Positions 1-52,475 of a stretch of 52,475 nt of DNA are shown one piece after another; positions within the stretch are counted from its first letter, which is position 1; every line of letters starts with the position of its first letter. Source of the DNA: Gammaproteobacteria bacterium. Its GTDB lineage: Bacteria; Pseudomonadota; Gammaproteobacteria; Eutrophobiales; Eutrophobiaceae. The notes under the pieces were generated by a model that had not been told where the DNA came from, ran no database searches, and saw only the letters and a program-made list of their open reading frames with translations. The position numbers were made by a program, and so were the translations under genes. The stretch is from positions 1 through 52,475 of the forward strand of contig JAJFKL010000049.1 in NCBI GenBank assembly GCA_021773235.1, written 5' to 3'.

Positions 1-141
1 AATGACCACAAAAACTAAAAACTCAAAACTCAGGAGAGGTTATGAATCGTGATCACAGGCATGGAAGAGTTTTATGAATGTATGAATGTATGAGTTTATG
101 AATGTATGAGACGGAACTTTTTATTATGAGAAATTGTTGAG
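1..141. repeat. Terminal direct repeat, left copy
   Basis: These 141 bases are identical to the last 141 bases of the window (52335-52475). The likely meaning is a circular assembly graph cut at one k-mer, because 141 is the largest default k of the metagenome assembler MEGAHIT. A genuine short terminal redundancy is the alternative. A 16-codon ORF at 2-52 directly follows the gene that ends at 52335, with no strong evidence that it is translated. Confidence 0.95.
73..112 (+). repeat. Five-copy 8-bp tandem repeat (TATGAATG type)
   Basis: Five consecutive octamers read TATGAATG, TATGAATG, TATGAGTT, TATGAATG and TATGAGAC. Each holds an ATGA stop/start overlap. Because the period is not a multiple of three, every unit moves to another frame and no long ORF can cross. 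It lies just upstream of the HNH gene. Its role is unknown; replication slippage may have made it. Confidence 0.8.
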
Positions 142-150
142 GTTTTTATA

Positions 151-552
151 ATGGTTCATCCTTTACAGCGTAAGAGGCACAGGAAGTTTTTTCGTTCGGG
201 TAAGAAAGCCGACCCAAAGAAGCGTTTGCGGAAATGTTTTTATTGCGACCGAAAGCTTACTAGCGGGAAGTTCGGTAATAAGACATTGGATCACGCCAAC
301 CCCAAAGCACTTGGAGGGGAGGAAACTAAAGAAGAACACGGTATTAAAGGAGGGAATCTTATTGCATGTTGCAGAACATGCAATGAAGCAAAAGGCTGTA
401 TCCCGTATTATGATTGGATGACTTTTTTAGGGTATGTGAGACGAGGAGACCTCATAAGAATTGATTCAAATAGGGAAATGAGTCAGTTGTGGAATCGGGG
501 TTTTCGGCTGGGTCCGGATGGCAGTTTTTACCTGAAAAAAGAGGGGAAATGA
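151..552 (+). CDS. HNH endonuclease
   Basis: This 133-residue protein has a zinc-bound HNH fold. A CFYC knuckle (Cys29, Cys32) is followed by the catalytic-type LDHANP motif (Asp47, His48) and a CCRTCNEAKG segment that supplies the second cysteine pair and the Asn. The N-terminus is very basic, consistent with DNA binding. HNH proteins of this size act in phages as packaging-associated or free-standing homing nucleases; the sequence cannot decide between these. It starts at ATG after a short GAGG ribosome site. A 14-codon ORF (549-593) overlaps its stop codon and may be translated by coupling. Confidence 0.8.
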   Translation: MVHPLQRKRHRKFFRSGKKADPKKRLRKCFYCDRKLTSGKFGNKTLDHANPKALGGEETKEEHGIKGGNLIACCRTCNEAKGCIPYYDWMTFLGYVRRGDLIRIDSNREMSQLWNRGFRLGPDGSFYLKKEGK

Positions 553-938
553 GCCGGTTTCGTATGGCGAAGTCTAGACAAGGTACGTTTTAACAGAATT
601 CTTGTCAACGGCAAAAACAACTTTTTTTTTGTTAAGTCGGATCGTGTTACATAGTATAAAAGTTTGTGACGCTTTTAAGACGCTTTAAACAGGGGGTGTT
701 ATGTCGTGTTAGGAATTTTGTTATGTAGAGAAAAGCCTTTTTCCATAAGTAGTTAGCTTAAATAAAGACTTAAATATAACAAATAACATATTATAAAGAC
801 TTATAGAGAATATATTTATTATTATTATTATAATTATTATTTTTTTTCATTATAGGGCGGGTTCGTTCGAAATGTATGTTATATTAAATAACCATACATA
901 ATGGCTATACGAAGCCGACCCTAAATGGAGATTCTTTA
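553..938. other. AT-rich intergenic region with TTA microsatellite and palindrome
   Basis: No convincing gene lies here apart from the possible 14-codon ORF at its left edge. From about 760 it becomes extremely AT-rich, with two copies of ATAAAGACTTA and a TTA/ATT microsatellite around 815-845. An inverted repeat, ATGTATG (872-878) with CATACAT (893-899), sits just upstream of the AP2-HNH gene and looks like an operator or a weak hairpin. The region could serve replication or control, but I see no recognisable origin boxes. Confidence 0.5.
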
Positions 939-1493
939 ATGAGAAAAAGATATAAAGCGATTCTAAGACCTTGCAAAATTTTTAACGGAGAAGTAAGGGT
1001 GTTTCTAACGAAAGGAAAGAGTTGCACCGTTGATTTATCGGATAAGCATTTAGTAGAGGATTTTAATTGGTGTTTTAATTCTAACGGATACGCCTGGAGG
1101 TTTAAAGAAGGTAAACATGTTTATCTTCATCGTGAACTGATGGGAGAAATTCCTGGTTTAGTGGTCGACCATATCGACAGGAACAAACTTAATAACAGAC
1201 GTTCTAATTTACGGCATGTTACGCAGAACGTAAACTTGAGGAACACTGAAAGATGTCAGAGGTTAGGAAACCCTAAATCAAAATATAACGGAGTCACGTG
1301 GAGTGCCGCGCCGAAAAAAAAATATTCCCGGTGGCAGGTTAAACTATGGTTCAGAGGAGCAATGAATCATGTAGCATCTTCGTCATGTGAGATCGAGGCC
1401 GCTATCGCTTATGATAAAAAAATAGTTGAGTTGTTTGGAGAAGGTGACGCTAGATTAAACTTTTCTAAAGAGGAAAGGGAGACTTTCTCCTGA
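939..1493 (+). CDS. AP2-HNH homing endonuclease
   Basis: This 184-residue protein has the two-part layout of free-standing phage homing endonucleases. A central HNH_3-type nuclease motif (VDHIDRNKLNNRRSNL, about residues 84-99) precedes a C-terminal AP2-like DNA-binding domain (about 115-180, with KYNGV, W, and AIAYDKKIVELFG). The second AP2-HNH gene at 35185-35703 has the same architecture, so the phage carries two members. Both are probably selfish elements with no role in the phage cycle. Surrounding DNA is AT-rich, as is common for such insertions. The start is the ATG preceded by a weak TGGAG. Confidence 0.87.
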   Translation: MRKRYKAILRPCKIFNGEVRVFLTKGKSCTVDLSDKHLVEDFNWCFNSNGYAWRFKEGKHVYLHRELMGEIPGLVVDHIDRNKLNNRRSNLRHVTQNVNLRNTERCQRLGNPKSKYNGVTWSAAPKKKYSRWQVKLWFRGAMNHVASSSCEIEAAIAYDKKIVELFGEGDARLNFSKEERETFS

Positions 1494-1543
1494 AAAATCT
1501 TTTTTTTGTTTCAATAAAAATGGTAAATCGAGGAGGTTATAAT

Positions 1544-1999
1544 ATGTTTCAGTGTATAAAATGCGGCGTAATTTACGACGATAGCGTGTTTCACAATTGC
1601 GTTATTAAAAGTGAGCCGGTTTCACAGTATGACAAGGGAGAGCTCGAGGTTAATATTGAAGGTATTAAAAAATTTGATCCTTTAAAGGACGAGAGCAAGG
1701 GAATAAAACATGACAAAGATAAAACGAGAGCCGGTTTAGTTGTGGGGGATTTCGGTTTGGCTTTGTTAGAAGTTTCAGAAGTTGGAACGTTCGGAGAGCA
1801 AAAGTATTCAGCGAAGAACTGGCTTTTAGTTAAGGACGCGATGCAGAGGTATCATGATGCGGCTTTCAGGCATTTACTTTCAATGGAGACGGAGGAGAAC
1901 GATCCAGAGACGGGACTACCTCATATAGCCCATGCAACATGGAACTTATTAGCCTGCATAGAGTTGAGAAAGAGAGCAGAGAAGCCTAAGAAGCAGTAG
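1544..1999 (+). CDS. DUF5664-like nucleotide-hydrolase-family protein with zinc knuckle
   Basis: The first 30 residues carry a CIKCG...HNC zinc knuckle. Residues about 55-145 resemble the DUF5664 family, annotated in Pfam as a dATP/dGTP diphosphohydrolase N-terminal domain: GIKHDKDKTRAGL, then FGEQKYSAKNW, a histidine-rich RYHDAAFRHL helix, and a final HATWNLLACIEL helix. Such proteins are thought to adjust nucleotide pools in phages. The family resemblance is from memory and the enzymatic activity is inferred. The ATG at 1544 is chosen because a perfect AGGAGG sits 8 bases upstream; an earlier in-frame start lacks this. It converges with the leftward operon. Confidence 0.65.
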   Translation: MFQCIKCGVIYDDSVFHNCVIKSEPVSQYDKGELEVNIEGIKKFDPLKDESKGIKHDKDKTRAGLVVGDFGLALLEVSEVGTFGEQKYSAKNWLLVKDAMQRYHDAAFRHLLSMETEENDPETGLPHIAHATWNLLACIELRKRAEKPKKQ

Positions 2000-2011
2000 A
2001 AGGAAGTGAAT

Positions 2012-2046
2012 AAAAAAAAACCCCCGACCTCATGAAGAGGAGGGGG
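2012..2046 (-). terminator. Rho-independent terminator of the leftward operon
   Basis: On the minus strand a hairpin built from GGGGG/CCCCC and CCTC/GAGG arms (2021-2046) is followed directly by nine Ts (complement of 2012-2020). It ends the accessory operon that runs left from about 6950. It may also stop rightward transcription from 1999, though no T-run follows in that direction. Confidence 0.85.
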
Positions 2047-2056
2047 AGTGAAGGGT

Positions 2057-2152
2057 TTATTTCTTGGATCTTTTCTTTTTTCGTTTTATAAAACATCCGG
2101 AGACAAAAGCTATTAGGTAGCTAACGATTGTCCATTTGACAATAGGACTCAT
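2057..2152 (-). CDS. Small membrane protein, 31 aa
   Basis: The 31-codon frame encodes one hydrophobic segment (WTIVSYLIAFVSGCFI, residues 7-22) and a strongly basic tail (KRKKKRSKK), so it should insert with its C-terminus inside the cell. An AAAGGA ribosome site lies 7 bases upstream of the ATG, overlapping the end of the preceding gene as in a compact operon. It is the last gene before the terminator. I cannot assign a function; other small membrane peptides occur in this operon. Confidence 0.6.
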   Translation of the reverse strand: MSPIVKWTIVSYLIAFVSGCFIKRKKKRSKK

Positions 2153-2165
2153 ATATCTCGATCCT

Positions 2166-2387
2166 TTATAGGTTTGTAACGTTCTCTTCTCTAGCTTTTT
2201 TAATTGCCGGATCGAGAAAGTATTCAGTTAAAGATTTCATTCCTGCGTTATCCGCCGCTTCGATAAGTTCAGCTTTATCACTGGGGGATATATTGAATTT
2301 AAGTTGAAGCGTTTTACCTCTGACGTTTCCTTTTCCTGGGTGGCCTCCTCTTCTGGGAGCGAGAACCGTTTGTTTAGTTAAGGACAT
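2166..2387 (-). CDS. Ribbon-helix-helix-like DNA-binding protein
   Basis: This 73-residue protein has a basic N-terminus (APRRGGHPGKGNVRGK) followed by a strand-helix-helix pattern: TLQLKFNISPSDKAELIEAA, then a second helix SLTEYFLDPAIKKARE. This resembles ribbon-helix-helix repressors and DUF1778-type antitoxins, which bind operator DNA as dimers. It is the best regulator candidate I see in the window and could act on the palindromes at 7020-7074, though nothing directly links them. Its first 14 bases overlap the end of the upstream gene. Confidence 0.6.
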   Translation of the reverse strand: MSLTKQTVLAPRRGGHPGKGNVRGKTLQLKFNISPSDKAELIEAADNAGMKSLTEYFLDPAIKKAREENVTNL

Positions 2388-2547
2388 CTTTACTGACCTC
2401 CGCTATATCAAAAATTGAGAGGTCGCCCTGCTCTATCATTATACTAAGCTGTTCTGTTAGTAGACGTTTTACCTGTTCTTCACTACTACAGTTTTCCATT
2501 ATTATGTTGAGAGTAATTAGGTATTTCTTATTCTGTGGTTCTGCCAT
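2374..2547 (-). CDS. Hypothetical protein, 57 aa
   Basis: A 57-codon frame in the leftward operon, preceded by GGAGAAG at good spacing from its ATG. The product is small and acidic with two predicted amphipathic helices (EEQVKRLLTEQLSIMIEQ and LSIFDIAEVSKDVL). Its 3' end overlaps the start of the ribbon-helix-helix gene by 14 bases, suggesting coupled translation. The pairing recalls toxin-antitoxin or regulator/co-regulator gene pairs, but no motif supports either role. Confidence 0.6.
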   Translation of the reverse strand: MAEPQNKKYLITLNIIMENCSSEEQVKRLLTEQLSIMIEQGDLSIFDIAEVSKDVLN

Positions 2548-2561
2548 TTTAAACTTCTCCT

Positions 2562-2762
2562 TTAATTATTTGAAACTGGGTCGTGTTCGTACTCGACCCA
2601 GACCCAGACATCGCATGTTTCCGTTTCGTCTGGTAGGTTTTTATAGATGAAAAACTCAGCCTCTACTCTTGTCATAAATCCTAGTTTTCCTTTTCCTAAT
2701 TTTAAAACCCCGTCACAGCCACAGCCTTTTATAGAGCAAATGGTTTTTATAATGAAAGGCAT
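2562..2762 (-). CDS. Hypothetical protein, 66 aa
   Basis: This small protein carries a CSIKGCGCDG cysteine cluster near the N-terminus followed by a short alternating segment and an acidic C-terminus (VEYEHDPVSNN). Three close cysteines suggest metal binding or disulfide formation, but the fourth ligand is not obvious (a Cys lies near residue 50). It has a GGAGAAAA ribosome site 8 or so bases before the ATG and keeps the tight spacing of the operon. I do not recognise the family. Confidence 0.6.
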   Translation of the reverse strand: MPFIIKTICSIKGCGCDGVLKLGKGKLGFMTRVEAEFFIYKNLPDETETCDVWVWVEYEHDPVSNN

Positions 2763-2776
2763 CTTAGTTTTCTCCT

Positions 2777-2860
2777 TTATGGTGTGATTGAGTAGAGGAA
2801 TAGAAAAACAACCATTCCGAACGAATAAGCGAGTAATTGTACTATGAAGTCTTTAAACAT
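2777..2860 (-). CDS. Small membrane peptide, 27 aa
   Basis: A perfect GGAGGT ribosome site lies 7 bases before an ATG that opens a 27-codon frame. The peptide is almost entirely hydrophobic (FIVQLLAYSFGMVVFLFLY), which predicts one membrane span. It lies downstream of a strong hairpin at 2884-2910. The function is unknown; candidates are a membrane-stress, superinfection or toxin-like peptide, all inference. Confidence 0.55.
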   Translation of the reverse strand: MFKDFIVQLLAYSFGMVVFLFLYSITP

Positions 2861-2883
2861 TGTTTTTGACCTCCCGAGAAGGC

Positions 2884-2910
2884 GCACCCTGCTTTTTAGT
2901 GGCAGGGTGC
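2884..2910 (-). promoter_or_regulatory. Intergenic RNA hairpin (9-bp perfect stem)
   Basis: GCACCCTGC (2884-2892) and GCAGGGTGC (2902-2910) form a perfect 9-bp stem with a 9-base loop between the 333-residue gene and the 27-residue membrane peptide. Neither strand has a T-run after it, so it is not a classic intrinsic terminator. It may stabilise the 3' end of the upstream message or set relative expression within the operon. Confidence 0.6.
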
Positions 2911-2921
2911 TTGCTTAGGTA

Positions 2922-3923
2922 TTAGATAAAGTTCAGTTGTCTAGCTATGCTTTTGATCGGTCCATATTTGATCGTATGACAGCCAGCCTTTACAGTTCCT
3001 TCCTGGTCTATCCATTGAATAGAGAAAAGTCCCGCTTTAATAGTTTTTCCGTTTGCCTTGAAAGTTGTTTTTTCGGCTTTACATTTGCAGACGGTTTGCC
3101 AGATGAGCTTGGCAAAAGAGACAGGCATCGAAGCCCCTTGGCTAGTTTGGATCTCTGTGTTATCTGAGCTAATTCTTAAGAGAATAGGATCTATGAAAGC
3201 ATAATCACCTCCGATAAAAGTTTTAACGGCTTTACGGGTTTGTTTTATTTTCTTCTTTCTTTCGTTTTTCTCTTTTGACAGTTTAGCTTTTTGTCTTTTA
3301 AGCAGGTTTTCTGGAGTATTATATTTAGCGTCTAACTTTTCCCTTCTTTCCAGTTCTTTGTTTATTCTATCGAAAGGGATTTCGTCAATATAATTGATAG
3401 AACCAAACGGGAAAAGTTTAGCGTATTTAAGAGCGTCTTCTCTATGTGCTAATGCCCAATTTTTAGCCCTTTCAAAGTTTTCTTTCATCCCCAAATTTGA
3501 AGGACGACCACAGCGAAAAGATATTTCGAGTTCTTTGAGCCAGCCTTCATTCAGGTATTCTATATTTTGACGGTGGTCATAGTTAGAAGGTACGTAAAAG
3601 GTTTGTTCTGTTACTGCTCTAAGTAACATATTCTTATGGTTTTCGGTTGTTACGCTGGACTTTTGTGAGTTAATAAGACAGACGTTTTTATCTTTTATTA
3701 TTTTTCCTAACCAGTAGTGCTTACCATAGGAATAGATTGTATCTTTTTCAAAGAATACTCTGCTCGAACCTTCCCTCGGTCCATCGCTATAACCCCCTTG
3801 AAAAGGCGACCAAGATTGACCGCTAGAAACCTTTGCTGTCCTGCCATCTTCTTGGGTTTGTTGAGCAAAGACATGAAACACCATTGAAGTTGTGAAAACT
3901 TTTTTAATTCTTTTGTTAGCCAT
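2922..3923 (-). CDS. Conserved phage hypothetical protein, 333 aa
   Basis: The N-terminal part has a pattern I associate with widespread phage hypotheticals: SRVFFEKDTIYSYGKHYWLG, then a line of polar residues around SSVTTENHKNMLLRAV. The middle (about 205-245) is a very basic coiled-coil stretch (LLKRQKAKLSKEKNERKKK). The C-terminus contains KCKAEKTTFKANGKTIKAGLF. I cannot assign a function. It is the largest gene of the leftward accessory operon and follows the next gene by only five bases. Its size and charge pattern suggest a nucleic-acid-associated early protein. Confidence 0.65.
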   Translation of the reverse strand: MANKRIKKVFTTSMVFHVFAQQTQEDGRTAKVSSGQSWSPFQGGYSDGPREGSSRVFFEKDTIYSYGKHYWLGKIIKDKNVCLINSQKSSVTTENHKNMLLRAVTEQTFYVPSNYDHRQNIEYLNEGWLKELEISFRCGRPSNLGMKENFERAKNWALAHREDALKYAKLFPFGSINYIDEIPFDRINKELERREKLDAKYNTPENLLKRQKAKLSKEKNERKKKIKQTRKAVKTFIGGDYAFIDPILLRISSDNTEIQTSQGASMPVSFAKLIWQTVCKCKAEKTTFKANGKTIKAGLFSIQWIDQEGTVKAGCHTIKYGPIKSIARQLNFI

Positions 3924-3928
3924 GATTC

Positions 3929-4273
3929 TTAATCCTCCATTTCTGCTAGATAATCTTCAATTGTCATTTCGAGAAAGTCATTAACCTTCTCCTGAGTTTC
4001 TTCTAAATCGAGATACGTTTCACCGTTGTCCAGGGTAATGATTGTTTCGCCTTCTTCACTGTCGAGATAATCAACTTTGCCACATTGATATGCGACAGGG
4101 TCTGACTCTTTAAGTGAAGCTCCTCCTTTGCCACATGCTTCGCAAGTTTCAACCTGTTCTAACATTTGGTCGTATCTGGAATCAGTGTCAATTTCCTCAA
4201 CTTGGTCAAGGAAATCTTCTTTTAATTCTTTAAGCTTTTCTATTTGTTTTTGTAATTCAATCACGTCAATCAT
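3929..4273 (-). CDS. Hypothetical acidic protein with zinc knuckle, 114 aa
   Basis: The N-terminal 30 residues form a predicted coiled coil (IELQKQIEKLKELKEDFLDQVEEI). It is followed by CEACGKGG and a later CG pair (about residues 43-65), a possible incomplete zinc knuckle. The rest is strongly acidic (LDSEEGETIITLDNGETYLDLEE). The ATG has a GGAGAAC ribosome site. The acidic character could indicate a protein- or DNA-mimic partner, but this is speculation. No family is recognised. Confidence 0.6.
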   Translation of the reverse strand: MIDVIELQKQIEKLKELKEDFLDQVEEIDTDSRYDQMLEQVETCEACGKGGASLKESDPVAYQCGKVDYLDSEEGETIITLDNGETYLDLEETQEKVNDFLEMTIEDYLAEMED

Positions 4274-4305
4274 TTAAAGTTCTCCTTAATAGAAATAACA
4301 GTTAT

Positions 4306-4539
4306 TTAAAAAATATCGTTAGCCGCTATAGAATATCCGTAAGCTAATTTTTCACATTCTGTGGATTGTCGGAAACGCTTCCCTTTTTCTAAAGGAAGTA
4401 AGAAGGATACGTCTAAACCTTCGTCATAAATTCCGTGAGTATCCCCTTCAATAGACAAACCTAGAGAAGCCGAGTGTTTGTTTAACAGAATTTTTAAATC
4501 TTTTTTAAACGCATCCAGTTGTTTTTTTTCAGGTTTCAT
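4306..4539 (-). CDS. Hypothetical protein, 77 aa
   Basis: A basic N-terminal helix (KPEKKQLDAFKKDLKILLNKHSASLGL) is followed by an acidic strand-rich region (EGDTHGIYDEGLDVSFLLPL). The layout recalls small conserved proteins of phage early regions. The GGAGAACTT ribosome site fits the operon pattern. I see no catalytic motif. No gene overlaps it on either strand. Confidence 0.55.
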   Translation of the reverse strand: MKPEKKQLDAFKKDLKILLNKHSASLGLSIEGDTHGIYDEGLDVSFLLPLEKGKRFRQSTECEKLAYGYSIAANDIF

Positions 4540-4589
4540 TTTTAAGTTCTCCTTTATGGTTTATGCTTCCTGAGCTTAACGCTTCAATA

Positions 4590-4619
4590 GAGCCCATAAG
4601 CTTTTATACTTATGGACTC
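4590..4619 (-). promoter_or_regulatory. Intergenic RNA hairpin (11-bp stem)
   Basis: On the minus strand GAGTCCATAAG (4609-4619) pairs with CTTATGGGCTC (4590-4600), 11 bp with one G-U, around an 8-base AT loop. It lies just after the zinc-ribbon gene that ends at 4629. No T-run follows, so it is more likely an mRNA-stabilising or processing element than a terminator. It is the second such stem in the operon. Confidence 0.55.
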
Positions 4620-4628
4620 GATAAAGAG

Positions 4629-4808
4629 TTAATCAGAATCTTGTAAGCAGTCTGGACAAGTTATTTGATGAGGATCAGACCGCATAAAATCATATCCGCA
4701 AATGAAACAGGGGTAAGACTTATCTTTCCAAGAATCTGGGCATCCGTGTTCATGAGTATTTATTCCATTAATCGAATTACTCTGGCATTGATCACAAGGA
4801 TAAGGCAT
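4629..4808 (-). CDS. Small zinc-ribbon protein, 59 aa
   Basis: This 59-codon frame contains three CxxC pairs, CDQC (residues 5-8), CFIC (34-37) and CPDC (51-54), plus a HEHGC segment in between. That ligand content could bind one or two zinc ions. An AAAGGATTTTGAATC leader precedes the ATG, closely matching the leader of the neighbouring gene at 5514, which supports real translation. Such proteins often bind nucleic acid or host transcription factors, but the role here is unknown. Confidence 0.7.
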   Translation of the reverse strand: MPYPCDQCQSNSINGINTHEHGCPDSWKDKSYPCFICGYDFMRSDPHQITCPDCLQDSD

Positions 4809-4923
4809 GATTCAAAATCCTTTCTTGTTTAAATTCAAAATTGATCGCTTTTAATAAAAGTTTTCTTTTTATAAGCCTAGAGATTCGCTTCCTTCTTCTA
4901 TGCATTCGCATTAAAGCTTTCAT
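4792..4923 (-). CDS. Possible small basic protein, 43 aa
   Basis: The frame opens at an ATG just after the stop of the 195-residue gene and ends 17 bases inside the zinc-ribbon gene. The product is extremely basic (MHRRRKRISRLIKRKLLLK), suggesting nucleic-acid or membrane binding. A GAGGA lies upstream inside the previous gene at a rather long spacing. Position in a tightly packed operon favours it. The base composition alone could also produce such a frame, so this is tentative. Confidence 0.4.
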   Translation of the reverse strand: MKALMRMHRRRKRISRLIKRKLLLKAINFEFKQERILNHALSL

Positions 4924-4926
4924 AGT

Positions 4927-5514
4927 TTAATAATCCTCGAAAGATATTTTTAGTTGTTCATATTCTTCATGAGTAAATAGTTGTTTGAATCTTAAACCAG
5001 TTTGAATACAAGCTTGATAGATATTGTTTGCTTTGATTGAATCGGTGTCGTATCCAAAACAATCGGCCCATTCTTCAAAGCTTCCATGCTCTAAAACCTC
5101 AGAATCCGTCAGTAAGGAATATATAATATCTTTTAATAGCGGGATAGGTTGAGACTTGATAGAGAGAAGAGAGCCAAAGGAAGGAACTCTTCTGTCCTTC
5201 TCTCTCACTGGAAAAATACTGTCGTGTGACTTGGAATATCTATACACTTTGCCGTTTTCACAAGTTTTGTCGGTTATCCGTTTTTGCAAAGTTATTCGAT
5301 ATCGTGGAGAAATGCAGTCAACGTCATAGTTCAGCACATGAGCTTGACCTTGCGTATATTTAGCCGTCAGTTCCGCGTTTCCTTTTTTCAGCGTGATTCC
5401 CCAGTTTAAGTTTTTATCCTTGTTATCTTTATTTCTTGACCGGCTGAACGGGATAAACTTCGCACTGTATTCAAGATTGTTGATTGCTTGGTTTGCTATA
5501 GTTGGTCCTTGCAT
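4927..5514 (-). CDS. Conserved phage hypothetical protein, 195 aa
   Basis: The sequence matches a pattern I know from many unrelated phages: LEYSAKFIPFSRSRNKD followed by LNWGITLKKG near the N-terminus, and a C-terminal FEEWADCFGYDTDSIKA...IY..C helix region. I know of no experimentally established function for it. It sits in the early accessory operon beside the antitoxin-like protein. The GAAAGGATTTAAAATC leader is shared in style with its neighbours. I am confident it is a real gene but not of its role. Confidence 0.7.
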   Translation of the reverse strand: MQGPTIANQAINNLEYSAKFIPFSRSRNKDNKDKNLNWGITLKKGNAELTAKYTQGQAHVLNYDVDCISPRYRITLQKRITDKTCENGKVYRYSKSHDSIFPVREKDRRVPSFGSLLSIKSQPIPLLKDIIYSLLTDSEVLEHGSFEEWADCFGYDTDSIKANNIYQACIQTGLRFKQLFTHEEYEQLKISFEDY

Positions 5515-5542
5515 GATTTTAAATCCTTTCTAAAGAGAAAAA

Positions 5543-6133
5543 TTATTTGTATAGCGTACCGTCTTCTAAAAAACGGTAATTACCTTGTTCAAGTGTTTCT
5601 TTTATAGTCACATCACTTCTTAAATTGTCGTGTTCTTCTTCAAGTCTTTTATAAATCCAGCGCATAAAATCCCGCAAAGCTTCGGCTATTCCATTTTCGT
5701 GATCATCCGTGACATTGTTTGACTCCTGGTTGTAAACGCTAATATTGTTAGACCGTGGGTGATAATATCTACCTTCATGCTTGACGATAGCAGACAGGTT
5801 GTAGAAGTTTGCTTTTTGGATTCTTGATAAATTAAGTGCTATTTCATGGAGTTCTTTGTCTTCAGGCGCGTAGCTTTTTATTTTTTTAGTTGATTCTTTT
5901 TTATAAGCATACGAGCCTTCAAACATAGCTCCGTCACCTTGACTGGAAAAACCTCGAAAATAAATGTTATCAATCTCGATACCAAGAATGTAAGCAATCT
6001 CTTTCACGTCTTCAAAAACAAAATCCCACCATTCATCATACATGTTTATGTCGTTTAACCTTTCAATTGCTTTTTGTTTTGCAGAATCTTCTAACTCTTC
6101 AAAATCGTAAGTTTTAATACTTATAATTTCCAT
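5543..6133 (-). CDS. Phage protein often annotated as antitoxin of TA stability system, 196 aa
   Basis: Landmarks are an N-terminal KTYDFEELEDSAKQKAIERL helix, a WWDFVFEDVKEIA helix, and the FRGFSSQGDGAMFEGSYAY block (about residues 59-77). Proteins with this block are common in phages and often carry an automatic 'antitoxin' label with little experimental basis. I see no partner toxin. The 19 bases upstream of and including its start codon (6131-6149) are identical to those of the pentapeptide gene (6915-6933). This implies duplicated or co-regulated initiation sites. Confidence 0.65.
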   Translation of the reverse strand: MEIISIKTYDFEELEDSAKQKAIERLNDINMYDEWWDFVFEDVKEIAYILGIEIDNIYFRGFSSQGDGAMFEGSYAYKKESTKKIKSYAPEDKELHEIALNLSRIQKANFYNLSAIVKHEGRYYHPRSNNISVYNQESNNVTDDHENGIAEALRDFMRWIYKRLEEEHDNLRSDVTIKETLEQGNYRFLEDGTLYK

Positions 6134-6176
6134 TTGATTGAGTCCTTTCTATAACTGTAAAGTATGATTGCATCCA

Positions 6177-6917
6177 TTAGTTTTTATCCTTGTTTGGGGG
6201 ATTTAATTTTTCCTTCTCAGCGCATTCGTTGATGAATTTCAAAGCATCCTCATTGCTGGCTTCAAAGTTTGGGACTTTTCCATTTAAATACGGGCAAGAA
6301 GCATTGATAATTAACGCACCAGCTACAGAAGGTCCGTATCTCTTTTGAAGCTCGTAACCAGATTGCCCAGCCAAGTGAATAGCGGACCCGCATACACAGT
6401 GAGTTGACCCACACTTTCCGTGATAACTTTTCATTTCGAGAGTGAAATCTTTGGCATCCAAACTAGATTTAATGGCTGTGAATAGGTTTTCCACGACAGG
6501 GGCATCAGGCAATCCTTTTGCACCTTTGAGGTCTGCATTTATCAGGTCTGCATATCTCAGGTCTGCACTTTCGAGGTATGCACTTTCGAGGTCTGCACTT
6601 TCGAGGTTTGCACCTTCGAGGTCTGCACCTTTGAGGTCTGCACCTTCGAGGTCTGCACCTTCGAGGTCTGCACCTTCGAGGTCTGCACCTTCGAGGTTTG
6701 CACCACTCAGGTTTGCACCACTCAGGTTTGCACCTTTGAGGTTTGCACCTTTGAGGTTTGCACCTTTGAGGTTTGCGCGTTCTCCGCCTTCCTGAGATAG
6801 CAACCACTTACCGTTTAGCTCTACTTTTTTATCTAGCTCCTCTTTAGTCATTTCTTCCTCATCAGGGGCTAGCTTTCTGATTGTGTCCTTGACCAGTGTG
6901 GTTGATTGAGAGTCCAT
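6177..6917 (-). CDS. Pentapeptide-repeat protein, copy 1
   Basis: This 246-residue protein has an N-terminal helix ending in [14 protein letters not shown], about 18 pentapeptide repeats (A[N/D]LxG, roughly residues 47-135), and a C-terminal domain with [11 protein letters not shown] and [13 protein letters not shown]. Pentapeptide repeats fold into a right-handed beta helix that can mimic DNA, as in the gyrase protectors Qnr and MfpA; that role here is inference. It is the first gene of the leftward operon. A second copy lies in the opposite orientation at 49203-49949 and is about 90 percent identical in DNA over the C-terminal part. The N-terminal extension (about 32 residues) is longer than in copy 2. 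Confidence 0.9.
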
Positions 6918-6956
6918 TTGATTGAGTCCTTTCGAGGTTTGTTTATCAATGTAGAT

Positions 6957-6985
6957 AATATAATAAACACGTACCTGTTTGTCAA
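6957..6985 (-). promoter_or_regulatory. Sigma70-type promoter for the leftward operon
   Basis: On the minus strand, TTGACA (6985-6980), a 17-base spacer and TATATT (6962-6957) match the sigma70 consensus at 11 of 12 positions. The predicted start near 6950 leaves a leader of about 35 bases before the pentapeptide gene. The -35 TTGACA is also one arm of a TGTCAA-N8-TTGACA inverted repeat (6980-6999), so a repressor could cover it. Confidence 0.85.
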
Positions 6986-7019
6986 GTTATTTTTTGACAT
7001 ATTTGAGAATAAATGAAGG

Positions 7020-7074
7020 TGACAAATATTGTCAGTGTATTAGCACAAAAAGATACAGTGACAAAAATTGTCAC
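7020..7074. promoter_or_regulatory. Paired operator-like palindromes TGACAA-N3-TTGTCA
   Basis: TGACAA-ATA-TTGTCA (7020-7034) and GTGACAA-AAA-TTGTCAC (7058-7074) share the same half-site, with centres 39 bp apart. The half-site TGTCA also appears in the inverted repeat over the leftward -35 box. A third, unrelated palindrome, GTAACT-A-AGTTAC, lies at 7125-7137. This is the layout of a multi-site repressor operator. The binding protein is unknown; it may be the ribbon-helix-helix protein or a host factor. Confidence 0.75.
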
Positions 7075-7168
7075 ATGCATGGGTGATAGAAGGAATTAGT
7101 GAGTTAGTGTTATGTGGGTACTGTGTAACTAAGTTACTCAATCGGAGACATTCGCCCTTTGTTCGCCC

Positions 7169-7197
7169 CGAACACTTGTTTATTTTACAAGTGTTCG
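7169..7197. promoter_or_regulatory. Perfect 11-bp inverted repeat
   Basis: CGAACACTTGT (7169-7179) and ACAAGTGTTCG (7187-7197) pair perfectly around a 7-base AT loop. There is no T-run on either strand, so this is not an ordinary terminator. It could be a cruciform-forming site, a replication or recombination element, or another operator. It lies midway in the divergent control region. Confidence 0.7.
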
Positions 7198-7302
7198 AGT
7201 GTTTAAATACATAAAGCTAGAAACTGATAGTTGTTGACCAGGGATTCAGGCACGTTCTAAGGCTCTGAGATGCCTTTAAATCAATAAAAATGAATAGGTG
7301 GA

Positions 7303-7331
7303 CCCCCACCCCCCAAAGCCGCCCACCCCCC
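7303..7331 (-). other. G-quadruplex motif on the minus strand
   Basis: The plus strand has C-runs of 5, 6, 3 and 6 bases separated by 1, 7 and 1 bases. On the minus strand this satisfies the usual four-tract rule (G3+ with loops of 1-7). It is striking in a moderately AT-rich genome and lies between the two divergent transcription units. It may affect replication or transcription. Confidence 0.7.
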
Positions 7332-7494
7332 TCCTATATATCGTTAGAGCTCCACCTTCTCCCCTCTCAAATAACCCATTGACCCACTGACCTCTTATAC
7401 AATGGTGTGGGCCCAAACGGGCTAACTTAGACAACTACTGTCAGAGGGCTCCAGTGAGATATTGCGCTATGTTTATCAATGCATAACGAAGGTG

Positions 7495-7606
7495 TGGTAT
7501 ACTTTTCCCGAATGTAGTTTTTGCTGTGGTTTGAGAGATCGACCTCGCAGCCTGTCTACTTAATAGCGCAGGACGGGACATAGTTATTGGATCTCGCCTC
7601 GACCAC
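7495..7606 (+). promoter_or_regulatory. Extended -10 promoter and structured leader of the rightward operon
   Basis: TGG-TATACT (7495-7503) looks like an extended -10 promoter without a good -35. The predicted RNA contains GTGGT (7526-7530) pairing with ACCAC (7602-7606), GAGATC (535-540 of the 7,000s) pairing with GATCTC (7590-7595), and an apical CCTG/CAGG or CCTGTC/GACGGG stem. A leader of about 150 bases before the first gene at 7656 is unusually long for this genome. A riboswitch-like, anti-termination or stability role is possible; no known class is recognised. Confidence 0.5.
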
Positions 7607-7655
7607 TACCTAACTAAACTATTAAAAAAAATTTTCAAAAAAAAAAGGACAGACG

Positions 7656-7910
7656 ATGATCACAATTAGAAACGAAGGTAAGTTTGGCAGCGGGTCCAAA
7701 GCTTTCACGGCTCAGAACGGTCAGTATGTTCGTTGCGTGGAAGAGGCCGAGCAGTATTTAAAAGTTTTGAAGCGGGTCGCAGAACAAGTTGAGGAAGAGA
7801 ACGCAGAAAAAGAAAAACTTCGACAGGAACAAGTTCGCGCGCAAGAGAAACTTTCCCCTGCTCCAGAAGATTCAGAATCTGAAGAATCTGAAGAATCTGA
7901 AGAAAAATAA
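7656..7910 (+). CDS. Hypothetical protein with acidic Ser-Glu tail, 84 aa
   Basis: First gene of the rightward operon, preceded by an AAAGGACAG ribosome site. Residues 28-66 form a predicted coiled coil (EQYLKVLKRVAEQVEEENAEKEKLRQEQ). The tail is a repeated ESEESEESEE stretch coded by a short GAATCTGAA tandem repeat near 7870-7905. The acidic tail suggests a protein-binding or DNA-mimic role. I do not recognise the family. Confidence 0.65.
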   Translation: MITIRNEGKFGSGSKAFTAQNGQYVRCVEEAEQYLKVLKRVAEQVEEENAEKEKLRQEQVRAQEKLSPAPEDSESEESEESEEK

Positions 7911-7934
7911 ACTCTTTGAAAAGGAGAAAACTTT

Positions 7935-8213
7935 ATGCCGTTACCGGAGACAGAAGATGCGACAACCAATCCCGAACTCGCAGTCCCTCCACCGACCGGA
8001 GAACATTTCGTAGAGCCAGGAGATCTCTGCGGTCTTGAAGCCGTTGACGCAGAAATGATCGGTCTCGAAAATTTTTTCAAAAAAGAACATCTCTCCTCTG
8101 AAGCGGGGAACGTCGTTCGCCAAATGATAAAAAGAATCCGCGACCTCGAAACGGACAAAGACTTCATGAAGCGAGCAGCGGAAGACTCTCTCATAACGAT
8201 TTGCTCAAGGTAG
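7935..8213 (+). CDS. Hypothetical protein, 92 aa
   Basis: The protein opens with a proline-rich acidic segment (TNPELAVPPPTGEHFVEPGDLCGL) and ends in a helical part (EAGNVVRQMIKRIRDLETDKDFMKRAAED). A GGAGAAAACTTT site precedes the ATG at suitable spacing. It ends seven bases before the next gene. No family is recognised. An antisense frame crosses this gene and its neighbours but lacks a start context. Confidence 0.65.
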   Translation: MPLPETEDATTNPELAVPPPTGEHFVEPGDLCGLEAVDAEMIGLENFFKKEHLSSEAGNVVRQMIKRIRDLETDKDFMKRAAEDSLITICSR

Positions 8214-8220
8214 CCTAAAA

Positions 8221-8487
8221 ATGAATCTGGACAAAACCAAATGGAACTCAGAAGAAGTCTACAATGATAAGTCAGACCGTCTGTCAGAGATAATGGACGA
8301 GTACCAAGTACAAGCCGGAATTCTTTCAACTAATATGGCGATACTGATCGAACTTCGGTCATTGAATAATTTTAAACGCAACCATAAATGCGAGAAAGGC
8401 AAAGCTCTTATGTCAGGAAAAAATACGATTCTAATGTTTTTTGTAGCGTTAGCGAGTTGGGCAGTAGGTTTTTATGTTTGTCAGTAA
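8221..8487 (+). CDS. Putative single-span membrane protein, 88 aa
   Basis: The first 60 residues are polar and helical. The last 22 (ILMFFVALASWAVGFYVCQ) form one hydrophobic span, so it is a tail-anchored protein with the soluble part in the cytoplasm. Small single-span proteins in this position may be holins or anti-holins, but there is no recognisable endolysin nearby. A 17-codon ORF (8489-8542) lies between it and the next gene and overlaps that gene's start as ATGA. Confidence 0.6.
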   Translation: MNLDKTKWNSEEVYNDKSDRLSEIMDEYQVQAGILSTNMAILIELRSLNNFKRNHKCEKGKALMSGKNTILMFFVALASWAVGFYVCQ

Positions 8488-8538
8488 AATGGTAAGTTAT
8501 GAAACAGAAACTCTTGACCGAGTTGGAAAGGATCTGAG

Positions 8539-8922
8539 ATGACCTCGAACAGCGGAGCAGAGGAAGGAAGCCCTTCCGCACAAAAACTGATTCAGCAGAT
8601 CCATAATATTCTTTGGGACTGCGACAAAAAACATGATGCGCGTCCCGAGCATATTTATGTTTCTATAGAAGAGTTTGAAACGTTGAAAGCTTTTAAGTCA
8701 CCGATTATTAATTTCGAGTCAGGAGTTACAGAAGATCGGATGTTTATTCTTGGCGTAGAGATTTTGCAGATTAGAGAAGGTGTGGATTTCGTAACTTACG
8801 ACGAAGCGCGACCCATATCTCGGGAGCAGCTCGACAAGCTGGAACCGAGACCGAGTATCGGGTTTGGGAATTCATGCAACTGGGATGAAGAGCTTAAAAA
8901 TTTAATAGCGAAAGGTGGTTGA
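8539..8922 (+). CDS. Hypothetical protein, 127 aa
   Basis: The ribosome site is AAAGGATCTGAG just before the ATG. The sequence has a helix-rich start (AQKLIQQIHNILWDCDKK) and a mixed alpha/beta middle (EHIYVSIEEFETLKAFKS, MFILGVEILQIREGVDF). It ends in a tail with ARPISREQLDKLEPRPS. I see no catalytic signature. It is probably a small pre-packaging or assembly protein, judged only by position. Confidence 0.6.
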   Translation: MTSNSGAEEGSPSAQKLIQQIHNILWDCDKKHDARPEHIYVSIEEFETLKAFKSPIINFESGVTEDRMFILGVEILQIREGVDFVTYDEARPISREQLDKLEPRPSIGFGNSCNWDEELKNLIAKGG

Positions 8923-8924
8923 TT

Positions 8925-9125
8925 ATGAGTTTCAACTATAAAATAGGAGAGGAAGTGTATTCTAAACTTCACAAGAAGAACGGAGTTGTGCAATTCAGGC
9001 AGTATGTAGAAACTCCCAACTCAACGTTTAACGAGTATGCGGTTATGCTGATTAATGAAGACGGGTCAACTGTTTCTGTAGAGACGAGCGAATACTGGCT
9101 AACATCCAAAAGGTTTGACCATTGA
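8925..9125 (+). CDS. Hypothetical small beta-rich protein, 66 aa
   Basis: The chain alternates like a small beta barrel: NYKIGEEVYSKLHKKNGVVQF, EYAVMLINEDGSTVSVE, EYWLT. This recalls SH3-like or KOW-type folds of small phage proteins, but no specific family is clear. The ATG at 8925 follows GGTGG and is preferred to the TTG at 8919. Its stop overlaps the TTG start of the next gene. Confidence 0.65.
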   Translation: MSFNYKIGEEVYSKLHKKNGVVQFRQYVETPNSTFNEYAVMLINEDGSTVSVETSEYWLTSKRFDH

Positions 9126-9496
9126 AAACTTTTATCGCATTCGAACTATTTTTTCTAATCCTGTTGGGGTTATGTCTAGTAGGTCTAGTTAGAGGAGAAG
9201 AGGATGTCCTTTTCAAGGTTCAAGATGAAGCAATTAATAAAACTGAAGAAGTCTGCCCTGAAGACGACAACGGCAACGACTTTATCGAATGCCCACAGAC
9301 CTATGGAAACACCCCTGGGTTTGAAACTACCCATGAAAGAAAAGCAGCGAAGAAGATTATCGCTGGAGAAGACTACTCGGAATATGATAAAAGAAGGTTG
9401 TTTAGAAAGGAGCGAGTGAATGTTAGATCGAAGAAATTTTCTAAAGATGTCGGGCAGCTTCTTAGGCACGTTAGCGGCGACGCTTTATCTCCCTAA
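9122..9496 (+). CDS. Putative exported or membrane-anchored protein, 124 aa
   Basis: Translation most likely starts at a TTG that overlaps the previous stop (TTGA), with AAAAGG 8 bases upstream. Residues 4-24 are a hydrophobic signal or anchor (AFELFFLILLGLCLVGLVRG). The rest is polar with two cysteines in an acidic stretch (EEVCPEDDNGNDFIECP), which suits a periplasmic disulfide. A basic tail follows (KIIAGEDYSEYDKRRLFRKER). Its last 77 bases overlap the Tat-signal gene in another frame. The overlap resembles Rz/Rz1 spanin pairs, but neither product has a lipobox. Confidence 0.6.
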   Translation: MKTFIAFELFFLILLGLCLVGLVRGEEDVLFKVQDEAINKTEEVCPEDDNGNDFIECPQTYGNTPGFETTHERKAAKKIIAGEDYSEYDKRRLFRKERVNVRSKKFSKDVGQLLRHVSGDALSP

Positions 9497-9743
9497 AGAA
9501 GTTGCGGCGAAAGTAAGCGAGAGACTGACTTTTGGAGGCTCTAGCGACAAACTAAAAGTTCAGTTCAGTAAAGGCGAAATCTCTGAAGAGATGAAATCTT
9601 GGAAGAGCTTCCCCGACCATCTTACAAAACCTCGTCACGGACAGCTCCCGACAGATCCGAGACATGCACATGCAAGAGCAGGTGCAGAAGCTTTAGCTAA
9701 AAGAATTGATCGCGGAGTTTTGAAAACTTTAGTTTTTTCTTAA
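9420..9743 (+). CDS. Tat-signal protein, N-terminal frame (probably frameshifted)
   Basis: Residues 2-30 form a textbook twin-arginine signal: LDRRNFLKMSG, a hydrophobic core GSFLGTLAATLYL, and an A-K-A type cleavage zone (EVAAKV). The Tat pathway exports folded proteins across the inner membrane, which is rare for phage proteins. AAAGGAG sits 8 bases before the ATG. The frame stops at 9741-9743 directly after a T6 run (9733-9738), yet the +1 frame stays open to 9855 and reads as protein, so the real product is probably about 144 residues. The mature part contains HLTKPRHGQLPTDPRHAHA, of unknown function. Confidence 0.75.
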   Translation: MLDRRNFLKMSGSFLGTLAATLYLPKEVAAKVSERLTFGGSSDKLKVQFSKGEISEEMKSWKSFPDHLTKPRHGQLPTDPRHAHARAGAEALAKRIDRGVLKTLVFS

Positions 9744-9855
9744 CGGCAAGCAGCTAGAAGAGAGTAAGGACTTTTCAATCGCTGACGAATCTCTTATAGA
9801 GCTAGCCGGACCTATGAAAAAGACAGATTCTATAAAAATCGTTAGATACGTATAA
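9742..9855 (+). pseudogene. Out-of-frame continuation of the Tat-signal gene
   Basis: In the +1 frame after the T6 run the sequence reads LNGKQLEESKDFSIADES, then LIELAGPMKKTDSIKIVRYV and a stop at 9853-9855. It has no start codon of its own and joins smoothly to the upstream frame as TLVF-LNGKQL. Removing one T, or a +1 ribosomal slip from TTT to TTT, would fuse the parts. A programmed frameshift, a real mutation, and an assembly error in a short homopolymer are all possible. Confidence 0.6.
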
Positions 9856-9969
9856 GCTCTTCTCGGCTCTTTGAGGCTGTGGCCTTTGTCTCCTTTTCAC
9901 TACAGAGTCGAGGGGTCCGGGAAGAGTGAAAATTTTTAATAATCGTTAGGCATTTTAAAATATAACGCT
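9856..9969 (+). other. Structured intergenic segment before the terminase genes
   Basis: CTCTTCTCGG (starting about 9858) can pair with CCGGGAAGAG (about 9917-9926), ten pairs with one G-U. The stem closes a pyrimidine-rich interior, and TGAAAATTTTT follows. This could be a terminator with a long loop, or part of a packaging signal given its place next to the small terminase gene. No protein gene is seen. The small terminase start at 9970 lacks a clear Shine-Dalgarno sequence. Confidence 0.4.
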
Positions 9970-10623
9970 ATGAGAAGACGACCAGATAAAAATAGAAAAG
10001 CCTCTCTCCCTTCGGCCCACGAACCAAGTGTCGAGCTCCCTTCACTAGAGGAGTGGACAGATAATGAAGTAGTCAGTCTATCCCAAACTGATAAAGTAGT
10101 TGCCCTCCCAGTAAACCCAGTAATCCCCGAAAAAACCTACGAAGAGACGAAGGGAAGAGGCCATACAAGAAAACCTGACGAAGAAAGAAAAGAGAGAAAG
10201 AACGCGCCAAAAGTCAGAATCAATAGCGCACGTCACATGATCGTTGCAATGATGACAGTGAACGGAACTCCGAAAAGCATCATCGCGGCAGTCATGAAGA
10301 TGACGGAGAGTGCTCTTGAACAGGAGTTCGAGTTTGAACTGGTAAACGGTAAAACTTATCTCGATGCTCAGGTTGCAGGGCAGTTGGTGAAAGGCGCACT
10401 AAAAGGAGATTTTAAGTTTGTAAAAATGTATCTGGAAACGAAAGCCGGATACCAGAGCGCAGACAAGAAACCGGACGAAGGACAGAAAGACGGTCTCACC
10501 GAAGTTGAGCGAAGGCAGTTGGCAGCGAATTTGTTGACCAAAAATCCAGAGCTCGCGGAAACTCTCAGACAGCAAGCTAAAAAGATGAAGAAGGAAGACG
10601 TGAAACCTAAACTCATGAACTAA
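9970..10623 (+). CDS. terS: Terminase small subunit
   Basis: The 217-residue product has a disordered, charged N-terminus and a helical core at about 88-150. The core (ARHMIVAMMTVNGTPKSIIAAVMKMTESALEQEF) looks like the helix-turn-helix of phage small terminases. The C-terminus is a charged helix (ELAETLRQQAKKMKK). The subunit recognises the packaging start site and recruits the large subunit. The identity rests on this core, and on the stop overlapping the large-terminase start (TAATG). Confidence 0.8.
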   Translation: MRRRPDKNRKASLPSAHEPSVELPSLEEWTDNEVVSLSQTDKVVALPVNPVIPEKTYEETKGRGHTRKPDEERKERKNAPKVRINSARHMIVAMMTVNGTPKSIIAAVMKMTESALEQEFEFELVNGKTYLDAQVAGQLVKGALKGDFKFVKMYLETKAGYQSADKKPDEGQKDGLTEVERRQLAANLLTKNPELAETLRQQAKKMKKEDVKPKLMN

Positions 10624-13400
10624 TGACAGAAGAAACCGAAGAAAAAATAGAGCCGAACGAGTTAGAGAATCTGTTAGAGATAATGGAGAATCTTCCGGAG
10701 AAAGAAAAGGCGGAGTTTGATCTGCTTCTTCTTGGAGAGAAGCGAGAGAAGTTATGGCAACCTCTTATTGATATCTCTAATCCGACTCAGCCAACTCCAC
10801 AGAAACTTGCTGCCGATTGTCAGGCTGACATTCTTCTGTATGGCGGCGCAGCATACGGGGGAAAGCTATTATGCATCTATACGAAGCTTGTAACACCTTC
10901 AGGGTTTACTGAGATGGGTGATATCAAAGTTGGAAATTTCGTAATTGCTCAAGACGGGACTCCGACAAAAGTTAAGTTTATTTCTGAGATTGAAACTCCT
11001 GAGGATTCTTACGAGGTTGAGTTTTCAACAGGAGAAAAGATTAAAGCTTGTGGGAGACATCAATGGGTCACGTTAACGAATGCTGAACGAGAGCAGCAGT
11101 TAAAACTAACTCCTGAGTATCGAGCAAAGCGTAGAGCTTCACGATCTTCGAGAGCAGTAATAGATTCTAAAAAACCTTGGGCGAGTGAAGGATTGACTCA
11201 GAGAAATCGAGATAAAGTTTACGAGTATAAAAACTCTTCTATGCTAGGTTCGGTAAAAACGACGGAAGAGATTTTAAAAACGTTAAAAGTCAGAGGAAGT
11301 AGAGATAACCATGTCGTTGTGAATTGCGAACCGGTGAAAGGTTTTTTCAGGACTCCCACCGTCGAACCTTATTTGCTTGGGGTTTGGTTAGCGGATGGAA
11401 CGAGTGCTACTGGTGCTGTAGGAATGATGACAAAAGATCTTGACGAAATTCTTAATGAACGTCAGTGGGATTTAGTAAGTGAAAAAATCAAAACAGAAGG
11501 AAGAAAAGAGCCGTACAAGACCGTCGTTGTTAAATACTTAACTAAGTCTTTAAGAAGTTTAGATCTTATAAAAAATAAACATATTCCGGAACAGTATTTT
11601 TTAGCTAGCCTCGATCAAAAAATAGAGCTTCTACAAGGGTTAATGGATACAGACGGAACGTGTGACAAAAAAGGGAAATGTGAAATAGGTTTTTCAAATA
11701 AAGTTTTAGCTGAGAACGTTTTTAGACTGATAAGCTCTTTAGGGATAAAAACCTCCCTAAAAGAAAATAAGCTTCTAAATAAAAAAGCAAAGAAACATTT
11801 CAGAATGCAGTTTAAAACCTCTATACCGGTTTTTCAACTTAGAAGGAAATCAAAAAATCAAACTCTTGAAGGTCACCACTCTCGAATAAATAGACGTTCA
11901 ATTGTTTCGGTTAAAAAGATAAAACCTGTCCCAATGAGATGTATCCAAGTTGAACATGAAAGCGGAACCTATCTTATAACTGAGTCACACATCGTAACCC
12001 ATAACACAAACTTGATCTGTGGTCTTTCTGTTACGCAACATAATCGAGTTTCTATTTTCCGCAGAATGAAAGAAGATCTGATCCCTATCGAGGAAGAGAT
12101 CATAAGTATCAGAGGTCGCCACGGATACAACGGTCAGAAGCATAGATTTTACGTTCCTAAAGAGAATTTGAATATTCGACTCGGCGGAATGCAGTACGAG
12201 AAAAACAAGCAAAGCTATAAAGGCGACGCGAGAGACCTGATGTGTTTTGATGAAGTTCGAGATTTTTCTCGTACGCAGTTTACCTTCGTCATTGGTTGGA
12301 ATCGTTCACCAGATCCGAATCAACGCTGTCGTGTTATTGCTACGACTAACCCCCCTGATAGCGCAGAAGGGGATTGGATCGTGGAGTTTTGGGCTCCCTG
12401 GCTCGACCCTAATCATCCGAATCCGGCAATGCCGGGAGAGCTTCGATATTTTGTCACGGACGAAAACGGAGATGATAAAGAACTCGACGGGCCAGATCCG
12501 ATCATGATGGAGATTGCCGGAGTGGATCAACTGGTCTATCCTAAGAGCAGAACGTTTATCCCTTCATCCATCGACGACAATCCGTACGCTTCAGTAAGTT
12601 ATAAAGCAACTCTACAGTCCCTGCCTGAGCCTCTCAGAAGCCAAATGCTGATGGGTGACTTTATGGCAGGTCGAGACGACGATGCTTGGCAGGTAATCCC
12701 TTCAGCGTGGGTACAGGCAGCACAGGATCGATGGACAGAGCAGAAGCCCGTAGGCGAGAAGATGTCAGCAATGGGAGTTGATGCAGCAATGGGGGGTAAA
12801 GATAAATATGTACTTGCTCCTCGATACGGCTCTTATTTCGGTGAGTTAGTCCGTAAATCCGGAAGAGAGGTTCCGACAGGAGCTCTTGGGTCGGCGTTTG
12901 TGATGCAGCATATCCGCCACGGAGCTTCTATCAATCTGGACATCATAGGATCTGCCGGAGCTGCAACGTACGAGCATCTGAGCTCTAATGGCTCGAACGT
13001 TTTTCCGGTAGACAATAGAAAAAGCACCGCCGAAAAAGAGAAGAACGGTCTTCTAGGATTTTCGAATGTAAGATCCATGAATTTTTGGAGACTGAGAGAG
13101 GCACTAGATCCTGACGGAGATGAGTTGATAAGTCTTCCTCCAGGTTCGCAGGTGAAAGCGGATCTATGCGCTCCGAGATGGAGAAGAGTTCCGAGAGGCG
13201 GATATGTCCATGGAGTTATCGAAGTCGAAGGCAAAGATACAGAGTTGAAAGATGGTTGGGGAGATCTCCGAAAACGTCTAGGTCGATCAACCGACGACGG
13301 AGACGCTGTCGTGAATGCATGGGCCAGAGGGAAGGACACTGTGTCAAAACAGAGAAGCCGAAGCCGTCTTCCGGACAGAGCTAACAACAGGAGACCGTAA
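10623..13400 (+). CDS. terL: Terminase large subunit, interrupted by an intein
   Basis: The 925-residue precursor holds a 380-residue intein at 82-461. Without it the terminase is 545 residues, normal for the family. The ATPase P-loop is split: GGAAYGGK ends the N-extein and T462 starts the C-extein, so splicing restores GGAAYGGKT. Walker B is LMCFDE (Asp543, Glu544 of the precursor). The C-terminal nuclease domain carries MGVDAAMGGKD and later acidic residues (DDGDAVVNAW). TerL packages DNA into the prohead and cuts it. The unspliced precursor should lack ATPase activity. Confidence 0.95.
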   Translation: MTEETEEKIEPNELENLLEIMENLPEKEKAEFDLLLLGEKREKLWQPLIDISNPTQPTPQKLAADCQADILLYGGAAYGGKLLCIYTKLVTPSGFTEMGDIKVGNFVIAQDGTPTKVKFISEIETPEDSYEVEFSTGEKIKACGRHQWVTLTNAEREQQLKLTPEYRAKRRASRSSRAVIDSKKPWASEGLTQRNRDKVYEYKNSSMLGSVKTTEEILKTLKVRGSRDNHVVVNCEPVKGFFRTPTVEPYLLGVWLADGTSATGAVGMMTKDLDEILNERQWDLVSEKIKTEGRKEPYKTVVVKYLTKSLRSLDLIKNKHIPEQYFLASLDQKIELLQGLMDTDGTCDKKGKCEIGFSNKVLAENVFRLISSLGIKTSLKENKLLNKKAKKHFRMQFKTSIPVFQLRRKSKNQTLEGHHSRINRRSIVSVKKIKPVPMRCIQVEHESGTYLITESHIVTHNTNLICGLSVTQHNRVSIFRRMKEDLIPIEEEIISIRGRHGYNGQKHRFYVPKENLNIRLGGMQYEKNKQSYKGDARDLMCFDEVRDFSRTQFTFVIGWNRSPDPNQRCRVIATTNPPDSAEGDWIVEFWAPWLDPNHPNPAMPGELRYFVTDENGDDKELDGPDPIMMEIAGVDQLVYPKSRTFIPSSIDDNPYASVSYKATLQSLPEPLRSQMLMGDFMAGRDDDAWQVIPSAWVQAAQDRWTEQKPVGEKMSAMGVDAAMGGKDKYVLAPRYGSYFGELVRKSGREVPTGALGSAFVMQHIRHGASINLDIIGSAGAATYEHLSSNGSNVFPVDNRKSTAEKEKNGLLGFSNVRSMNFWRLREALDPDGDELISLPPGSQVKADLCAPRWRRVPRGGYVHGVIEVEGKDTELKDGWGDLRKRLGRSTDDGDAVVNAWARGKDTVSKQRSRSRLPDRANNRRP
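10866..12005 (+). other. Intein in TerL, class 3 signature, with LAGLIDADG endonuclease
   Basis: Precursor residues 82-461 form the intein. The first residue is Leu, not Cys/Ser/Thr. Block B has HQW (His146, Trp148). Block F has Cys440 where class 1 inteins carry Asp (MRCIQVE). Block G ends VTHN (Thr459, His460, Asn461), followed by Thr+1. Trp-Cys-Thr at these positions is the hallmark of class 3 inteins, which splice through the block F Cys and have been proposed to come from phages. LLGVWLADG (251-259) and LLQGLMDTDG (336-345) are the two LAGLIDADG helices of a homing endonuclease. The Cys at precursor residue 84 could suggest class 1, but excision there would leave Leu-Leu in the P-loop. 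Confidence 0.85.
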
Positions 13401-13612
13401 TGACAGCACCTAGAAGAAAATACGAACCAACTCCAGAAGAAGTTAAAGGTGGTTGGACGGAAGATACTTTAAGAGCTTATCACCGTAAAAGAAATTTAGA
13501 GGCCAGTAAAACAATCTTCAAAAACATGGAACGTAAGAATAAAAAACAAACGATACAGAATTACAAACTGCATCCGTTCAAGTGGAGGAAGCGTGAAAGA
13601 ATCAGTCCTTAG
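13400..13612 (+). CDS. Hypothetical basic protein, 70 aa
   Basis: It starts at the ATG overlapping the last base of the terL stop codon. The product is basic throughout (TLRAYHRKRNLEASKTIFKNMERKNKKQ) with a predicted central helix, and ends RKRERISP. It overlaps the acetyltransferase-like gene by 20 bases. Its position between terL and the portal gene suggests a small assembly or DNA-binding protein. No family is recognised. Confidence 0.65.
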   Translation: MTAPRRKYEPTPEEVKGGWTEDTLRAYHRKRNLEASKTIFKNMERKNKKQTIQNYKLHPFKWRKRERISP

Positions 13613-14054
13613 CACAGCGACTAAAGATGACCTCTACCCTCTGGTAGATGTTTGTGAACAAGCAAATAGAGAGAGTGACTTCAACTTACCTTTTCACAAA
13701 GAGAACTCGACGCAGTATCTGTGGGAGTATATAATCCATCCTACTTGCGATATCCTAATTTGCAAAGTGGAAGGAGCTATCGCAGGAGGAGTTATGATAG
13801 CAGAGAGTAAAGAGTTTCACGAAAAAGCATTTTGCTACGTTTCAAAGTTTTGGGTTCTTCCTGAATTCAGAAGGTCGAACGCAGCTAGAGTTTTGTTGAA
13901 AGCGGCTTTAGATTGGGCGTTGGAAAAAAGTTGTTCGCATGTCTTTGTTACCGCGACAGCAGGGTTAGACGAAAAGGAGCAACGCCTGTTTATCAACCTT
14001 ATGAAACGGGCCAAGTTTAAAGAAGAAGGCCCGGTTCTTTGTTTAACCTTATGA
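13593..14054 (+). CDS. GNAT-fold acetyltransferase-like protein
   Basis: A GTG start follows GGAGGA at proper spacing. The 153-residue chain fits the GNAT fold: substrate strands (ILICKVEGAIAGGVMIAE), the acetyl-CoA binding strand and loop (KFWVLPEFRRSNAARVLLKAALDWAL, where a Q/RxxGxG/A-like turn is degenerate), then a C-terminal strand (HVFVTATAGLD). GNAT-like proteins are frequent in phage head gene clusters, and activity is not always retained. The pyrophosphate-binding loop here lacks its glycines, so catalysis is uncertain. Confidence 0.7.
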   Translation: MKESVLSTATKDDLYPLVDVCEQANRESDFNLPFHKENSTQYLWEYIIHPTCDILICKVEGAIAGGVMIAESKEFHEKAFCYVSKFWVLPEFRRSNAARVLLKAALDWALEKSCSHVFVTATAGLDEKEQRLFINLMKRAKFKEEGPVLCLTL

Positions 14055-14066
14055 GGACAAAATCAG

Positions 14067-14339
14067 ATGGGAAAATTTAAGCAGATATTGACAGGGGTTT
14101 TAGGAGGACAATCCACGCAACCGAAGCTTCCTCCCGCACCGCCTCCGATAGCACCGCCCGTTAAGAGAGAAGAAGTTACAATAGATCCCGAAGATCCGAA
14201 GAAGAAAAAAAAAGGTGGCGGAATTACGCAACTAACTTCGGCTAAACGTCTAACAGGCGGTAGAGATGCAGACGCTTTAGGCGGAGGAAATGTTTCACGT
14301 CCGGGAGAGTTTGGTTCCGGATCTACTACTTTGGGGTAA
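14067..14339 (+). CDS. Hypothetical proline- and glycine-rich protein, 90 aa
   Basis: The sequence is low-complexity: QPKLPPAPPPIAPPVKREE, a lysine run (EDPKKKKKGGG), and a glycine-rich end (GGRDADALGGGNVSRPGEFG). It is probably disordered. Small proteins of this composition occur just before the portal gene in T7-like podoviruses. The stop is six bases before the portal ATG. The function is unknown. Confidence 0.65.
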   Translation: MGKFKQILTGVLGGQSTQPKLPPAPPPIAPPVKREEVTIDPEDPKKKKKGGGITQLTSAKRLTGGRDADALGGGNVSRPGEFGSGSTTLG

Positions 14340-14345
14340 TCGAAA

Positions 14346-16016
14346 ATGCCTAATACATCAATGGAAAAAAGAATCAAATCGCACGTAAGGCGTTTCGATT
14401 TCCTGAACGGAAGACGGCAGGGGTTCCTTCGTACGTACGATGATCTTTCAAGAGTCATGCATCCTAATAGAGGCGACTTCATGCACAGTGAAGAGCCTGG
14501 AGATATCCGCACAGAAGAGATTTTTGACGGAACAGGAATGCAAAGTGCTCGTTCATTAGCAAACACGACCGGAGCTATGATCCGACCTGAGCAAGAAGTT
14601 TTTGCTCGAATAGTGGCTGAAGACGACGCCTTGAATGAAGACGATGAAGCTGCTCTTTGGTTGGCTGATTCTACTCAACGTTTCGATAACGCGATGAGAA
14701 ACCCTAAAGCTCGGTTCAGACAAACAACCGGGGAAGCGGATCTCGACTTAGTTATTTTTGGGCAAGCGATTATATTCAGTGGTATTTCAAAAAGTCTGAA
14801 CAATTTTATTTTTCAGAGCGTACACTTAAAAGATGGAATTCCTTTCTATGACGCTGAAGGTATTTTACGAGGAGTCTATAGGAAGCGGAAGTTGATGCTC
14901 TGGCAATTGATAGAACAGTTCGGGATTGATAACATATCGCCCGAGTATAAAGACAAGATAAAAGAGGATAAATTGGACGACAGAATCGAAGTGCTACATT
15001 CCGTAACACCGAGGCAGCATCAGCGTTTCAAAGATCCTGTTCTTTCAGCTAATCTTCCTTTTGAAAACCTTTGGATGGACCTTGAACAAAATCACATCAT
15101 GGAAGACTCCGGGTTTCACGAGAACCCTTTCGTCGCTCCTCGATGGGACACAACTTCAGGGGAAGATCACGGACGATCTCCCGGTATGATCGCTTTACCG
15201 GATGTGAATACTTCTCAAGCAATGGCGGAGACTATTCTGATAGCGGGAGAGAAGAACGCAGATCCAGCGTTGATGGTTCCGGATGACGGGCTTTATAATC
15301 CTGTCAATACGTTCGCAGGAGCTTTGACCTATTACGACGTTGACGTTGCCAGTTCTCTCGGAGGGAATCCTTTTTTCCCGTTGATCTCAGGTGCAAACCT
15401 TCCGATCACCAGAGACATGCAAAGTGACACGCGTAATCAGATTATGGCAGCGTTCTTTAAGAATATTCTGAACCTTCCTATCCAAGGGCCGCAAATGACC
15501 GCGACTGAAGTAATGGCGAGGAAAGACGAGTTTATTCGAGAAGTGGGTCCAGTGTTCGGGAGATTTGAAACAGACTATAATCAACCTATGGCAGAACGTC
15601 AGTTTAACGTGATGCTTCGTGCGGGAGGGTTTATGCCCGTTCCTGAATCTCTTCAAGGCAAGAATATCAAATTTGAGTTTGAGCTTCCTGTTACGAAGAT
15701 CAGGAAACAGATTGAAGCAGCAGCAGCTCTTCAATGGGTTGGTGAGATCATTGAGATCGGTCAAGCTTTTCCAGCAGCTATGGATTTGCCAAACATAGAC
15801 GCTCTTATGCGGTTTAGTGCAGATGCCAAAGCTCTTCCTCACGACATCGTGAACGGAAGAGACATGGTGGGTCAGTTGCGAAAAGCAAAACAAGAAGCGC
15901 AGCAAAAAGCTCAACAGATGGAAGAACTTAATCAAGCCGCAGAGACCGGAGAGAAGTTTGCTTCAGTGGCGGAGAAGGCCGGTAAAGCGGAACAACTTTT
16001 AACCGAGGCCGCTTAA
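14346..16016 (+). CDS. Portal (head-tail connector) protein
   Basis: At 556 residues it has the length and landmarks of T7-type head-tail connectors (Head-tail_con family): an N-terminal RRFDFLNGRRQGFLRTYDDLSRVMHPNRGDF block, a central stem region, and GPQMTATEVMARKDEFIREVGPVFGRFE, the long helix near residue 380. The C-terminus is a glutamine- and alanine-rich coiled coil (AKQEAQQKAQQMEELNQAAE). A ring of twelve subunits forms the DNA channel and docks terminase and tail. Assembly of the head should begin here. Confidence 0.92.
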   Translation: MPNTSMEKRIKSHVRRFDFLNGRRQGFLRTYDDLSRVMHPNRGDFMHSEEPGDIRTEEIFDGTGMQSARSLANTTGAMIRPEQEVFARIVAEDDALNEDDEAALWLADSTQRFDNAMRNPKARFRQTTGEADLDLVIFGQAIIFSGISKSLNNFIFQSVHLKDGIPFYDAEGILRGVYRKRKLMLWQLIEQFGIDNISPEYKDKIKEDKLDDRIEVLHSVTPRQHQRFKDPVLSANLPFENLWMDLEQNHIMEDSGFHENPFVAPRWDTTSGEDHGRSPGMIALPDVNTSQAMAETILIAGEKNADPALMVPDDGLYNPVNTFAGALTYYDVDVASSLGGNPFFPLISGANLPITRDMQSDTRNQIMAAFFKNILNLPIQGPQMTATEVMARKDEFIREVGPVFGRFETDYNQPMAERQFNVMLRAGGFMPVPESLQGKNIKFEFELPVTKIRKQIEAAAALQWVGEIIEIGQAFPAAMDLPNIDALMRFSADAKALPHDIVNGRDMVGQLRKAKQEAQQKAQQMEELNQAAETGEKFASVAEKAGKAEQLLTEAA

Positions 16017-16017
16017 A

Positions 16018-16485
16018 ATGGTTCAAGAAAAGGGATCAGTAAAGAAGAAGAAAGCAGTAAAGAAGAAAGCAGTAAAGAAGAAAGCAGCAAAGAAGAAGGC
16101 AGTAAAGAAAAAAGCGGTTGTGCAAGAAGACTTGACTGAAGAAGAAGAGATCTCCTCGGTCGAGTCTTTCGCGCAACTAAAATCAGTCCTTCCTGAAAAG
16201 TCAGAGTTCAGTAAGGTCGAGCTTTATAAAGATTTTAATCTCGTTTTTATGCAAGACGAGGTTGGAATGCGGGTTCTTGCTCATATCATGAACATGGGTT
16301 TTGTTTTTGAGTCTCCGTTGAAATATTACAGAAACCCTCAACAAGAAATCCCTACGAACAAAGCAATAGCGGCTTTAGGAAAGCAAGAACTAGCGCAAAG
16401 GATTTACGATCTTGCGACAATACCTCAAGCCGTACCTAATCAGAAACAGCAGAAGCAGGAATTCACGAATAAAAAAGGAGAGTAA
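16018..16485 (+). CDS. Hypothetical protein with histone-H1-like lysine repeats, 155 aa
   Basis: Residues 6-35 are KKKAVKKKAVKKKAAKKK-type repeats, like bacterial histone-H1 homologues or DNA-condensing tails. The rest is globular: LTEEEEISSVESFAQLKS, then NMGFVFESPLKYYRN. It lies one base after the portal stop, so it belongs to the head module. It might help condense DNA or tie the scaffold to DNA. The AAGAAGAAAGCAGTA DNA repeat may vary in length between isolates. Confidence 0.65.
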   Translation: MVQEKGSVKKKKAVKKKAVKKKAAKKKAVKKKAVVQEDLTEEEEISSVESFAQLKSVLPEKSEFSKVELYKDFNLVFMQDEVGMRVLAHIMNMGFVFESPLKYYRNPQQEIPTNKAIAALGKQELAQRIYDLATIPQAVPNQKQQKQEFTNKKGE

Positions 16486-16488
16486 AAC

Positions 16489-17373
16489 ATGTTTATCCCA
16501 CGAATTTTTTTTGAAGGCCAAGGAACGAACCCAGGAGGCACACCTCCAGCAGGATCACCTCCAGCAGGATCACCTCCAGAAGAAAAAAGTTGGAGAGAAA
16601 GTATTAAAGACGAGGAAATTCGTAAACATACCGAACGTTTTACGGACGTAGAAGCTCTCGCAAAAGGTCACAAAGATCTTCGTGCAAAACTTTCAAGTGC
16701 TATCGTTAAGCCGGGGAAAGACGCTTCGGACGAGGACAGGGCTGCCTATAGAAAGTCGATGGGAGTTCCAGAGACCGCAGATGAATATAAAATCATGCAA
16801 GCCGCAGAAGGTAAAGAGTTCCCTGATTCTTTAAAAGCTTCTATCGATAAATGGCAGAAGACATTTCATGATCTCGACGTTCCTTTGGAAACTGCTAACA
16901 AACTGATAGCTACCATGATTGAAGAGACAAAGTTAGGTAGCGAAGATTATGAAAAAGCCAAAGAAAAGTTTGCTAAAGATTCTGAAGATGCCTTGATTAA
17001 AGAATGGGGTAAGGATGACTACGAGATCAATAAAAAGATAGCAGACCATGCAGGACGTAATCTTTTAAGCGAAGAAAAATACGACGTGTTAAAAGATACT
17101 CTGATGCAGGACGGAAAACCTTTCATGGATTCTCCTATCGGTATCGAGCTTCTCGCGGCAGTTGGTCGAGAGATGCAAGAAGGAGGTATACGAGATTTCG
17201 TCACTGAAGGTAACGATCCGAAAGATTTAGATAAGCAGATCGAAACCGCCAGAGCAAATGCTAATAAATACAATGACCAAAACTCATCTGATTACAATCG
17301 CAAGAAAGCTAACGAGTGGGATCAGGAAGAAGGTCGCCTAGAAGACATTAAAGCCAGAATGAAGAAAAAATAG
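16489..17373 (+). CDS. Scaffolding protein
   Basis: The 294-residue protein begins with a flexible proline/glycine stretch with a short duplication (PPAGSPPAGSPP). A helical region follows (RESIKDEEIRKHTERFTDVEALAKGHKDLRAKLSSAIVKPGKDASDEDRAAYRKSMGVP). This start is typical of podovirus scaffold/capsid-assembly proteins. The C-terminus is highly charged and helical, as needed to bind the capsid protein. AAGGAGAG sits upstream. It lies directly before the capsid gene, the usual order. Its core should leave the prohead as DNA enters. Confidence 0.85.
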   Translation: MFIPRIFFEGQGTNPGGTPPAGSPPAGSPPEEKSWRESIKDEEIRKHTERFTDVEALAKGHKDLRAKLSSAIVKPGKDASDEDRAAYRKSMGVPETADEYKIMQAAEGKEFPDSLKASIDKWQKTFHDLDVPLETANKLIATMIEETKLGSEDYEKAKEKFAKDSEDALIKEWGKDDYEINKKIADHAGRNLLSEEKYDVLKDTLMQDGKPFMDSPIGIELLAAVGREMQEGGIRDFVTEGNDPKDLDKQIETARANANKYNDQNSSDYNRKKANEWDQEEGRLEDIKARMKKK

Positions 17374-17416
17374 TTGTTTTTATTCGATGTTTAATGTTTA
17401 ATACGTTTAGAACTTC

Positions 17417-17448
17417 CCTCCGAATCCGTTTAAGGATTCGGAGGTTTT
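17417..17448 (+). terminator. Rho-independent terminator before the capsid gene
   Basis: CCTCCGAATCC (17417-17427) and GGATTCGGAGG (17434-17444) form a perfect 11-bp stem with a six-base loop, followed by TTTT. It lies between scaffold and capsid genes. Partial read-through, or a separate start in the following 120 bases, may raise capsid output over scaffold. Confidence 0.9.
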
Positions 17449-17571
17449 ATCGCGCATGACTGATGCCCCGATAAAAGCGAAATAAAGTGGCCCCGAAAGG
17501 CTCCCCCACCAAAAAAGCTGACTCGGCTTCCCTGATGACATGACTTCATTTTTCTTTATGGAGGACATAAC

Positions 17572-18474
17572 ATGTCAACATCAATTGACACAAGTTTTGT
17601 AACCAAGTATGAAAAAGATGCTCACGAAGTTTTTCAGCTTCGAGGATCTCGTTTTAAGCCTACCGTTCGTTTTCGTGACGGAGTTGTGGGCTCTACCGAC
17701 GTTTTCCAGATCATCGGAAAAGGCGTAGCAACGACTAAAGCACGTCACGGCTCTATCACTCCAATGAATCAGGATCACACAACGGCGACTTGTACGTTGG
17801 CGGATTTCTACGCAGGCGATTGGGTTGATCGATTGGATGTAGCGAAGCAGAATATGGACGAGCGTAAAGCTATCGCAGGTGGCGGAGCTATGGCTATTGG
17901 TCGTAAGATCGATAACCAGATTTTAACTGCCTTGGGCGGGACGACTCAGACAGCAGTCACTGTCACAGTAACTTCTGACGCAGCCGTATTGAACGGTATG
18001 CTGGAAGGTATCGAAGCAGCCGCGCTGTTAGATTCTTTCATCGAAGGCGAAATGTACGGTGTTCTTTCTCCTCGCATGTGGGCTCGGTTGATGCGTTTGA
18101 CTCAGTTCAGTAATGCCGACTATGTAGGCCCAGGAGGAACAGAGTTCACGAAAGCGATCCCCGTTGGACAACGTTGGAAATTCTGGCAGGGAGTATTGTG
18201 GACTTTTCATTCTGCGGTTCCGGGTGTTGGTGGCGCAACTTCTAAAGGCTTTCTTTGGAATAAAAATGCTATCGGCTATTGTGCCGGAGAACATCCAGCC
18301 AATCTCGCAGGAACGATGCAGGGTGAAACTTCTATCGGTGCTGATATCACATGGCATGGTGATCGAGCTTCACATTTTGTAAACCACGCTATGTCAGGTG
18401 GAGCAGTTCTCATTGACGATACCGGCGTTATCGAGTTTAACTCAAACGATACCACCGCTATCGCTACTTCTTAA
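17572..18474 (+). CDS. Major capsid protein
   Basis: The 300-residue protein has the HK97-fold style of podovirus capsids: an N-arm (FVTKYEKDAHEVFQLRGSRFKPTVRFRDGV), then GDWVDRLDVAKQNMDERKAIAGGGAMAIGRKIDNQILTAL, the typical spine-helix section, and a C-terminal region with IGADITWHGDRASHFVNHAMSGGAVLID. It assembles into the icosahedral shell. A strong ATGGAGGACATAAC leader is consistent with very high expression. A terminator upstream separates it from the scaffold gene. Confidence 0.92.
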   Translation: MSTSIDTSFVTKYEKDAHEVFQLRGSRFKPTVRFRDGVVGSTDVFQIIGKGVATTKARHGSITPMNQDHTTATCTLADFYAGDWVDRLDVAKQNMDERKAIAGGGAMAIGRKIDNQILTALGGTTQTAVTVTVTSDAAVLNGMLEGIEAAALLDSFIEGEMYGVLSPRMWARLMRLTQFSNADYVGPGGTEFTKAIPVGQRWKFWQGVLWTFHSAVPGVGGATSKGFLWNKNAIGYCAGEHPANLAGTMQGETSIGADITWHGDRASHFVNHAMSGGAVLIDDTGVIEFNSNDTTAIATS

Positions 18475-18487
18475 AGGAGGGTTGACT

Positions 18488-18778
18488 ATGGCATTCGTTA
18501 CTTCACAGTTAGCCTTGGTTCAGCATGTCAACGGGTACAACTACTTTCGTTACGATACTGACGATGCTCACGCAGTCGTTGACGGCGATGGGTATTTTAA
18601 CAACTCAGACGATGATCAAAAGATCAATGTCGGAGATTTGATCGACGTAGTAGTGTGGGACACTTTACGGACAGGAACTCCACAAACTTATGGACAGCAT
18701 TTGGTTTTATCAGTGTCTGCCGCAGGAGTTGTGGATCTCACGAACGTAACAGTGGGCCTTATGACAGATTCTGATTAA
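18488..18778 (+). CDS. Small virion-associated protein, paralogue of the next gene, 96 aa
   Basis: A strong AAAGGAGGG precedes the ATG at 18488; a longer in-frame form running into the capsid gene is unlikely. The chain has the block Y-(x)4-DDAHAVVDGDGYFNNSDDD, followed by IDVVVWDT, VLSVSAAGVVDLTNVTVG. The same block occurs in the next gene, so the two share a beta-rich domain. Its place after the capsid gene suggests a head-decoration or head-fibre protein. That role is inferred. Confidence 0.75.
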   Translation: MAFVTSQLALVQHVNGYNYFRYDTDDAHAVVDGDGYFNNSDDDQKINVGDLIDVVVWDTLRTGTPQTYGQHLVLSVSAAGVVDLTNVTVGLMTDSD

Positions 18779-18785
18779 ATAAAAC

Positions 18786-18811
18786 AAAGGGGAGGGGTTT
18801 CTCTCCCCTTT
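18786..18811 (+). terminator. Hairpin between decoration-like genes
   Basis: AAAGGGGAG (18786-18794) and CTCCCCTTT (18803-18811) form a perfect 9-bp stem with an 8-base loop. The following sequence (AAACTTTAAGG) is short of Ts, so termination may be weak and the hairpin may mainly protect the capsid message from decay. Confidence 0.7.
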
Positions 18812-18831
18812 AAACTTTAAGGAGTATTGTT

Positions 18832-19506
18832 ATGGCTTATGCAGCAGCTAATCTCTACGATACCGGAGCGGGATATCCCGGTAACAGAGTGTATATTTAT
18901 AAATCCGACTCAGACGCTTATGCAGTAGTGTCGGCGGCTGGATATTTTAACAACAGTGACGACGACCTGAACATGACCGTTGACGATAAAATTATCGTTA
19001 TTGGCGATGAGGGTGGTTACGAATTGACGGTTGTGAGTCTTTCGTCCGGAGCCGTTACTACAGGACTAGCGGATCAGAACACAGTCCCTGTTCCTGCGGG
19101 CTCAACTCTTACGTTGACGAAAGCATTGCACGACGGAAAAACAATTGCTTGGGACACAGCTACTGGTTCGGTCGTAACGCTTCCGGCAGCTACTGGAACG
19201 GGAGCAAAGTTCCGACTTGCAGCGACGGTTTTGGCTACCTCTAACTCTCATAGATTGCTATGTGCCGGAACAGACGAGTTTGTAGGAGCTATAGGTATTG
19301 TCGATACTGATACTTCTGACGCTACGATTCAGTTTGCGGCGTTAGTTGGTGACGATTTTGACGACATCACTTTAAACCGAACTACTTCCGGTATTGCGGG
19401 TCCGGGCGATTGGGTTGAGGTCGAAGATATCGTAGCTGGGTCTTGGGCTGTTAAAGGTGTTGTTCGCGCTACCGGCGTAGTTATTACCCCGTTCGTGTCT
19501 ACTTGA
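18832..19506 (+). CDS. Decoration-like protein with duplicated small domain, 224 aa
   Basis: Residues 20-60 repeat the block of the previous gene (YKSDSDAYAVVSAAGYFNNSDDDLNMTVDDKIIVIGDEGGY). The remaining 150 residues add a second beta-rich domain (GKTIAWDTATGSVVTLPAATGTGAKF...). Together these resemble capsid head-fibre or decoration proteins, which bind the shell after packaging. The ATG follows AAGGAG. The two-gene set looks like a duplication in which only this copy carries the extra domain. Confidence 0.7.
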   Translation: MAYAAANLYDTGAGYPGNRVYIYKSDSDAYAVVSAAGYFNNSDDDLNMTVDDKIIVIGDEGGYELTVVSLSSGAVTTGLADQNTVPVPAGSTLTLTKALHDGKTIAWDTATGSVVTLPAATGTGAKFRLAATVLATSNSHRLLCAGTDEFVGAIGIVDTDTSDATIQFAALVGDDFDDITLNRTTSGIAGPGDWVEVEDIVAGSWAVKGVVRATGVVITPFVST

Positions 19507-19511
19507 TTATA

Positions 19512-19545
19512 AAGAGGCTTCTTCGGGAGCCTCTTGTTTTTTTTT
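19512..19545 (+). terminator. Rho-independent terminator
   Basis: AAGAGGCT (19512-19519) and AGCCTCTT (19528-19535) make an 8-bp stem with an 8-base loop holding TTCGGG, followed by G and nine Ts. It terminates the capsid/decoration transcript. Confidence 0.9.
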
Positions 19546-19559
19546 CTCGGAGTTTTGTT

Positions 19560-19706
19560 ATGGCAGGAAGCTATCCAGATTATTTCTTACCTGTAGCAAA
19601 CCCTTACCTAGAGATAGCGAAAGGAGTTGTCCCTGGACATTCATGCGTGACTGTTAGAGGACATAACCCGGACATAGACAGCAGTTCAGGATTAGAAAAA
19701 AATTAA
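19560..19706 (+). CDS. Hypothetical protein, 48 aa
   Basis: The ATG at 19560 sits after CGGAGTTTTGTT just past the terminator. The 48-residue product (GSYPDYFLPVANPYLEIAKG, VVPGHSCVTVRGHNPDID) is acidic/neutral with several aromatic residues. Its downstream A-run is next to the following gene's ribosome site. Position between head and tail genes suggests a small structural or assembly protein, but I do not recognise the family. Confidence 0.6.
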   Translation: MAGSYPDYFLPVANPYLEIAKGVVPGHSCVTVRGHNPDIDSSSGLEKN

Positions 19707-19730
19707 AAAAAAAAAAAAGGAGAGTTAAAA

Positions 19731-20327
19731 ATGAGCAATAAATACCTTCCGGCAAAACCGGGAAATTTAAGTAGGCAGGGAGATGGTCAAGTAGCAACTC
19801 AGCATACCTATATCACAGAAGGCAGTATTGAGCGTTGCTTGGATTACGGATTTTTTAATTCAGTACGAAACCAGTTTCTTCCAGGAGACTCGATCAAAAT
19901 TATTCAGATCGAAGGCAGGGTCGCAGAGATGCGTAAAGCGATATTAGTAGCTTCTCGAAAAGTCATCATCGTGTCCGTTAAGGACAGTCACGTAGACTTT
20001 AGACCAGAAGACGAAAAAACTTTCTATTACACGGAGATGAAAAAATCCCCTGAAGAGAAAGTAAAAGTACCTTTCGATGTAAAATGGAACATCGGGACAA
20101 ACTCCTACAGAATTCTCGAAGACGGAGAAGTCATTTCTGAAGTTTTTGAGCGCAGCGAAGCCGAAGCTATTAAGAAAGGCGAGATGCAGCCGCCTTCAGA
20201 AAAAGAAGTAAAAATCATGAAAGCCAGAATCAAAGAATTAAAGGAAAATCCTTCAGCAAAAGATCCAGCTAAAAAAAGTTCAAAGAAGAAAGAGCCAGAA
20301 AAAGAACTCGAAGAAGCTTTCGAATAA
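19731..20327 (+). CDS. Hypothetical structural-region protein, 198 aa
   Basis: A good AAGGAGAG ribosome site precedes the ATG. The N-terminal 100 residues look globular (YITEGSIERCLDYGFFNSVRNQFLPGDSIKIIQIEGRVAEMRKAILVASRKVIIVSVKDSHVDF). The C-terminal 60 are helical and lysine/glutamate rich (KIMKARIKELKENPSAKDPAKKSSKKKEPEK). This resembles small head/head-fibre-cluster proteins of podoviruses. The exact role is unknown. Confidence 0.65.
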   Translation: MSNKYLPAKPGNLSRQGDGQVATQHTYITEGSIERCLDYGFFNSVRNQFLPGDSIKIIQIEGRVAEMRKAILVASRKVIIVSVKDSHVDFRPEDEKTFYYTEMKKSPEEKVKVPFDVKWNIGTNSYRILEDGEVISEVFERSEAEAIKKGEMQPPSEKEVKIMKARIKELKENPSAKDPAKKSSKKKEPEKELEEAFE

Positions 20328-20341
20328 ACCGGAGCAGTTAA

Positions 20342-20938
20342 ATGGCGGCTAGAAGTAAAGAAAAATTAGCGAACAGATCTTTACGGTTAGTAGGGGGTTC
20401 ACGTATCAGTTCTTTCACTGACGGATCTTCGAACGCGAACGCTGTTAACGACGTATATGACGGTCTGTTAGAGTCAGCTCTTGCTTTCCCTTGGGGGTTT
20501 GCGAAGGCGCGAAAAAAGCTGGCACAGATGTATTCTGTGCCAGCTTTTGGTTTTGACTACGCTTACTCTCTTCCATCTGACTGGATTTTTACTGTGTCGG
20601 TTCACGACAATGACTCAGGTACTGGAACTATTACATATAAAGAAGAGCAGGTGGACGATAAGCACGTATTGGTCACTAATTGCGATACTGTGTATATCAG
20701 ATATACAAAATTAGAAACAGACCCTAATAAATGGACAGCTTCTTTCTATGACGCTGTTACATATCTTTTAGCCGGAGAGCTTGCGGTTCCTGTTGCTAGT
20801 TCTGAGTCGCTGGAAACTAGACGAACGCAGCAAGGAAAGAGACGAATGCAAAAGGCTCAGTCCAGGAGTGCTCAAGGGTCAACACCAGAACCTCGGAACA
20901 GGGGAAGCTGGGCAGGTTCTCGAAACAGGTGGAGATAA
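20342..20938 (+). CDS. Tail tubular protein A-like adaptor (T7 gp11 type)
   Basis: The 198-residue length and sequence fit the T7 gp11 family: SKEKLANRSLRLVGGSRISSF, then NDVYDGLLESALAFPWGFAKARKKLA and YAYSLPSDWI. The C-terminus is basic (RRTQQGKRRMQKAQSRSAQG). Twelve copies form the adaptor between portal and nozzle. The stop is directly followed by the nozzle gene. Confidence 0.88.
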   Translation: MAARSKEKLANRSLRLVGGSRISSFTDGSSNANAVNDVYDGLLESALAFPWGFAKARKKLAQMYSVPAFGFDYAYSLPSDWIFTVSVHDNDSGTGTITYKEEQVDDKHVLVTNCDTVYIRYTKLETDPNKWTASFYDAVTYLLAGELAVPVASSESLETRRTQQGKRRMQKAQSRSAQGSTPEPRNRGSWAGSRNRWR

Positions 20939-23455
20939 ATGGCTAAATTTCATCCATTCCTTCCTTCATTTAATACTGGAGAGCTTACTGAGAGACTCGC
21001 AGCCAGGGTAGATTTTATCAAATATCCCAGTGGCGTAGAGATCATGGAGAACCTGATCCCTCTTTCGGAAGGAGGAGCCATGCGCCGTTCCGGAACTCGC
21101 TACGTTGCGACAGCTAAAGACTCCACTGTAAAAGGAAGGCTGAAAAAATTTCAGTTTTCAACATCGGATAATTACGTTTTAGAGATGGGAGATTTTCTTT
21201 TCAGATTCTTCCGTATTCAAGGACAGATATCCATACCCAATACAGACGCTTCTATAACTAACGGAGCTTTTGCTTCTGACATAACTGGATGGTCTGATCA
21301 ATCGAACGGGACAGGAGCTATCGCTCACGAAGCAACTCTTCTGGCTTTGGAGTTGACAGGAGCTGGATCAGGGAACGAAGCTATTGCGAGGCAGTCTCCT
21401 ACGTTAACAACAACCGCAGTTGAGCACGTTCTCCGCTTTAGGGTTTTAGGTGCTCCCGGAGACATAGTGACTGTTCGCGTAGGCTCTACCGCAGGAGGAA
21501 GCGAATATCTTTCCGATTTTGAAGCGAAGACGGGTTGGCATTCTTTGGCTTTTACTCCGGCAGCTTCACCTTTCCATTTAGAGTTCGAGAACGGAGCAGC
21601 TAAAGCCGTTTCGGTTGACGATATTTCTTTGATAGATAACGCGCCAATGGAGATAACGTCTCCGTGGCCTGAAGCAGATTTATATCAAGTTGAAGGGCCG
21701 CAATCGGCAGACGTTCTTTATTTGTTTCATCAATCATATCCGACGTATCGACTTGCAAGACGAGGGCATACTACGTGGTCATGTGTAGAAGTTGCTTGGC
21801 AGGACGGGCCGTACTTAACAGAGAATGACACTGATACAACGTTGACGGCGGCAGCAGCTACAGGCAATGGAATAACTTTTACAGCTTCTTCTGTTTCTGG
21901 GATTAACGACGGCCTCGGATTTTTATCAACGGACGTAGGTAGGTCGATCCGCTTAACAGACGAAGCGACGGTTAATTGGGGTTGGGGGGTGATTGTCGAA
22001 ATAACTTCTACAACTGCGGTGAAAGTTGATATTAAGAGGACGGTCGTTTCTACGGCAGCGGAGACGAGATGGGCGTTGGGGATATGGTCTGGTACGACAG
22101 GGTATCCAGCAGTAGGAGGGTTTTATGAGCAGCGGCTAGTTGCCGCAGGTAGCACAGATTTTCCTCAAACTTTATGGCATTCTCAAACAGCTTTCGCAGA
22201 TGGTCAAGGGTTCGAAGACTTTACTCCTGACAGCGATCCTACGACAGGTACTTTCGATGGAACAGTTGAGGCAGATGACGCTTTCGATTTCACTCTGACA
22301 GCGGATAACGTGAATCCGATCCAGTGGATATCTTCGGGAGAGAATTCTTTATCTGTAGGGACTTCAGGAGGTGAATGGATACCTTCTTCTACAGGGGCTG
22401 TCTTGACCCCTTCTGACAGAGTTTATCGAAGACAGACTACTCACGGCTCCGCACAGGTACAACCTGTTCGAATAGACAGGACAGTGTTATTCACGCAGAG
22501 AGCAAAAAGAAAACTTCTGGAGTTCGCTGTCGATGACGTGTCTCTGAACTATGAAGCTTTCGACATGACTCGGTTAGCACAGCATATCAACCGTGGTGGA
22601 GTTGTAGAGATGGATTTTGCAGAAGAGCCCGACTCTCTTGTTTGGGTTGTTCGTAGCGACGGATATCTGCCCACTATGACTTTCAGGAGACAGGAAGATG
22701 TTGTTGGATGGGCTAGAAGTTTCTTAGGAGGTTCTTTCGGGTCGGGCATTGCCGTCGTCGAAAGCGTCACTGTGATTCCAGGGACTAACGGCTCCGGGCA
22801 GGTTCACGACTCCACTTCAAGAGACGAAGTATGGGTTTACGTAAAAAGAACAGTTAACGGAGCAACTGTTCGGTACATTGAAGTTTTTGAGAGAGATTTT
22901 GAGACCGGAGACGCTCAGGAAGATTCTTATTACTTAGATTCTTTATTCACGTATGACTCTTCAGAAACGAGTACCGTTTCCGGCTTAGATCATCTTGAAG
23001 GGGAGACAGTGGGAGTGTTCGCTGACGGAGCTATACAAGATGATCAAGTTGTAGGAGCTACGGTAGCAGGTCAGATAACTTTACAAACTCCGGCCTCTGT
23101 TGTTCAAGTTGGTTTGAGATACAGACACAAACTAAAAACTTTGAAAACAGAAGGAGGCAGTCGGGTAGGTACTGCCGTTGCAAAAAATAAAAAAATTCAA
23201 GGGTTCAGTTTGATTCTTCTGAACAGCCATACCGTAAAAGTTACTTCAGACATAGGGAAGACTATAGAAGTAGATTTTAGGGAAGTTTCAGACCCGATGG
23301 ATGCGGCGGCCCCGTTCTTTACGGGAGAGAGCGAGTTCATTCATTTTAACGACAACTGGGGGACTGATCCGAGAATTACTATTGAAAGCGACGATCCGGT
23401 TCCTTTTACTTTATTAGCTATCGCTCCTAAAATGACAGTGAACCCGACCCCATGA
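20939..23455 (+). CDS. Tail tubular protein B-like nozzle (T7 gp12 type)
   Basis: The 838-residue protein opens with PSFNTGELTERLAARVDFIKYPSGVEIMENLIPLSEGGAMRRSGTRYV, the characteristic start of gp12-type nozzle proteins, followed by the KKFQFSTSDNYVLEMGD beta propeller. The middle inserts a carbohydrate-binding-like beta segment (ITNGAFASDITGW, then IDNAPMEI). Six copies build the tail nozzle through which DNA leaves. The stop overlaps the next start (ATGA). Confidence 0.9.
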   Translation: MAKFHPFLPSFNTGELTERLAARVDFIKYPSGVEIMENLIPLSEGGAMRRSGTRYVATAKDSTVKGRLKKFQFSTSDNYVLEMGDFLFRFFRIQGQISIPNTDASITNGAFASDITGWSDQSNGTGAIAHEATLLALELTGAGSGNEAIARQSPTLTTTAVEHVLRFRVLGAPGDIVTVRVGSTAGGSEYLSDFEAKTGWHSLAFTPAASPFHLEFENGAAKAVSVDDISLIDNAPMEITSPWPEADLYQVEGPQSADVLYLFHQSYPTYRLARRGHTTWSCVEVAWQDGPYLTENDTDTTLTAAAATGNGITFTASSVSGINDGLGFLSTDVGRSIRLTDEATVNWGWGVIVEITSTTAVKVDIKRTVVSTAAETRWALGIWSGTTGYPAVGGFYEQRLVAAGSTDFPQTLWHSQTAFADGQGFEDFTPDSDPTTGTFDGTVEADDAFDFTLTADNVNPIQWISSGENSLSVGTSGGEWIPSSTGAVLTPSDRVYRRQTTHGSAQVQPVRIDRTVLFTQRAKRKLLEFAVDDVSLNYEAFDMTRLAQHINRGGVVEMDFAEEPDSLVWVVRSDGYLPTMTFRRQEDVVGWARSFLGGSFGSGIAVVESVTVIPGTNGSGQVHDSTSRDEVWVYVKRTVNGATVRYIEVFERDFETGDAQEDSYYLDSLFTYDSSETSTVSGLDHLEGETVGVFADGAIQDDQVVGATVAGQITLQTPASVVQVGLRYRHKLKTLKTEGGSRVGTAVAKNKKIQGFSLILLNSHTVKVTSDIGKTIEVDFREVSDPMDAAAPFFTGESEFIHFNDNWGTDPRITIESDDPVPFTLLAIAPKMTVNPTP

Positions 23456-23838
23456 TAACTATCGTAGATTTACAGGAATGGCATTTCGAAGCCTTTAGTA
23501 AAGAGAATGAAACAAAAATCACCTCTATGCCAAAAGAGCATATAGAGAACGGTTTAGCTTTTATCCTCAATAAAAAACCGATAGCTATTTTAGCGGCTTG
23601 GAAAAAAGACAAAGCCGCGGTTTTGGGGCTATGTCTTTCAGACTTAGCAAAAGAATACCCGTTCGCCTTACAAAGGTTTTCTAAACAAATATTAAAAGGT
23701 ATTTTAAAAACAGGATACGAGGAAGTTCACGCGCACGCAGATAACGAAGTTTCTCGTAAATGGCTTTTATCTTTAGGGTTCGAAAAAACTAATAAAAAAG
23801 ATCACACTGGTTTCGAGGTTTATAAAAAATGGAGATAG
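23452..23838 (+). CDS. T7 gp13-like internal protein with GNAT fold
   Basis: The 128-residue chain has the shape of GNAT-related T7 gp13 proteins (DUF2833): LQEWHFEAFSKENETKITSMPKEHIENGLAFILNKKPIAILAAW, a central helix, and a VHAHADNEVSRKWLLSLGFEKT ending seen in acetyltransferase folds. In T7, gp13 helps assemble the internal core and is not packaged in quantity. The position directly after the nozzle gene matches T7 order, which is the main support. The acetyl-CoA loop is not conserved. Confidence 0.75.
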   Translation: MITIVDLQEWHFEAFSKENETKITSMPKEHIENGLAFILNKKPIAILAAWKKDKAAVLGLCLSDLAKEYPFALQRFSKQILKGILKTGYEEVHAHADNEVSRKWLLSLGFEKTNKKDHTGFEVYKKWR

Positions 23839-24470
23839 CAATTGCAGCAGCGATTGGAGCTACGTTATCAGGGGTCACTGGAGGAGATCCGTTAGAAGGA
23901 GCTCTTATAGGTGGGATCACTGGAGGAATTGGTTCCGGTTTCGGAGCCGCAGCCGGACCTTTAGCAGGGAATACCGGCATAGGTGCGTTGCAGCAAGTGA
24001 CGCAACAGTCTGTCGGGGGCGGTTTTTTCTCGGGGCTAACTTCCTTCTTACCTTCTATCTCTCTAGGTCAGGCTGTTTTAGCCGGAGGAGCTATACTGTC
24101 GTCCTCCGCAGCATCCGAGGAAGGAGAGTTTGCACAGCAACAGGGGGATTTTCAAGCCGGAGACCTGACTCAGCAAGCAGAGTTCACTAGATTAGAAGCA
24201 GAAGAAGAGGAGAAAGAGTTTAAGCGTAGACAGTCTGCGGCAGACTCTTTGTTTTTTGCGGCAGCCCCTAACAGGTCTTTAATAGTTTCTTCAGATTTCA
24301 GAAGAGAGACAGCAGTACAGGCTAAAAAAATATCGACAGGTGGAGAAAGATCCGCGACGCGACTTGAGAGCGCGGCTTCGTTAGCCAGGGCCGGAGGAGT
24401 CAATGCGCGTAGATCATCAAACAGAAAAGCAGCCAGCTCATTACTATCCGGTTTAGAGGCTTTCGCATAA
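23829..24470 (+). CDS. Internal virion protein B-like (T7 gp14 type)
   Basis: The N-terminal part is glycine- and alanine-rich with hydrophobic character (GATLSGVTGGDPLEGALIGGITGGIGSGFGAAAGPLAG, and IALGQAVLAGGAILSS-like residues near 75), fit to insert in a membrane. The C-terminal half is helical and charged (TQQAEFTRLEAEEEEKEFKRRQSAADSLFF). gp14-type proteins leave the head first and build the outer-membrane pore. Size (213 residues) and order support this. The sequence similarity to T7 itself is only at composition level. Confidence 0.78.
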   Translation: MEIAIAAAIGATLSGVTGGDPLEGALIGGITGGIGSGFGAAAGPLAGNTGIGALQQVTQQSVGGGFFSGLTSFLPSISLGQAVLAGGAILSSSAASEEGEFAQQQGDFQAGDLTQQAEFTRLEAEEEEKEFKRRQSAADSLFFAAAPNRSLIVSSDFRRETAVQAKKISTGGERSATRLESAASLARAGGVNARRSSNRKAASSLLSGLEAFA

Positions 24471-26185
24471 TGGCAACACTTCCAAAAAGAGTTAACGGTA
24501 GAGCAAAAGCCAGACCCGCTGCAACAGGAGGGGCCGAGTCTGTTGAACAGGTTCGAAGATCTGGAGTAGGCGGGAGCATACCGACAGGAAACGCTTTTAA
24601 CGTTTCTTCAGGCTCCGCAGAAATCGGAGAAACTTTTAAATCTCTAGGACGAAGACTTTTAGCGAAGGAGGTTGATGAAAAAAACCTTCAAGACCAGAAC
24701 GAATTTAATCTAGCTAATTTAGAATTTAAAAGTTTGCAGACTCAACTTGAAGACGGCTTCAACGAAGACCCAGAGTTTCACACAATGGGGGAGAGAGCCG
24801 CTGACACGATGGACACTAGAGCTTTAGAGCTTTCTAAAGGAATCACTGACGAGGTTAATAGACAGAAATTTCTGGCATCAGCCCAGCGTTCGGGAATTAC
24901 AACTTTGATACAAGCTAAAGTAAAAAGACGCACCAAAGAAAAAGATCTCGCCTTACAAGTGGGAACGACTTTTGAGAATTCTTTACTTGAGTTTCAAGTA
25001 TCAAACCCACAAGCTTCTGCGGACGAGTTAGATGCTGGACGAGTTGGAGTTGAGGGCTATTACCGGAGTTTAGCAGAAGCCGGAACAATTGGCAGAGTTG
25101 AGCTTCAGACACATTTAAAAAACTTCAAAACTAAATCAGGAAAAGTTCAGTTCAGTCAGGATTTGAGATACTTCAACGAGAGGGGAGGCCCGATAGATTT
25201 TGAAGTCATTAAAAAAAATCTACGTGAAGGATCTTACGGATTCTCCTCTAACGAAGCTGAGTTGAAAATTGACGAAGTGACTAAAGATTTTTTGGTGAAG
25301 TCAACCACCCAACAGAAAAAATCTGACGAAGAGTTAAAAGTTAAACAAGAGCAGAACTATCTCGGTTTGGCGGAAAGGTTTCCGGGCAATAATTTCGCAG
25401 TTGACGCAGAAGGAAACCCTGTTCCAGATCTTACGAACGCAGACATCCGTTTAGCTGTAGCCAACAGACAACTTCTTAAAACGGACGCTGATAAACTAAG
25501 AAAAGGTTTGCAAGTTGCTACAGAAGCACAGACTGAGCTACTGACTGACGATTTTCAAGAACAGCTAAACTCGGCAGAGATCCAAGTAGCTTCAAAAACA
25601 GCAAACAGTATTACGCAAATAAATAAAATTCAAACTGCTCTAATGCTCGCACGTCAGAACGGAACAGAAGTTCCCGACGAAGAGCAGTCAAGATATACGA
25701 AAGTTCTAGGAGATATTGCGGCATGGAAGAAAGATATCGGAGACGATAAAAAGAAAGAACAACTTTCTCAGATAAAAGAAGTTAATCGAGTTATCAGAGC
25801 CTCGATAGGACTGAAAGAAACTTTAGGAGATAAGATCGCAGCCTTCACTCCTTCCCTAACCGCACCTCAGAGAGAAGACGAACAAACTATTTTAGAGCTT
25901 CAAGGAATCGCTGAAGCGAGAATTAGAAGCGGAGAACATTTCTTAAAAGTCCAGAACGATATCAGAAAGCGGATCAAAGAAGATGCAGGAGGGGTCGCCT
26001 CTATCTCTTTCGATCCGGAACTGATCGCTCAAGCGAAAGCAGATGCTAGGGATTTTAGTCTCCCTGGAATCGATCGAGATTTGGCTATACGGAGACTCCA
26101 GTTAAACAGAAGGCAGTTGGACAGAGCCGCAGATCAAAAAGATACAGCTTCAGTAGCACCGGACTTTAAGCCAAGTAAAAAATAG
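24470..26185 (+). CDS. Internal core/ejection protein (T7 gp15 type)
   Basis: The 571-residue protein is mostly helical: LLAKEVDEKNLQDQNEFNLANLEFKSLQTQLEDGFNEDPEFHTMGERAADTMDTR, then long runs ending RRLQLNRRQLDRAADQ. gp15-type proteins form a tube across the periplasm during injection. It overlaps the gp14-type stop by one base. The next gene is the giant gp16-type protein, and gp14-15-16 order is strongly diagnostic. Confidence 0.8.
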   Translation: MATLPKRVNGRAKARPAATGGAESVEQVRRSGVGGSIPTGNAFNVSSGSAEIGETFKSLGRRLLAKEVDEKNLQDQNEFNLANLEFKSLQTQLEDGFNEDPEFHTMGERAADTMDTRALELSKGITDEVNRQKFLASAQRSGITTLIQAKVKRRTKEKDLALQVGTTFENSLLEFQVSNPQASADELDAGRVGVEGYYRSLAEAGTIGRVELQTHLKNFKTKSGKVQFSQDLRYFNERGGPIDFEVIKKNLREGSYGFSSNEAELKIDEVTKDFLVKSTTQQKKSDEELKVKQEQNYLGLAERFPGNNFAVDAEGNPVPDLTNADIRLAVANRQLLKTDADKLRKGLQVATEAQTELLTDDFQEQLNSAEIQVASKTANSITQINKIQTALMLARQNGTEVPDEEQSRYTKVLGDIAAWKKDIGDDKKKEQLSQIKEVNRVIRASIGLKETLGDKIAAFTPSLTAPQREDEQTILELQGIAEARIRSGEHFLKVQNDIRKRIKEDAGGVASISFDPELIAQAKADARDFSLPGIDRDLAIRRLQLNRRQLDRAADQKDTASVAPDFKPSKK

Positions 26186-26199
26186 GAAGGTAAAACCAA

Positions 26200-29100
26200 A
26201 TGGCAACTTTGCCTAAAACAGAAAACGATTCTTTTTCTTCGATAGACAGACAGATCGAGAACTCAGGAACTAGCTACGTCGCTCGAAGGGAGCAGCTTCG
26301 CGAAGATGCTATCACAGAGTTCTCGAAACCTCCGGAGACTCCACAAGATCCTCAACTCCCTCCTGTGCCTAATGGCGCAGATCCTAAGAACACCAACCCT
26401 CTTAGTGATTTTGATCCTGAAGGAGATAGCTATGACTATGCGGGAGCAAAAGCCGCTGGAATAGACTCGGACAAGTTCGGTCATTTTGCAAGCCGAGACC
26501 CGAAGACCGGTTTAATATTAAAAGGTATGAAGCATCCCTCAATCCAGAATACTCTTGACGCTGAACAGGCTCAAGGTATGAAAGTTTTTAAAGCCGAAGA
26601 TGGGCGATACTATTCTCAACCTGCAACGACAGAAGAAAAAAATAAAACTTTAGACAGAGAGTCCGGAGGATCTGCTACTGTCTCTTTTTCAATACCTCCT
26701 GAAGAGGATGAAGATTTCACTTTTTCTGAAGGTGCGAAACAAGTTCTCGGTGGGGTGCGTGATGCAGGAGTCGAGTTCAGTGAAGCTTTAAAATCGGCAG
26801 GAGATTTTATCAGAGAAAAAGCTGGGTCCGATCTCGGCGGAAGAATCGAGTTTGAAGTTCCCAAAGTGAAGGAAGGCGGAGGAGTAGCCGGAGGGCTGGT
26901 TAGAGGAGTCTCTCAATTCCTCACCGGTTTCATTCCTTTATTCAAAGCAGTTGGGGCAGTTGAGAAAGTTTCCAAAGTTAAAAAGGCCGGAGACTTCACA
27001 AAAGGTGCAGTAACTGGAGCCACTACGGATGCCACTGTTTTCGATCCTAAAGATCCTAAAATTTCCAACTTGATAAACGACCTAGCTCCAGAACTAAAGA
27101 ATCCCGTTACCGAGTATCTTGCAACAGCTCCCGATGACTCAGAAGCCGAAGGACGGTTTAAGAACTCAATCGAAGGGCTGCTATTAGGAGATGCTGCGAT
27201 AGGTTTGTTTAAAGTTGTGAAAGCTCTGAAAGCAGGGAAAGCTCCGGTAACGAAAAATAAGCCGGAGAAACAGAAAACACTAGATAATTTTAATATTCGG
27301 AGCTCTTCTAAAATACTAAAAAGCACGAAGAGAAATGTTTTAGCAATGTCTGAAACTGAACTGGTAGCGGCCTCTAAAAATATGCGAGAAGTCGAGGTGG
27401 GTCGTGAAGAATTTATTCTCGATAATCCTGACTTAGCGGAGCAGATTAAACCTTTAAACTTTCCAAGCTCTGAAGATTTTGACGAAGCTGTTAAAGCTGT
27501 AAGAGGTTTAGATTTTTCTTCTGAAGAAGCTTTAGGCAATTCTTTAAAATCTGACATATTAGAACTCCCGGAAGCGGGGTTTGTTTTTGACCAGGGAAAT
27601 GTCTCAGCCTTCTCTTCTGAAGGTTTGTCAATTTTAAAACTGAACCACGCTTTGAAAAAAGCGGATGAGTTAGGATTCAACTTAGAAAAAGTTTCTCAGA
27701 TTGCAGTAGAGTCTTCTGCCGCAAGCTTTAGAAACGAAGAAGGGGCTTTTTCTGCGCTGAGAAGATTTTTAAAGGAATCAACTAGCGGTTCGGACAAGAA
27801 TGATATCTTTGACATAGACGTAATAGACTTAAAAGAAGTGTCTGACGCTACTCGTAAGTTCATGGGGAAGATAAAACCCGAAGAATTTGAAGGTATCAAT
27901 TTCAGAAACATTAAAGCTACTGACGACGTAAAAACTATCATCGCTCAACGAGCCGACAAATACAAAACTGAACGCGCAGCGATCCGAGAACCCGTGACAA
28001 GAGAACAAACCGTCGCTGACGCAAAAGCTCTCGGCCTCTCCCCAATGGAACTTCTTCGGATGGAGCCTCAGAGGTTGAACACTCCTGAAGCTTTTGCAAT
28101 GCGGGATATGAGAGTTAGTTCCGCTCTTCGCATTCGGAATTTAGCTGAGATAGCAGAGCCTGGAAGTGCTGCCGAAGGAGAGTTGATCAAACAGCTTTCG
28201 TTGCACATGAACGTGGAGCTTCAGGTTACTAAAGTAACAAAAGAGGCCGGTCTGAAACTGAACATGTTCAACGAGTCAGTAGACGGTTCTTTATTCGGAG
28301 AAGTTGAGTTCGCAAAATCGGTAGGCTTTACTTTAGACAGTCTTCCAGACGGAGTAGATCCTCAACAGATTCGTAGAATGCTACTGTCTCTTGAAACTCC
28401 TGACCAGTTATCTAAAGCAGCACAACAGTTAGCAAAGCCGGGAAAAGGTGACGCTATTATCGAGGCTTGGTTGAACGGCATTCTATCCGGCCCTCAGACT
28501 CACGTGGTTAATATCGTATCGAACGCATTGACAGCAGCATGGCAGGTTCCGGAGAGACTTATCGCCAGCGGTATCGGTGCTGGACGAAGAGCTATCACAG
28601 GAGCGAATGACGGAGTTAGAGCAGGAGAGTTCGTTGCTCAGATGTATGGGGTGATAAGCGGCATGAAAGATTCTTTCGTAACGCTCTCGAAGAATTTTAA
28701 AAACATGGCTCTTCTTAAAGATGTTGAGATCTCTGACGAATTCATTAAGCTCGAAGGCAAGCACCAGAAGTCTATAACTGCCGAAACTTTTAATCTTGAC
28801 CCCGGAGGAACTGTCGGAAGAGGAGTGGACTATTTAGGAGAGTTTATTCGAACTCCCGGTAAAGCTCTTATGACGATGGATGAGTTCTATAAAGGTATCG
28901 GCTTTCGTATGGAGCTTCATGCTCAAGCCTATCGACAAGCATCCGAACTGGGTTTGAAAGGAGAAGCTTTCGCAAAACATACGCAGAAGGTTCTTAACAA
29001 TCCTCCAGATAATATTCACGCAGCGTCAATCGATGCGGCAAGGTATCAAACTTTTACAAAAGATTTAGGACCGGGAGGGAAAGGGATTCAACAGTTTCTC

Positions 29101-30312
29101 AACACTCATCCTTCAGCAAGGATTGTTGTTCCGTTTTTGAGAACTCCGACAAACATACTAAAATATTTCGGTGAGCGAACACCTTTCGCGGCTCTAGCTC
29201 CCTCTATTCAAGCGGATATTAGAGCAGGCGGGGCGAAAGCGGATCTAGCTCTGGCTCGGATAGCTTCAGGAGGTCTTATTGCAGGAACTGCGGCAATGAT
29301 GGCAGCAGAAGGGATGGTTACGGGAGGCGGTCCTCCGGCTAGAACTCAAGGCAATCTAAGAAAAGTTTGGCTGCAAGAGAACCAGCCATATTCTTTCGCA
29401 GTCACCAATAAAGAGACAGGTAAAAAAGAGTTTTTCTCTTTCAGCCGTTTAGACCCGGTAGGTGCTTTTTTTGGATTAGCTGCCGACTTTTCCCAAATAG
29501 CGGGACACGTCTCAGACGAAGAACGAGAGTCCATCTCTCTTCAAATCGGATTGGCTGTAGCAAACAACTTATCCAGTAAGACGTGGCTTAGAGGGATCTC
29601 AGAGTTCACCGAAGGAATGCTGTCTGGAGATATGTCAAAAGCTTTTGAGAACTTTTCCGGATCTCTAGTTCCGACAGTTCTAGCTACAGCCGAAAGAACT
29701 GTTGATCCAGGGCTTTCAAACACTCGAACAGTAGATCGTAACATAGGGGGAGAATCTTCTTTCGGACCTGAGTGGGAGTTTCTTCAAAAAATGATTAACA
29801 AAGTTAAATCTCGAATTCCGGGATTGTCAGAAGATCTTCCTGCGTTAAGAAATTTATGGGGAGAAGAGATCTATCTCGAAGGCGGATGGGGTCCAGACTT
29901 TGCAAGTCCGATCTACACTAAAGAATCTAAAAACGTTCCAATTAACGAAGAGATACTCAAAAACAAAATATCTGTAGGGATGCCTCCTAAGACTATATCT
30001 TTCGTTGAAGGTACTGCTCCGCTATCCCCTAACGAGTACGACGACTTCGTGCGACTCGCAGGAAGTGAGCTAAAGATCGACGGAAAAGGTCTTAAAGAAA
30101 CTTTGAACAGCTTTATAAAAACTCCCGGATATAAAAACCTAACCGACGGACCTGAAGGTACGAAAGCACAAACAATAAAAATGCATGTTCAACTTTTTCG
30201 TAACGCAGCAAAATCTTTCATGATGAATCCGGAAAATAAAGATTACGCAGACTTACAGGCGGTTGTGAGTTTAGACAGACAGCAGAACCTTCAGAAAAAA
30301 CAGAAACAATAA
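26200..30312 (+). CDS. Large internal ejection protein (T7 gp16 type)
   Basis: The 1,370-residue protein begins with a phage ejection-protein pattern (SDFDPEGDSYDYAGAKAAGIDSDKFGHFASRDPKTG, HPSIQNTLDAE). Around residues 760-790 it has GILSGPQTHVVNIVSNALTAAWQVPE, a motif of very large phage internal proteins, followed by hydrophobic helices (about 1010-1050, AGTAAMMAAEGM). gp16 spans the inner membrane in T7 and pulls DNA in. I do not see the lytic transglycosylase motif T7 gp16 carries, so wall cutting must be done otherwise. No lysin is recognised elsewhere. Confidence 0.82.
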   Translation: MATLPKTENDSFSSIDRQIENSGTSYVARREQLREDAITEFSKPPETPQDPQLPPVPNGADPKNTNPLSDFDPEGDSYDYAGAKAAGIDSDKFGHFASRDPKTGLILKGMKHPSIQNTLDAEQAQGMKVFKAEDGRYYSQPATTEEKNKTLDRESGGSATVSFSIPPEEDEDFTFSEGAKQVLGGVRDAGVEFSEALKSAGDFIREKAGSDLGGRIEFEVPKVKEGGGVAGGLVRGVSQFLTGFIPLFKAVGAVEKVSKVKKAGDFTKGAVTGATTDATVFDPKDPKISNLINDLAPELKNPVTEYLATAPDDSEAEGRFKNSIEGLLLGDAAIGLFKVVKALKAGKAPVTKNKPEKQKTLDNFNIRSSSKILKSTKRNVLAMSETELVAASKNMREVEVGREEFILDNPDLAEQIKPLNFPSSEDFDEAVKAVRGLDFSSEEALGNSLKSDILELPEAGFVFDQGNVSAFSSEGLSILKLNHALKKADELGFNLEKVSQIAVESSAASFRNEEGAFSALRRFLKESTSGSDKNDIFDIDVIDLKEVSDATRKFMGKIKPEEFEGINFRNIKATDDVKTIIAQRADKYKTERAAIREPVTREQTVADAKALGLSPMELLRMEPQRLNTPEAFAMRDMRVSSALRIRNLAEIAEPGSAAEGELIKQLSLHMNVELQVTKVTKEAGLKLNMFNESVDGSLFGEVEFAKSVGFTLDSLPDGVDPQQIRRMLLSLETPDQLSKAAQQLAKPGKGDAIIEAWLNGILSGPQTHVVNIVSNALTAAWQVPERLIASGIGAGRRAITGANDGVRAGEFVAQMYGVISGMKDSFVTLSKNFKNMALLKDVEISDEFIKLEGKHQKSITAETFNLDPGGTVGRGVDYLGEFIRTPGKALMTMDEFYKGIGFRMELHAQAYRQASELGLKGEAFAKHTQKVLNNPPDNIHAASIDAARYQTFTKDLGPGGKGIQQFLNTHPSARIVVPFLRTPTNILKYFGERTPFAALAPSIQADIRAGGAKADLALARIASGGLIAGTAAMMAAEGMVTGGGPPARTQGNLRKVWLQENQPYSFAVTNKETGKKEFFSFSRLDPVGAFFGLAADFSQIAGHVSDEERESISLQIGLAVANNLSSKTWLRGISEFTEGMLSGDMSKAFENFSGSLVPTVLATAERTVDPGLSNTRTVDRNIGGESSFGPEWEFLQKMINKVKSRIPGLSEDLPALRNLWGEEIYLEGGWGPDFASPIYTKESKNVPINEEILKNKISVGMPPKTISFVEGTAPLSPNEYDDFVRLAGSELKIDGKGLKETLNSFIKTPGYKNLTDGPEGTKAQTIKMHVQLFRNAAKSFMMNPENKDYADLQAVVSLDRQQNLQKKQKQ

Positions 30313-30327
30313 TAAAGGTAAAACGCT

Positions 30328-32676
30328 ATGACACTGACAGCCTATTCCCCTGACTCCTATAACGGTGACGGAGCTACCGTTGGGTTTGATATCAATTTTA
30401 TTTTTTGGGACAACTCCGATATTAAAGTTATCCACAAAGACGCAAGTGGCGTAGAAACCACTTGGACCGAGGGAACGCATTATACACAGACAGGCGGAGA
30501 CGGGGCTGTAGGAGCAATCACGGTAAAAACTACTCCGACTGACTACACTCCGGCATCTGGGACAACTCTTACCGTTAAAAGTGCTCTCGCAGACGCACAG
30601 GACGAGTCGCTAACACTTGGAGGAGCTTTCCCTTCTACGACAGTAGAGCGAATGGGGGATAAGCTGGCCCGACTGATTCAGCAAGCCGCTGAAGAAATCG
30701 GCAGATCTCTACAGTTGCCGGAGAGTTCCACAGTCTCTGGACTCACAATGGAAGATCCCACAGCTTTAAGTTTGGTCAGATGGGACGCGCTAGGAACAAC
30801 TTTAGAAAATGTCTCATTAAGCGATCTTTCGCTGGGTCTTGGAACGGCTCTTAAATTTAGTTTTGATTCATCGATCACGATGGCTGACCCAGGAACGGGA
30901 GATGTCAGATTTGATAACGCTACGCTGGCCTCTGTTTCTAACTTAGCTTTTTCTAAATTAACTTCTCAAACAGGAAACCCGGATTTATCGGATTTCATAG
31001 CTACGTGGGGAGATAGCTCGTCTACTATAAAAAGTCATCTCTACATTTATCAAGATGGAACGCCTTCAAATTTTTTAATTGTTCAGATCGATGCGGCAGT
31101 TACTGATAATGGAGATTGGTTGCAGACTGCGGTTACTCATGTAGATAGCGGAGGTTCTTTCACAGCGGCAGATGGGTTAGTGGTCATGTTTTCCAGAACT
31201 GGAGACATAGGAACCACAGGATCGACAGGACCGACAGGACCGACGGGTGCGGCAGGAGCTGGATCACAAGATTTTTCCACAACTACCGACCCTACCGCTA
31301 GCGACGATTCAGCGAACACTAGCGGAAACGGCACTTTCTCAATTAATTCTCAATGGACCAATACAATAACCAATGCGGTTTGGGTGTGTGTTGACGCAAC
31401 TGCTACGTCGGCGGTTTGGGAAAAGATAGTTAAAAAAGTGGATCTGGAAGCCTTGGAAACTAACTTAGCGTTAAACTTTTTCCTTGACGCTATTGACCAT
31501 GCACGATCTTTACAAAGCCTGCAAGACGGTTACGTTGACCAGTTTGAGGATCAGACTGGAGTAGACGATACCAATTCCGTAAATGAGACTTATGACGCGA
31601 CCAACGACTTATACAGCCCGTCAGCACTTGACACGGTTGAATGGTCCACTACGTCAGACGCACAGTTTTCAAACGGCGCAGATAAGTGCGTTAAGCTCGT
31701 AATCCCTGCATCTGAGATAACGAATAGTGGAAACGCTATTAAAGTAACTATGGAGTCTGTGGCTTCGACGAATTTTAAATTCGATAACGTTTATATCGGG
31801 CATCAAGCAACTTCCCCGACTAATGTATGGGATACGGATGGTGGGCAAGTTGAAATATTGTTCGGTGGAACTTCGGGGGGTGAAGCTCCCGCTGGCGGCT
31901 CTACTGAATCAGATGCAACAACTTTTTCTTTGGATGCCAGTAAAAACGTTGTCCTCAGTTTCGACATAAGTAGCGACACGGCAAAAGACGACTTTCGCAT
32001 AGATACATCTAACTCTTCAGGTTTGTCGTATCATGTAAAATCTGCATCGAATGAAGCAAGTGCAACGGCTCCAACAGGATTTAGTACGATTTCAGACCGC
32101 TCTACTGGCTTCATTGCTCTCGATACCGTAGGCGTGGACAACATGACTTTAATCGCAGACCCGGTTGTTGCTCTCGCGGCTCCCGATGACGCTCATGTGA
32201 CTTTGTTTAAGGAAGATGTTGATGCGGTTACATTGAACACTGACTTATTGGCGTGGGCGTCTCGATCAAAGAGAAGCTTTACAACTACCAATGCGACCAA
32301 TTTAATAAACGACACGGCACATCCATACACAAACGGTCAAAGAATTATCTTGGTTTCTTCTGGCGCGGATTTACCTAATGGGTTGGATTCCGAAACGGTG
32401 TACTACGTTGTGAACGCGAACACGAATGACTATCAAGTGTCTCTGACTTCTGGAGGTGCGGCTGTAACTTTCTCCGATGACGGCACTGGAACGCATCAAG
32501 CACATGTAGTAACTGCGGTCACTCTTGCCGACGAAGGTACTTATTCAAGTTACGACATTATTAGCGGAACGGCAGACCTGTCTGGACAGCCTAGCGATAC
32601 TGATATGGGCCTGTTTATTCAAACTAAAAACGTCAAGGACGTGAAGATACATGGTCAGTCCTTACAATGGAGTTAA
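30328..32676 (+). CDS. Tail fibre protein
   Basis: The 782-residue protein starts with the T7 tail-fibre N-terminal domain (TAYSPDSYNGDGATVGFDINFIFWDNSDIKVIHKDASGVETTWTEG, then LIQQAAEEIGRSLQLPES), which docks to the tail. A short collagen-like stretch (GTTGSTGPTGPTGAAGAG, about residues 292-312) follows. The rest is beta-rich and repeats motifs such as YTNGQRIILVSSGADLPNGL, seen in phage adhesins. The C-terminal end binds the host receptor, probably a surface sugar. The collagen-like repeats may aid trimerisation. Confidence 0.88.
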   Translation: MTLTAYSPDSYNGDGATVGFDINFIFWDNSDIKVIHKDASGVETTWTEGTHYTQTGGDGAVGAITVKTTPTDYTPASGTTLTVKSALADAQDESLTLGGAFPSTTVERMGDKLARLIQQAAEEIGRSLQLPESSTVSGLTMEDPTALSLVRWDALGTTLENVSLSDLSLGLGTALKFSFDSSITMADPGTGDVRFDNATLASVSNLAFSKLTSQTGNPDLSDFIATWGDSSSTIKSHLYIYQDGTPSNFLIVQIDAAVTDNGDWLQTAVTHVDSGGSFTAADGLVVMFSRTGDIGTTGSTGPTGPTGAAGAGSQDFSTTTDPTASDDSANTSGNGTFSINSQWTNTITNAVWVCVDATATSAVWEKIVKKVDLEALETNLALNFFLDAIDHARSLQSLQDGYVDQFEDQTGVDDTNSVNETYDATNDLYSPSALDTVEWSTTSDAQFSNGADKCVKLVIPASEITNSGNAIKVTMESVASTNFKFDNVYIGHQATSPTNVWDTDGGQVEILFGGTSGGEAPAGGSTESDATTFSLDASKNVVLSFDISSDTAKDDFRIDTSNSSGLSYHVKSASNEASATAPTGFSTISDRSTGFIALDTVGVDNMTLIADPVVALAAPDDAHVTLFKEDVDAVTLNTDLLAWASRSKRSFTTTNATNLINDTAHPYTNGQRIILVSSGADLPNGLDSETVYYVVNANTNDYQVSLTSGGAAVTFSDDGTGTHQAHVVTAVTLADEGTYSSYDIISGTADLSGQPSDTDMGLFIQTKNVKDVKIHGQSLQWS

Positions 32677-32679
32677 GAA

Positions 32680-32844
32680 ATGTCACAGGAACGACTCGGA
32701 TCAGAAAAGCAGAGAGATTTAGGAAAAAGGAAAAACCTTCTAGGAAAGAAACTTAAAAATAAAACTAAGAAAGATCTAACCAACGCTGACGTCATGAAGT
32801 ATGTTAAAGAGCTAATGGCAAACGATCTCAACTTACGTGACTAA
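32680..32844 (+). CDS. Hypothetical basic protein, 54 aa
   Basis: A 54-codon frame begins four bases after the fibre gene. The product is strongly basic (EKQRDLGKRKNLLGKKLKNKTKKDL) and ends in an amphipathic helix (NADVMKYVKELMANDLNL). No Shine-Dalgarno is obvious, but the spacing suggests coupling to the fibre gene. It may be a fibre chaperone or a lysis accessory; both are guesses. Confidence 0.55.
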   Translation: MSQERLGSEKQRDLGKRKNLLGKKLKNKTKKDLTNADVMKYVKELMANDLNLRD

Positions 32845-32876
32845 AAAAAAACCATAACTCAGGGAGTACGCACAAA

Positions 32877-33302
32877 ATGGTAAGAGACACGGATAGAAAC
32901 GCTGAAGGGGTGAAGAGTAGATCGGGGGAGAAACGCATTCATAAAAACTTCCCGATTAAGAAGAAGGCCGCGGTTCCTGTTTACATACTTACTTCTTTCT
33001 GCGCTGTTCTGGCTTTCTTTATTCAGCAAGGTTTTATCCCGTGGGTCAGTGCGGCAGGATTAGAAATCCATAAACAGGAAGACGCTAAATCAGTCAATCT
33101 TCTTCAGAAAGATTACAAAGAGCAGATAAAAAAGATACAGAGACAGATCGAAGACTCTCGAGAAGATAACAAAATTCAACAGGAAAAAATTCAACAGATT
33201 GAGATTAATCAACACGTCATGCAGACAGACGTATCTCATATAAAAGAAGGTATTGCAGACATTAAAGAACTGTTCCTGCAAGCAAGACCGAGATCTCGAT
33301 AA
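32877..33302 (+). CDS. Membrane protein with long coiled coil (holin or spanin candidate), 141 aa
   Basis: An N-terminal basic segment (KNFPIKKKAAVP) precedes one hydrophobic helix (VYILTSFCAVLAFFIQQGFIPWV, residues 35-57). The rest is one long charged coiled coil (EQIKKIQRQIEDSREDNKIQQEKIQQ). This is the layout of an inner-membrane spanin (Rz-like) with a periplasmic coiled coil. T7-like phages put lysis genes after the fibre. No outer-membrane partner lipoprotein is found. A holin or a fibre-associated membrane protein are alternatives. Confidence 0.55.
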   Translation: MVRDTDRNAEGVKSRSGEKRIHKNFPIKKKAAVPVYILTSFCAVLAFFIQQGFIPWVSAAGLEIHKQEDAKSVNLLQKDYKEQIKKIQRQIEDSREDNKIQQEKIQQIEINQHVMQTDVSHIKEGIADIKELFLQARPRSR

Positions 33303-33310
33303 AAATAAAT

Positions 33311-33338
33311 TTGACATAGTTCGGGGTTTTGTTATTAT
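33311..33338 (+). promoter_or_regulatory. Sigma70-type promoter before the integrase element
   Basis: TTGACA (33311-33316), a 16-base spacer and TATTAT (33333-33338) closely match the sigma70 consensus. Transcription should start near 33345, so the RNA begins with the interleaved hairpin element. It is the best rightward promoter in the window and would drive the small ORF at 33465 and the recombinase. Confidence 0.8.
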
Positions 33339-33352
33339 GAGGTTCAATTTTG

Positions 33353-33448
33353 CTCTTGGACAAGCAATAACAAATTTCGATTAAACATATTTCCCTCTTT
33401 AAAAAACACTTGTCCAAGAGTGTAGTTTTTTAAAGAGGGATTTTTTTT
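33353..33448 (+). promoter_or_regulatory. Interleaved hairpin (pseudoknot/attenuator) ending in a terminator
   Basis: Two perfect inverted repeats are interleaved A-B-A'-B'. A is CTCTTGGACAAG (33353-33364) and A' is 33409-33420, 12 bp. B is 33392-33407 and B' is GTTTTTTAAAGAGGGA (33425-33440), 16 bp, followed at once by eight Ts (33441-33448). A' fills the loop of the B/B' terminator. Pairing of A with A' and of B with B' together would form a pseudoknot; alternatively A:A' is an anti-terminator. With the promoter 15 bases upstream, the RNA may be a small terminated RNA or an attenuator for the integrase. Confidence 0.8.
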
Positions 33449-33464
33449 GTCTACGGAAACGAAA

Positions 33465-33644
33465 ATGTTTTACGAAATAAATGTAACTTCTACAAGACCC
33501 GGAAGTTACTCTTATGACGACCCAGCTAACCATGTTGGGAACTTGATCAAATATAAAAGCGTAATAACGCCCGTCGAAAAACAGGAAGAAGCAAGTGATC
33601 GACGATATCCATGCGTAACCATTTTCAAAAAAAAGATTTTATGA
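33465..33644 (+). CDS. Hypothetical protein upstream of the integrase, 59 aa
   Basis: The ATG at 33465 opens a 59-codon frame; an in-frame TTG at 33447, inside the terminator T-run, is less likely. The sequence (FYEINVTSTRPGSYSYDDPANHVGNLIKYKSV) looks like a small beta-rich protein. Its stop overlaps the ATG at 33641 (ATGA), which suggests coupling to the integrase. Expression would need read-through of the terminator. It could be an excisionase-type partner, but no winged-helix motif is visible. Confidence 0.5.
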   Translation: MFYEINVTSTRPGSYSYDDPANHVGNLIKYKSVITPVEKQEEASDRRYPCVTIFKKKIL

Positions 33645-34615
33645 AAATAAATAAACCGACTTTTAACGAACTTTCCGATAGATACCTAAAAGAACAAGCT
33701 TTTAAAAAATCTATCGATACAGACCAAGTGAATATCGAAATACTTAGACCTCATATAGGTAACTTAACTTTTGATAAAATATACAGAGGATATGACGAAA
33801 GAGAAAACCCAACAGCTCTTGAAAAATTTATCATACGAAGAAGTAAAGAAGGGCTTTCTCTCCGCACTATTAATGCCTCAATTGAAACTATCAATAAGAT
33901 CGGCAATCAAGCTCTTCGAAAATGGAGAACTTCCGAAGGAAAGCCTGTACTTCAAACATTTTTCCCGTCTTATGTCGTTTCAAAAGCCGAAGCCTCGGCC
34001 TTGGGTTTCCGTCTCCCCTCACAAAATGTCTCAATGTCTTGGGATCATCAAATAATACTATTCAATCAAATGAATGACCGCCTCAGAGAAGTTTGTCTGT
34101 TCGCGGTGAATACCGGACTCCGCGAAAAGGAGATTGTTCGACTCAGATGGGAGTGGGAGCAGTTTGATAAGGAGTCCGGTATTCGGTTCTTTATGATCCC
34201 GGCAGAGCATTACAAAAACGGAGAGAACAGATTAGTTGTTTTAAACTCCGTTGCGGAACAGATCGTAAAAAGATGGAGAGGTCTCCATAGTAGATACGTG
34301 TTCAGTTATAAAGGAGAGCGTTTTGATAAGATCAATTCAACTTCATTTAAGCAAGCGAGAATTCGAGGAGCTAAAGTGGATTGTGAGATTCGCAACATTA
34401 CTGTACATTCTTTTCGTGTTACCTTTTCAACTCGTTTACGAGCTGCTAAGGTTCCTGAAGAGGATCGCAAAGACCTCATGGGTCACAGTTCGGGGAGATC
34501 TATGACAACGTTCTACTCTCTCCCCGGATTAGAACTTCTTAAAGAGTATGTAGAAAGAGTCACAAAGCCGGGAACACGCACTATAACTTTGAAAAGGAGG
34601 AATGTGAAATGTTAA
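33641..34615 (+). CDS. int: Tyrosine recombinase (integrase)
   Basis: The 324-residue protein has the full catalytic set: Arg161 (NTGLREKEI), Lys192 (beta-hairpin, HYKNGENR), His256 and Arg259 (HSFRVTF), His282 (LMGHSSG) and Tyr292 (TFYS). The N-terminal part contains a core-binding domain. It would integrate the phage at an att site. The ATG at 33641 overlaps the upstream stop; another in-frame ATG at 33611 lies inside the preceding gene. Integrase implies a temperate or formerly temperate cycle, though no repressor is recognised. Its location between virion and replication genes is less usual. Confidence 0.92.
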   Translation: MKINKPTFNELSDRYLKEQAFKKSIDTDQVNIEILRPHIGNLTFDKIYRGYDERENPTALEKFIIRRSKEGLSLRTINASIETINKIGNQALRKWRTSEGKPVLQTFFPSYVVSKAEASALGFRLPSQNVSMSWDHQIILFNQMNDRLREVCLFAVNTGLREKEIVRLRWEWEQFDKESGIRFFMIPAEHYKNGENRLVVLNSVAEQIVKRWRGLHSRYVFSYKGERFDKINSTSFKQARIRGAKVDCEIRNITVHSFRVTFSTRLRAAKVPEEDRKDLMGHSSGRSMTTFYSLPGLELLKEYVERVTKPGTRTITLKRRNVKC

Positions 34616-34662
34616 AAATTTTTAAATACGTATTTGAAATTTTACCTTTAGAAAGGACTTAG
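34609..34662 (+). CDS. Possible leader peptide, 17 aa
   Basis: AAGGAGG lies at 34593-34599, a perfect ribosome site, and the ATG follows 9 bases later inside the last codons of the integrase gene. The frame encodes 17 residues (MLKIFKYVFEILPLERT), hydrophobic and basic, and stops three bases before the next ATG. The strong site argues for translation. It may couple expression of the next gene or be a membrane micro-peptide. Confidence 0.45.
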   Translation: MLKIFKYVFEILPLERT

Positions 34663-34664
34663 AA

Positions 34665-34991
34665 ATGAAACAGAATTTTATGCGAAGAATTTGGCCTTTG
34701 ATAAATTTTAGCGAAGAGGCAACAAGGTCGATGGGTCTTGACCCGAAGAAATCAATCTTCTCAAACCTATCAAAAGGGTTTAAGTTTAAAAAGGAGGAAG
34801 GTGTATACGTCTACACTAAGCATGACAAATCTGGATTGCCTAGAGCTCTGCGAAGAGTCGCGTCTCAGAAAAAACATTCCAAATACAAAACTGTTATTAA
34901 TCGAATGAAACGAAGAGGAGTTAAAATCCCCGATGTCTACTTTACGAAACCCAGGGCCGTTCAACTGTCTGGAAAAACTCAAGCAAGATGA
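34665..34991 (+). CDS. Hypothetical basic protein, 108 aa
   Basis: GAAAGGAC precedes the ATG. The product is basic with a helical start (FMRRIWPLINFSEEATRSMGLDPKKSIFSNLSKGFKF), a short beta segment (GVYVYTKHD), and a cationic end (RRGVKIPDVYF). It overlaps the next gene's start by 59 bases in another frame. It opens the replication-side gene group. No family is recognised. Confidence 0.6.
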   Translation: MKQNFMRRIWPLINFSEEATRSMGLDPKKSIFSNLSKGFKFKKEEGVYVYTKHDKSGLPRALRRVASQKKHSKYKTVINRMKRRGVKIPDVYFTKPRAVQLSGKTQAR

Positions 34992-35154
34992 GCCGTTCTT
35001 TGTTCTAAAAGCTTCAGATCCTCTGGCGGCAAAATGTGTCAGGAAATGGGCTTACGACAGGATGCAGAGAAGCGGCGAAACGAATTTAGAGAAAGTCGCA
35101 AATGCTCTTAAAGTAGCGAACGATATGGAGCACTACAACAGGAATAAAACGTAA
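34933..35154 (+). CDS. Hypothetical protein of a phage small-protein type, 73 aa
   Basis: The pattern PFFVLKASDPLAAKCVRKWAYD is familiar from small proteins in phage and prophage early regions with unknown function. The chain is helical (RMQRSGETNLEKVANALKVANDMEHYN). The ATG has GAGGAG upstream at a wide spacing. The first 59 bases overlap the previous gene. It was chosen over the antisense frame because of this family pattern. Confidence 0.65.
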   Translation: MSTLRNPGPFNCLEKLKQDEPFFVLKASDPLAAKCVRKWAYDRMQRSGETNLEKVANALKVANDMEHYNRNKT

Positions 35155-35184
35155 CGCCAGAAAGTAAAGGAGTTGGGTGTTCCA

Positions 35185-35703
35185 ATGAAAATAATCATTC
35201 TTACGAAAGGCTACATCGCTAAAGTCGACGACGAGGACTTTGAAGAGCTTTCTAAGTTTAAATGGCATGTCTCTAAATCGAACATAAAGTATTACGCAGC
35301 AAGAGTAGAACAGAAGAATAACAAAAAGACAAAAATATACATGCATCGATGGCTTAAAAAAGCCCCTTGCGGAGTTGTCGTCGACCACAAAGATAGAGAC
35401 AGTTTAAATAATCAGAAAAGCAATCTGCGAAGATGCTCCACCGGTCAGAACATGGCGAACACAAGCACTTTCGGAGCTTCTAAGTTCAAAGGGGTTAGTG
35501 TTGCAGAGAAAGGCAAGTGGAGAGCGAGAGTGTATTTCAAAAAGAAATGTATCTCGTTAGGACGGTTTGACTTTCAGGAAGATGCTGCAAGAGCTTACGA
35601 CAAAAAAGCTATCGAAGTGTTTGAAGAGTTCGCTAACTTGAACTTTCCTGATGAGTGGGTTGAAGAAATGAAAAAGATTGAAGATGAAGAACCTCCATTT
35701 TAA
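35185..35703 (+). CDS. AP2-HNH homing endonuclease (second copy)
   Basis: 172 residues with an HNH_3-type core (VVDHKDRDSLNNQKSNLRRCS, about 63-83) and a C-terminal AP2-like DNA-binding domain (SKFKGVSVAEKGKWRARVYFKKKCISLGRFDFQEDAARAYDKKAIEVF). The ATG at 35185 has AAGGAG 12 bases upstream; a TTG at 35173 is possible but sits on the ribosome site. It resembles 939-1493 in layout but is clearly diverged, so the two probably entered separately or long ago. Confidence 0.87.
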   Translation: MKIIILTKGYIAKVDDEDFEELSKFKWHVSKSNIKYYAARVEQKNNKKTKIYMHRWLKKAPCGVVVDHKDRDSLNNQKSNLRRCSTGQNMANTSTFGASKFKGVSVAEKGKWRARVYFKKKCISLGRFDFQEDAARAYDKKAIEVFEEFANLNFPDEWVEEMKKIEDEEPPF

Positions 35704-35715
35704 GAAAGGTCCGCG

Positions 35716-36156
35716 ATGACTTGGTTTGAAAAATATACAAAAAATAGAACGCCCAATCTAAAACTGTTCTCAAAAAACGGAGGGGTTTATTTAAACAGAT
35801 GGAACCTGATACCGAAGAATCGTTTCTTTAAAATATATCTTCATAAGTTCACGGATAGCGACGAAGAAACTTTCCATGACCATCCTTGGCATAGTTTGAG
35901 TTTTGTTTTATCGGGAATTTTAATGGAGGTATTCCTCAACGCTAAACAAGAACAGACTTTAAGAATCGTAAGAAAAGGAGCGTGGGTTTATAGAAGTGCT
36001 AAACGATTACATTATATCCTCCTGCCGAGCAGTAATCCGGTATGGACGATATTTATCACAGGCCCTAAGATTCGTGAGTGGGGCTTTTTAAAACCTCAAG
36101 GCTGGATTCACCACCTTGAATATGAATCAATCCGAAAAGGAGAAAGAAATGGCTAG
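35716..36156 (+). CDS. Cupin-like protein, 146 aa
   Basis: The segment DEETFHDHPWHSLSFVLSG (about residues 51-69) has the HxH of a cupin metal site, and a second barrel block with RRAKRLHYILL-type residues near 95-105 (KGAWVYRSAKRLHYILLP) follows. Cupin-like proteins of this type are widespread in phages and hydroxylate, isomerise or simply bind; no substrate can be given. It overlaps the next gene slightly. AAGAAAGG precedes the ATG. Confidence 0.7.
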   Translation: MTWFEKYTKNRTPNLKLFSKNGGVYLNRWNLIPKNRFFKIYLHKFTDSDEETFHDHPWHSLSFVLSGILMEVFLNAKQEQTLRIVRKGAWVYRSAKRLHYILLPSSNPVWTIFITGPKIREWGFLKPQGWIHHLEYESIRKGERNG

Positions 36157-36862
36157 AATATCTAAAAAAGCTTTAGAAAAAGCGGCAAAACAGAAAGCAA
36201 AGAAAGCCGCAGCAACTCGATTGGCGAACAAAGAAGCTAAAGCCGCACAAGAAAAGAAAGATGCGGCGAAACAAAAACGTGAAGCTAAAAAAACGTTAGC
36301 GGAAAAAGAGTCAGCTCCAGTTACCAACACCACCACTGAAGGCGCGACTATGGTTCAGTTGGCGATGAAGACAAACATCTACCTAAAGAAAGTCCTGGAC
36401 CTATTGGAAACCATAGTCAACCAGAACAATGAAGTTTTAGCTGGTGGTCAAGTCGTTGACTCCGATACTGACGAAACCGCCATAGAAGAGCCGGAAGAGC
36501 CCAAGAAGAGCTCCAAAGCGAAGAAGAAAGATCCAAAAGAAAAACCTCAGAAACGTAAGAAAAAAGTCAAAGCCGAAGACGTTCGCGCAAAGCTCATGGA
36601 GATCAAAGCCCGTGACAAAGCGTTAGGCGTTGGCGGAGATAAGAACATGGATAACGTTTACGAGATCCTGGAAAGCTTCGTGAAAAACGGAACCGATGAC
36701 GAACCTTGTAAAAAAGTCTCTGACATCATGGAAGAAGATTTCGAAGATGTTTTCAAAACCGCAGAAGGTGAACTAGCGAGACCTGAAGAAGAAGTCAACT
36801 CCGTAGAGGCAGAAGACGAAGAACCTGAAGAAGAGGACGACGGAGATATCTTTGATGCCTAG
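36149..36862 (+). CDS. Hypothetical Lys/Ala-rich protein with acidic tail, 237 aa
   Basis: The ATG at 36149 follows AAAAGGAG and is preferred to earlier ATGs inside the upstream gene. The first 50 residues are Lys/Ala repeats (ALEKAAKQKAKKAAATRLANKEAKAAQEKK). A coiled coil follows near 80 (MKTNIYLKKVLDLLETIVNQNN), then a lysine-rich linker, and the end is very acidic (EEEVNSVEAEDEEPEEEDDGD). The charge split resembles single-strand-DNA-protein tails or histone-like chaperones. The function is unknown. Confidence 0.6.
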   Translation: MARISKKALEKAAKQKAKKAAATRLANKEAKAAQEKKDAAKQKREAKKTLAEKESAPVTNTTTEGATMVQLAMKTNIYLKKVLDLLETIVNQNNEVLAGGQVVDSDTDETAIEEPEEPKKSSKAKKKDPKEKPQKRKKKVKAEDVRAKLMEIKARDKALGVGGDKNMDNVYEILESFVKNGTDDEPCKKVSDIMEEDFEDVFKTAEGELARPEEEVNSVEAEDEEPEEEDDGDIFDA

Positions 36863-38093
36863 TCATGCAAAACTTTCTCCGTCAGGTTCTGAAAGATGGA
36901 TGAACTGCCCCGCCGCACCTCACATGGAGGAAGGCTATCCTGATAGTTCGTCCATCTACGCCGAAGAGGGGACAGCAGCTCACGAAGTCGGTGAGGTCTG
37001 TCTCGTTAAGAATCTACCTGCTTCGTCTCAAATAGGTAAGACGTTTAATAAATGCAAACTGAGACCTAAAGGTTTTGTTTGTGATGAAGCGATGGCCGAT
37101 AGTGTTCAACAATACCTTGACCATGTAAGAAGTTTTGAAGGTAAGCTGTTCGTTGAAATGAAGATCAGTTATCAAAAATGGGTTGATAAAGGTTTCGGAA
37201 CTTCTGACGCGGTGGTCGTTAAGCATAAAGGAAAAGTCGTTAGCAACGTACTAGTTGACGATTTGAAATATGGAAAAGGTAATCTAGTAGAAGCTCAAGA
37301 CAACTCCCAATTAGGTATCTATTCGTTAGGAGTTTACGCTTACCTGAAAAAGAAGGGGTACAAGTTTACGAAGGATACAGTGTTTCATTTAGCTATCTGT
37401 ATGCCTCGCAAAAACAGTATCACTCAATGGGATATTAGCCTCAAAGAGCTTCTCGATTTTGGTAAGAAAGTTAAAGCTGCCGCAGACAAGGTTCACGAAA
37501 AAGGCGCAGAAAATAATTTTAATCCTGGACCGAAAACTTGTCTGTGGTGTAAAGCTAGATTTGATTGTGAAGCTTTAAAAAAACATAACCTGGATATGAT
37601 GGTCGAGGAGTTCGACGAGTTCGATAACGCTCTTGAAGAAGATATCGAGCTCAAAGACCCTCGAAAGATATCTGCGGAAGATCTAGCAAAAATAATCATG
37701 AACGAAAAGTTGATCAAGAACTGGTTGGCTGCTTGCTGTGCCAGAGGCTACCAACTGAAAATGAACGGGGAAGATCTTCCGTATCATAAACTGGTCAACG
37801 GAAAACAAGGAGATAAAAAGTGGAACACTAGCGAAGAAGAAGTTGTAGAAAGTTTGGATTTCCTTTTCGATTTACCGGAAGAAGATGTCTACGAAAAACC
37901 TAAGATAAAGACACCTACAAAAGTGTTAGCTCTTTTAGGATCTGAGAGATTTTCTAAGGCGGATAAAGAGACAATAGAATCTCTTTACAGCCAGAAAAAA
38001 GGGAGACCCAACATTGCTCACGTGTCGGATAAACGTAAGGAAATAGTTCCTGACTTTGATTTCGACGACGAATATGAAGAAGAAGAAATTTAA
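36855..38093 (+). CDS. DUF2800 phage nuclease (RecB/Cas4-like fold)
   Basis: The 412-residue protein has the DUF2800 signature: AKLSPSGSERWMNCPAAP at the N-terminus, then EEGTAAHEVGEVC and the PD-(D/E)xK core (VDDLKYGKG with QDNSQLGIYSLG, around residues 132-155). The CLWCKARFDC cluster (about 225-235) suggests the iron-sulfur region of Cas4-type nucleases, though the fourth Cys is unclear. In phages it is next to DUF2815 and DNA polymerase, exactly as here. It probably processes DNA ends in replication or recombination. Confidence 0.82.
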   Translation: MPSHAKLSPSGSERWMNCPAAPHMEEGYPDSSSIYAEEGTAAHEVGEVCLVKNLPASSQIGKTFNKCKLRPKGFVCDEAMADSVQQYLDHVRSFEGKLFVEMKISYQKWVDKGFGTSDAVVVKHKGKVVSNVLVDDLKYGKGNLVEAQDNSQLGIYSLGVYAYLKKKGYKFTKDTVFHLAICMPRKNSITQWDISLKELLDFGKKVKAAADKVHEKGAENNFNPGPKTCLWCKARFDCEALKKHNLDMMVEEFDEFDNALEEDIELKDPRKISAEDLAKIIMNEKLIKNWLAACCARGYQLKMNGEDLPYHKLVNGKQGDKKWNTSEEEVVESLDFLFDLPEEDVYEKPKIKTPTKVLALLGSERFSKADKETIESLYSQKKGRPNIAHVSDKRKEIVPDFDFDDEYEEEEI

Positions 38094-38105
38094 GGAGAAG
38101 TTTTT

Positions 38106-38735
38106 ATGGCTGAGAAAAAAGAACGTCCACTAACTTACATCATCACGCCGAAACTGCGCTGTATTTTTGTCAACGTAATCGCGCCTCTTCGGAAAAGTAA
38201 GATCGAGCCGGATGCGAAACCTGTTCCCGGTTTGCAGATCTTGATCCCTAAATCCGACGAAGCCTTGATTAAGAAAATAAAAACCTGCATGGCAGAAGCT
38301 CGGAAAGGGATGAACGACAAATGGGGAACTAAGAAGATTAAAGGTCTCAAGAACCCTCTTCGTGACGGCGATGAAGAATTTGGCGATTCAGAGCAAGCCG
38401 AGCTCTATAAAGGTATGATGTTCATGAACGTGAGCAATCGGTACGAGATGCCAACTGTCGTAAATCGAAAGAATGTCGTGATCACTGATCTCAACGACTT
38501 TAATTCCGGCGACTACGCACAGCTCGGGATGAACGCCTACGGATACGACAATAAAGGCAAAGGCATCACTTTCGGATTGAACAATGTTCGTGTTGTCGAA
38601 GAAGGTGATCGTGTTGGCGGAGGCTCGCCAAAAGCTGAAGACGACTTCGGAGATCCGTTGGATGGCGGAGTGGACGAGGAAGATGATGAGTTCGGTTCAG
38701 AAGACGAAGGCGACGAAGAAGATCCATTTGATTAA
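38106..38735 (+). CDS. DUF2815 single-strand DNA-binding protein
   Basis: The 209-residue protein matches DUF2815: LTYIITPKLRCIFVNVIAPLRK, ILIPKSDEALIKKIK, then LKNPLRDGDEE, YKGMMFMNVSNRYEMPTVVNR, DLNDFNSGDYAQLGMNAYGYD and ITFGLNNVRVVEEGDRVGGG. It ends in a long acidic tail (about residues 178-209, DEEDDEFGSEDEGDEEDPFD), typical of SSBs that recruit partners. It lies between the DUF2800 nuclease and the DNA polymerase. AAGGAG precedes the ATG. Confidence 0.82.
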   Translation: MAEKKERPLTYIITPKLRCIFVNVIAPLRKSKIEPDAKPVPGLQILIPKSDEALIKKIKTCMAEARKGMNDKWGTKKIKGLKNPLRDGDEEFGDSEQAELYKGMMFMNVSNRYEMPTVVNRKNVVITDLNDFNSGDYAQLGMNAYGYDNKGKGITFGLNNVRVVEEGDRVGGGSPKAEDDFGDPLDGGVDEEDDEFGSEDEGDEEDPFD

Positions 38736-38742
38736 CGTTGAG

Positions 38743-38765
38743 AGGGGCTTCGGCCCCTTTCTTTT
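38743..38765 (+). terminator. Terminator with UUCG tetraloop
   Basis: AGGGGC (38743-38748), TTCG loop and GCCCCT (38753-38758) make a compact, very stable hairpin, followed by TTCTTTTC. It lies between the SSB-like gene and the polymerase, likely lowering polymerase expression relative to SSB. Confidence 0.85.
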
Positions 38766-38779
38766 CAGGAAAGGATTTA

Positions 38780-40840
38780 ATGAGCAACATCGTCCATATC
38801 TCAAAAGACTATGAGACTTATTCTGAAGTCAATCTTCTCGAAGCTGGAGCTTATAAGTATGCAAGGCATCCATCGACTGAAGTTATCTTCATGGCGCACA
38901 AGATCCTCGGATCAGACATAAGGCCGGATCTTTGGACACCTGACCAACCTCTCCCCGACTGCTTGAAGAGCCCTTATAAATATCATTTTCACGCATGGAA
39001 TTCTATGTTCGAGTTCCTGATCATGAAATACGTGTTGAAGATAGACCCTCCTCCGTTCTCTCAGTGGACGGATACGATGATATTAGCCGCTAACCTGTCT
39101 CTTCCTCTAGCTCTGGCAAAGTGCGCCCCTGCGGTAGGTTTACCGGCCGACAAGCAAAAACTGAAAGAGGGAAGAGCTTTAATGAGTCTTCTCTCAAGCC
39201 CTCAAGAGAAAGTTTTCAGCGACACAAAAAAAGAATCCGCTTTTGAAAAGAAGATCGCTTTCAAACGAGACAACGTGATCGAAATCTTGGAGGAAGGAAA
39301 AACCTACCTAAAATACCGTGTTCGAGATCCAGAAAAATTGAGACAGTATGGCGAATACTGTATTCAGGATGTCGTGACTGAAGAAGCTGTTGGAAAGATC
39401 TGCGGGCCTCTGTCTCCGAAAGAGCGAGAGCTTTGGGAACTGGATCAGAAAATTAATTTAAGAGGTGTTCGGTTTGACGTTCCTAAAGTAAAAGTCGCTA
39501 TGAAGATGAGAAACGAAAGAGTGGATCAACTTCATAACGAGCTGTACGACATCACAGGCGGTTTGATAGATGCCGCAACGAAGACTCAACAGATGAAATC
39601 TTTCATCCAAGACGAGTACGACTACTCGCTCCCAGACTTCAGTGCCCCTTCTCTGTTAGAAGCTCAGGAAGATCCAGATATCCCAGACGTTGTTAACAGG
39701 CTGATCACCATTAGGCAACAAGCCGGTAAATCCAGTTTACAAAAATTCGACTCAATAATAAAAACCGCATGGCGCAGTGATCACAGAGTCCGAGGACTTC
39801 TACAGTTCTTAGGCACTACTACAGGAAGATGGAGTGGCCGATTGGTTCAGCCTCACAATTTCCCAAGACCTCTTTTCTCAGACACTGATTCCTGTATAGA
39901 TATTTTCGATGATGGTTTAGATACGATAGAGACGTTCTACGGCGATCCAATGGTCGCTTTACTCTCTTGTCTGAGAGGAATGATCATACCCAACCCCGGC
40001 AACGAGCTCTTTGTCTGCGACTTCTCGTCTATTGAAGCGAGAGTCTTCGCGTGGTTAGCGGGGATGGAGGACGTTTTAGAAGTATTCAGGACTCACGGAA
40101 AAATTTACGAAGCAACGGCAGCAGGTATTTACAAAAAATCAATAGAAGACATCACACCCGATGAAAGATTCATTGGTAAAGTTGCTTCACTGTCTGTTCA
40201 GTATCAAGGATCTTTTAGAGCGTTGATGAAGATGGCTAAACAGTACGGAAAGAAACTTGATAAAGTTTTTGCCGCAGGAATCGTAAGAGATTGGAGATTA
40301 GCGAATCCTAAAGCAAAAATATTTTGGGACTCTCTTAACGAAAAATGTACTTGGGCCATAGACAATCCAGGAAAGATTGCACAGTTAGGAGTTTTAAGAT
40401 TTTTAAAACGAAAAGATTTTCTCTACATAAGACTTCCTTCGGGAAGAAAGCTCGCTTATCCAAGAGCTCTTCTCAAATGGGGGAAAGTCTCTCACGAAGA
40501 TGAATATGGCGAATGGAAAACTTTTAACACCAGACAGATCCGTTTTATGGGTTTGGATAAAAATAGTAACTGGGGTAGGCAAGCTACATACGGCGGAAGC
40601 ATTGCCGAGAATGTTACCAGTGGGATTGCAAGAGATCTCTTAGCGGCGGCAATGGTCCGGGTAGAGAAGAAGAGGTATCCGGTTATCTGTACTATTCATG
40701 ACGAAATTATTTCAGAAAGAAAAATAGGTCGAGGGTCTATTGAAGAATTTAATCAGCAAATGTGTATTCTTCCAAAGTGGGCAGCAGGTATACCAGTTGG
40801 AGGAGACGGGTTTGTTTCACAGAGATGGAGGAAGAGTTAA
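38780..40840 (+). CDS. Family A DNA polymerase
   Basis: The 686-residue enzyme begins with the exonuclease DxE (KDYETYSE, Asp10 and Glu12). The polymerase motif A is CDFSSIEARVFAWLAG (Asp414). Motif B holds KVASLSVQYQG, and motif C is TIHDEI (His640, Asp641). All catalytic acids are in place, so it should be active in replication with proof-reading. GGAAAGG precedes the ATG. It is the hub of the replication module with DUF2800 and DUF2815. Confidence 0.95.
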   Translation: MSNIVHISKDYETYSEVNLLEAGAYKYARHPSTEVIFMAHKILGSDIRPDLWTPDQPLPDCLKSPYKYHFHAWNSMFEFLIMKYVLKIDPPPFSQWTDTMILAANLSLPLALAKCAPAVGLPADKQKLKEGRALMSLLSSPQEKVFSDTKKESAFEKKIAFKRDNVIEILEEGKTYLKYRVRDPEKLRQYGEYCIQDVVTEEAVGKICGPLSPKERELWELDQKINLRGVRFDVPKVKVAMKMRNERVDQLHNELYDITGGLIDAATKTQQMKSFIQDEYDYSLPDFSAPSLLEAQEDPDIPDVVNRLITIRQQAGKSSLQKFDSIIKTAWRSDHRVRGLLQFLGTTTGRWSGRLVQPHNFPRPLFSDTDSCIDIFDDGLDTIETFYGDPMVALLSCLRGMIIPNPGNELFVCDFSSIEARVFAWLAGMEDVLEVFRTHGKIYEATAAGIYKKSIEDITPDERFIGKVASLSVQYQGSFRALMKMAKQYGKKLDKVFAAGIVRDWRLANPKAKIFWDSLNEKCTWAIDNPGKIAQLGVLRFLKRKDFLYIRLPSGRKLAYPRALLKWGKVSHEDEYGEWKTFNTRQIRFMGLDKNSNWGRQATYGGSIAENVTSGIARDLLAAAMVRVEKKRYPVICTIHDEIISERKIGRGSIEEFNQQMCILPKWAAGIPVGGDGFVSQRWRKS

Positions 40841-41232
40841 TGAAAATTATTCGCGTAGACAATTTTGACGGAGAAGGTCCGGGACGTGATCCCAATTTGA
40901 TAGCGGAAAACGTATCAAAGGCTAACGGGGATCGCATTGCCAGCCTATTAAATAAGGCCGAGCTCGACACTTCTGAAGACTACTATCAGGTAGTTGAGGA
41001 CGATTACGTTTTAACTGTATGGAAGTCGTTTTACACAACGAGTATCATGGACACTGAGAAGATAGAGAAAGAAACTTTCGACGGGTTGTTCATAGCGATG
41101 AACAGAAGAAAAGCTCAAGACGGTTTTAAAGAATTGAGGAACTTAACTTTTAACCATCAGTGGTGCAGGTTCCCTACGGGCGAAGGATCTTATTCGGCGT
41201 GGGCGGTGACACTTTCTGCGGAGATGCGCTGA
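40840..41232 (+). CDS. Hypothetical protein, 130 aa
   Basis: The start overlaps the polymerase stop (TAATG), and the stop overlaps the next start (TGATG), so the three genes are coupled. Landmarks are DNFDGEGPGRDPNLIAENV, VVEDDYVLTVWKSFYT and a cysteine near the C-terminus (HQWCRFPTGEG). I do not recognise a family. It is presumably part of replication. Confidence 0.65.
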   Translation: MKIIRVDNFDGEGPGRDPNLIAENVSKANGDRIASLLNKAELDTSEDYYQVVEDDYVLTVWKSFYTTSIMDTEKIEKETFDGLFIAMNRRKAQDGFKELRNLTFNHQWCRFPTGEGSYSAWAVTLSAEMR

Positions 41233-41543
41233 TGCCTACTGAACGCCCTCAGTCCTTCTATAAAGAAGATGACCCTCTTGAGAAGGTGATTGAAGCTAAA
41301 GTAAAAAAGAGAGCTAGAGATAACGGCTGGCTCACTTACAAATGGGTCTCTCCGAATAACCGAGGAGTGTTAGATGACATCATGATCAATCCGGAGACAG
41401 AGGAGGTCTGGTTTGTCGAGTTCAAGAGGAAAGGTAAGACATGGACCGCGAAGCAAGCAGATGTTCGAGACGACTTAATTGCCGCAGGGCAGAAAACAAA
41501 ACTGATCGATAGCATTGAAGAAGGGTATAAGTTCTTCAAATAG
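41232..41543 (+). CDS. VRR-NUC domain nuclease
   Basis: The 103-residue protein is a minimal VRR-NUC: GVLDDIMI supplies the Asp, VWFVEFKRKGKTWTAKQ holds ExK and the downstream Gln. The fold acts as a Holliday-junction or flap nuclease in other systems. It directly follows the polymerase gene group. Stand-alone phage VRR-NUC proteins commonly sit beside SNF2-like helicases, as here. Confidence 0.88.
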   Translation: MPTERPQSFYKEDDPLEKVIEAKVKKRARDNGWLTYKWVSPNNRGVLDDIMINPETEEVWFVEFKRKGKTWTAKQADVRDDLIAAGQKTKLIDSIEEGYKFFK

Positions 41544-41570
41544 AAAGGAAGTATTTTATGAAAGGACAGA

Positions 41571-42956
41571 ATGGACAGAACAAATTTCCATAGATATCAA
41601 AACAGAGCAGTAAACTTCGCTCTTCGCAGACCTTACTGCGCTCTCTGGATGGACATGGGGCTCGGTAAGAGTGTCGTGGCTTTGACAGTTATTAAAAGGT
41701 TGTTTGAAGTCATCGAGTCTCGGAAGACTTTGATCGTAGCTCCTAAACGAGTTGCTTATAACACTTGGCCTAACGAAATCAAAAAATGGGATCATCTCAA
41801 AGATCTCGATTTCCAAGTGATCAAATCTTTATCTAATAAAGATAGAGAGGTGACTCGATGGAACGCAGACGTTCACATCATCAATCGAGAAATAATTCCT
41901 TGGTGGGTTGACACTTGGTTAGAAGATGGTGAGTGGCCTTACGATACCGTTATCTTGGATGAGTCCAGCGGGTTCAAAGATCCTAAAGGCAAGTGGTTTA
42001 AAAAATTAAAATCGGTTCGTTACAAAATGGATAGAGTGATCCAGTTGACAGGTACTCCTATCAGCACAAGTCTTCTCGGAGTGTGGGCTCAAGCTTACTT
42101 ATTGGATCAAGGTCGAAGACTCGGGCCGACGTTTAACTATTTTAGACAAAGGTACTTCCGCCCTATTGATAGAGAAGAGCGGCTTTGGGTTCCTAAGCAA
42201 GCAGCTAAAACAAAAATCTACAAATTGCTTTCTGATCTCTGTCTCACTATGAAAGACACAGACTACCTTGAGTTGCCGGGGCAGTACCCTCCGAATATAT
42301 TAACTGTTGACATTAGCTCAAAATTAAGAGATAAGTATCGCGAACTTGAACGGGAATTCTTGTTCTACATGGATGAAACTAAAATTAAGGTTAACTTCGC
42401 TGCCGAATGCCGCATGAAACTTATGCAGTTCTGCAACGGAGCTATCTACACCGATAAGTCTAAAGCGGCAGACCGACCTTGGAAAGAGATCCACAATGAG
42501 AAGTTGGACGCTCTTGAAGAAGTGCTCGATGGCGCAGTAGGCAACCAAGTCTTGATCGGCTATAAATTTAAATCGGATGCTGTTCGTATGAAGAAACGAT
42601 TCAAAGATAAGATTGAGATCTTTAACTCAGACGATTCGACAATTGAGAAAAGATGGAACGAAGGAAAAGTTGGCAACCTTGCGGCACATCCTCAACAGAT
42701 GGGTTTCGGTGTTGACGGTTTCCAGTTTGGAGGCTTCCATATCTGTTGGTTTGGTCTTCCGGATTCTCTGGAGCTTTACCAACAGTTCAATAAAAGAATT
42801 ATAAATCGGCAAGGACAATCAAGAAAAGCATTTCAGCATATCATCCTTTTGAACGACTCAGTGGATACGGTAATAGCGAGAAACTTAAAGAGTCACGGGT
42901 TTAGTCAACTGGAACTTATGAATTGGATGAAAGAAGACATCAAGGAGAGGAGATAG
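41571..42956 (+). CDS. SNF2-like superfamily 2 helicase
   Basis: The 461-residue protein shows helicase motifs I (WMDMGLGKS, near residue 30), Ia (LIVAPKRVAYNTW), II (VILDESSGF, a DExx box), III (QLTGTPIS) and VI (YQQFNKRIINRQGQS). This is the short phage SNF2-like type. It likely remodels or unwinds DNA during replication with VRR-NUC. The ATG at 41571 has AAAGGA 4-5 bases upstream; a frame from 41558 closes after 11 codons. Confidence 0.92.
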   Translation: MDRTNFHRYQNRAVNFALRRPYCALWMDMGLGKSVVALTVIKRLFEVIESRKTLIVAPKRVAYNTWPNEIKKWDHLKDLDFQVIKSLSNKDREVTRWNADVHIINREIIPWWVDTWLEDGEWPYDTVILDESSGFKDPKGKWFKKLKSVRYKMDRVIQLTGTPISTSLLGVWAQAYLLDQGRRLGPTFNYFRQRYFRPIDREERLWVPKQAAKTKIYKLLSDLCLTMKDTDYLELPGQYPPNILTVDISSKLRDKYRELEREFLFYMDETKIKVNFAAECRMKLMQFCNGAIYTDKSKAADRPWKEIHNEKLDALEEVLDGAVGNQVLIGYKFKSDAVRMKKRFKDKIEIFNSDDSTIEKRWNEGKVGNLAAHPQQMGFGVDGFQFGGFHICWFGLPDSLELYQQFNKRIINRQGQSRKAFQHIILLNDSVDTVIARNLKSHGFSQLELMNWMKEDIKERR

Positions 42957-42957
42957 T

Positions 42958-43035
42958 ATGGAAATAGATCCGGAAGTTCTCGACGAGAAAACAGACGATC
43001 TCAGGTTAGAGATTGTCAAGGAGTCTTTGAAATGA
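42958..43035 (+). CDS. Small acidic peptide, 25 aa
   Basis: AAGGAGAGG lies inside the 3' end of the helicase gene and the ATG starts one base after its stop. The 25-residue product is acidic (EIDPEVLDEKTDDLRLEIVKE). Its stop overlaps the next start (ATGA). The tight coupling on both sides supports translation. The role may be only to couple the next gene. Confidence 0.55.
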   Translation: MEIDPEVLDEKTDDLRLEIVKESLK

Positions 43036-43292
43036 AACCTTATCAACACCATGAAAACGTTTTTCAAAAACAAAGTTTGCAGATGTTGAGAAACGAAGCT
43101 ATTAAAGAAATTGAGCAAGAAGAAAAGAAGCTTCAGCGGGACAAACTGAAAGAAGAAAGGGAGGTGTTTGTAAAACGAGCAAGAGAAAAAGTTAAGCAAA
43201 ATCGTATCAGAGCTAGAAAGATTGAAAAGTTTTTTACTTACGCTACAGGGATGATAGTTTTTATCTGTGTAGCATTTCTTATTTTTAGATAA
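43032..43292 (+). CDS. Coiled-coil membrane protein, 86 aa
   Basis: A charged helix (NEAIKEIEQEEKKLQRDKLKEEREVFVKRAREKVKQNRIRARKIEK) leads into one C-terminal span (FTYATGMIVFICVAFLIFR). It is tail-anchored with the coiled coil in the cytoplasm. It could link replication proteins to the membrane, or be a lysis-regulating protein; both are guesses. No family is recognised. Confidence 0.6.
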   Translation: MKPYQHHENVFQKQSLQMLRNEAIKEIEQEEKKLQRDKLKEEREVFVKRAREKVKQNRIRARKIEKFFTYATGMIVFICVAFLIFR

Positions 43293-43303
43293 AGGAGAAA
43301 ATC

Positions 43304-43489
43304 ATGGCATTAATCAACATTAAAGACCTAGACGCAGAAGTTAATAAAGAGATTCGAGAAGAAGAAATGAAAGAGGCGAAGCGGTTGATTAAAGAAAAAC
43401 GTAAACAGATCTCAGTCGCTGAAAAAGTTGTACGTCAATTAAAACTTGAAGAAGAAGATATAATAGCTCGAATCTCGAAAGGAGTGTAG
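43304..43489 (+). CDS. Small coiled-coil protein, 61 aa
   Basis: AAGGAGAAA precedes the ATG. Nearly the whole chain is a charged helix (DAEVNKEIREEEMKEAKRLIKEKRKQISVAEKVVRQLKLEEEDII). It likely dimerises with itself or with the coiled-coil protein just upstream. It ends one base before the GTG start of the next gene, which has its ribosome site inside this frame. Confidence 0.6.
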   Translation: MALINIKDLDAEVNKEIREEEMKEAKRLIKEKRKQISVAEKVVRQLKLEEEDIIARISKGV

Positions 43490-43490
43490 C

Positions 43491-44147
43491 GTGGCTAGTT
43501 GGAAAGGGGACGGACCTATGCCGGGAATGAACGCCTTTCGGGACAGTCCGTTTTATGGACAAGGCGGGTATTTTCGCAGACCAGTGAAAGTTCATTTCCT
43601 GGGTTGGTCGAGCGACACGTACCGGCTTCAGCACAACGGATGGCAGGTATCGGCTCATCAAGACTTCCAGCATCAAGCGTTGCAGATAGCTCTACACCAT
43701 CCGGAGTCTGGTCTGTACGGCCTCTCCGAGTACGTGGAAATAGATTTCATGAGCGCGACGCAACAGATGGACTATCTGGATCATATAACTTTGAACATTA
43801 CTGCGATTACGACCAAGATGATCGTGCGCCACGAAGTCTATTCCATGCCTGAAACAATGCACAGACAGTTCTCACCTGTCGATTGCACTCCCGGCTACGT
43901 ATATTTTAAAAATTCAAACATAGAAGATCTGATCCCTTTCCGGCCTCTGCCGAAATTTGACAACGAGTTAATCGTCAAACCAGATTCCGTTCCTGAGCTT
44001 CTCGACAAGATTTTAGTTTTGCAAGATGGCAAGATGAAAGACCTTATTGAGAAACAAAGGGAGCGAGAGTCCAGGGGAGAGGTTGAGAACATTCTTCAAG
44101 GTAAAAAGATTAGTAACCACTGCAACATTATTTCAATAGCAAGCTAA
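43491..44147 (+). CDS. Hypothetical protein, 218 aa
   Basis: A GTG start has AAGGAG about 7 bases upstream. The protein has a distinctive YRLQHNGWQVSAHQDFQHQALQIALHHPESGLYGLSEYVEID segment (histidine rich), then a strand region (ITLNITAITTKMIVRHEVYSMPET). The C-terminus is charged. I do not recognise the family. The many histidines might bind metal, which would make it a candidate for the missing lysis enzyme, but no catalytic signature is seen. Confidence 0.6.
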   Translation: MASWKGDGPMPGMNAFRDSPFYGQGGYFRRPVKVHFLGWSSDTYRLQHNGWQVSAHQDFQHQALQIALHHPESGLYGLSEYVEIDFMSATQQMDYLDHITLNITAITTKMIVRHEVYSMPETMHRQFSPVDCTPGYVYFKNSNIEDLIPFRPLPKFDNELIVKPDSVPELLDKILVLQDGKMKDLIEKQRERESRGEVENILQGKKISNHCNIISIAS

Positions 44148-44160
44148 CTGAGAGATTCTA

Positions 44161-44634
44161 ATGCCCAACATAACTTTAGTTCGTACAAGCTACACCGATA
44201 AAGGAACTTCCGGACAACTTATCAATTCTTCTGGCTATCCAATCTGTCTCACTCTGGAGCTACCCTGGAGAAACAATGAAGCTTTCGTTTCTTGCATTCC
44301 TTGCGGCAACTACACTCTAAAAAGAGATATCCGCCACAAAGGAAAGAAGAGCGAATGCACTGTATGGGAGTTTCAGGACGTGCCGGATGATCGTGATCAA
44401 TGCCAACTGCATATCGCCAACAGGACTTCACAGCTTCAAGGGTGTATCGCACCAGTGACAAATTTGGGAATGCTTGGTTTGGAGTATTTCGGAGTTTCTT
44501 CAAGAGACGCTTTCAAAGCTTTCATGAAAGAGACTTTTGATTTGGTAGAACTGAACATGCTAATCACTAATCAAGGTCTCAATCCCTCTTACGGAAATTT
44601 TTATAAACAACATAAGGAGAAATGGAATGCCTAA
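44161..44634 (+). CDS. DUF5675 family protein (L,D-transpeptidase-like fold)
   Basis: The 157-residue chain has DUF5675 landmarks: GTSGQLINSSGYPICLTLELPWRNN (about 17-41), CIPCGNYTLKRD, QLHIANRTSQLQGCIAPVTNLG (the LHxGN-like block) and a final DAFKAFMKET. Family members are small phage or prophage proteins related in fold to L,D-transpeptidases, but activity is not shown. Its location among replication genes is unexplained. It might modify cell wall or act elsewhere. Confidence 0.75.
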   Translation: MPNITLVRTSYTDKGTSGQLINSSGYPICLTLELPWRNNEAFVSCIPCGNYTLKRDIRHKGKKSECTVWEFQDVPDDRDQCQLHIANRTSQLQGCIAPVTNLGMLGLEYFGVSSRDAFKAFMKETFDLVELNMLITNQGLNPSYGNFYKQHKEKWNA

Positions 44635-44866
44635 CATTAAAAAAGACGAGCAGGAGCAGTTGAGCAGAACCATAACCTACCATTTGGATGTTCTTCAAGA
44701 CTGTCTGGCTAAACACAATCTCTTAGCGTTAGATGCTAATCCGTTTTCGGTTGCTAGTGCTCTGTCAAACATTCAACAGCTTCGAGAATGCGAGAAGAGT
44801 TTGTTCATCGAACCTTCTATAGAAGGAGGTAAAAAAGACGATGATCAACCAAGCGAGAAAGGCTAA
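44627..44866 (+). CDS. Hypothetical protein, 79 aa
   Basis: AAGGAGA precedes the ATG, which overlaps the previous stop. The product is a helical, mildly acidic protein (EQLSRTITYHLDVLQDCLAKHNLLALDANPFSVASALSNIQQ). The last 26 bases overlap the next gene. A YLK-like paired-helix fold is possible, but no family is recognised. Confidence 0.6.
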   Translation: MPNIKKDEQEQLSRTITYHLDVLQDCLAKHNLLALDANPFSVASALSNIQQLRECEKSLFIEPSIEGGKKDDDQPSEKG

Positions 44867-45332
44867 GAGAGAAAAAATTAAAATCGAGCAACGACTCTCG
44901 GATCAGCAGAAAGAGGAAGAGTACGGAAAAGCTGTTCAACGAGCCATGTTCTATAAACAGCGCAACGATCTTCTGGTTCAGTATCTTCGCTTTGGTCATG
45001 CTCCTGCTTTGCGTCATGAGATCTTGCGAGACCTTATTCTGTTCATGTTCCGAAGACTCCGAATGGGGGATATGTCGATCATCAACCAAATTGATCCTGA
45101 TCCTCTTCAGAATAAATTCTTCTATGACAATTACACTATCTACGAGCATTCGTGTAGAAGAATTTTTTGGGAACTGTTTTGCGCTCTGAAAGACGTAGAC
45201 CTATATCCTTTGATCAGATCTATGTGTGAGCACGAGGCCCTGCTAACGAGAGACGGCTACATTATGTCTCTGGAAAAACAAGTGGCAGAGATGGAGCAGA
45301 AGCTAGAGGATAAGTCGAATGATCAGCCCTAA
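44841..45332 (+). CDS. Hypothetical helical protein, 163 aa
   Basis: A perfect AAGGAGGT lies inside the previous gene. The protein starts basic and helical (NQARKAKREKIKIEQRLSDQQKEEEYGKAV), has a hydrophobic middle (HEILRDLILFMFRRLRMG), and ends in a coiled coil (MSLEKQVAEMEQKLEDKSN). No catalytic motif is seen. It probably works with neighbouring coiled-coil proteins. I cannot name it. Confidence 0.6.
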   Translation: MINQARKAKREKIKIEQRLSDQQKEEEYGKAVQRAMFYKQRNDLLVQYLRFGHAPALRHEILRDLILFMFRRLRMGDMSIINQIDPDPLQNKFFYDNYTIYEHSCRRIFWELFCALKDVDLYPLIRSMCEHEALLTRDGYIMSLEKQVAEMEQKLEDKSNDQP

Positions 45333-45483
45333 CTTCTCAATCGACGATGAATTAAGAAACGACCTGCTCACCTTAAAGCCTCAGATGTTTAAGTTTGTAC
45401 CTGCTCCTGGGTTTTACGAGAGCACTTTACCAGACAGATGGGAGAAGCTTTATTCAGAGATAGGGGAGTTATCAGGTCTTTAA
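45319..45483 (+). CDS. Hypothetical protein, 54 aa
   Basis: The frame starts 14 bases before the end of the previous gene. It encodes NFSIDDELRNDLLTLKPQMFKFVPAPGFYESTLPDRWEKLYSEIGELSGL, which looks like a compact globular peptide with a helix at each end. Upstream is only a GAGGA. The next gene follows at 45509. It is credible because it fills an otherwise 180-base gap exactly. Confidence 0.55.
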   Translation: MISPNFSIDDELRNDLLTLKPQMFKFVPAPGFYESTLPDRWEKLYSEIGELSGL

Positions 45484-45508
45484 AAAAACTATCTAAAGGA
45501 GAAATACT

Positions 45509-45739
45509 ATGATGAATAAAAAACTTATTATCCGAATTAATGAGAATCTGGAATATCAAAACACGGCTCTAAAAGATCAGGTCAGAGATCTCCGCAGGGT
45601 CAATAAAGAAAAACAAAAACACATTAAAGGGTTGGAGACTCGTAACGCCCAACTGAGTAGCATTTTGAAAGCCGATATAAGAGAGCTGAAACAGCGGCAA
45701 TTTGACGAAAGCGTCGTGCAGGAGGTGATGCATGACTAG
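45509..45739 (+). CDS. Small coiled-coil protein, 76 aa
   Basis: The start is ATG at 45509, or the ATG three bases later, after AAAGGAGA. The chain is a near-continuous coiled coil (ENLEYQNTALKDQVRDLRRVNKEKQKHIKGLETRNAQLSSILKADIRELKQRQ). It resembles small leucine-zipper phage proteins. Its end holds the ribosome site and start of the next gene, so the two are coupled. Function unknown. Confidence 0.6.
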   Translation: MMNKKLIIRINENLEYQNTALKDQVRDLRRVNKEKQKHIKGLETRNAQLSSILKADIRELKQRQFDESVVQEVMHD

Positions 45740-46154
45740 GACAGAACTTAGAGAACTTTTACAAGACGCAAACTCTTCCAATCACCTAAATCCGAGAAAC
45801 CTGAGAAAATTCTTAGATGAGATTATCAAACATGTCACAGACCGCTCGGAAATAGATAGTCTGCAACGTGAAATCACAGATTTTAAACTCAGTCAATCTA
45901 TACGCAATAGAGACGTGGCCGAGAGATTGATGATTCGGCAAAGTCTTCCTCATCGAAAAATTTTGGGGATCGACTCGTTTCATTTTAGAAAAGGGTCCGA
46001 TAACGTCAACCAAGATAGCCGAAAAGGACCGAAAGACAGAAGATCTTGCGAAGGCAGGCAGAACAGAAAAGTTTACGACAACAGTTTAAAACTGATACGG
46101 TCGGTCAGGTCAATTCAACAAACCGAAACACCCCTTGAAGACAGGAGAAAATAG
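45732..46154 (+). CDS. Hypothetical protein, 140 aa
   Basis: A perfect GGAGGT precedes the ATG. The first half is helical (TELRELLQDANSSNHLNPRNLRKFLDEIIKHVTDRSEIDSLQREITDFKLSQSIRNRDVAERLMI). The second half is basic (RKGPKDRRSCEGRQNRKVYDNSLKLIRSVRS). It might bind nucleic acid near the primase, to which it is coupled by a TAGTG overlap. No family is recognised. Confidence 0.6.
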   Translation: MTRTELRELLQDANSSNHLNPRNLRKFLDEIIKHVTDRSEIDSLQREITDFKLSQSIRNRDVAERLMIRQSLPHRKILGIDSFHFRKGSDNVNQDSRKGPKDRRSCEGRQNRKVYDNSLKLIRSVRSIQQTETPLEDRRK

Positions 46155-48490
46155 TGCCTCATTCTTATCTAGCTCAATACGGACCAGATCTCCTAAGAAG
46201 GGGCTATGACATAATCCCTATCGGTGCTGAATCTAAAAAACCTCCGGGTCAAGATCAGTACGGAGATAAATATTTAAAAGGCTGGACGAAGATTCAGGCC
46301 ACGCAGTCAAAGATCAAGGATTGGATGATGCATTATCCAGGAGCCGGAGTGGGAATTTTGACAAAAAACACTCCGGCAGTTGATCTTGATGTCTACGATC
46401 CTGCAATCGTTGAAAAACTCAAAAAATGGTGCATGAAGAACATAGGCAAGACTGCTTCGAGAATTGGTCAAGAGCCTAAGTTGCTCATGATCTATCGATC
46501 GGATGAGCCTTTTTCAAAGCTGATGTCAACGATGTACGAAGATCCCGAAGGACGGAGAAACCGCATCGAGATCCTTGGAGAAGGTCAGCAGTTTGTGGCC
46601 TTCTCAATTCATCCTGACACGAAGAAACCTTATCGATGGATTAATAAAACGCCTCTCTCTGCAATCGCTCCTGAAAAACTTCCTGTTTTAACCAAAGAGA
46701 AAGCCGAAGAGTTGATCGCTTACTTCGAGACATTGGTTCCTAAGACATGGAAACTCTACGTCAAACAGAGTCGAAAGCCAGGGGCACAGAATTCAGGCGA
46801 GAGCAGGTCTCCCGCTACCGAAAACTCTGACCCTGATTACGATACTTCGTTTGACAACAACACTCCAAAAGTCAATATCTCAGAAGACAACGCACTTGAA
46901 AAAGTGATGAAACTTGAAGCAACCGAGTATGAAGAGTGGTGTGAAGTTGGAATGGCTCTCTATCACCAATACGACGGTTCCGAGATAGGTTTTAATATGT
47001 GGAACGAGTGGTCAAAGGAGAACGGAGCTCTTCAGAGGACTAAGAAGGCCCATAAAAACTACAGCGTGAAGAAGTGGCCTTCCTTCAAACAAGATCCTAA
47101 AAACGGACCTCCTCTGACCTTCAGATCCGTCCTCGCAATGGTGAAGAACAAAGAGAGGAAAATTAACGTATTAGATTCTTTTCTCAAAAGATATATCTAC
47201 ATCGCAGATACCGGGAAAGGAGAGTTCGTTCACGATCTCGATAGACCTCCTCATCAGCTACCTATGAAATACGCCTCTTTCAAAAATTTTGAAGCCGACA
47301 AAGTGGAAGAGGTGGAGGTTCCTGCCCCGACTATGAAAGACCCCCACCGGACGAAAGTAGTGAATGTTTTAACAGCTACCCGCTGGATGAAACAAACAGA
47401 TAAATTGAAAGTGATAGGTAGCAAGTATATGCCCACTAAGAAAAAAGAGAGGATTATTTCAGACATCTACAACCAGAAGTGGCTAAACGAGTTCTATATG
47501 CCTGAGTTCCCCAGCACTTCTAAAGTGGATCAGCTCTCAGTGTTTGTGAATCACATGAACTATCTGTTTCCTATTAAAGAGGAGAGAGATTGGTTCGTGG
47601 GATGGATGGCACTTAACGTACAGTTCCCTGAGATGCGATGTAAGACCGTTCCTTTGCACATTTCCATTGAGCATGGCACAGGCAGGGGTTGGCTCGTTAA
47701 GTTGATAGGAGCTCTCCTGGGAACGTGGAACGTATCAAATACGAAGATGGAGTCTCTTTACAGTCATCGAGGTAACGCCGTCTACAATAATTATCTGGAT
47801 CGCTCTCTGGTTTGTGCTATAGAAGAGGTCCGTGAAGGAGCTATGCGGTTTGAAGTATCTGAGCATATCCGAGATATTCTGATCGAAGACAGGCTTGAAG
47901 TTAATATTAAAGGAGGGACCAAAAACACTCAAGATGTCTACACGAACTTCTTTTTCATGAGCAATCATCCAGACGCATTAGTGTTGAAGAAAGAAGATCG
48001 CAGAATCAACGTGTTCAAAGGAGTCCATCCTCCAAACGATAAAGAGTATTATGATCGACTTTATAATTGGCTCGGGCCTTCCATTGACGAACCAAGTAAT
48101 GCAGTGGGCCAACTGTTCTGGTATTTAAGAAAGTATGACTTGAATAAGTTTAAAGGGGAGCGTTGTTTCAAGAACGAAGCGAGAGAAGTTTTGATCCAGA
48201 ACAATATGACAGAGACAGAAGACATCTTCTGGCAGGTTGTGAATTCCGGAAAACTTCCCAAGAAGATTCATCTGGACGAAGTCATGGAGATCATGGTCCA
48301 GGTTTTAGCGGGAGACGGCGAAGACACTTTCGGAATCTCTGTTGATGAAAAACAGGTTGTTCATTTGTTACAAACGATAGGTAAGAAAGACGAAGTCCAA
48401 TGGCTGCCGATTAACTCTATCCGTAAAAAAGGAAGAACGGCTCGGCCTTGGGTGATTGATGACAAACACGTAGGGCTAAAAGGAGTTTAG
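46154..48490 (+). CDS. Primase-polymerase/helicase (D5-like)
   Basis: The 778-residue protein starts with a GTG after AGGAGA. Residues 1-190 form a prim-pol domain (GYDIIPIGAESKKPPG, GVGILTKNTPAVDLDVYDP). A PriCT-like segment follows (ALEKVMKLEATEYEEWCEVGMALYHQ). From about 440 is a DUF5906/D5-type SF3 helicase (AMLNVQF-like core, NHPDALVLKKEDRRINVF). The P-loop reads HGTGRGW (508-513) with Arg511 where Lys is usual, and Walker B is CAIEEV. This enzyme should prime and unwind DNA at the origin. Confidence 0.87.
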   Translation: MPHSYLAQYGPDLLRRGYDIIPIGAESKKPPGQDQYGDKYLKGWTKIQATQSKIKDWMMHYPGAGVGILTKNTPAVDLDVYDPAIVEKLKKWCMKNIGKTASRIGQEPKLLMIYRSDEPFSKLMSTMYEDPEGRRNRIEILGEGQQFVAFSIHPDTKKPYRWINKTPLSAIAPEKLPVLTKEKAEELIAYFETLVPKTWKLYVKQSRKPGAQNSGESRSPATENSDPDYDTSFDNNTPKVNISEDNALEKVMKLEATEYEEWCEVGMALYHQYDGSEIGFNMWNEWSKENGALQRTKKAHKNYSVKKWPSFKQDPKNGPPLTFRSVLAMVKNKERKINVLDSFLKRYIYIADTGKGEFVHDLDRPPHQLPMKYASFKNFEADKVEEVEVPAPTMKDPHRTKVVNVLTATRWMKQTDKLKVIGSKYMPTKKKERIISDIYNQKWLNEFYMPEFPSTSKVDQLSVFVNHMNYLFPIKEERDWFVGWMALNVQFPEMRCKTVPLHISIEHGTGRGWLVKLIGALLGTWNVSNTKMESLYSHRGNAVYNNYLDRSLVCAIEEVREGAMRFEVSEHIRDILIEDRLEVNIKGGTKNTQDVYTNFFFMSNHPDALVLKKEDRRINVFKGVHPPNDKEYYDRLYNWLGPSIDEPSNAVGQLFWYLRKYDLNKFKGERCFKNEAREVLIQNNMTETEDIFWQVVNSGKLPKKIHLDEVMEIMVQVLAGDGEDTFGISVDEKQVVHLLQTIGKKDEVQWLPINSIRKKGRTARPWVIDDKHVGLKGV

Positions 48491-48492
48491 TT

Positions 48493-48561
48493 ATGTTTGA
48501 AAAAATGATAAACGCAATCGCTGACAAAGTAGTCGAAAAGATAAGGAGAAAAAAAAAATGA
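48493..48561 (+). CDS. Micro-peptide with amphipathic helix, 22 aa
   Basis: AAAAGGAG lies 8 bases before the ATG, in the stop region of the primase gene. The peptide is MFEKMINAIADKVVEKIRRKKK, with a basic end, and its stop overlaps the next start (ATGA). A membrane-binding or nucleic-acid-binding role is possible. Its strong ribosome site and perfect coupling support it. Confidence 0.5.
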   Translation: MFEKMINAIADKVVEKIRRKKK

Positions 48562-49142
48562 AATCTGTAACGGGTTTATCGAACTTCAAAGACCAACCGA
48601 TCATAGACGTTACCGAGGGAGGAGTGGTCCACGAATGCAGGATCTATAACGGGAAAGGAGAGTTGGTCAACCGGGTCTCTAAAGAAGAAGTCTTAGAGAT
48701 CCACCAAACCAACTACACCGACGGGACTTGTCATAGAAGTATGATGAAAAACCCCGTAACAAAAATATGCGACTTCATCGAATGCAAAAAAATTTTTAAG
48801 ACAAAAGACCCAAAGAAAAAGTTTTGCAGTATTCAATGTAGCAGAGACAAAGCTGGAGTTGTTTACAAGGATAAAAAGAAACGTATGAAAGCGGCTAACA
48901 ATCCTCCAGTTAGAGATGTCCGAAAAGACAAATGCGGTCAATGTAAGAAAGAGTATGAGACAGTTCGAAGCAATCAAAAATACTGCTCTCTCAAGTGCAA
49001 ATTGATTAAGAATAATAAAATAAAGAACGAAAAGAGAAAAACCACCCGGAGAGCTGTACGAGCTCGTAAGTTGATGCTTACTAAAAGAAAGGTAGATCGC
49101 ATCGCCTTAGAACTGAAAGGAAAGGGAGGATCTGTGAAATGA
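48558..49142 (+). CDS. Protein with two zinc motifs, 194 aa
   Basis: Two tandem zinc motifs, CDFIECKKIF...FCSIQCSRDK (about 72-99) and CGQCKKEYE...YCSLKCKLIK (about 122-146), are followed by a very basic tail (KTTRRAVRARKLMLTKRKVDRI). Each motif has four Cys in a treble-clef-like spacing. DNA binding is likely. The N-terminal 60 residues are beta-rich (GVVHECRIYNGKGELVNRV). It may regulate transcription late in the replication operon. No exact family is recognised. Confidence 0.65.
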   Translation: MKSVTGLSNFKDQPIIDVTEGGVVHECRIYNGKGELVNRVSKEEVLEIHQTNYTDGTCHRSMMKNPVTKICDFIECKKIFKTKDPKKKFCSIQCSRDKAGVVYKDKKKRMKAANNPPVRDVRKDKCGQCKKEYETVRSNQKYCSLKCKLIKNNKIKNEKRKTTRRAVRARKLMLTKRKVDRIALELKGKGGSVK

Positions 49143-49202
49143 AAACTAATCCCGAGACGATGCGGGCTTTTTCGTTAATTAATTAATTTATAGGAAATAG
49201 AT

Positions 49203-49949
49203 ATGAGAGCAGAACAATTAAAAGAAGTCGTAGATAATCACGGTAAGTGGTTGCTATCTCAGGAAGGCGGAGAACGCGCAAACCTCAAAGGTGCAAACCT
49301 CAAAGGTGCAAACCTCAAAGGTGCAAACCTCAAAGGTGCAAACCTCAAAGGTGCAAACCTCAAAGGTGCAAACCTGAGTGGTGCAAACCTGAGTGATGCA
49401 AACCTGAGTGATGCAAACCTGAGACGTGCAGACCTGAGTGATGCAAACCTGAGACGTGCAGACCTTAGACGTGCAAACCTGAGTGATGCAAACCTGAGAC
49501 GTGCAAACCTGAGACGTGCAGACCTGAGTGATGCAAACCTGAGTGGTGCAGACCTGAGAGGTGCAGACCTGAGACGTGCATTCCTGAGAAATGCAGACCT
49601 CAAAGGTGCAAAAGGATTACCTGATGCCCCTGTCGTGGAAAACCTATTCACAACCATTAAATCTAATTTGGATACTAAAGATTTCACTCTCGAAATGAAA
49701 AGTTATCACGGAAAGTGTGGGTCAACTCACTGCATAGCTGGCTCTGCTATTAACTTAGCCGGGCAATCCGGTTACGAGCTTGAAAAGAAATACGGATCTT
49801 CTGTAGCTGGAGCGTTAATTATCAATGCTTCTTGCCCGTATTTGGAGGGCAAGGTTCCCGACTTTGGAGCAAGCAATGAGAATGCTTTGAAATTCATCAA
49901 CGAATGCGCTGAGAAGGAAAGGGCTTTATCAAATAAGGAATGCGCTTAG
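49203..49949 (+). CDS. Pentapeptide-repeat protein, copy 2
   Basis: The 248-residue protein has a 20-residue helix ([20 protein letters not shown]), about 24 pentapeptide repeats (A[N/D]LxG/x, residues 24-140) and the same C-terminal domain as copy 1 ([30 protein letters not shown]). It is in the opposite orientation to 6177-6917, about 90 percent identical in DNA over the C-terminal part, with identical runs of over 50 bases. It has more repeats and a shorter N-terminus. The beta-helix may mimic DNA. A GGAAATAGAT site precedes the ATG. Confidence 0.9.
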
Positions 49950-49984
49950 TCAAAAGGAAAAATAGATATGGAGGTAGAAATGAA

Positions 49985-50428
49985 ATGATTCATAAACTCG
50001 ATAATAATGTATTTTTCAAAGATGGATTCCTGTATGTGGATACCGGAGTAAAAAAGGATTTCTCAAACGCTGGAAAGCCTTGTGGTCCTACCAGACATGG
50101 AGTGAAAATTATATCTGAAACGCATTGGGGAAAACCTTCTCTCAAATCCGGTGACCATGTTGTGATTGCGGAGGAGTGGCAAAGGATGGTGTCAGAGGAT
50201 TATTTAATGTCGAGAAGGTTTTACCCTGGCGAAAAGATTAGAGATTTCTCAACAATGCCTGAATCTCTATTCAGCCAATGCCCACAATATAAAATCACTG
50301 GAGATTGTTTGGGGGTGAAGGAGACATTTAGTCCTAGAGCAATTGACGAAGCGATGAATAATAAGTTTGGTCCCACTGTGAATAAAAAACACTATTTCAA
50401 ATATCCAGCAACGGAGGTGGAAGGGTGA
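49985..50428 (+). CDS. Hypothetical protein, 147 aa
   Basis: GGAGGT lies 10 bases before the ATG at 49985, so the longer frame from 49940 is less likely. The sequence has HWGKPSLKSGDHVVIAEEWQRMVSEDYLM and a cysteine-containing CPQYKITGDCLGVKE stretch. The fold is unknown. It lies in the accessory block after the pentapeptide gene. Its stop overlaps a possible 18-codon ORF. Confidence 0.6.
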   Translation: MIHKLDNNVFFKDGFLYVDTGVKKDFSNAGKPCGPTRHGVKIISETHWGKPSLKSGDHVVIAEEWQRMVSEDYLMSRRFYPGEKIRDFSTMPESLFSQCPQYKITGDCLGVKETFSPRAIDEAMNNKFGPTVNKKHYFKYPATEVEG

Positions 50429-50481
50429 AGTTACCGAATTGGGTTAATAGGAATATCTTAACCATAGGCAAGCAAATATAG
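50425..50481 (+). CDS. Possible micro-ORF, 18 aa
   Basis: GGAGGT sits 9-10 bases before a GTG that overlaps the previous stop (GTGA). It encodes 18 residues (KLPNWVNRNILTIGKQI). The ribosome site is strong, but the frame is short and the following gene has its own site, so it may be a coupling or leader ORF. Tentative. Confidence 0.3.
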   Translation: MKLPNWVNRNILTIGKQI

Positions 50482-50496
50482 GGGTGAGGAGAATCC

Positions 50497-50787
50497 ATGC
50501 ACATGAACAAGCAAGCTTATGAATCATCGATTAAGGAAAATCTTGCATGGCTAGAAAAGCAAGAAAAAACCCTTGAGCGAGATCACATAATTTCCATAGT
50601 TAAAAACTCTGTTTCACTTACCTATCCAAAAGGAGACAACATGAAACCGCTGAGTGATGAGGAGTTTGAGAAAAGTAAAAAGTGGTTTAACGAAGTGCAA
50701 GGAAATATTGCAATCGTTCCCTCAATTTACAGCCTGATTATTGAACTGATAGCTACTGTCGATTCAAATATCCAGCAAAGGAGGTGA
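50497..50787 (+). CDS. Hypothetical protein, 96 aa
   Basis: GGTGAGGAG precedes the ATG. The product is helical and charged (QAYESSIKENLAWLEKQEKTLERDHIISIVKNSVSL) with a C-terminal hydrophobic helix (IAIVPSIYSLIIELIATVDSNIQ). This resembles small soluble proteins of early regions. The next frame starts at 50791. No family is recognised. Confidence 0.6.
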   Translation: MHMNKQAYESSIKENLAWLEKQEKTLERDHIISIVKNSVSLTYPKGDNMKPLSDEEFEKSKKWFNEVQGNIAIVPSIYSLIIELIATVDSNIQQRR

Positions 50788-50790
50788 AGG

Positions 50791-50889
50791 GTGATTAGTT
50801 CAGGATGGCTAGCTCCTGCGTTTTTATTAGGTATGTTGACAGCATTACTATTTGTAATAAGAGATTTAAGGAAAAGAGATAACAAATAG
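50791..50889 (+). CDS. Small membrane peptide, 32 aa
   Basis: AAAGGAGGTGAAG is a near-perfect ribosome site before the GTG. The peptide has one span (GWLAPAFLLGMLTALLFVI) and a basic tail (RDLRKRDNK), giving an N-out, C-in topology. It ends eight bases before the next gene. It resembles the 27- and 31-residue membrane peptides of the leftward operon in design. Confidence 0.6.
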   Translation: MISSGWLAPAFLLGMLTALLFVIRDLRKRDNK

Positions 50890-50897
50890 GAGAAGAT

Positions 50898-51122
50898 ATG
50901 AAGATTGAAAGTGTGGATAGTGATTACCGATACAATTTTTTAGAAAAATGGTTTCTTAGAAAAATAATAAAGAAAACAGTCACGCAGGGTTGGTCCCATC
51001 GTTTACGCATCATTGAGTTTTATAGGTTGCTTATTGATGGAGCAAGGCTAGAGTTTTCTGAAGACAACAAGCCTACCTTAGACATGTTTTTAAGAGATTG
51101 TCATGAAGAAGCAATTAAATAA
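50898..51122 (+). CDS. Hypothetical protein, 74 aa
   Basis: AGGAGAAG precedes the ATG. A basic N-terminal part (KWFLRKIIKKTVTQGWSHRLRIIEFYRLLIDGARL) is followed by an acidic end (EDNKPTLDMFLRDCHEE). It likely folds as a few helices. It ends just before the structured noncoding segment at 51141-51303. No family is recognised. Confidence 0.6.
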   Translation: MKIESVDSDYRYNFLEKWFLRKIIKKTVTQGWSHRLRIIEFYRLLIDGARLEFSEDNKPTLDMFLRDCHEEAIK

Positions 51123-51140
51123 ATAACAAATAATGGCGTG

Positions 51141-51303
51141 CCGTTTGTTAAGCAAATTGTCAGCTACCGCGTTAATTCGGCCCTTGTTCCGGCGGGGACT
51201 CAGAGGAAGCTACTGACAAGCAAACGGTTTAAAAGGGGTTGTCCCTTGATGAATCGATGCCATCAGGATACACCAATTTTGATGGACTGGGGAAAACCCC
51301 TTT
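51141..51303 (+). ncRNA. Structured noncoding segment (putative RNA element)
   Basis: CCGTTTG (51141-51147) pairs with CAAACGG (51221-51227), and TTGTCAG (51157-51163) pairs with CTGACAA (51213-51219), forming a long stem around a GC-rich head. A second domain is closed by AAAGGGGTT (51232-51240) and AACCCCTTT (51295-51303), with inner GTCC/GGAC and CATC/GATG helices. The 208-base gap holds no gene. It ends 20 bases before the ribosome site of the next gene, so it could be a riboswitch-like leader or a separate small RNA. No known class is recognised. Confidence 0.6.
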
Positions 51304-51330
51304 ACCTTTAACTAAAAGGAGAGAGTAAAA

Positions 51331-51594
51331 ATGGAAGAAACAACAAACAATAGTGATACCTTGCATTTGCGTTTTATCACATCCCTACAAAAAGGGATTG
51401 CAGAGAACACTAATATATTGGAAGTGATGCGAAAAAGATTTTCTCCACTGGATTTCGCCCTTGAGGATGAAGGAGAAAAGTATGAACTTCTAGTTGTTGC
51501 AGATAATCAACCTTTATTTAATAACAGAGGTGTAAACATGCTCGCAATGAAGCAGTTTACTTGCGGGTATTTAATTGGGTGTGATCATGACTAA
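51331..51594 (+). CDS. Hypothetical protein, 87 aa
   Basis: AAAAGGAGAG precedes the ATG, right after the structured segment. The chain is LHLRFITSLQKGIAENTNILEVMRKRF, then ALEDEGEKYELLVVADNQPLF and a C-terminal cysteine-containing end (QFTCGYLIGCDHD). It may fold alpha/beta. If the upstream RNA is a switch, this is the gene it would govern. The family is unknown. Confidence 0.6.
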   Translation: MEETTNNSDTLHLRFITSLQKGIAENTNILEVMRKRFSPLDFALEDEGEKYELLVVADNQPLFNNRGVNMLAMKQFTCGYLIGCDHD

Positions 51595-52195
51595 CAAAAC
51601 AATAAGAATCTCATCATCTAAAGTAATCATTGAGCCTTTTATCGAGAGAAGAAATCAAAAGGCCTATGAGTGGAAAACTAAATTAAACGGAATGATTATT
51701 ATCTTAAGCGGAAATAGACGAAACACAGAACACAACTACGAAAACCCTCCTCACTTGTTCAATGTGTTTATTCCTTTAGAGTTTCAACCCAAAGGGAAAG
51801 GTAAAATTGAATGGAAACCTTGCTCATTCACACAAAGTTCAAGGCGTGGAGTTGTGGGTGGTGATGTTTATATATTTACTCCTGACGATGGAGGTCAACA
51901 GAAGGAATACACGGCCATCCTAGAAGGTGGTCAAATCGTGATTGAGGAAGAATGGTTAGACAAAGATTCTATGAATTGCATTAGTATTTTTAGTGAGTAC
52001 CCAGATTTTCAAGAAAAAATTAAAAGTGATTTTAAGGAACCCCCATCGACGATGCCCGCATCTTTAAACACCTTCACTGTAGTAAACGTATTGGGGTGTG
52101 AGGAGTCATGGACTCAAACTAAAGACTTTGAAAATGGATATCCAAAACAAAAATGGCACTTTAATTATCTTATGAAAAAAGAGGTAAAAAAATGA
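51587..52195 (+). CDS. Hypothetical protein, 202 aa
   Basis: The ATG at 51587 overlaps the previous gene by eight bases; an earlier TTG is less likely. The protein is strand-rich (TIRISSSKVIIEPFIERRNQKAYEWKTKLNGMIIILSGNRRN, then RGVVGGDVYIFTPDDGGQQKEYTAILEGGQIVIEEEW). It looks like an extended beta-sandwich. The function is unknown. It overlaps the final gene by four bases. Confidence 0.6.
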   Translation: MTNKTIRISSSKVIIEPFIERRNQKAYEWKTKLNGMIIILSGNRRNTEHNYENPPHLFNVFIPLEFQPKGKGKIEWKPCSFTQSSRRGVVGGDVYIFTPDDGGQQKEYTAILEGGQIVIEEEWLDKDSMNCISIFSEYPDFQEKIKSDFKEPPSTMPASLNTFTVVNVLGCEESWTQTKDFENGYPKQKWHFNYLMKKEVKK

Positions 52196-52335
52196 GATAT
52201 ATAGGAAGAATTCGTTGTTTCCTAGGCATACATAAATATTCTAAATGGAGAAATCATACGGCCACCTACAAACAAGTAAGGCACTGCGTAGATTGTGGAG
52301 TTAAAAAAGTCCACATTATTTTAGGAGAGAATTAA
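52192..52335 (+). CDS. Small zinc-knuckle protein (DUF1660-like), 47 aa
   Basis: The ATG overlaps the previous stop (ATGA) and the stop ends at the first base of the right terminal repeat. The peptide carries RCFLGIHKYSKWRNHTATYKQVRHCVDCGVKKVHII, resembling the small prophage DUF1660 proteins with an N-terminal C...H and a C-terminal CxxCG. Zinc binding is likely. Being at the circle junction, it is complete only when the ends are joined. Confidence 0.6.
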   Translation: MRYIGRIRCFLGIHKYSKWRNHTATYKQVRHCVDCGVKKVHIILGEN

Positions 52336-52475
52336 ATGACCACAAAAACTAAAAACTCAAAACTCAGGAGAGGTTATGAATCGTGATCACAGGCATGGAA
52401 GAGTTTTATGAATGTATGAATGTATGAGTTTATGAATGTATGAGACGGAACTTTTTATTATGAGAAATTGTTGAG
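52335..52475. repeat. Terminal direct repeat, right copy
   Basis: It is identical to bases 1-141. Joining the ends puts the 47-residue gene directly before the octamer repeat and the HNH gene. The 141-base length equals a common assembler k-mer, so this is probably how a circular contig was cut and not a physical phage end. Confidence 0.95.

Follow-up and report, generated by a model that had tools for sequence, protein, structure and literature searches.

The question raised by this locus is what two perfect inverted repeats, which cross each other in the gap between the structural genes and the integrase gene of a phage, could do in the RNA. The stretch of DNA analysed (the window, 52,475 nucleotides) is a phage contig, C44, with a 141-nt repeat at both ends, the pattern to be expected if a phage genome is complete and either circular or terminally redundant. 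The genome bin holding the window comprises 2.87 Mb and is 81% complete. The plus strand carries podovirus-type genes, including terminase, head-tail adaptor, major head protein, tail proteins, internal virion protein and tail fibre. After the structural block, this strand continues with two small ORFs (to 33302) and the element; next come a possible small ORF, the integrase and the replication genes (exonuclease, DNA polymerase, helicase and primase). The terms “late” and “early” are assigned here from gene content. The list of features of the region is as follows.

33311–33338, plus strand: predicted sigma-70-type promoter motif TTGACA-N16-TATTAT, 11 of 12 consensus matches (TTGACA at 33311–33316, extended −10 TG at 33330–33331, TATTAT at 33333–33338)
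33345–33347, plus strand: putative transcription start, placed by the spacing to the −10 hexamer
33350–33367, plus strand: 5′ hairpin of the minimum-energy fold, 5-bp stem TTGCT/AGCAA and 8-nt loop CTTGGACA (33355–33362)
33353–33364, plus strand: repeat A, CTCTTGGACAAG, exact reverse complement of 33409–33420
33392–33407, plus strand: repeat B, TCCCTCTTTAAAAAAC, 5′ arm of the terminator stem, exact reverse complement of 33425–33440
33409–33420, plus strand: repeat A′, within the terminator loop, exact reverse complement of A
33411–33418, plus strand: TGTCCAAG, part of A′, exact complement of the 5′ hairpin loop
33425–33440, plus strand: repeat B′, 3′ arm of the terminator stem, exact reverse complement of B
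33441–33448, plus strand: T8 tract of the intrinsic terminator
33465–33644, plus strand: possible 59-codon ORF 3′ of the terminator, from the ORF call
33611–34615, plus strand: tyrosine integrase gene (PF00589, E 6.8e-16; PHROG integrase, E 1.3e-33)

A TTG start at 33447 gives a 65-aa form of the small ORF. The 59-codon form matched no Pfam family and the 65-aa form no PHROG. Its likeness by eye to the small early proteins of related phages had suggested homology, which was rejected, as BLASTP produced no alignment to two of them. No PHROG match to an RNA polymerase was obtained among the 24 window proteins scanned.

Several other features of the window were recorded. A perfect 14-bp inverted repeat (34108–34121 and 34171–34184, 49 nt apart) lies within the integrase coding sequence, and an AT-rich near-palindrome, possibly an attP or a terminator, lies immediately 3′ of the integrase stop codon (34616–34643). 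A perfect 15-bp hairpin within a tail protein gene (20514–20548), with TTTTTT next to it on the minus strand, looks like an antisense terminator by its sequence. The ORF of the terminase large subunit (10623–13400, 925 aa) has its terminase-family matches in separate stretches, and therefore may hold an insert, for example an intein.

The position of inverted repeats beside an integrase gene brings to mind a recombination site of the adjoining integrase, in which A and A′ would serve as attP arm sites. This is very improbable: the arms are 44 bp apart, the 12-mer has no other copy in the 81%-complete bin, and the best bin matches outside the contig reached E 0.07 for 33300–33660 and E 1.2 for 34560–34700, in searches that miss short cores.

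Crossed repeats and their background frequency

The repeats reported in the initial annotation are letter-perfect and lie exactly where it had put them. As found by a mechanical repeat search, A/A′ comprises 12 bp with 44 nt between the arms, and B/B′ comprises 16 bp with a 17-nt loop, which contains A′ and, as had been claimed, precedes a run of eight Ts. The coordinates also bear out the crossed topology: the two stems have no common base and nesting is impossible. Crossing stems of the H-type pseudoknot layout are present, with linkers of 27, 1 and 4 nt, in a locus for which the energy model used computes nested structures only. Region 33388–33450 folds with −23.8 kcal/mol (z −6.0), a stability that none of 200 shuffles reached, and this stable hairpin passes directly into the U tract (T8), so by sequence and folding it has the properties of an intrinsic terminator. 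The Rfam search yielded zero window matches at gathering score, and for 33250–33650 it yielded 21 matches at E up to 10, all far under the gathering scores.

The crossed-repeat arrangement is real and rare. With the terminator taken as given, and with the 17-nt loop and the 47-nt leader Markov-resampled, 3 of 200,000 resamplings produced a match of 12 nt between loop and leader, and 0.6% of them one of at least 8 nt. Crossed perfect pairs (arms of at least 11 nt, gap of at most 60 nt) were seen in 0 of 300 resampled windows, compared with one in the real window. The latter holds five perfect inverted repeats of at least 12 nt, A/A′ and B/B′ being two of them, against a resampled mean of 0.29 and a maximum of 4. 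The resampled-window null is too kind, because real genomes are richer in repeats. Across 3.82 Mb of other loci, a set where overlapping loci enter the base count more than once, 6 distinct crossed pairs were found, which amounts to about 0.08 per 52 kb; three of the six are copies of GGTGCGCAAT and a fourth is a similar word. Therefore a crossed pair, the terminator not being required, is to be expected about once per dozen such windows.

A search for the same architecture was carried out in 314 loci (3.82 Mb), looking for a perfect stem of at least 8 bp, a T-rich tail and a loop word complementary to the upstream 110 nt; loci in which both 12-mers occur were treated as window copies and excluded, overlapping loci were counted repeatedly, and earlier runs had used fewer loci and a slightly larger minimum loop. 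Among 287 terminator-like hairpins, the loop match reached 7 nt in 21, 8 nt in five and 11 nt in two, and no 12-nt match was found. The two 11-nt cases (L247 and L248, identical there) were discarded as repeat arrays of GGTAACAG, unrelated to the element; at L247:6540–6840 these words form an intergenic, iteron-like array in both orientations. Two of the 8-nt cases represent one terminator common to two Azospirillum loci (L174:18005–18080 and L175:18436–18496), the loop of which has TCCCACCC, an 8-nt complement of the word GGGTGGGA just upstream. This is a weaker form of the crossed layout, possibly due to chance. A literature search covering titles, abstract openings and few subscription papers revealed no terminator with a loop complementary to its own leader.

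The strong promoter assigned to this place by the initial annotation was recovered as a motif. TTGACA-N16-TATTAT is present just 5′ of A and is the best plus-strand match of the window, while by itself it is weak evidence: the window has two matches of 11/12 against a mean of 0.67, and at least two occurred in 9 of 60 resampled windows. The sole other match of this quality is on the minus strand (6957–6985), upstream of a leftward ORF (6177–6917) with repeated “GANLKGANL” motifs, which presumably encodes a pentapeptide-repeat protein.

Predicted folding of the RNA

In the nested energy model, the nascent RNA starting at 33345 forms A/A′ with a probability of 0.998–1.000 at accessible 3′ ends 33416–33436, and then B/B′ with a probability of 0.96 at end 33438 and 1.00 afterwards. 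The minimum free energy passes from −19.2 at 33437 to −26.7 at 33440. The predicted switch is sharp. Coming at 33436–33438, it falls at the last bases of the terminator stem, with the polymerase expected within the T tract or slightly beyond it. The final nested structure consists of the 5′ hairpin (33350–33367) and the terminator (−27.3 kcal/mol, z −4.4 to −4.5), and at full length forcing A/A′ gives −19.4 versus −27.3, so that the terminator is favoured by about 8 kcal/mol. Taken by itself, the 5′ hairpin is weak: 20 of 200 shuffles are as stable as its −3.5 kcal/mol (z −1.6).

In this final fold A and A′ can each form a hairpin loop, and the 8-nt loops CUUGGACA (33355–33362) and UGUCCAAG (33411–33418) are exact complements; the energy model adds two further pairs inside the A′-side loop. 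Given the arms, the chance of both being placed as closed loops is about 0.009. The duplex energies are −10.5 kcal/mol for the 8-mers, −18.5 kcal/mol for A/A′ and −20.8 kcal/mol for B/B′. As A and A′ are complementary loops in the final nested fold, kissing of the two loops and a full 12-bp pseudoknot stand on an equal footing. Of the two modes proposed at the outset, a two-state path is what the energy model predicts, and a pseudoknot lock is a hypothetical alternative, the final nested fold being the 5′ hairpin with the terminator. The nested model has no simultaneous stems, and is therefore silent on whether the terminator forms across A/A′ or after its opening. A pseudoknot with both stems formed and termination retained seems sterically possible by our own estimate from helix and linker lengths.

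The predicted dominance of A/A′ varies with where the transcript begins. From start 33300, A/A′ reaches only 0.35–0.58 for ends 33424–33432; from start 33100, it is 0.92–0.999 at the three ends computed before the switch. A hairpin at 33318–33380 (−14.8 kcal/mol, 4 of 200 shuffles as good) could mask A in RNAs coming from upstream. A start-site-dependent terminator based on this masking was considered and dropped as not robust, since start 33100 still gives strong A/A′.

The same fold would suit a small phage RNA, about 100 nt long and with its 3′ end at the terminator, which would act in trans via its two complementary loops, as a self-dimer or by kissing the read-through transcript. Such an RNA has its own promoter motif and terminator, two exactly complementary 8-nt loops and a stable fold (z −4.4 to −4.5), and it has a precedent in IsrK, a prophage system of promoter, sRNA, terminator and read-through mRNA where the sRNA acts on its own mRNA (PMC4825925). 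Against it, the 81%-complete bin holds no exact copy of the 12-mer besides A and A′, the window sites with at most two mismatches number 9 versus 5.8 expected (19 of 100 shuffles reach 9), and conservation was not found in the searches given below. We consider a trans-acting RNA somewhat unlikely.

Related phages and the structural–replication junction

No search found a homologue of the element. Region 32600–34700 had zero DNA matches in phage records; region 33300–33460, at E up to 10, matched 90 records, and the 20 listed match 28–33 nt with E about 6. The pattern A-N25..55-A′ had 0 matches in IMG/VR, and among 53 genomes of the order the element DNA was found in the window alone (1/53). 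The major head protein was found in the window's own bin alone among the same 53 genomes (1/53) and in the window alone among 369 genomes of the class at E 1e-60 (1/369). Its IMG/VR relatives are 53–65% identical (best 80 of 202) and those on GTDB contigs 37–58% identical (best 80 of 109); among these best 80 GTDB contigs, the titles are mostly alphaproteobacterial, but the two closest (57–58%) bear the titles Nitrosospira and Candidatus Dependentiae. Neither the portal nor the DNA polymerase had an IMG/VR relative. The integrase matched three IMG/VR loci at 35–43%, 200 phage records (best 36.8%) and 12 of the 53 genomes of the order, own bin included, and its surroundings differ from the window in the three named phages inspected. 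These searches found no relative close enough for a compensatory-change comparison of A/A′.

The junction itself could be read in two relatives. Among the 5 and 11 loci with genes listed, those from two contigs, G057 and G058, whose head proteins are 61 and 62% identical, have the structural block and then an exonuclease homologue on the same strand. Their junction carries a different structured RNA, made up of a long stem and an inner hairpin, and then a strong terminator (z −4.1 and −7.6). The inner hairpin has the same sequence in both, ACGGGTACGCCTTGCCCTTCCTG; the structured RNA with this identical 23-nt inner region lies between structural and replication genes at L093:10515–10610 and L096:14385–14492. 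The outer stem of the relatives' junction RNA is partly changed in sequence and folded in both, and the RNA has no Rfam match at gathering score. Its 17-base core occurs in six IMG/VR stretches, two of which are G057 and G058; the other four have only the core in common within the printed stretch. The crossed pair is absent at the junctions of G057 and G058, and alignment of the element with them gave no evident homology. It follows from the window and these two junctions that a terminated structured RNA exists at this boundary in three phages, with crossed repeats in the window only.

This observation also fits an ordinary terminator of the upstream (late) genes beside the promoter of the integrase operon, A/A′ then being a repeat that arose by chance or acts at the DNA level, such as two protein-binding sites that both contain the dyad CTTGNNCAAG. 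Besides the two relatives with a strong terminator and no A/A′, crossed repeats in real genomes are not vanishingly rare. A and A′ are near-palindromic, and therefore their inverted pair also resembles two copies of a dyad site; CTTGNNCAAG sites number 4 in the window against a shuffle mean of 1.1 (3 of 100 shuffles reach 4). However, of the four dyad sites the remaining two, at 4201 and 5584, are within minus-strand ORFs and have only half-sites in common. A binding-site model also does not predict one copy exactly inside the terminator loop, and the loop-to-leader match is far outside the resampling null. In our judgement an ordinary terminator with an incidental repeat is unlikely.

A putative leader with a delayed terminator and its comparison with known systems

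The explanation we prefer, tentatively and as quite possible, is that the element is a promoter-proximal leader RNA of about 100 nt, in which the A/A′ helix would delay the RNA's own terminator ahead of the integrase. It accounts for the letters, the topology and the folding order of the nested energy model by putative promoter use, delay, read-through and regulation. The leader is suggested because exact crossed repeats are very unlikely given the terminator, the predicted nascent switch from A/A′ to B/B′ is sharp, the terminator is strong (z −6.0), the best plus-strand promoter match is directly upstream, both arms are placed as closed loops, and the element is flanked by the final structural-block ORF and the integrase, with all three on the plus strand. 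Points against the leader include the lack of any base common to A/A′ and the terminator stem, the pseudoknot that by our estimate could keep both stems and still terminate, the preference for the terminator at full length, the weak 5′ hairpin, the weaker A/A′ from start 33300, the lack of a homologue and of a crossed pair in the two readable relatives, and the genome-wide excess of inverted repeats.

RNA polymerase would start at about 33346, and A′ would pair with A on emergence (12–14 bp), forming a helix whose loop contains B. B′ would emerge last, and its pairing with B would require that A/A′ be displaced, or else that a pseudoknot form across A/A′. The terminator would thereby be delayed while the polymerase passes over T8, leading to partial read-through, first of the small ORF and the integrase and perhaps also of genes farther downstream. 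Terminated RNAs (about 100 nt) would refold into the 5′ hairpin and the terminator hairpin with their complementary 8-nt loops, which may kiss. Occupancy of A or A′ by a second RNA copy, another RNA or a protein would shift the balance. The control of lysogeny or of the recombinase suggested at the outset is a possibility; a possible 59-codon ORF intervenes between the terminator and the integrase. A more specific version, which we regard as rather doubtful, is a terminator clock working by topology: the early helix would thread the terminator loop without taking stem bases, the stem would have to form across that helix, and read-through into the integrase would be set by the delay, or by a second RNA copy that captures the loops, which would make it depend on phage number. 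Should read-through be governed by the A/A′ helix, the integrase would be timed without a ligand or protein, by topology in place of shared bases. The element presents a compact case for measuring directly how intrinsic termination responds to a threaded terminator loop.

No known RNA family was matched, and by analogy the element would work like an attenuator or the IsrK read-through leader. Transcription attenuators and pseudoknot riboswitches rely on cotranscriptional competition of an early helix with the terminator, and in classical attenuators the early helix uses terminator-stem bases. Here A/A′ also forms first in the nested model, but the helices have no common base and would compete only by topology. 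Since A/A′ takes no base of the terminator stem, it is not a classical antiterminator, and any exclusion of the terminator by it would be topological only. In the RNAI/RNAII kissing antisense pair of ColE1, the apical loops of 7–8 nt are fully complementary, as they are in the element; unlike in ColE1, both loops here are in one RNA.

The immunity of phage P4 involves a processed trans-acting RNA and separate complementary sites upstream and downstream. Complementary segments (seqA, CI RNA and seqC) in its untranslated leader decide premature termination (PMC4825925). Short complementary segments in a phage leader are common to both systems, whereas the element has a single complementary pair with one member in the terminator loop. 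No further exact 12-mer site was found in the window or bin; the nearest further site in the window, with one mismatch, is in the DNA polymerase gene.

In the isrK-orf45-anrP leader of Salmonella prophage Gifsy-1, an alternative helix joins the sRNA IsrK to the read-through ORF and controls translation (PMC4825925). In contrast to IsrK, the complement here is part of the terminator loop, and there is no evident role in translation. Like that leader, the element would combine a prophage promoter, here predicted, a short RNA with an intrinsic terminator, a downstream small ORF with further genes that read-through would reach, and alternative helices in one transcript.
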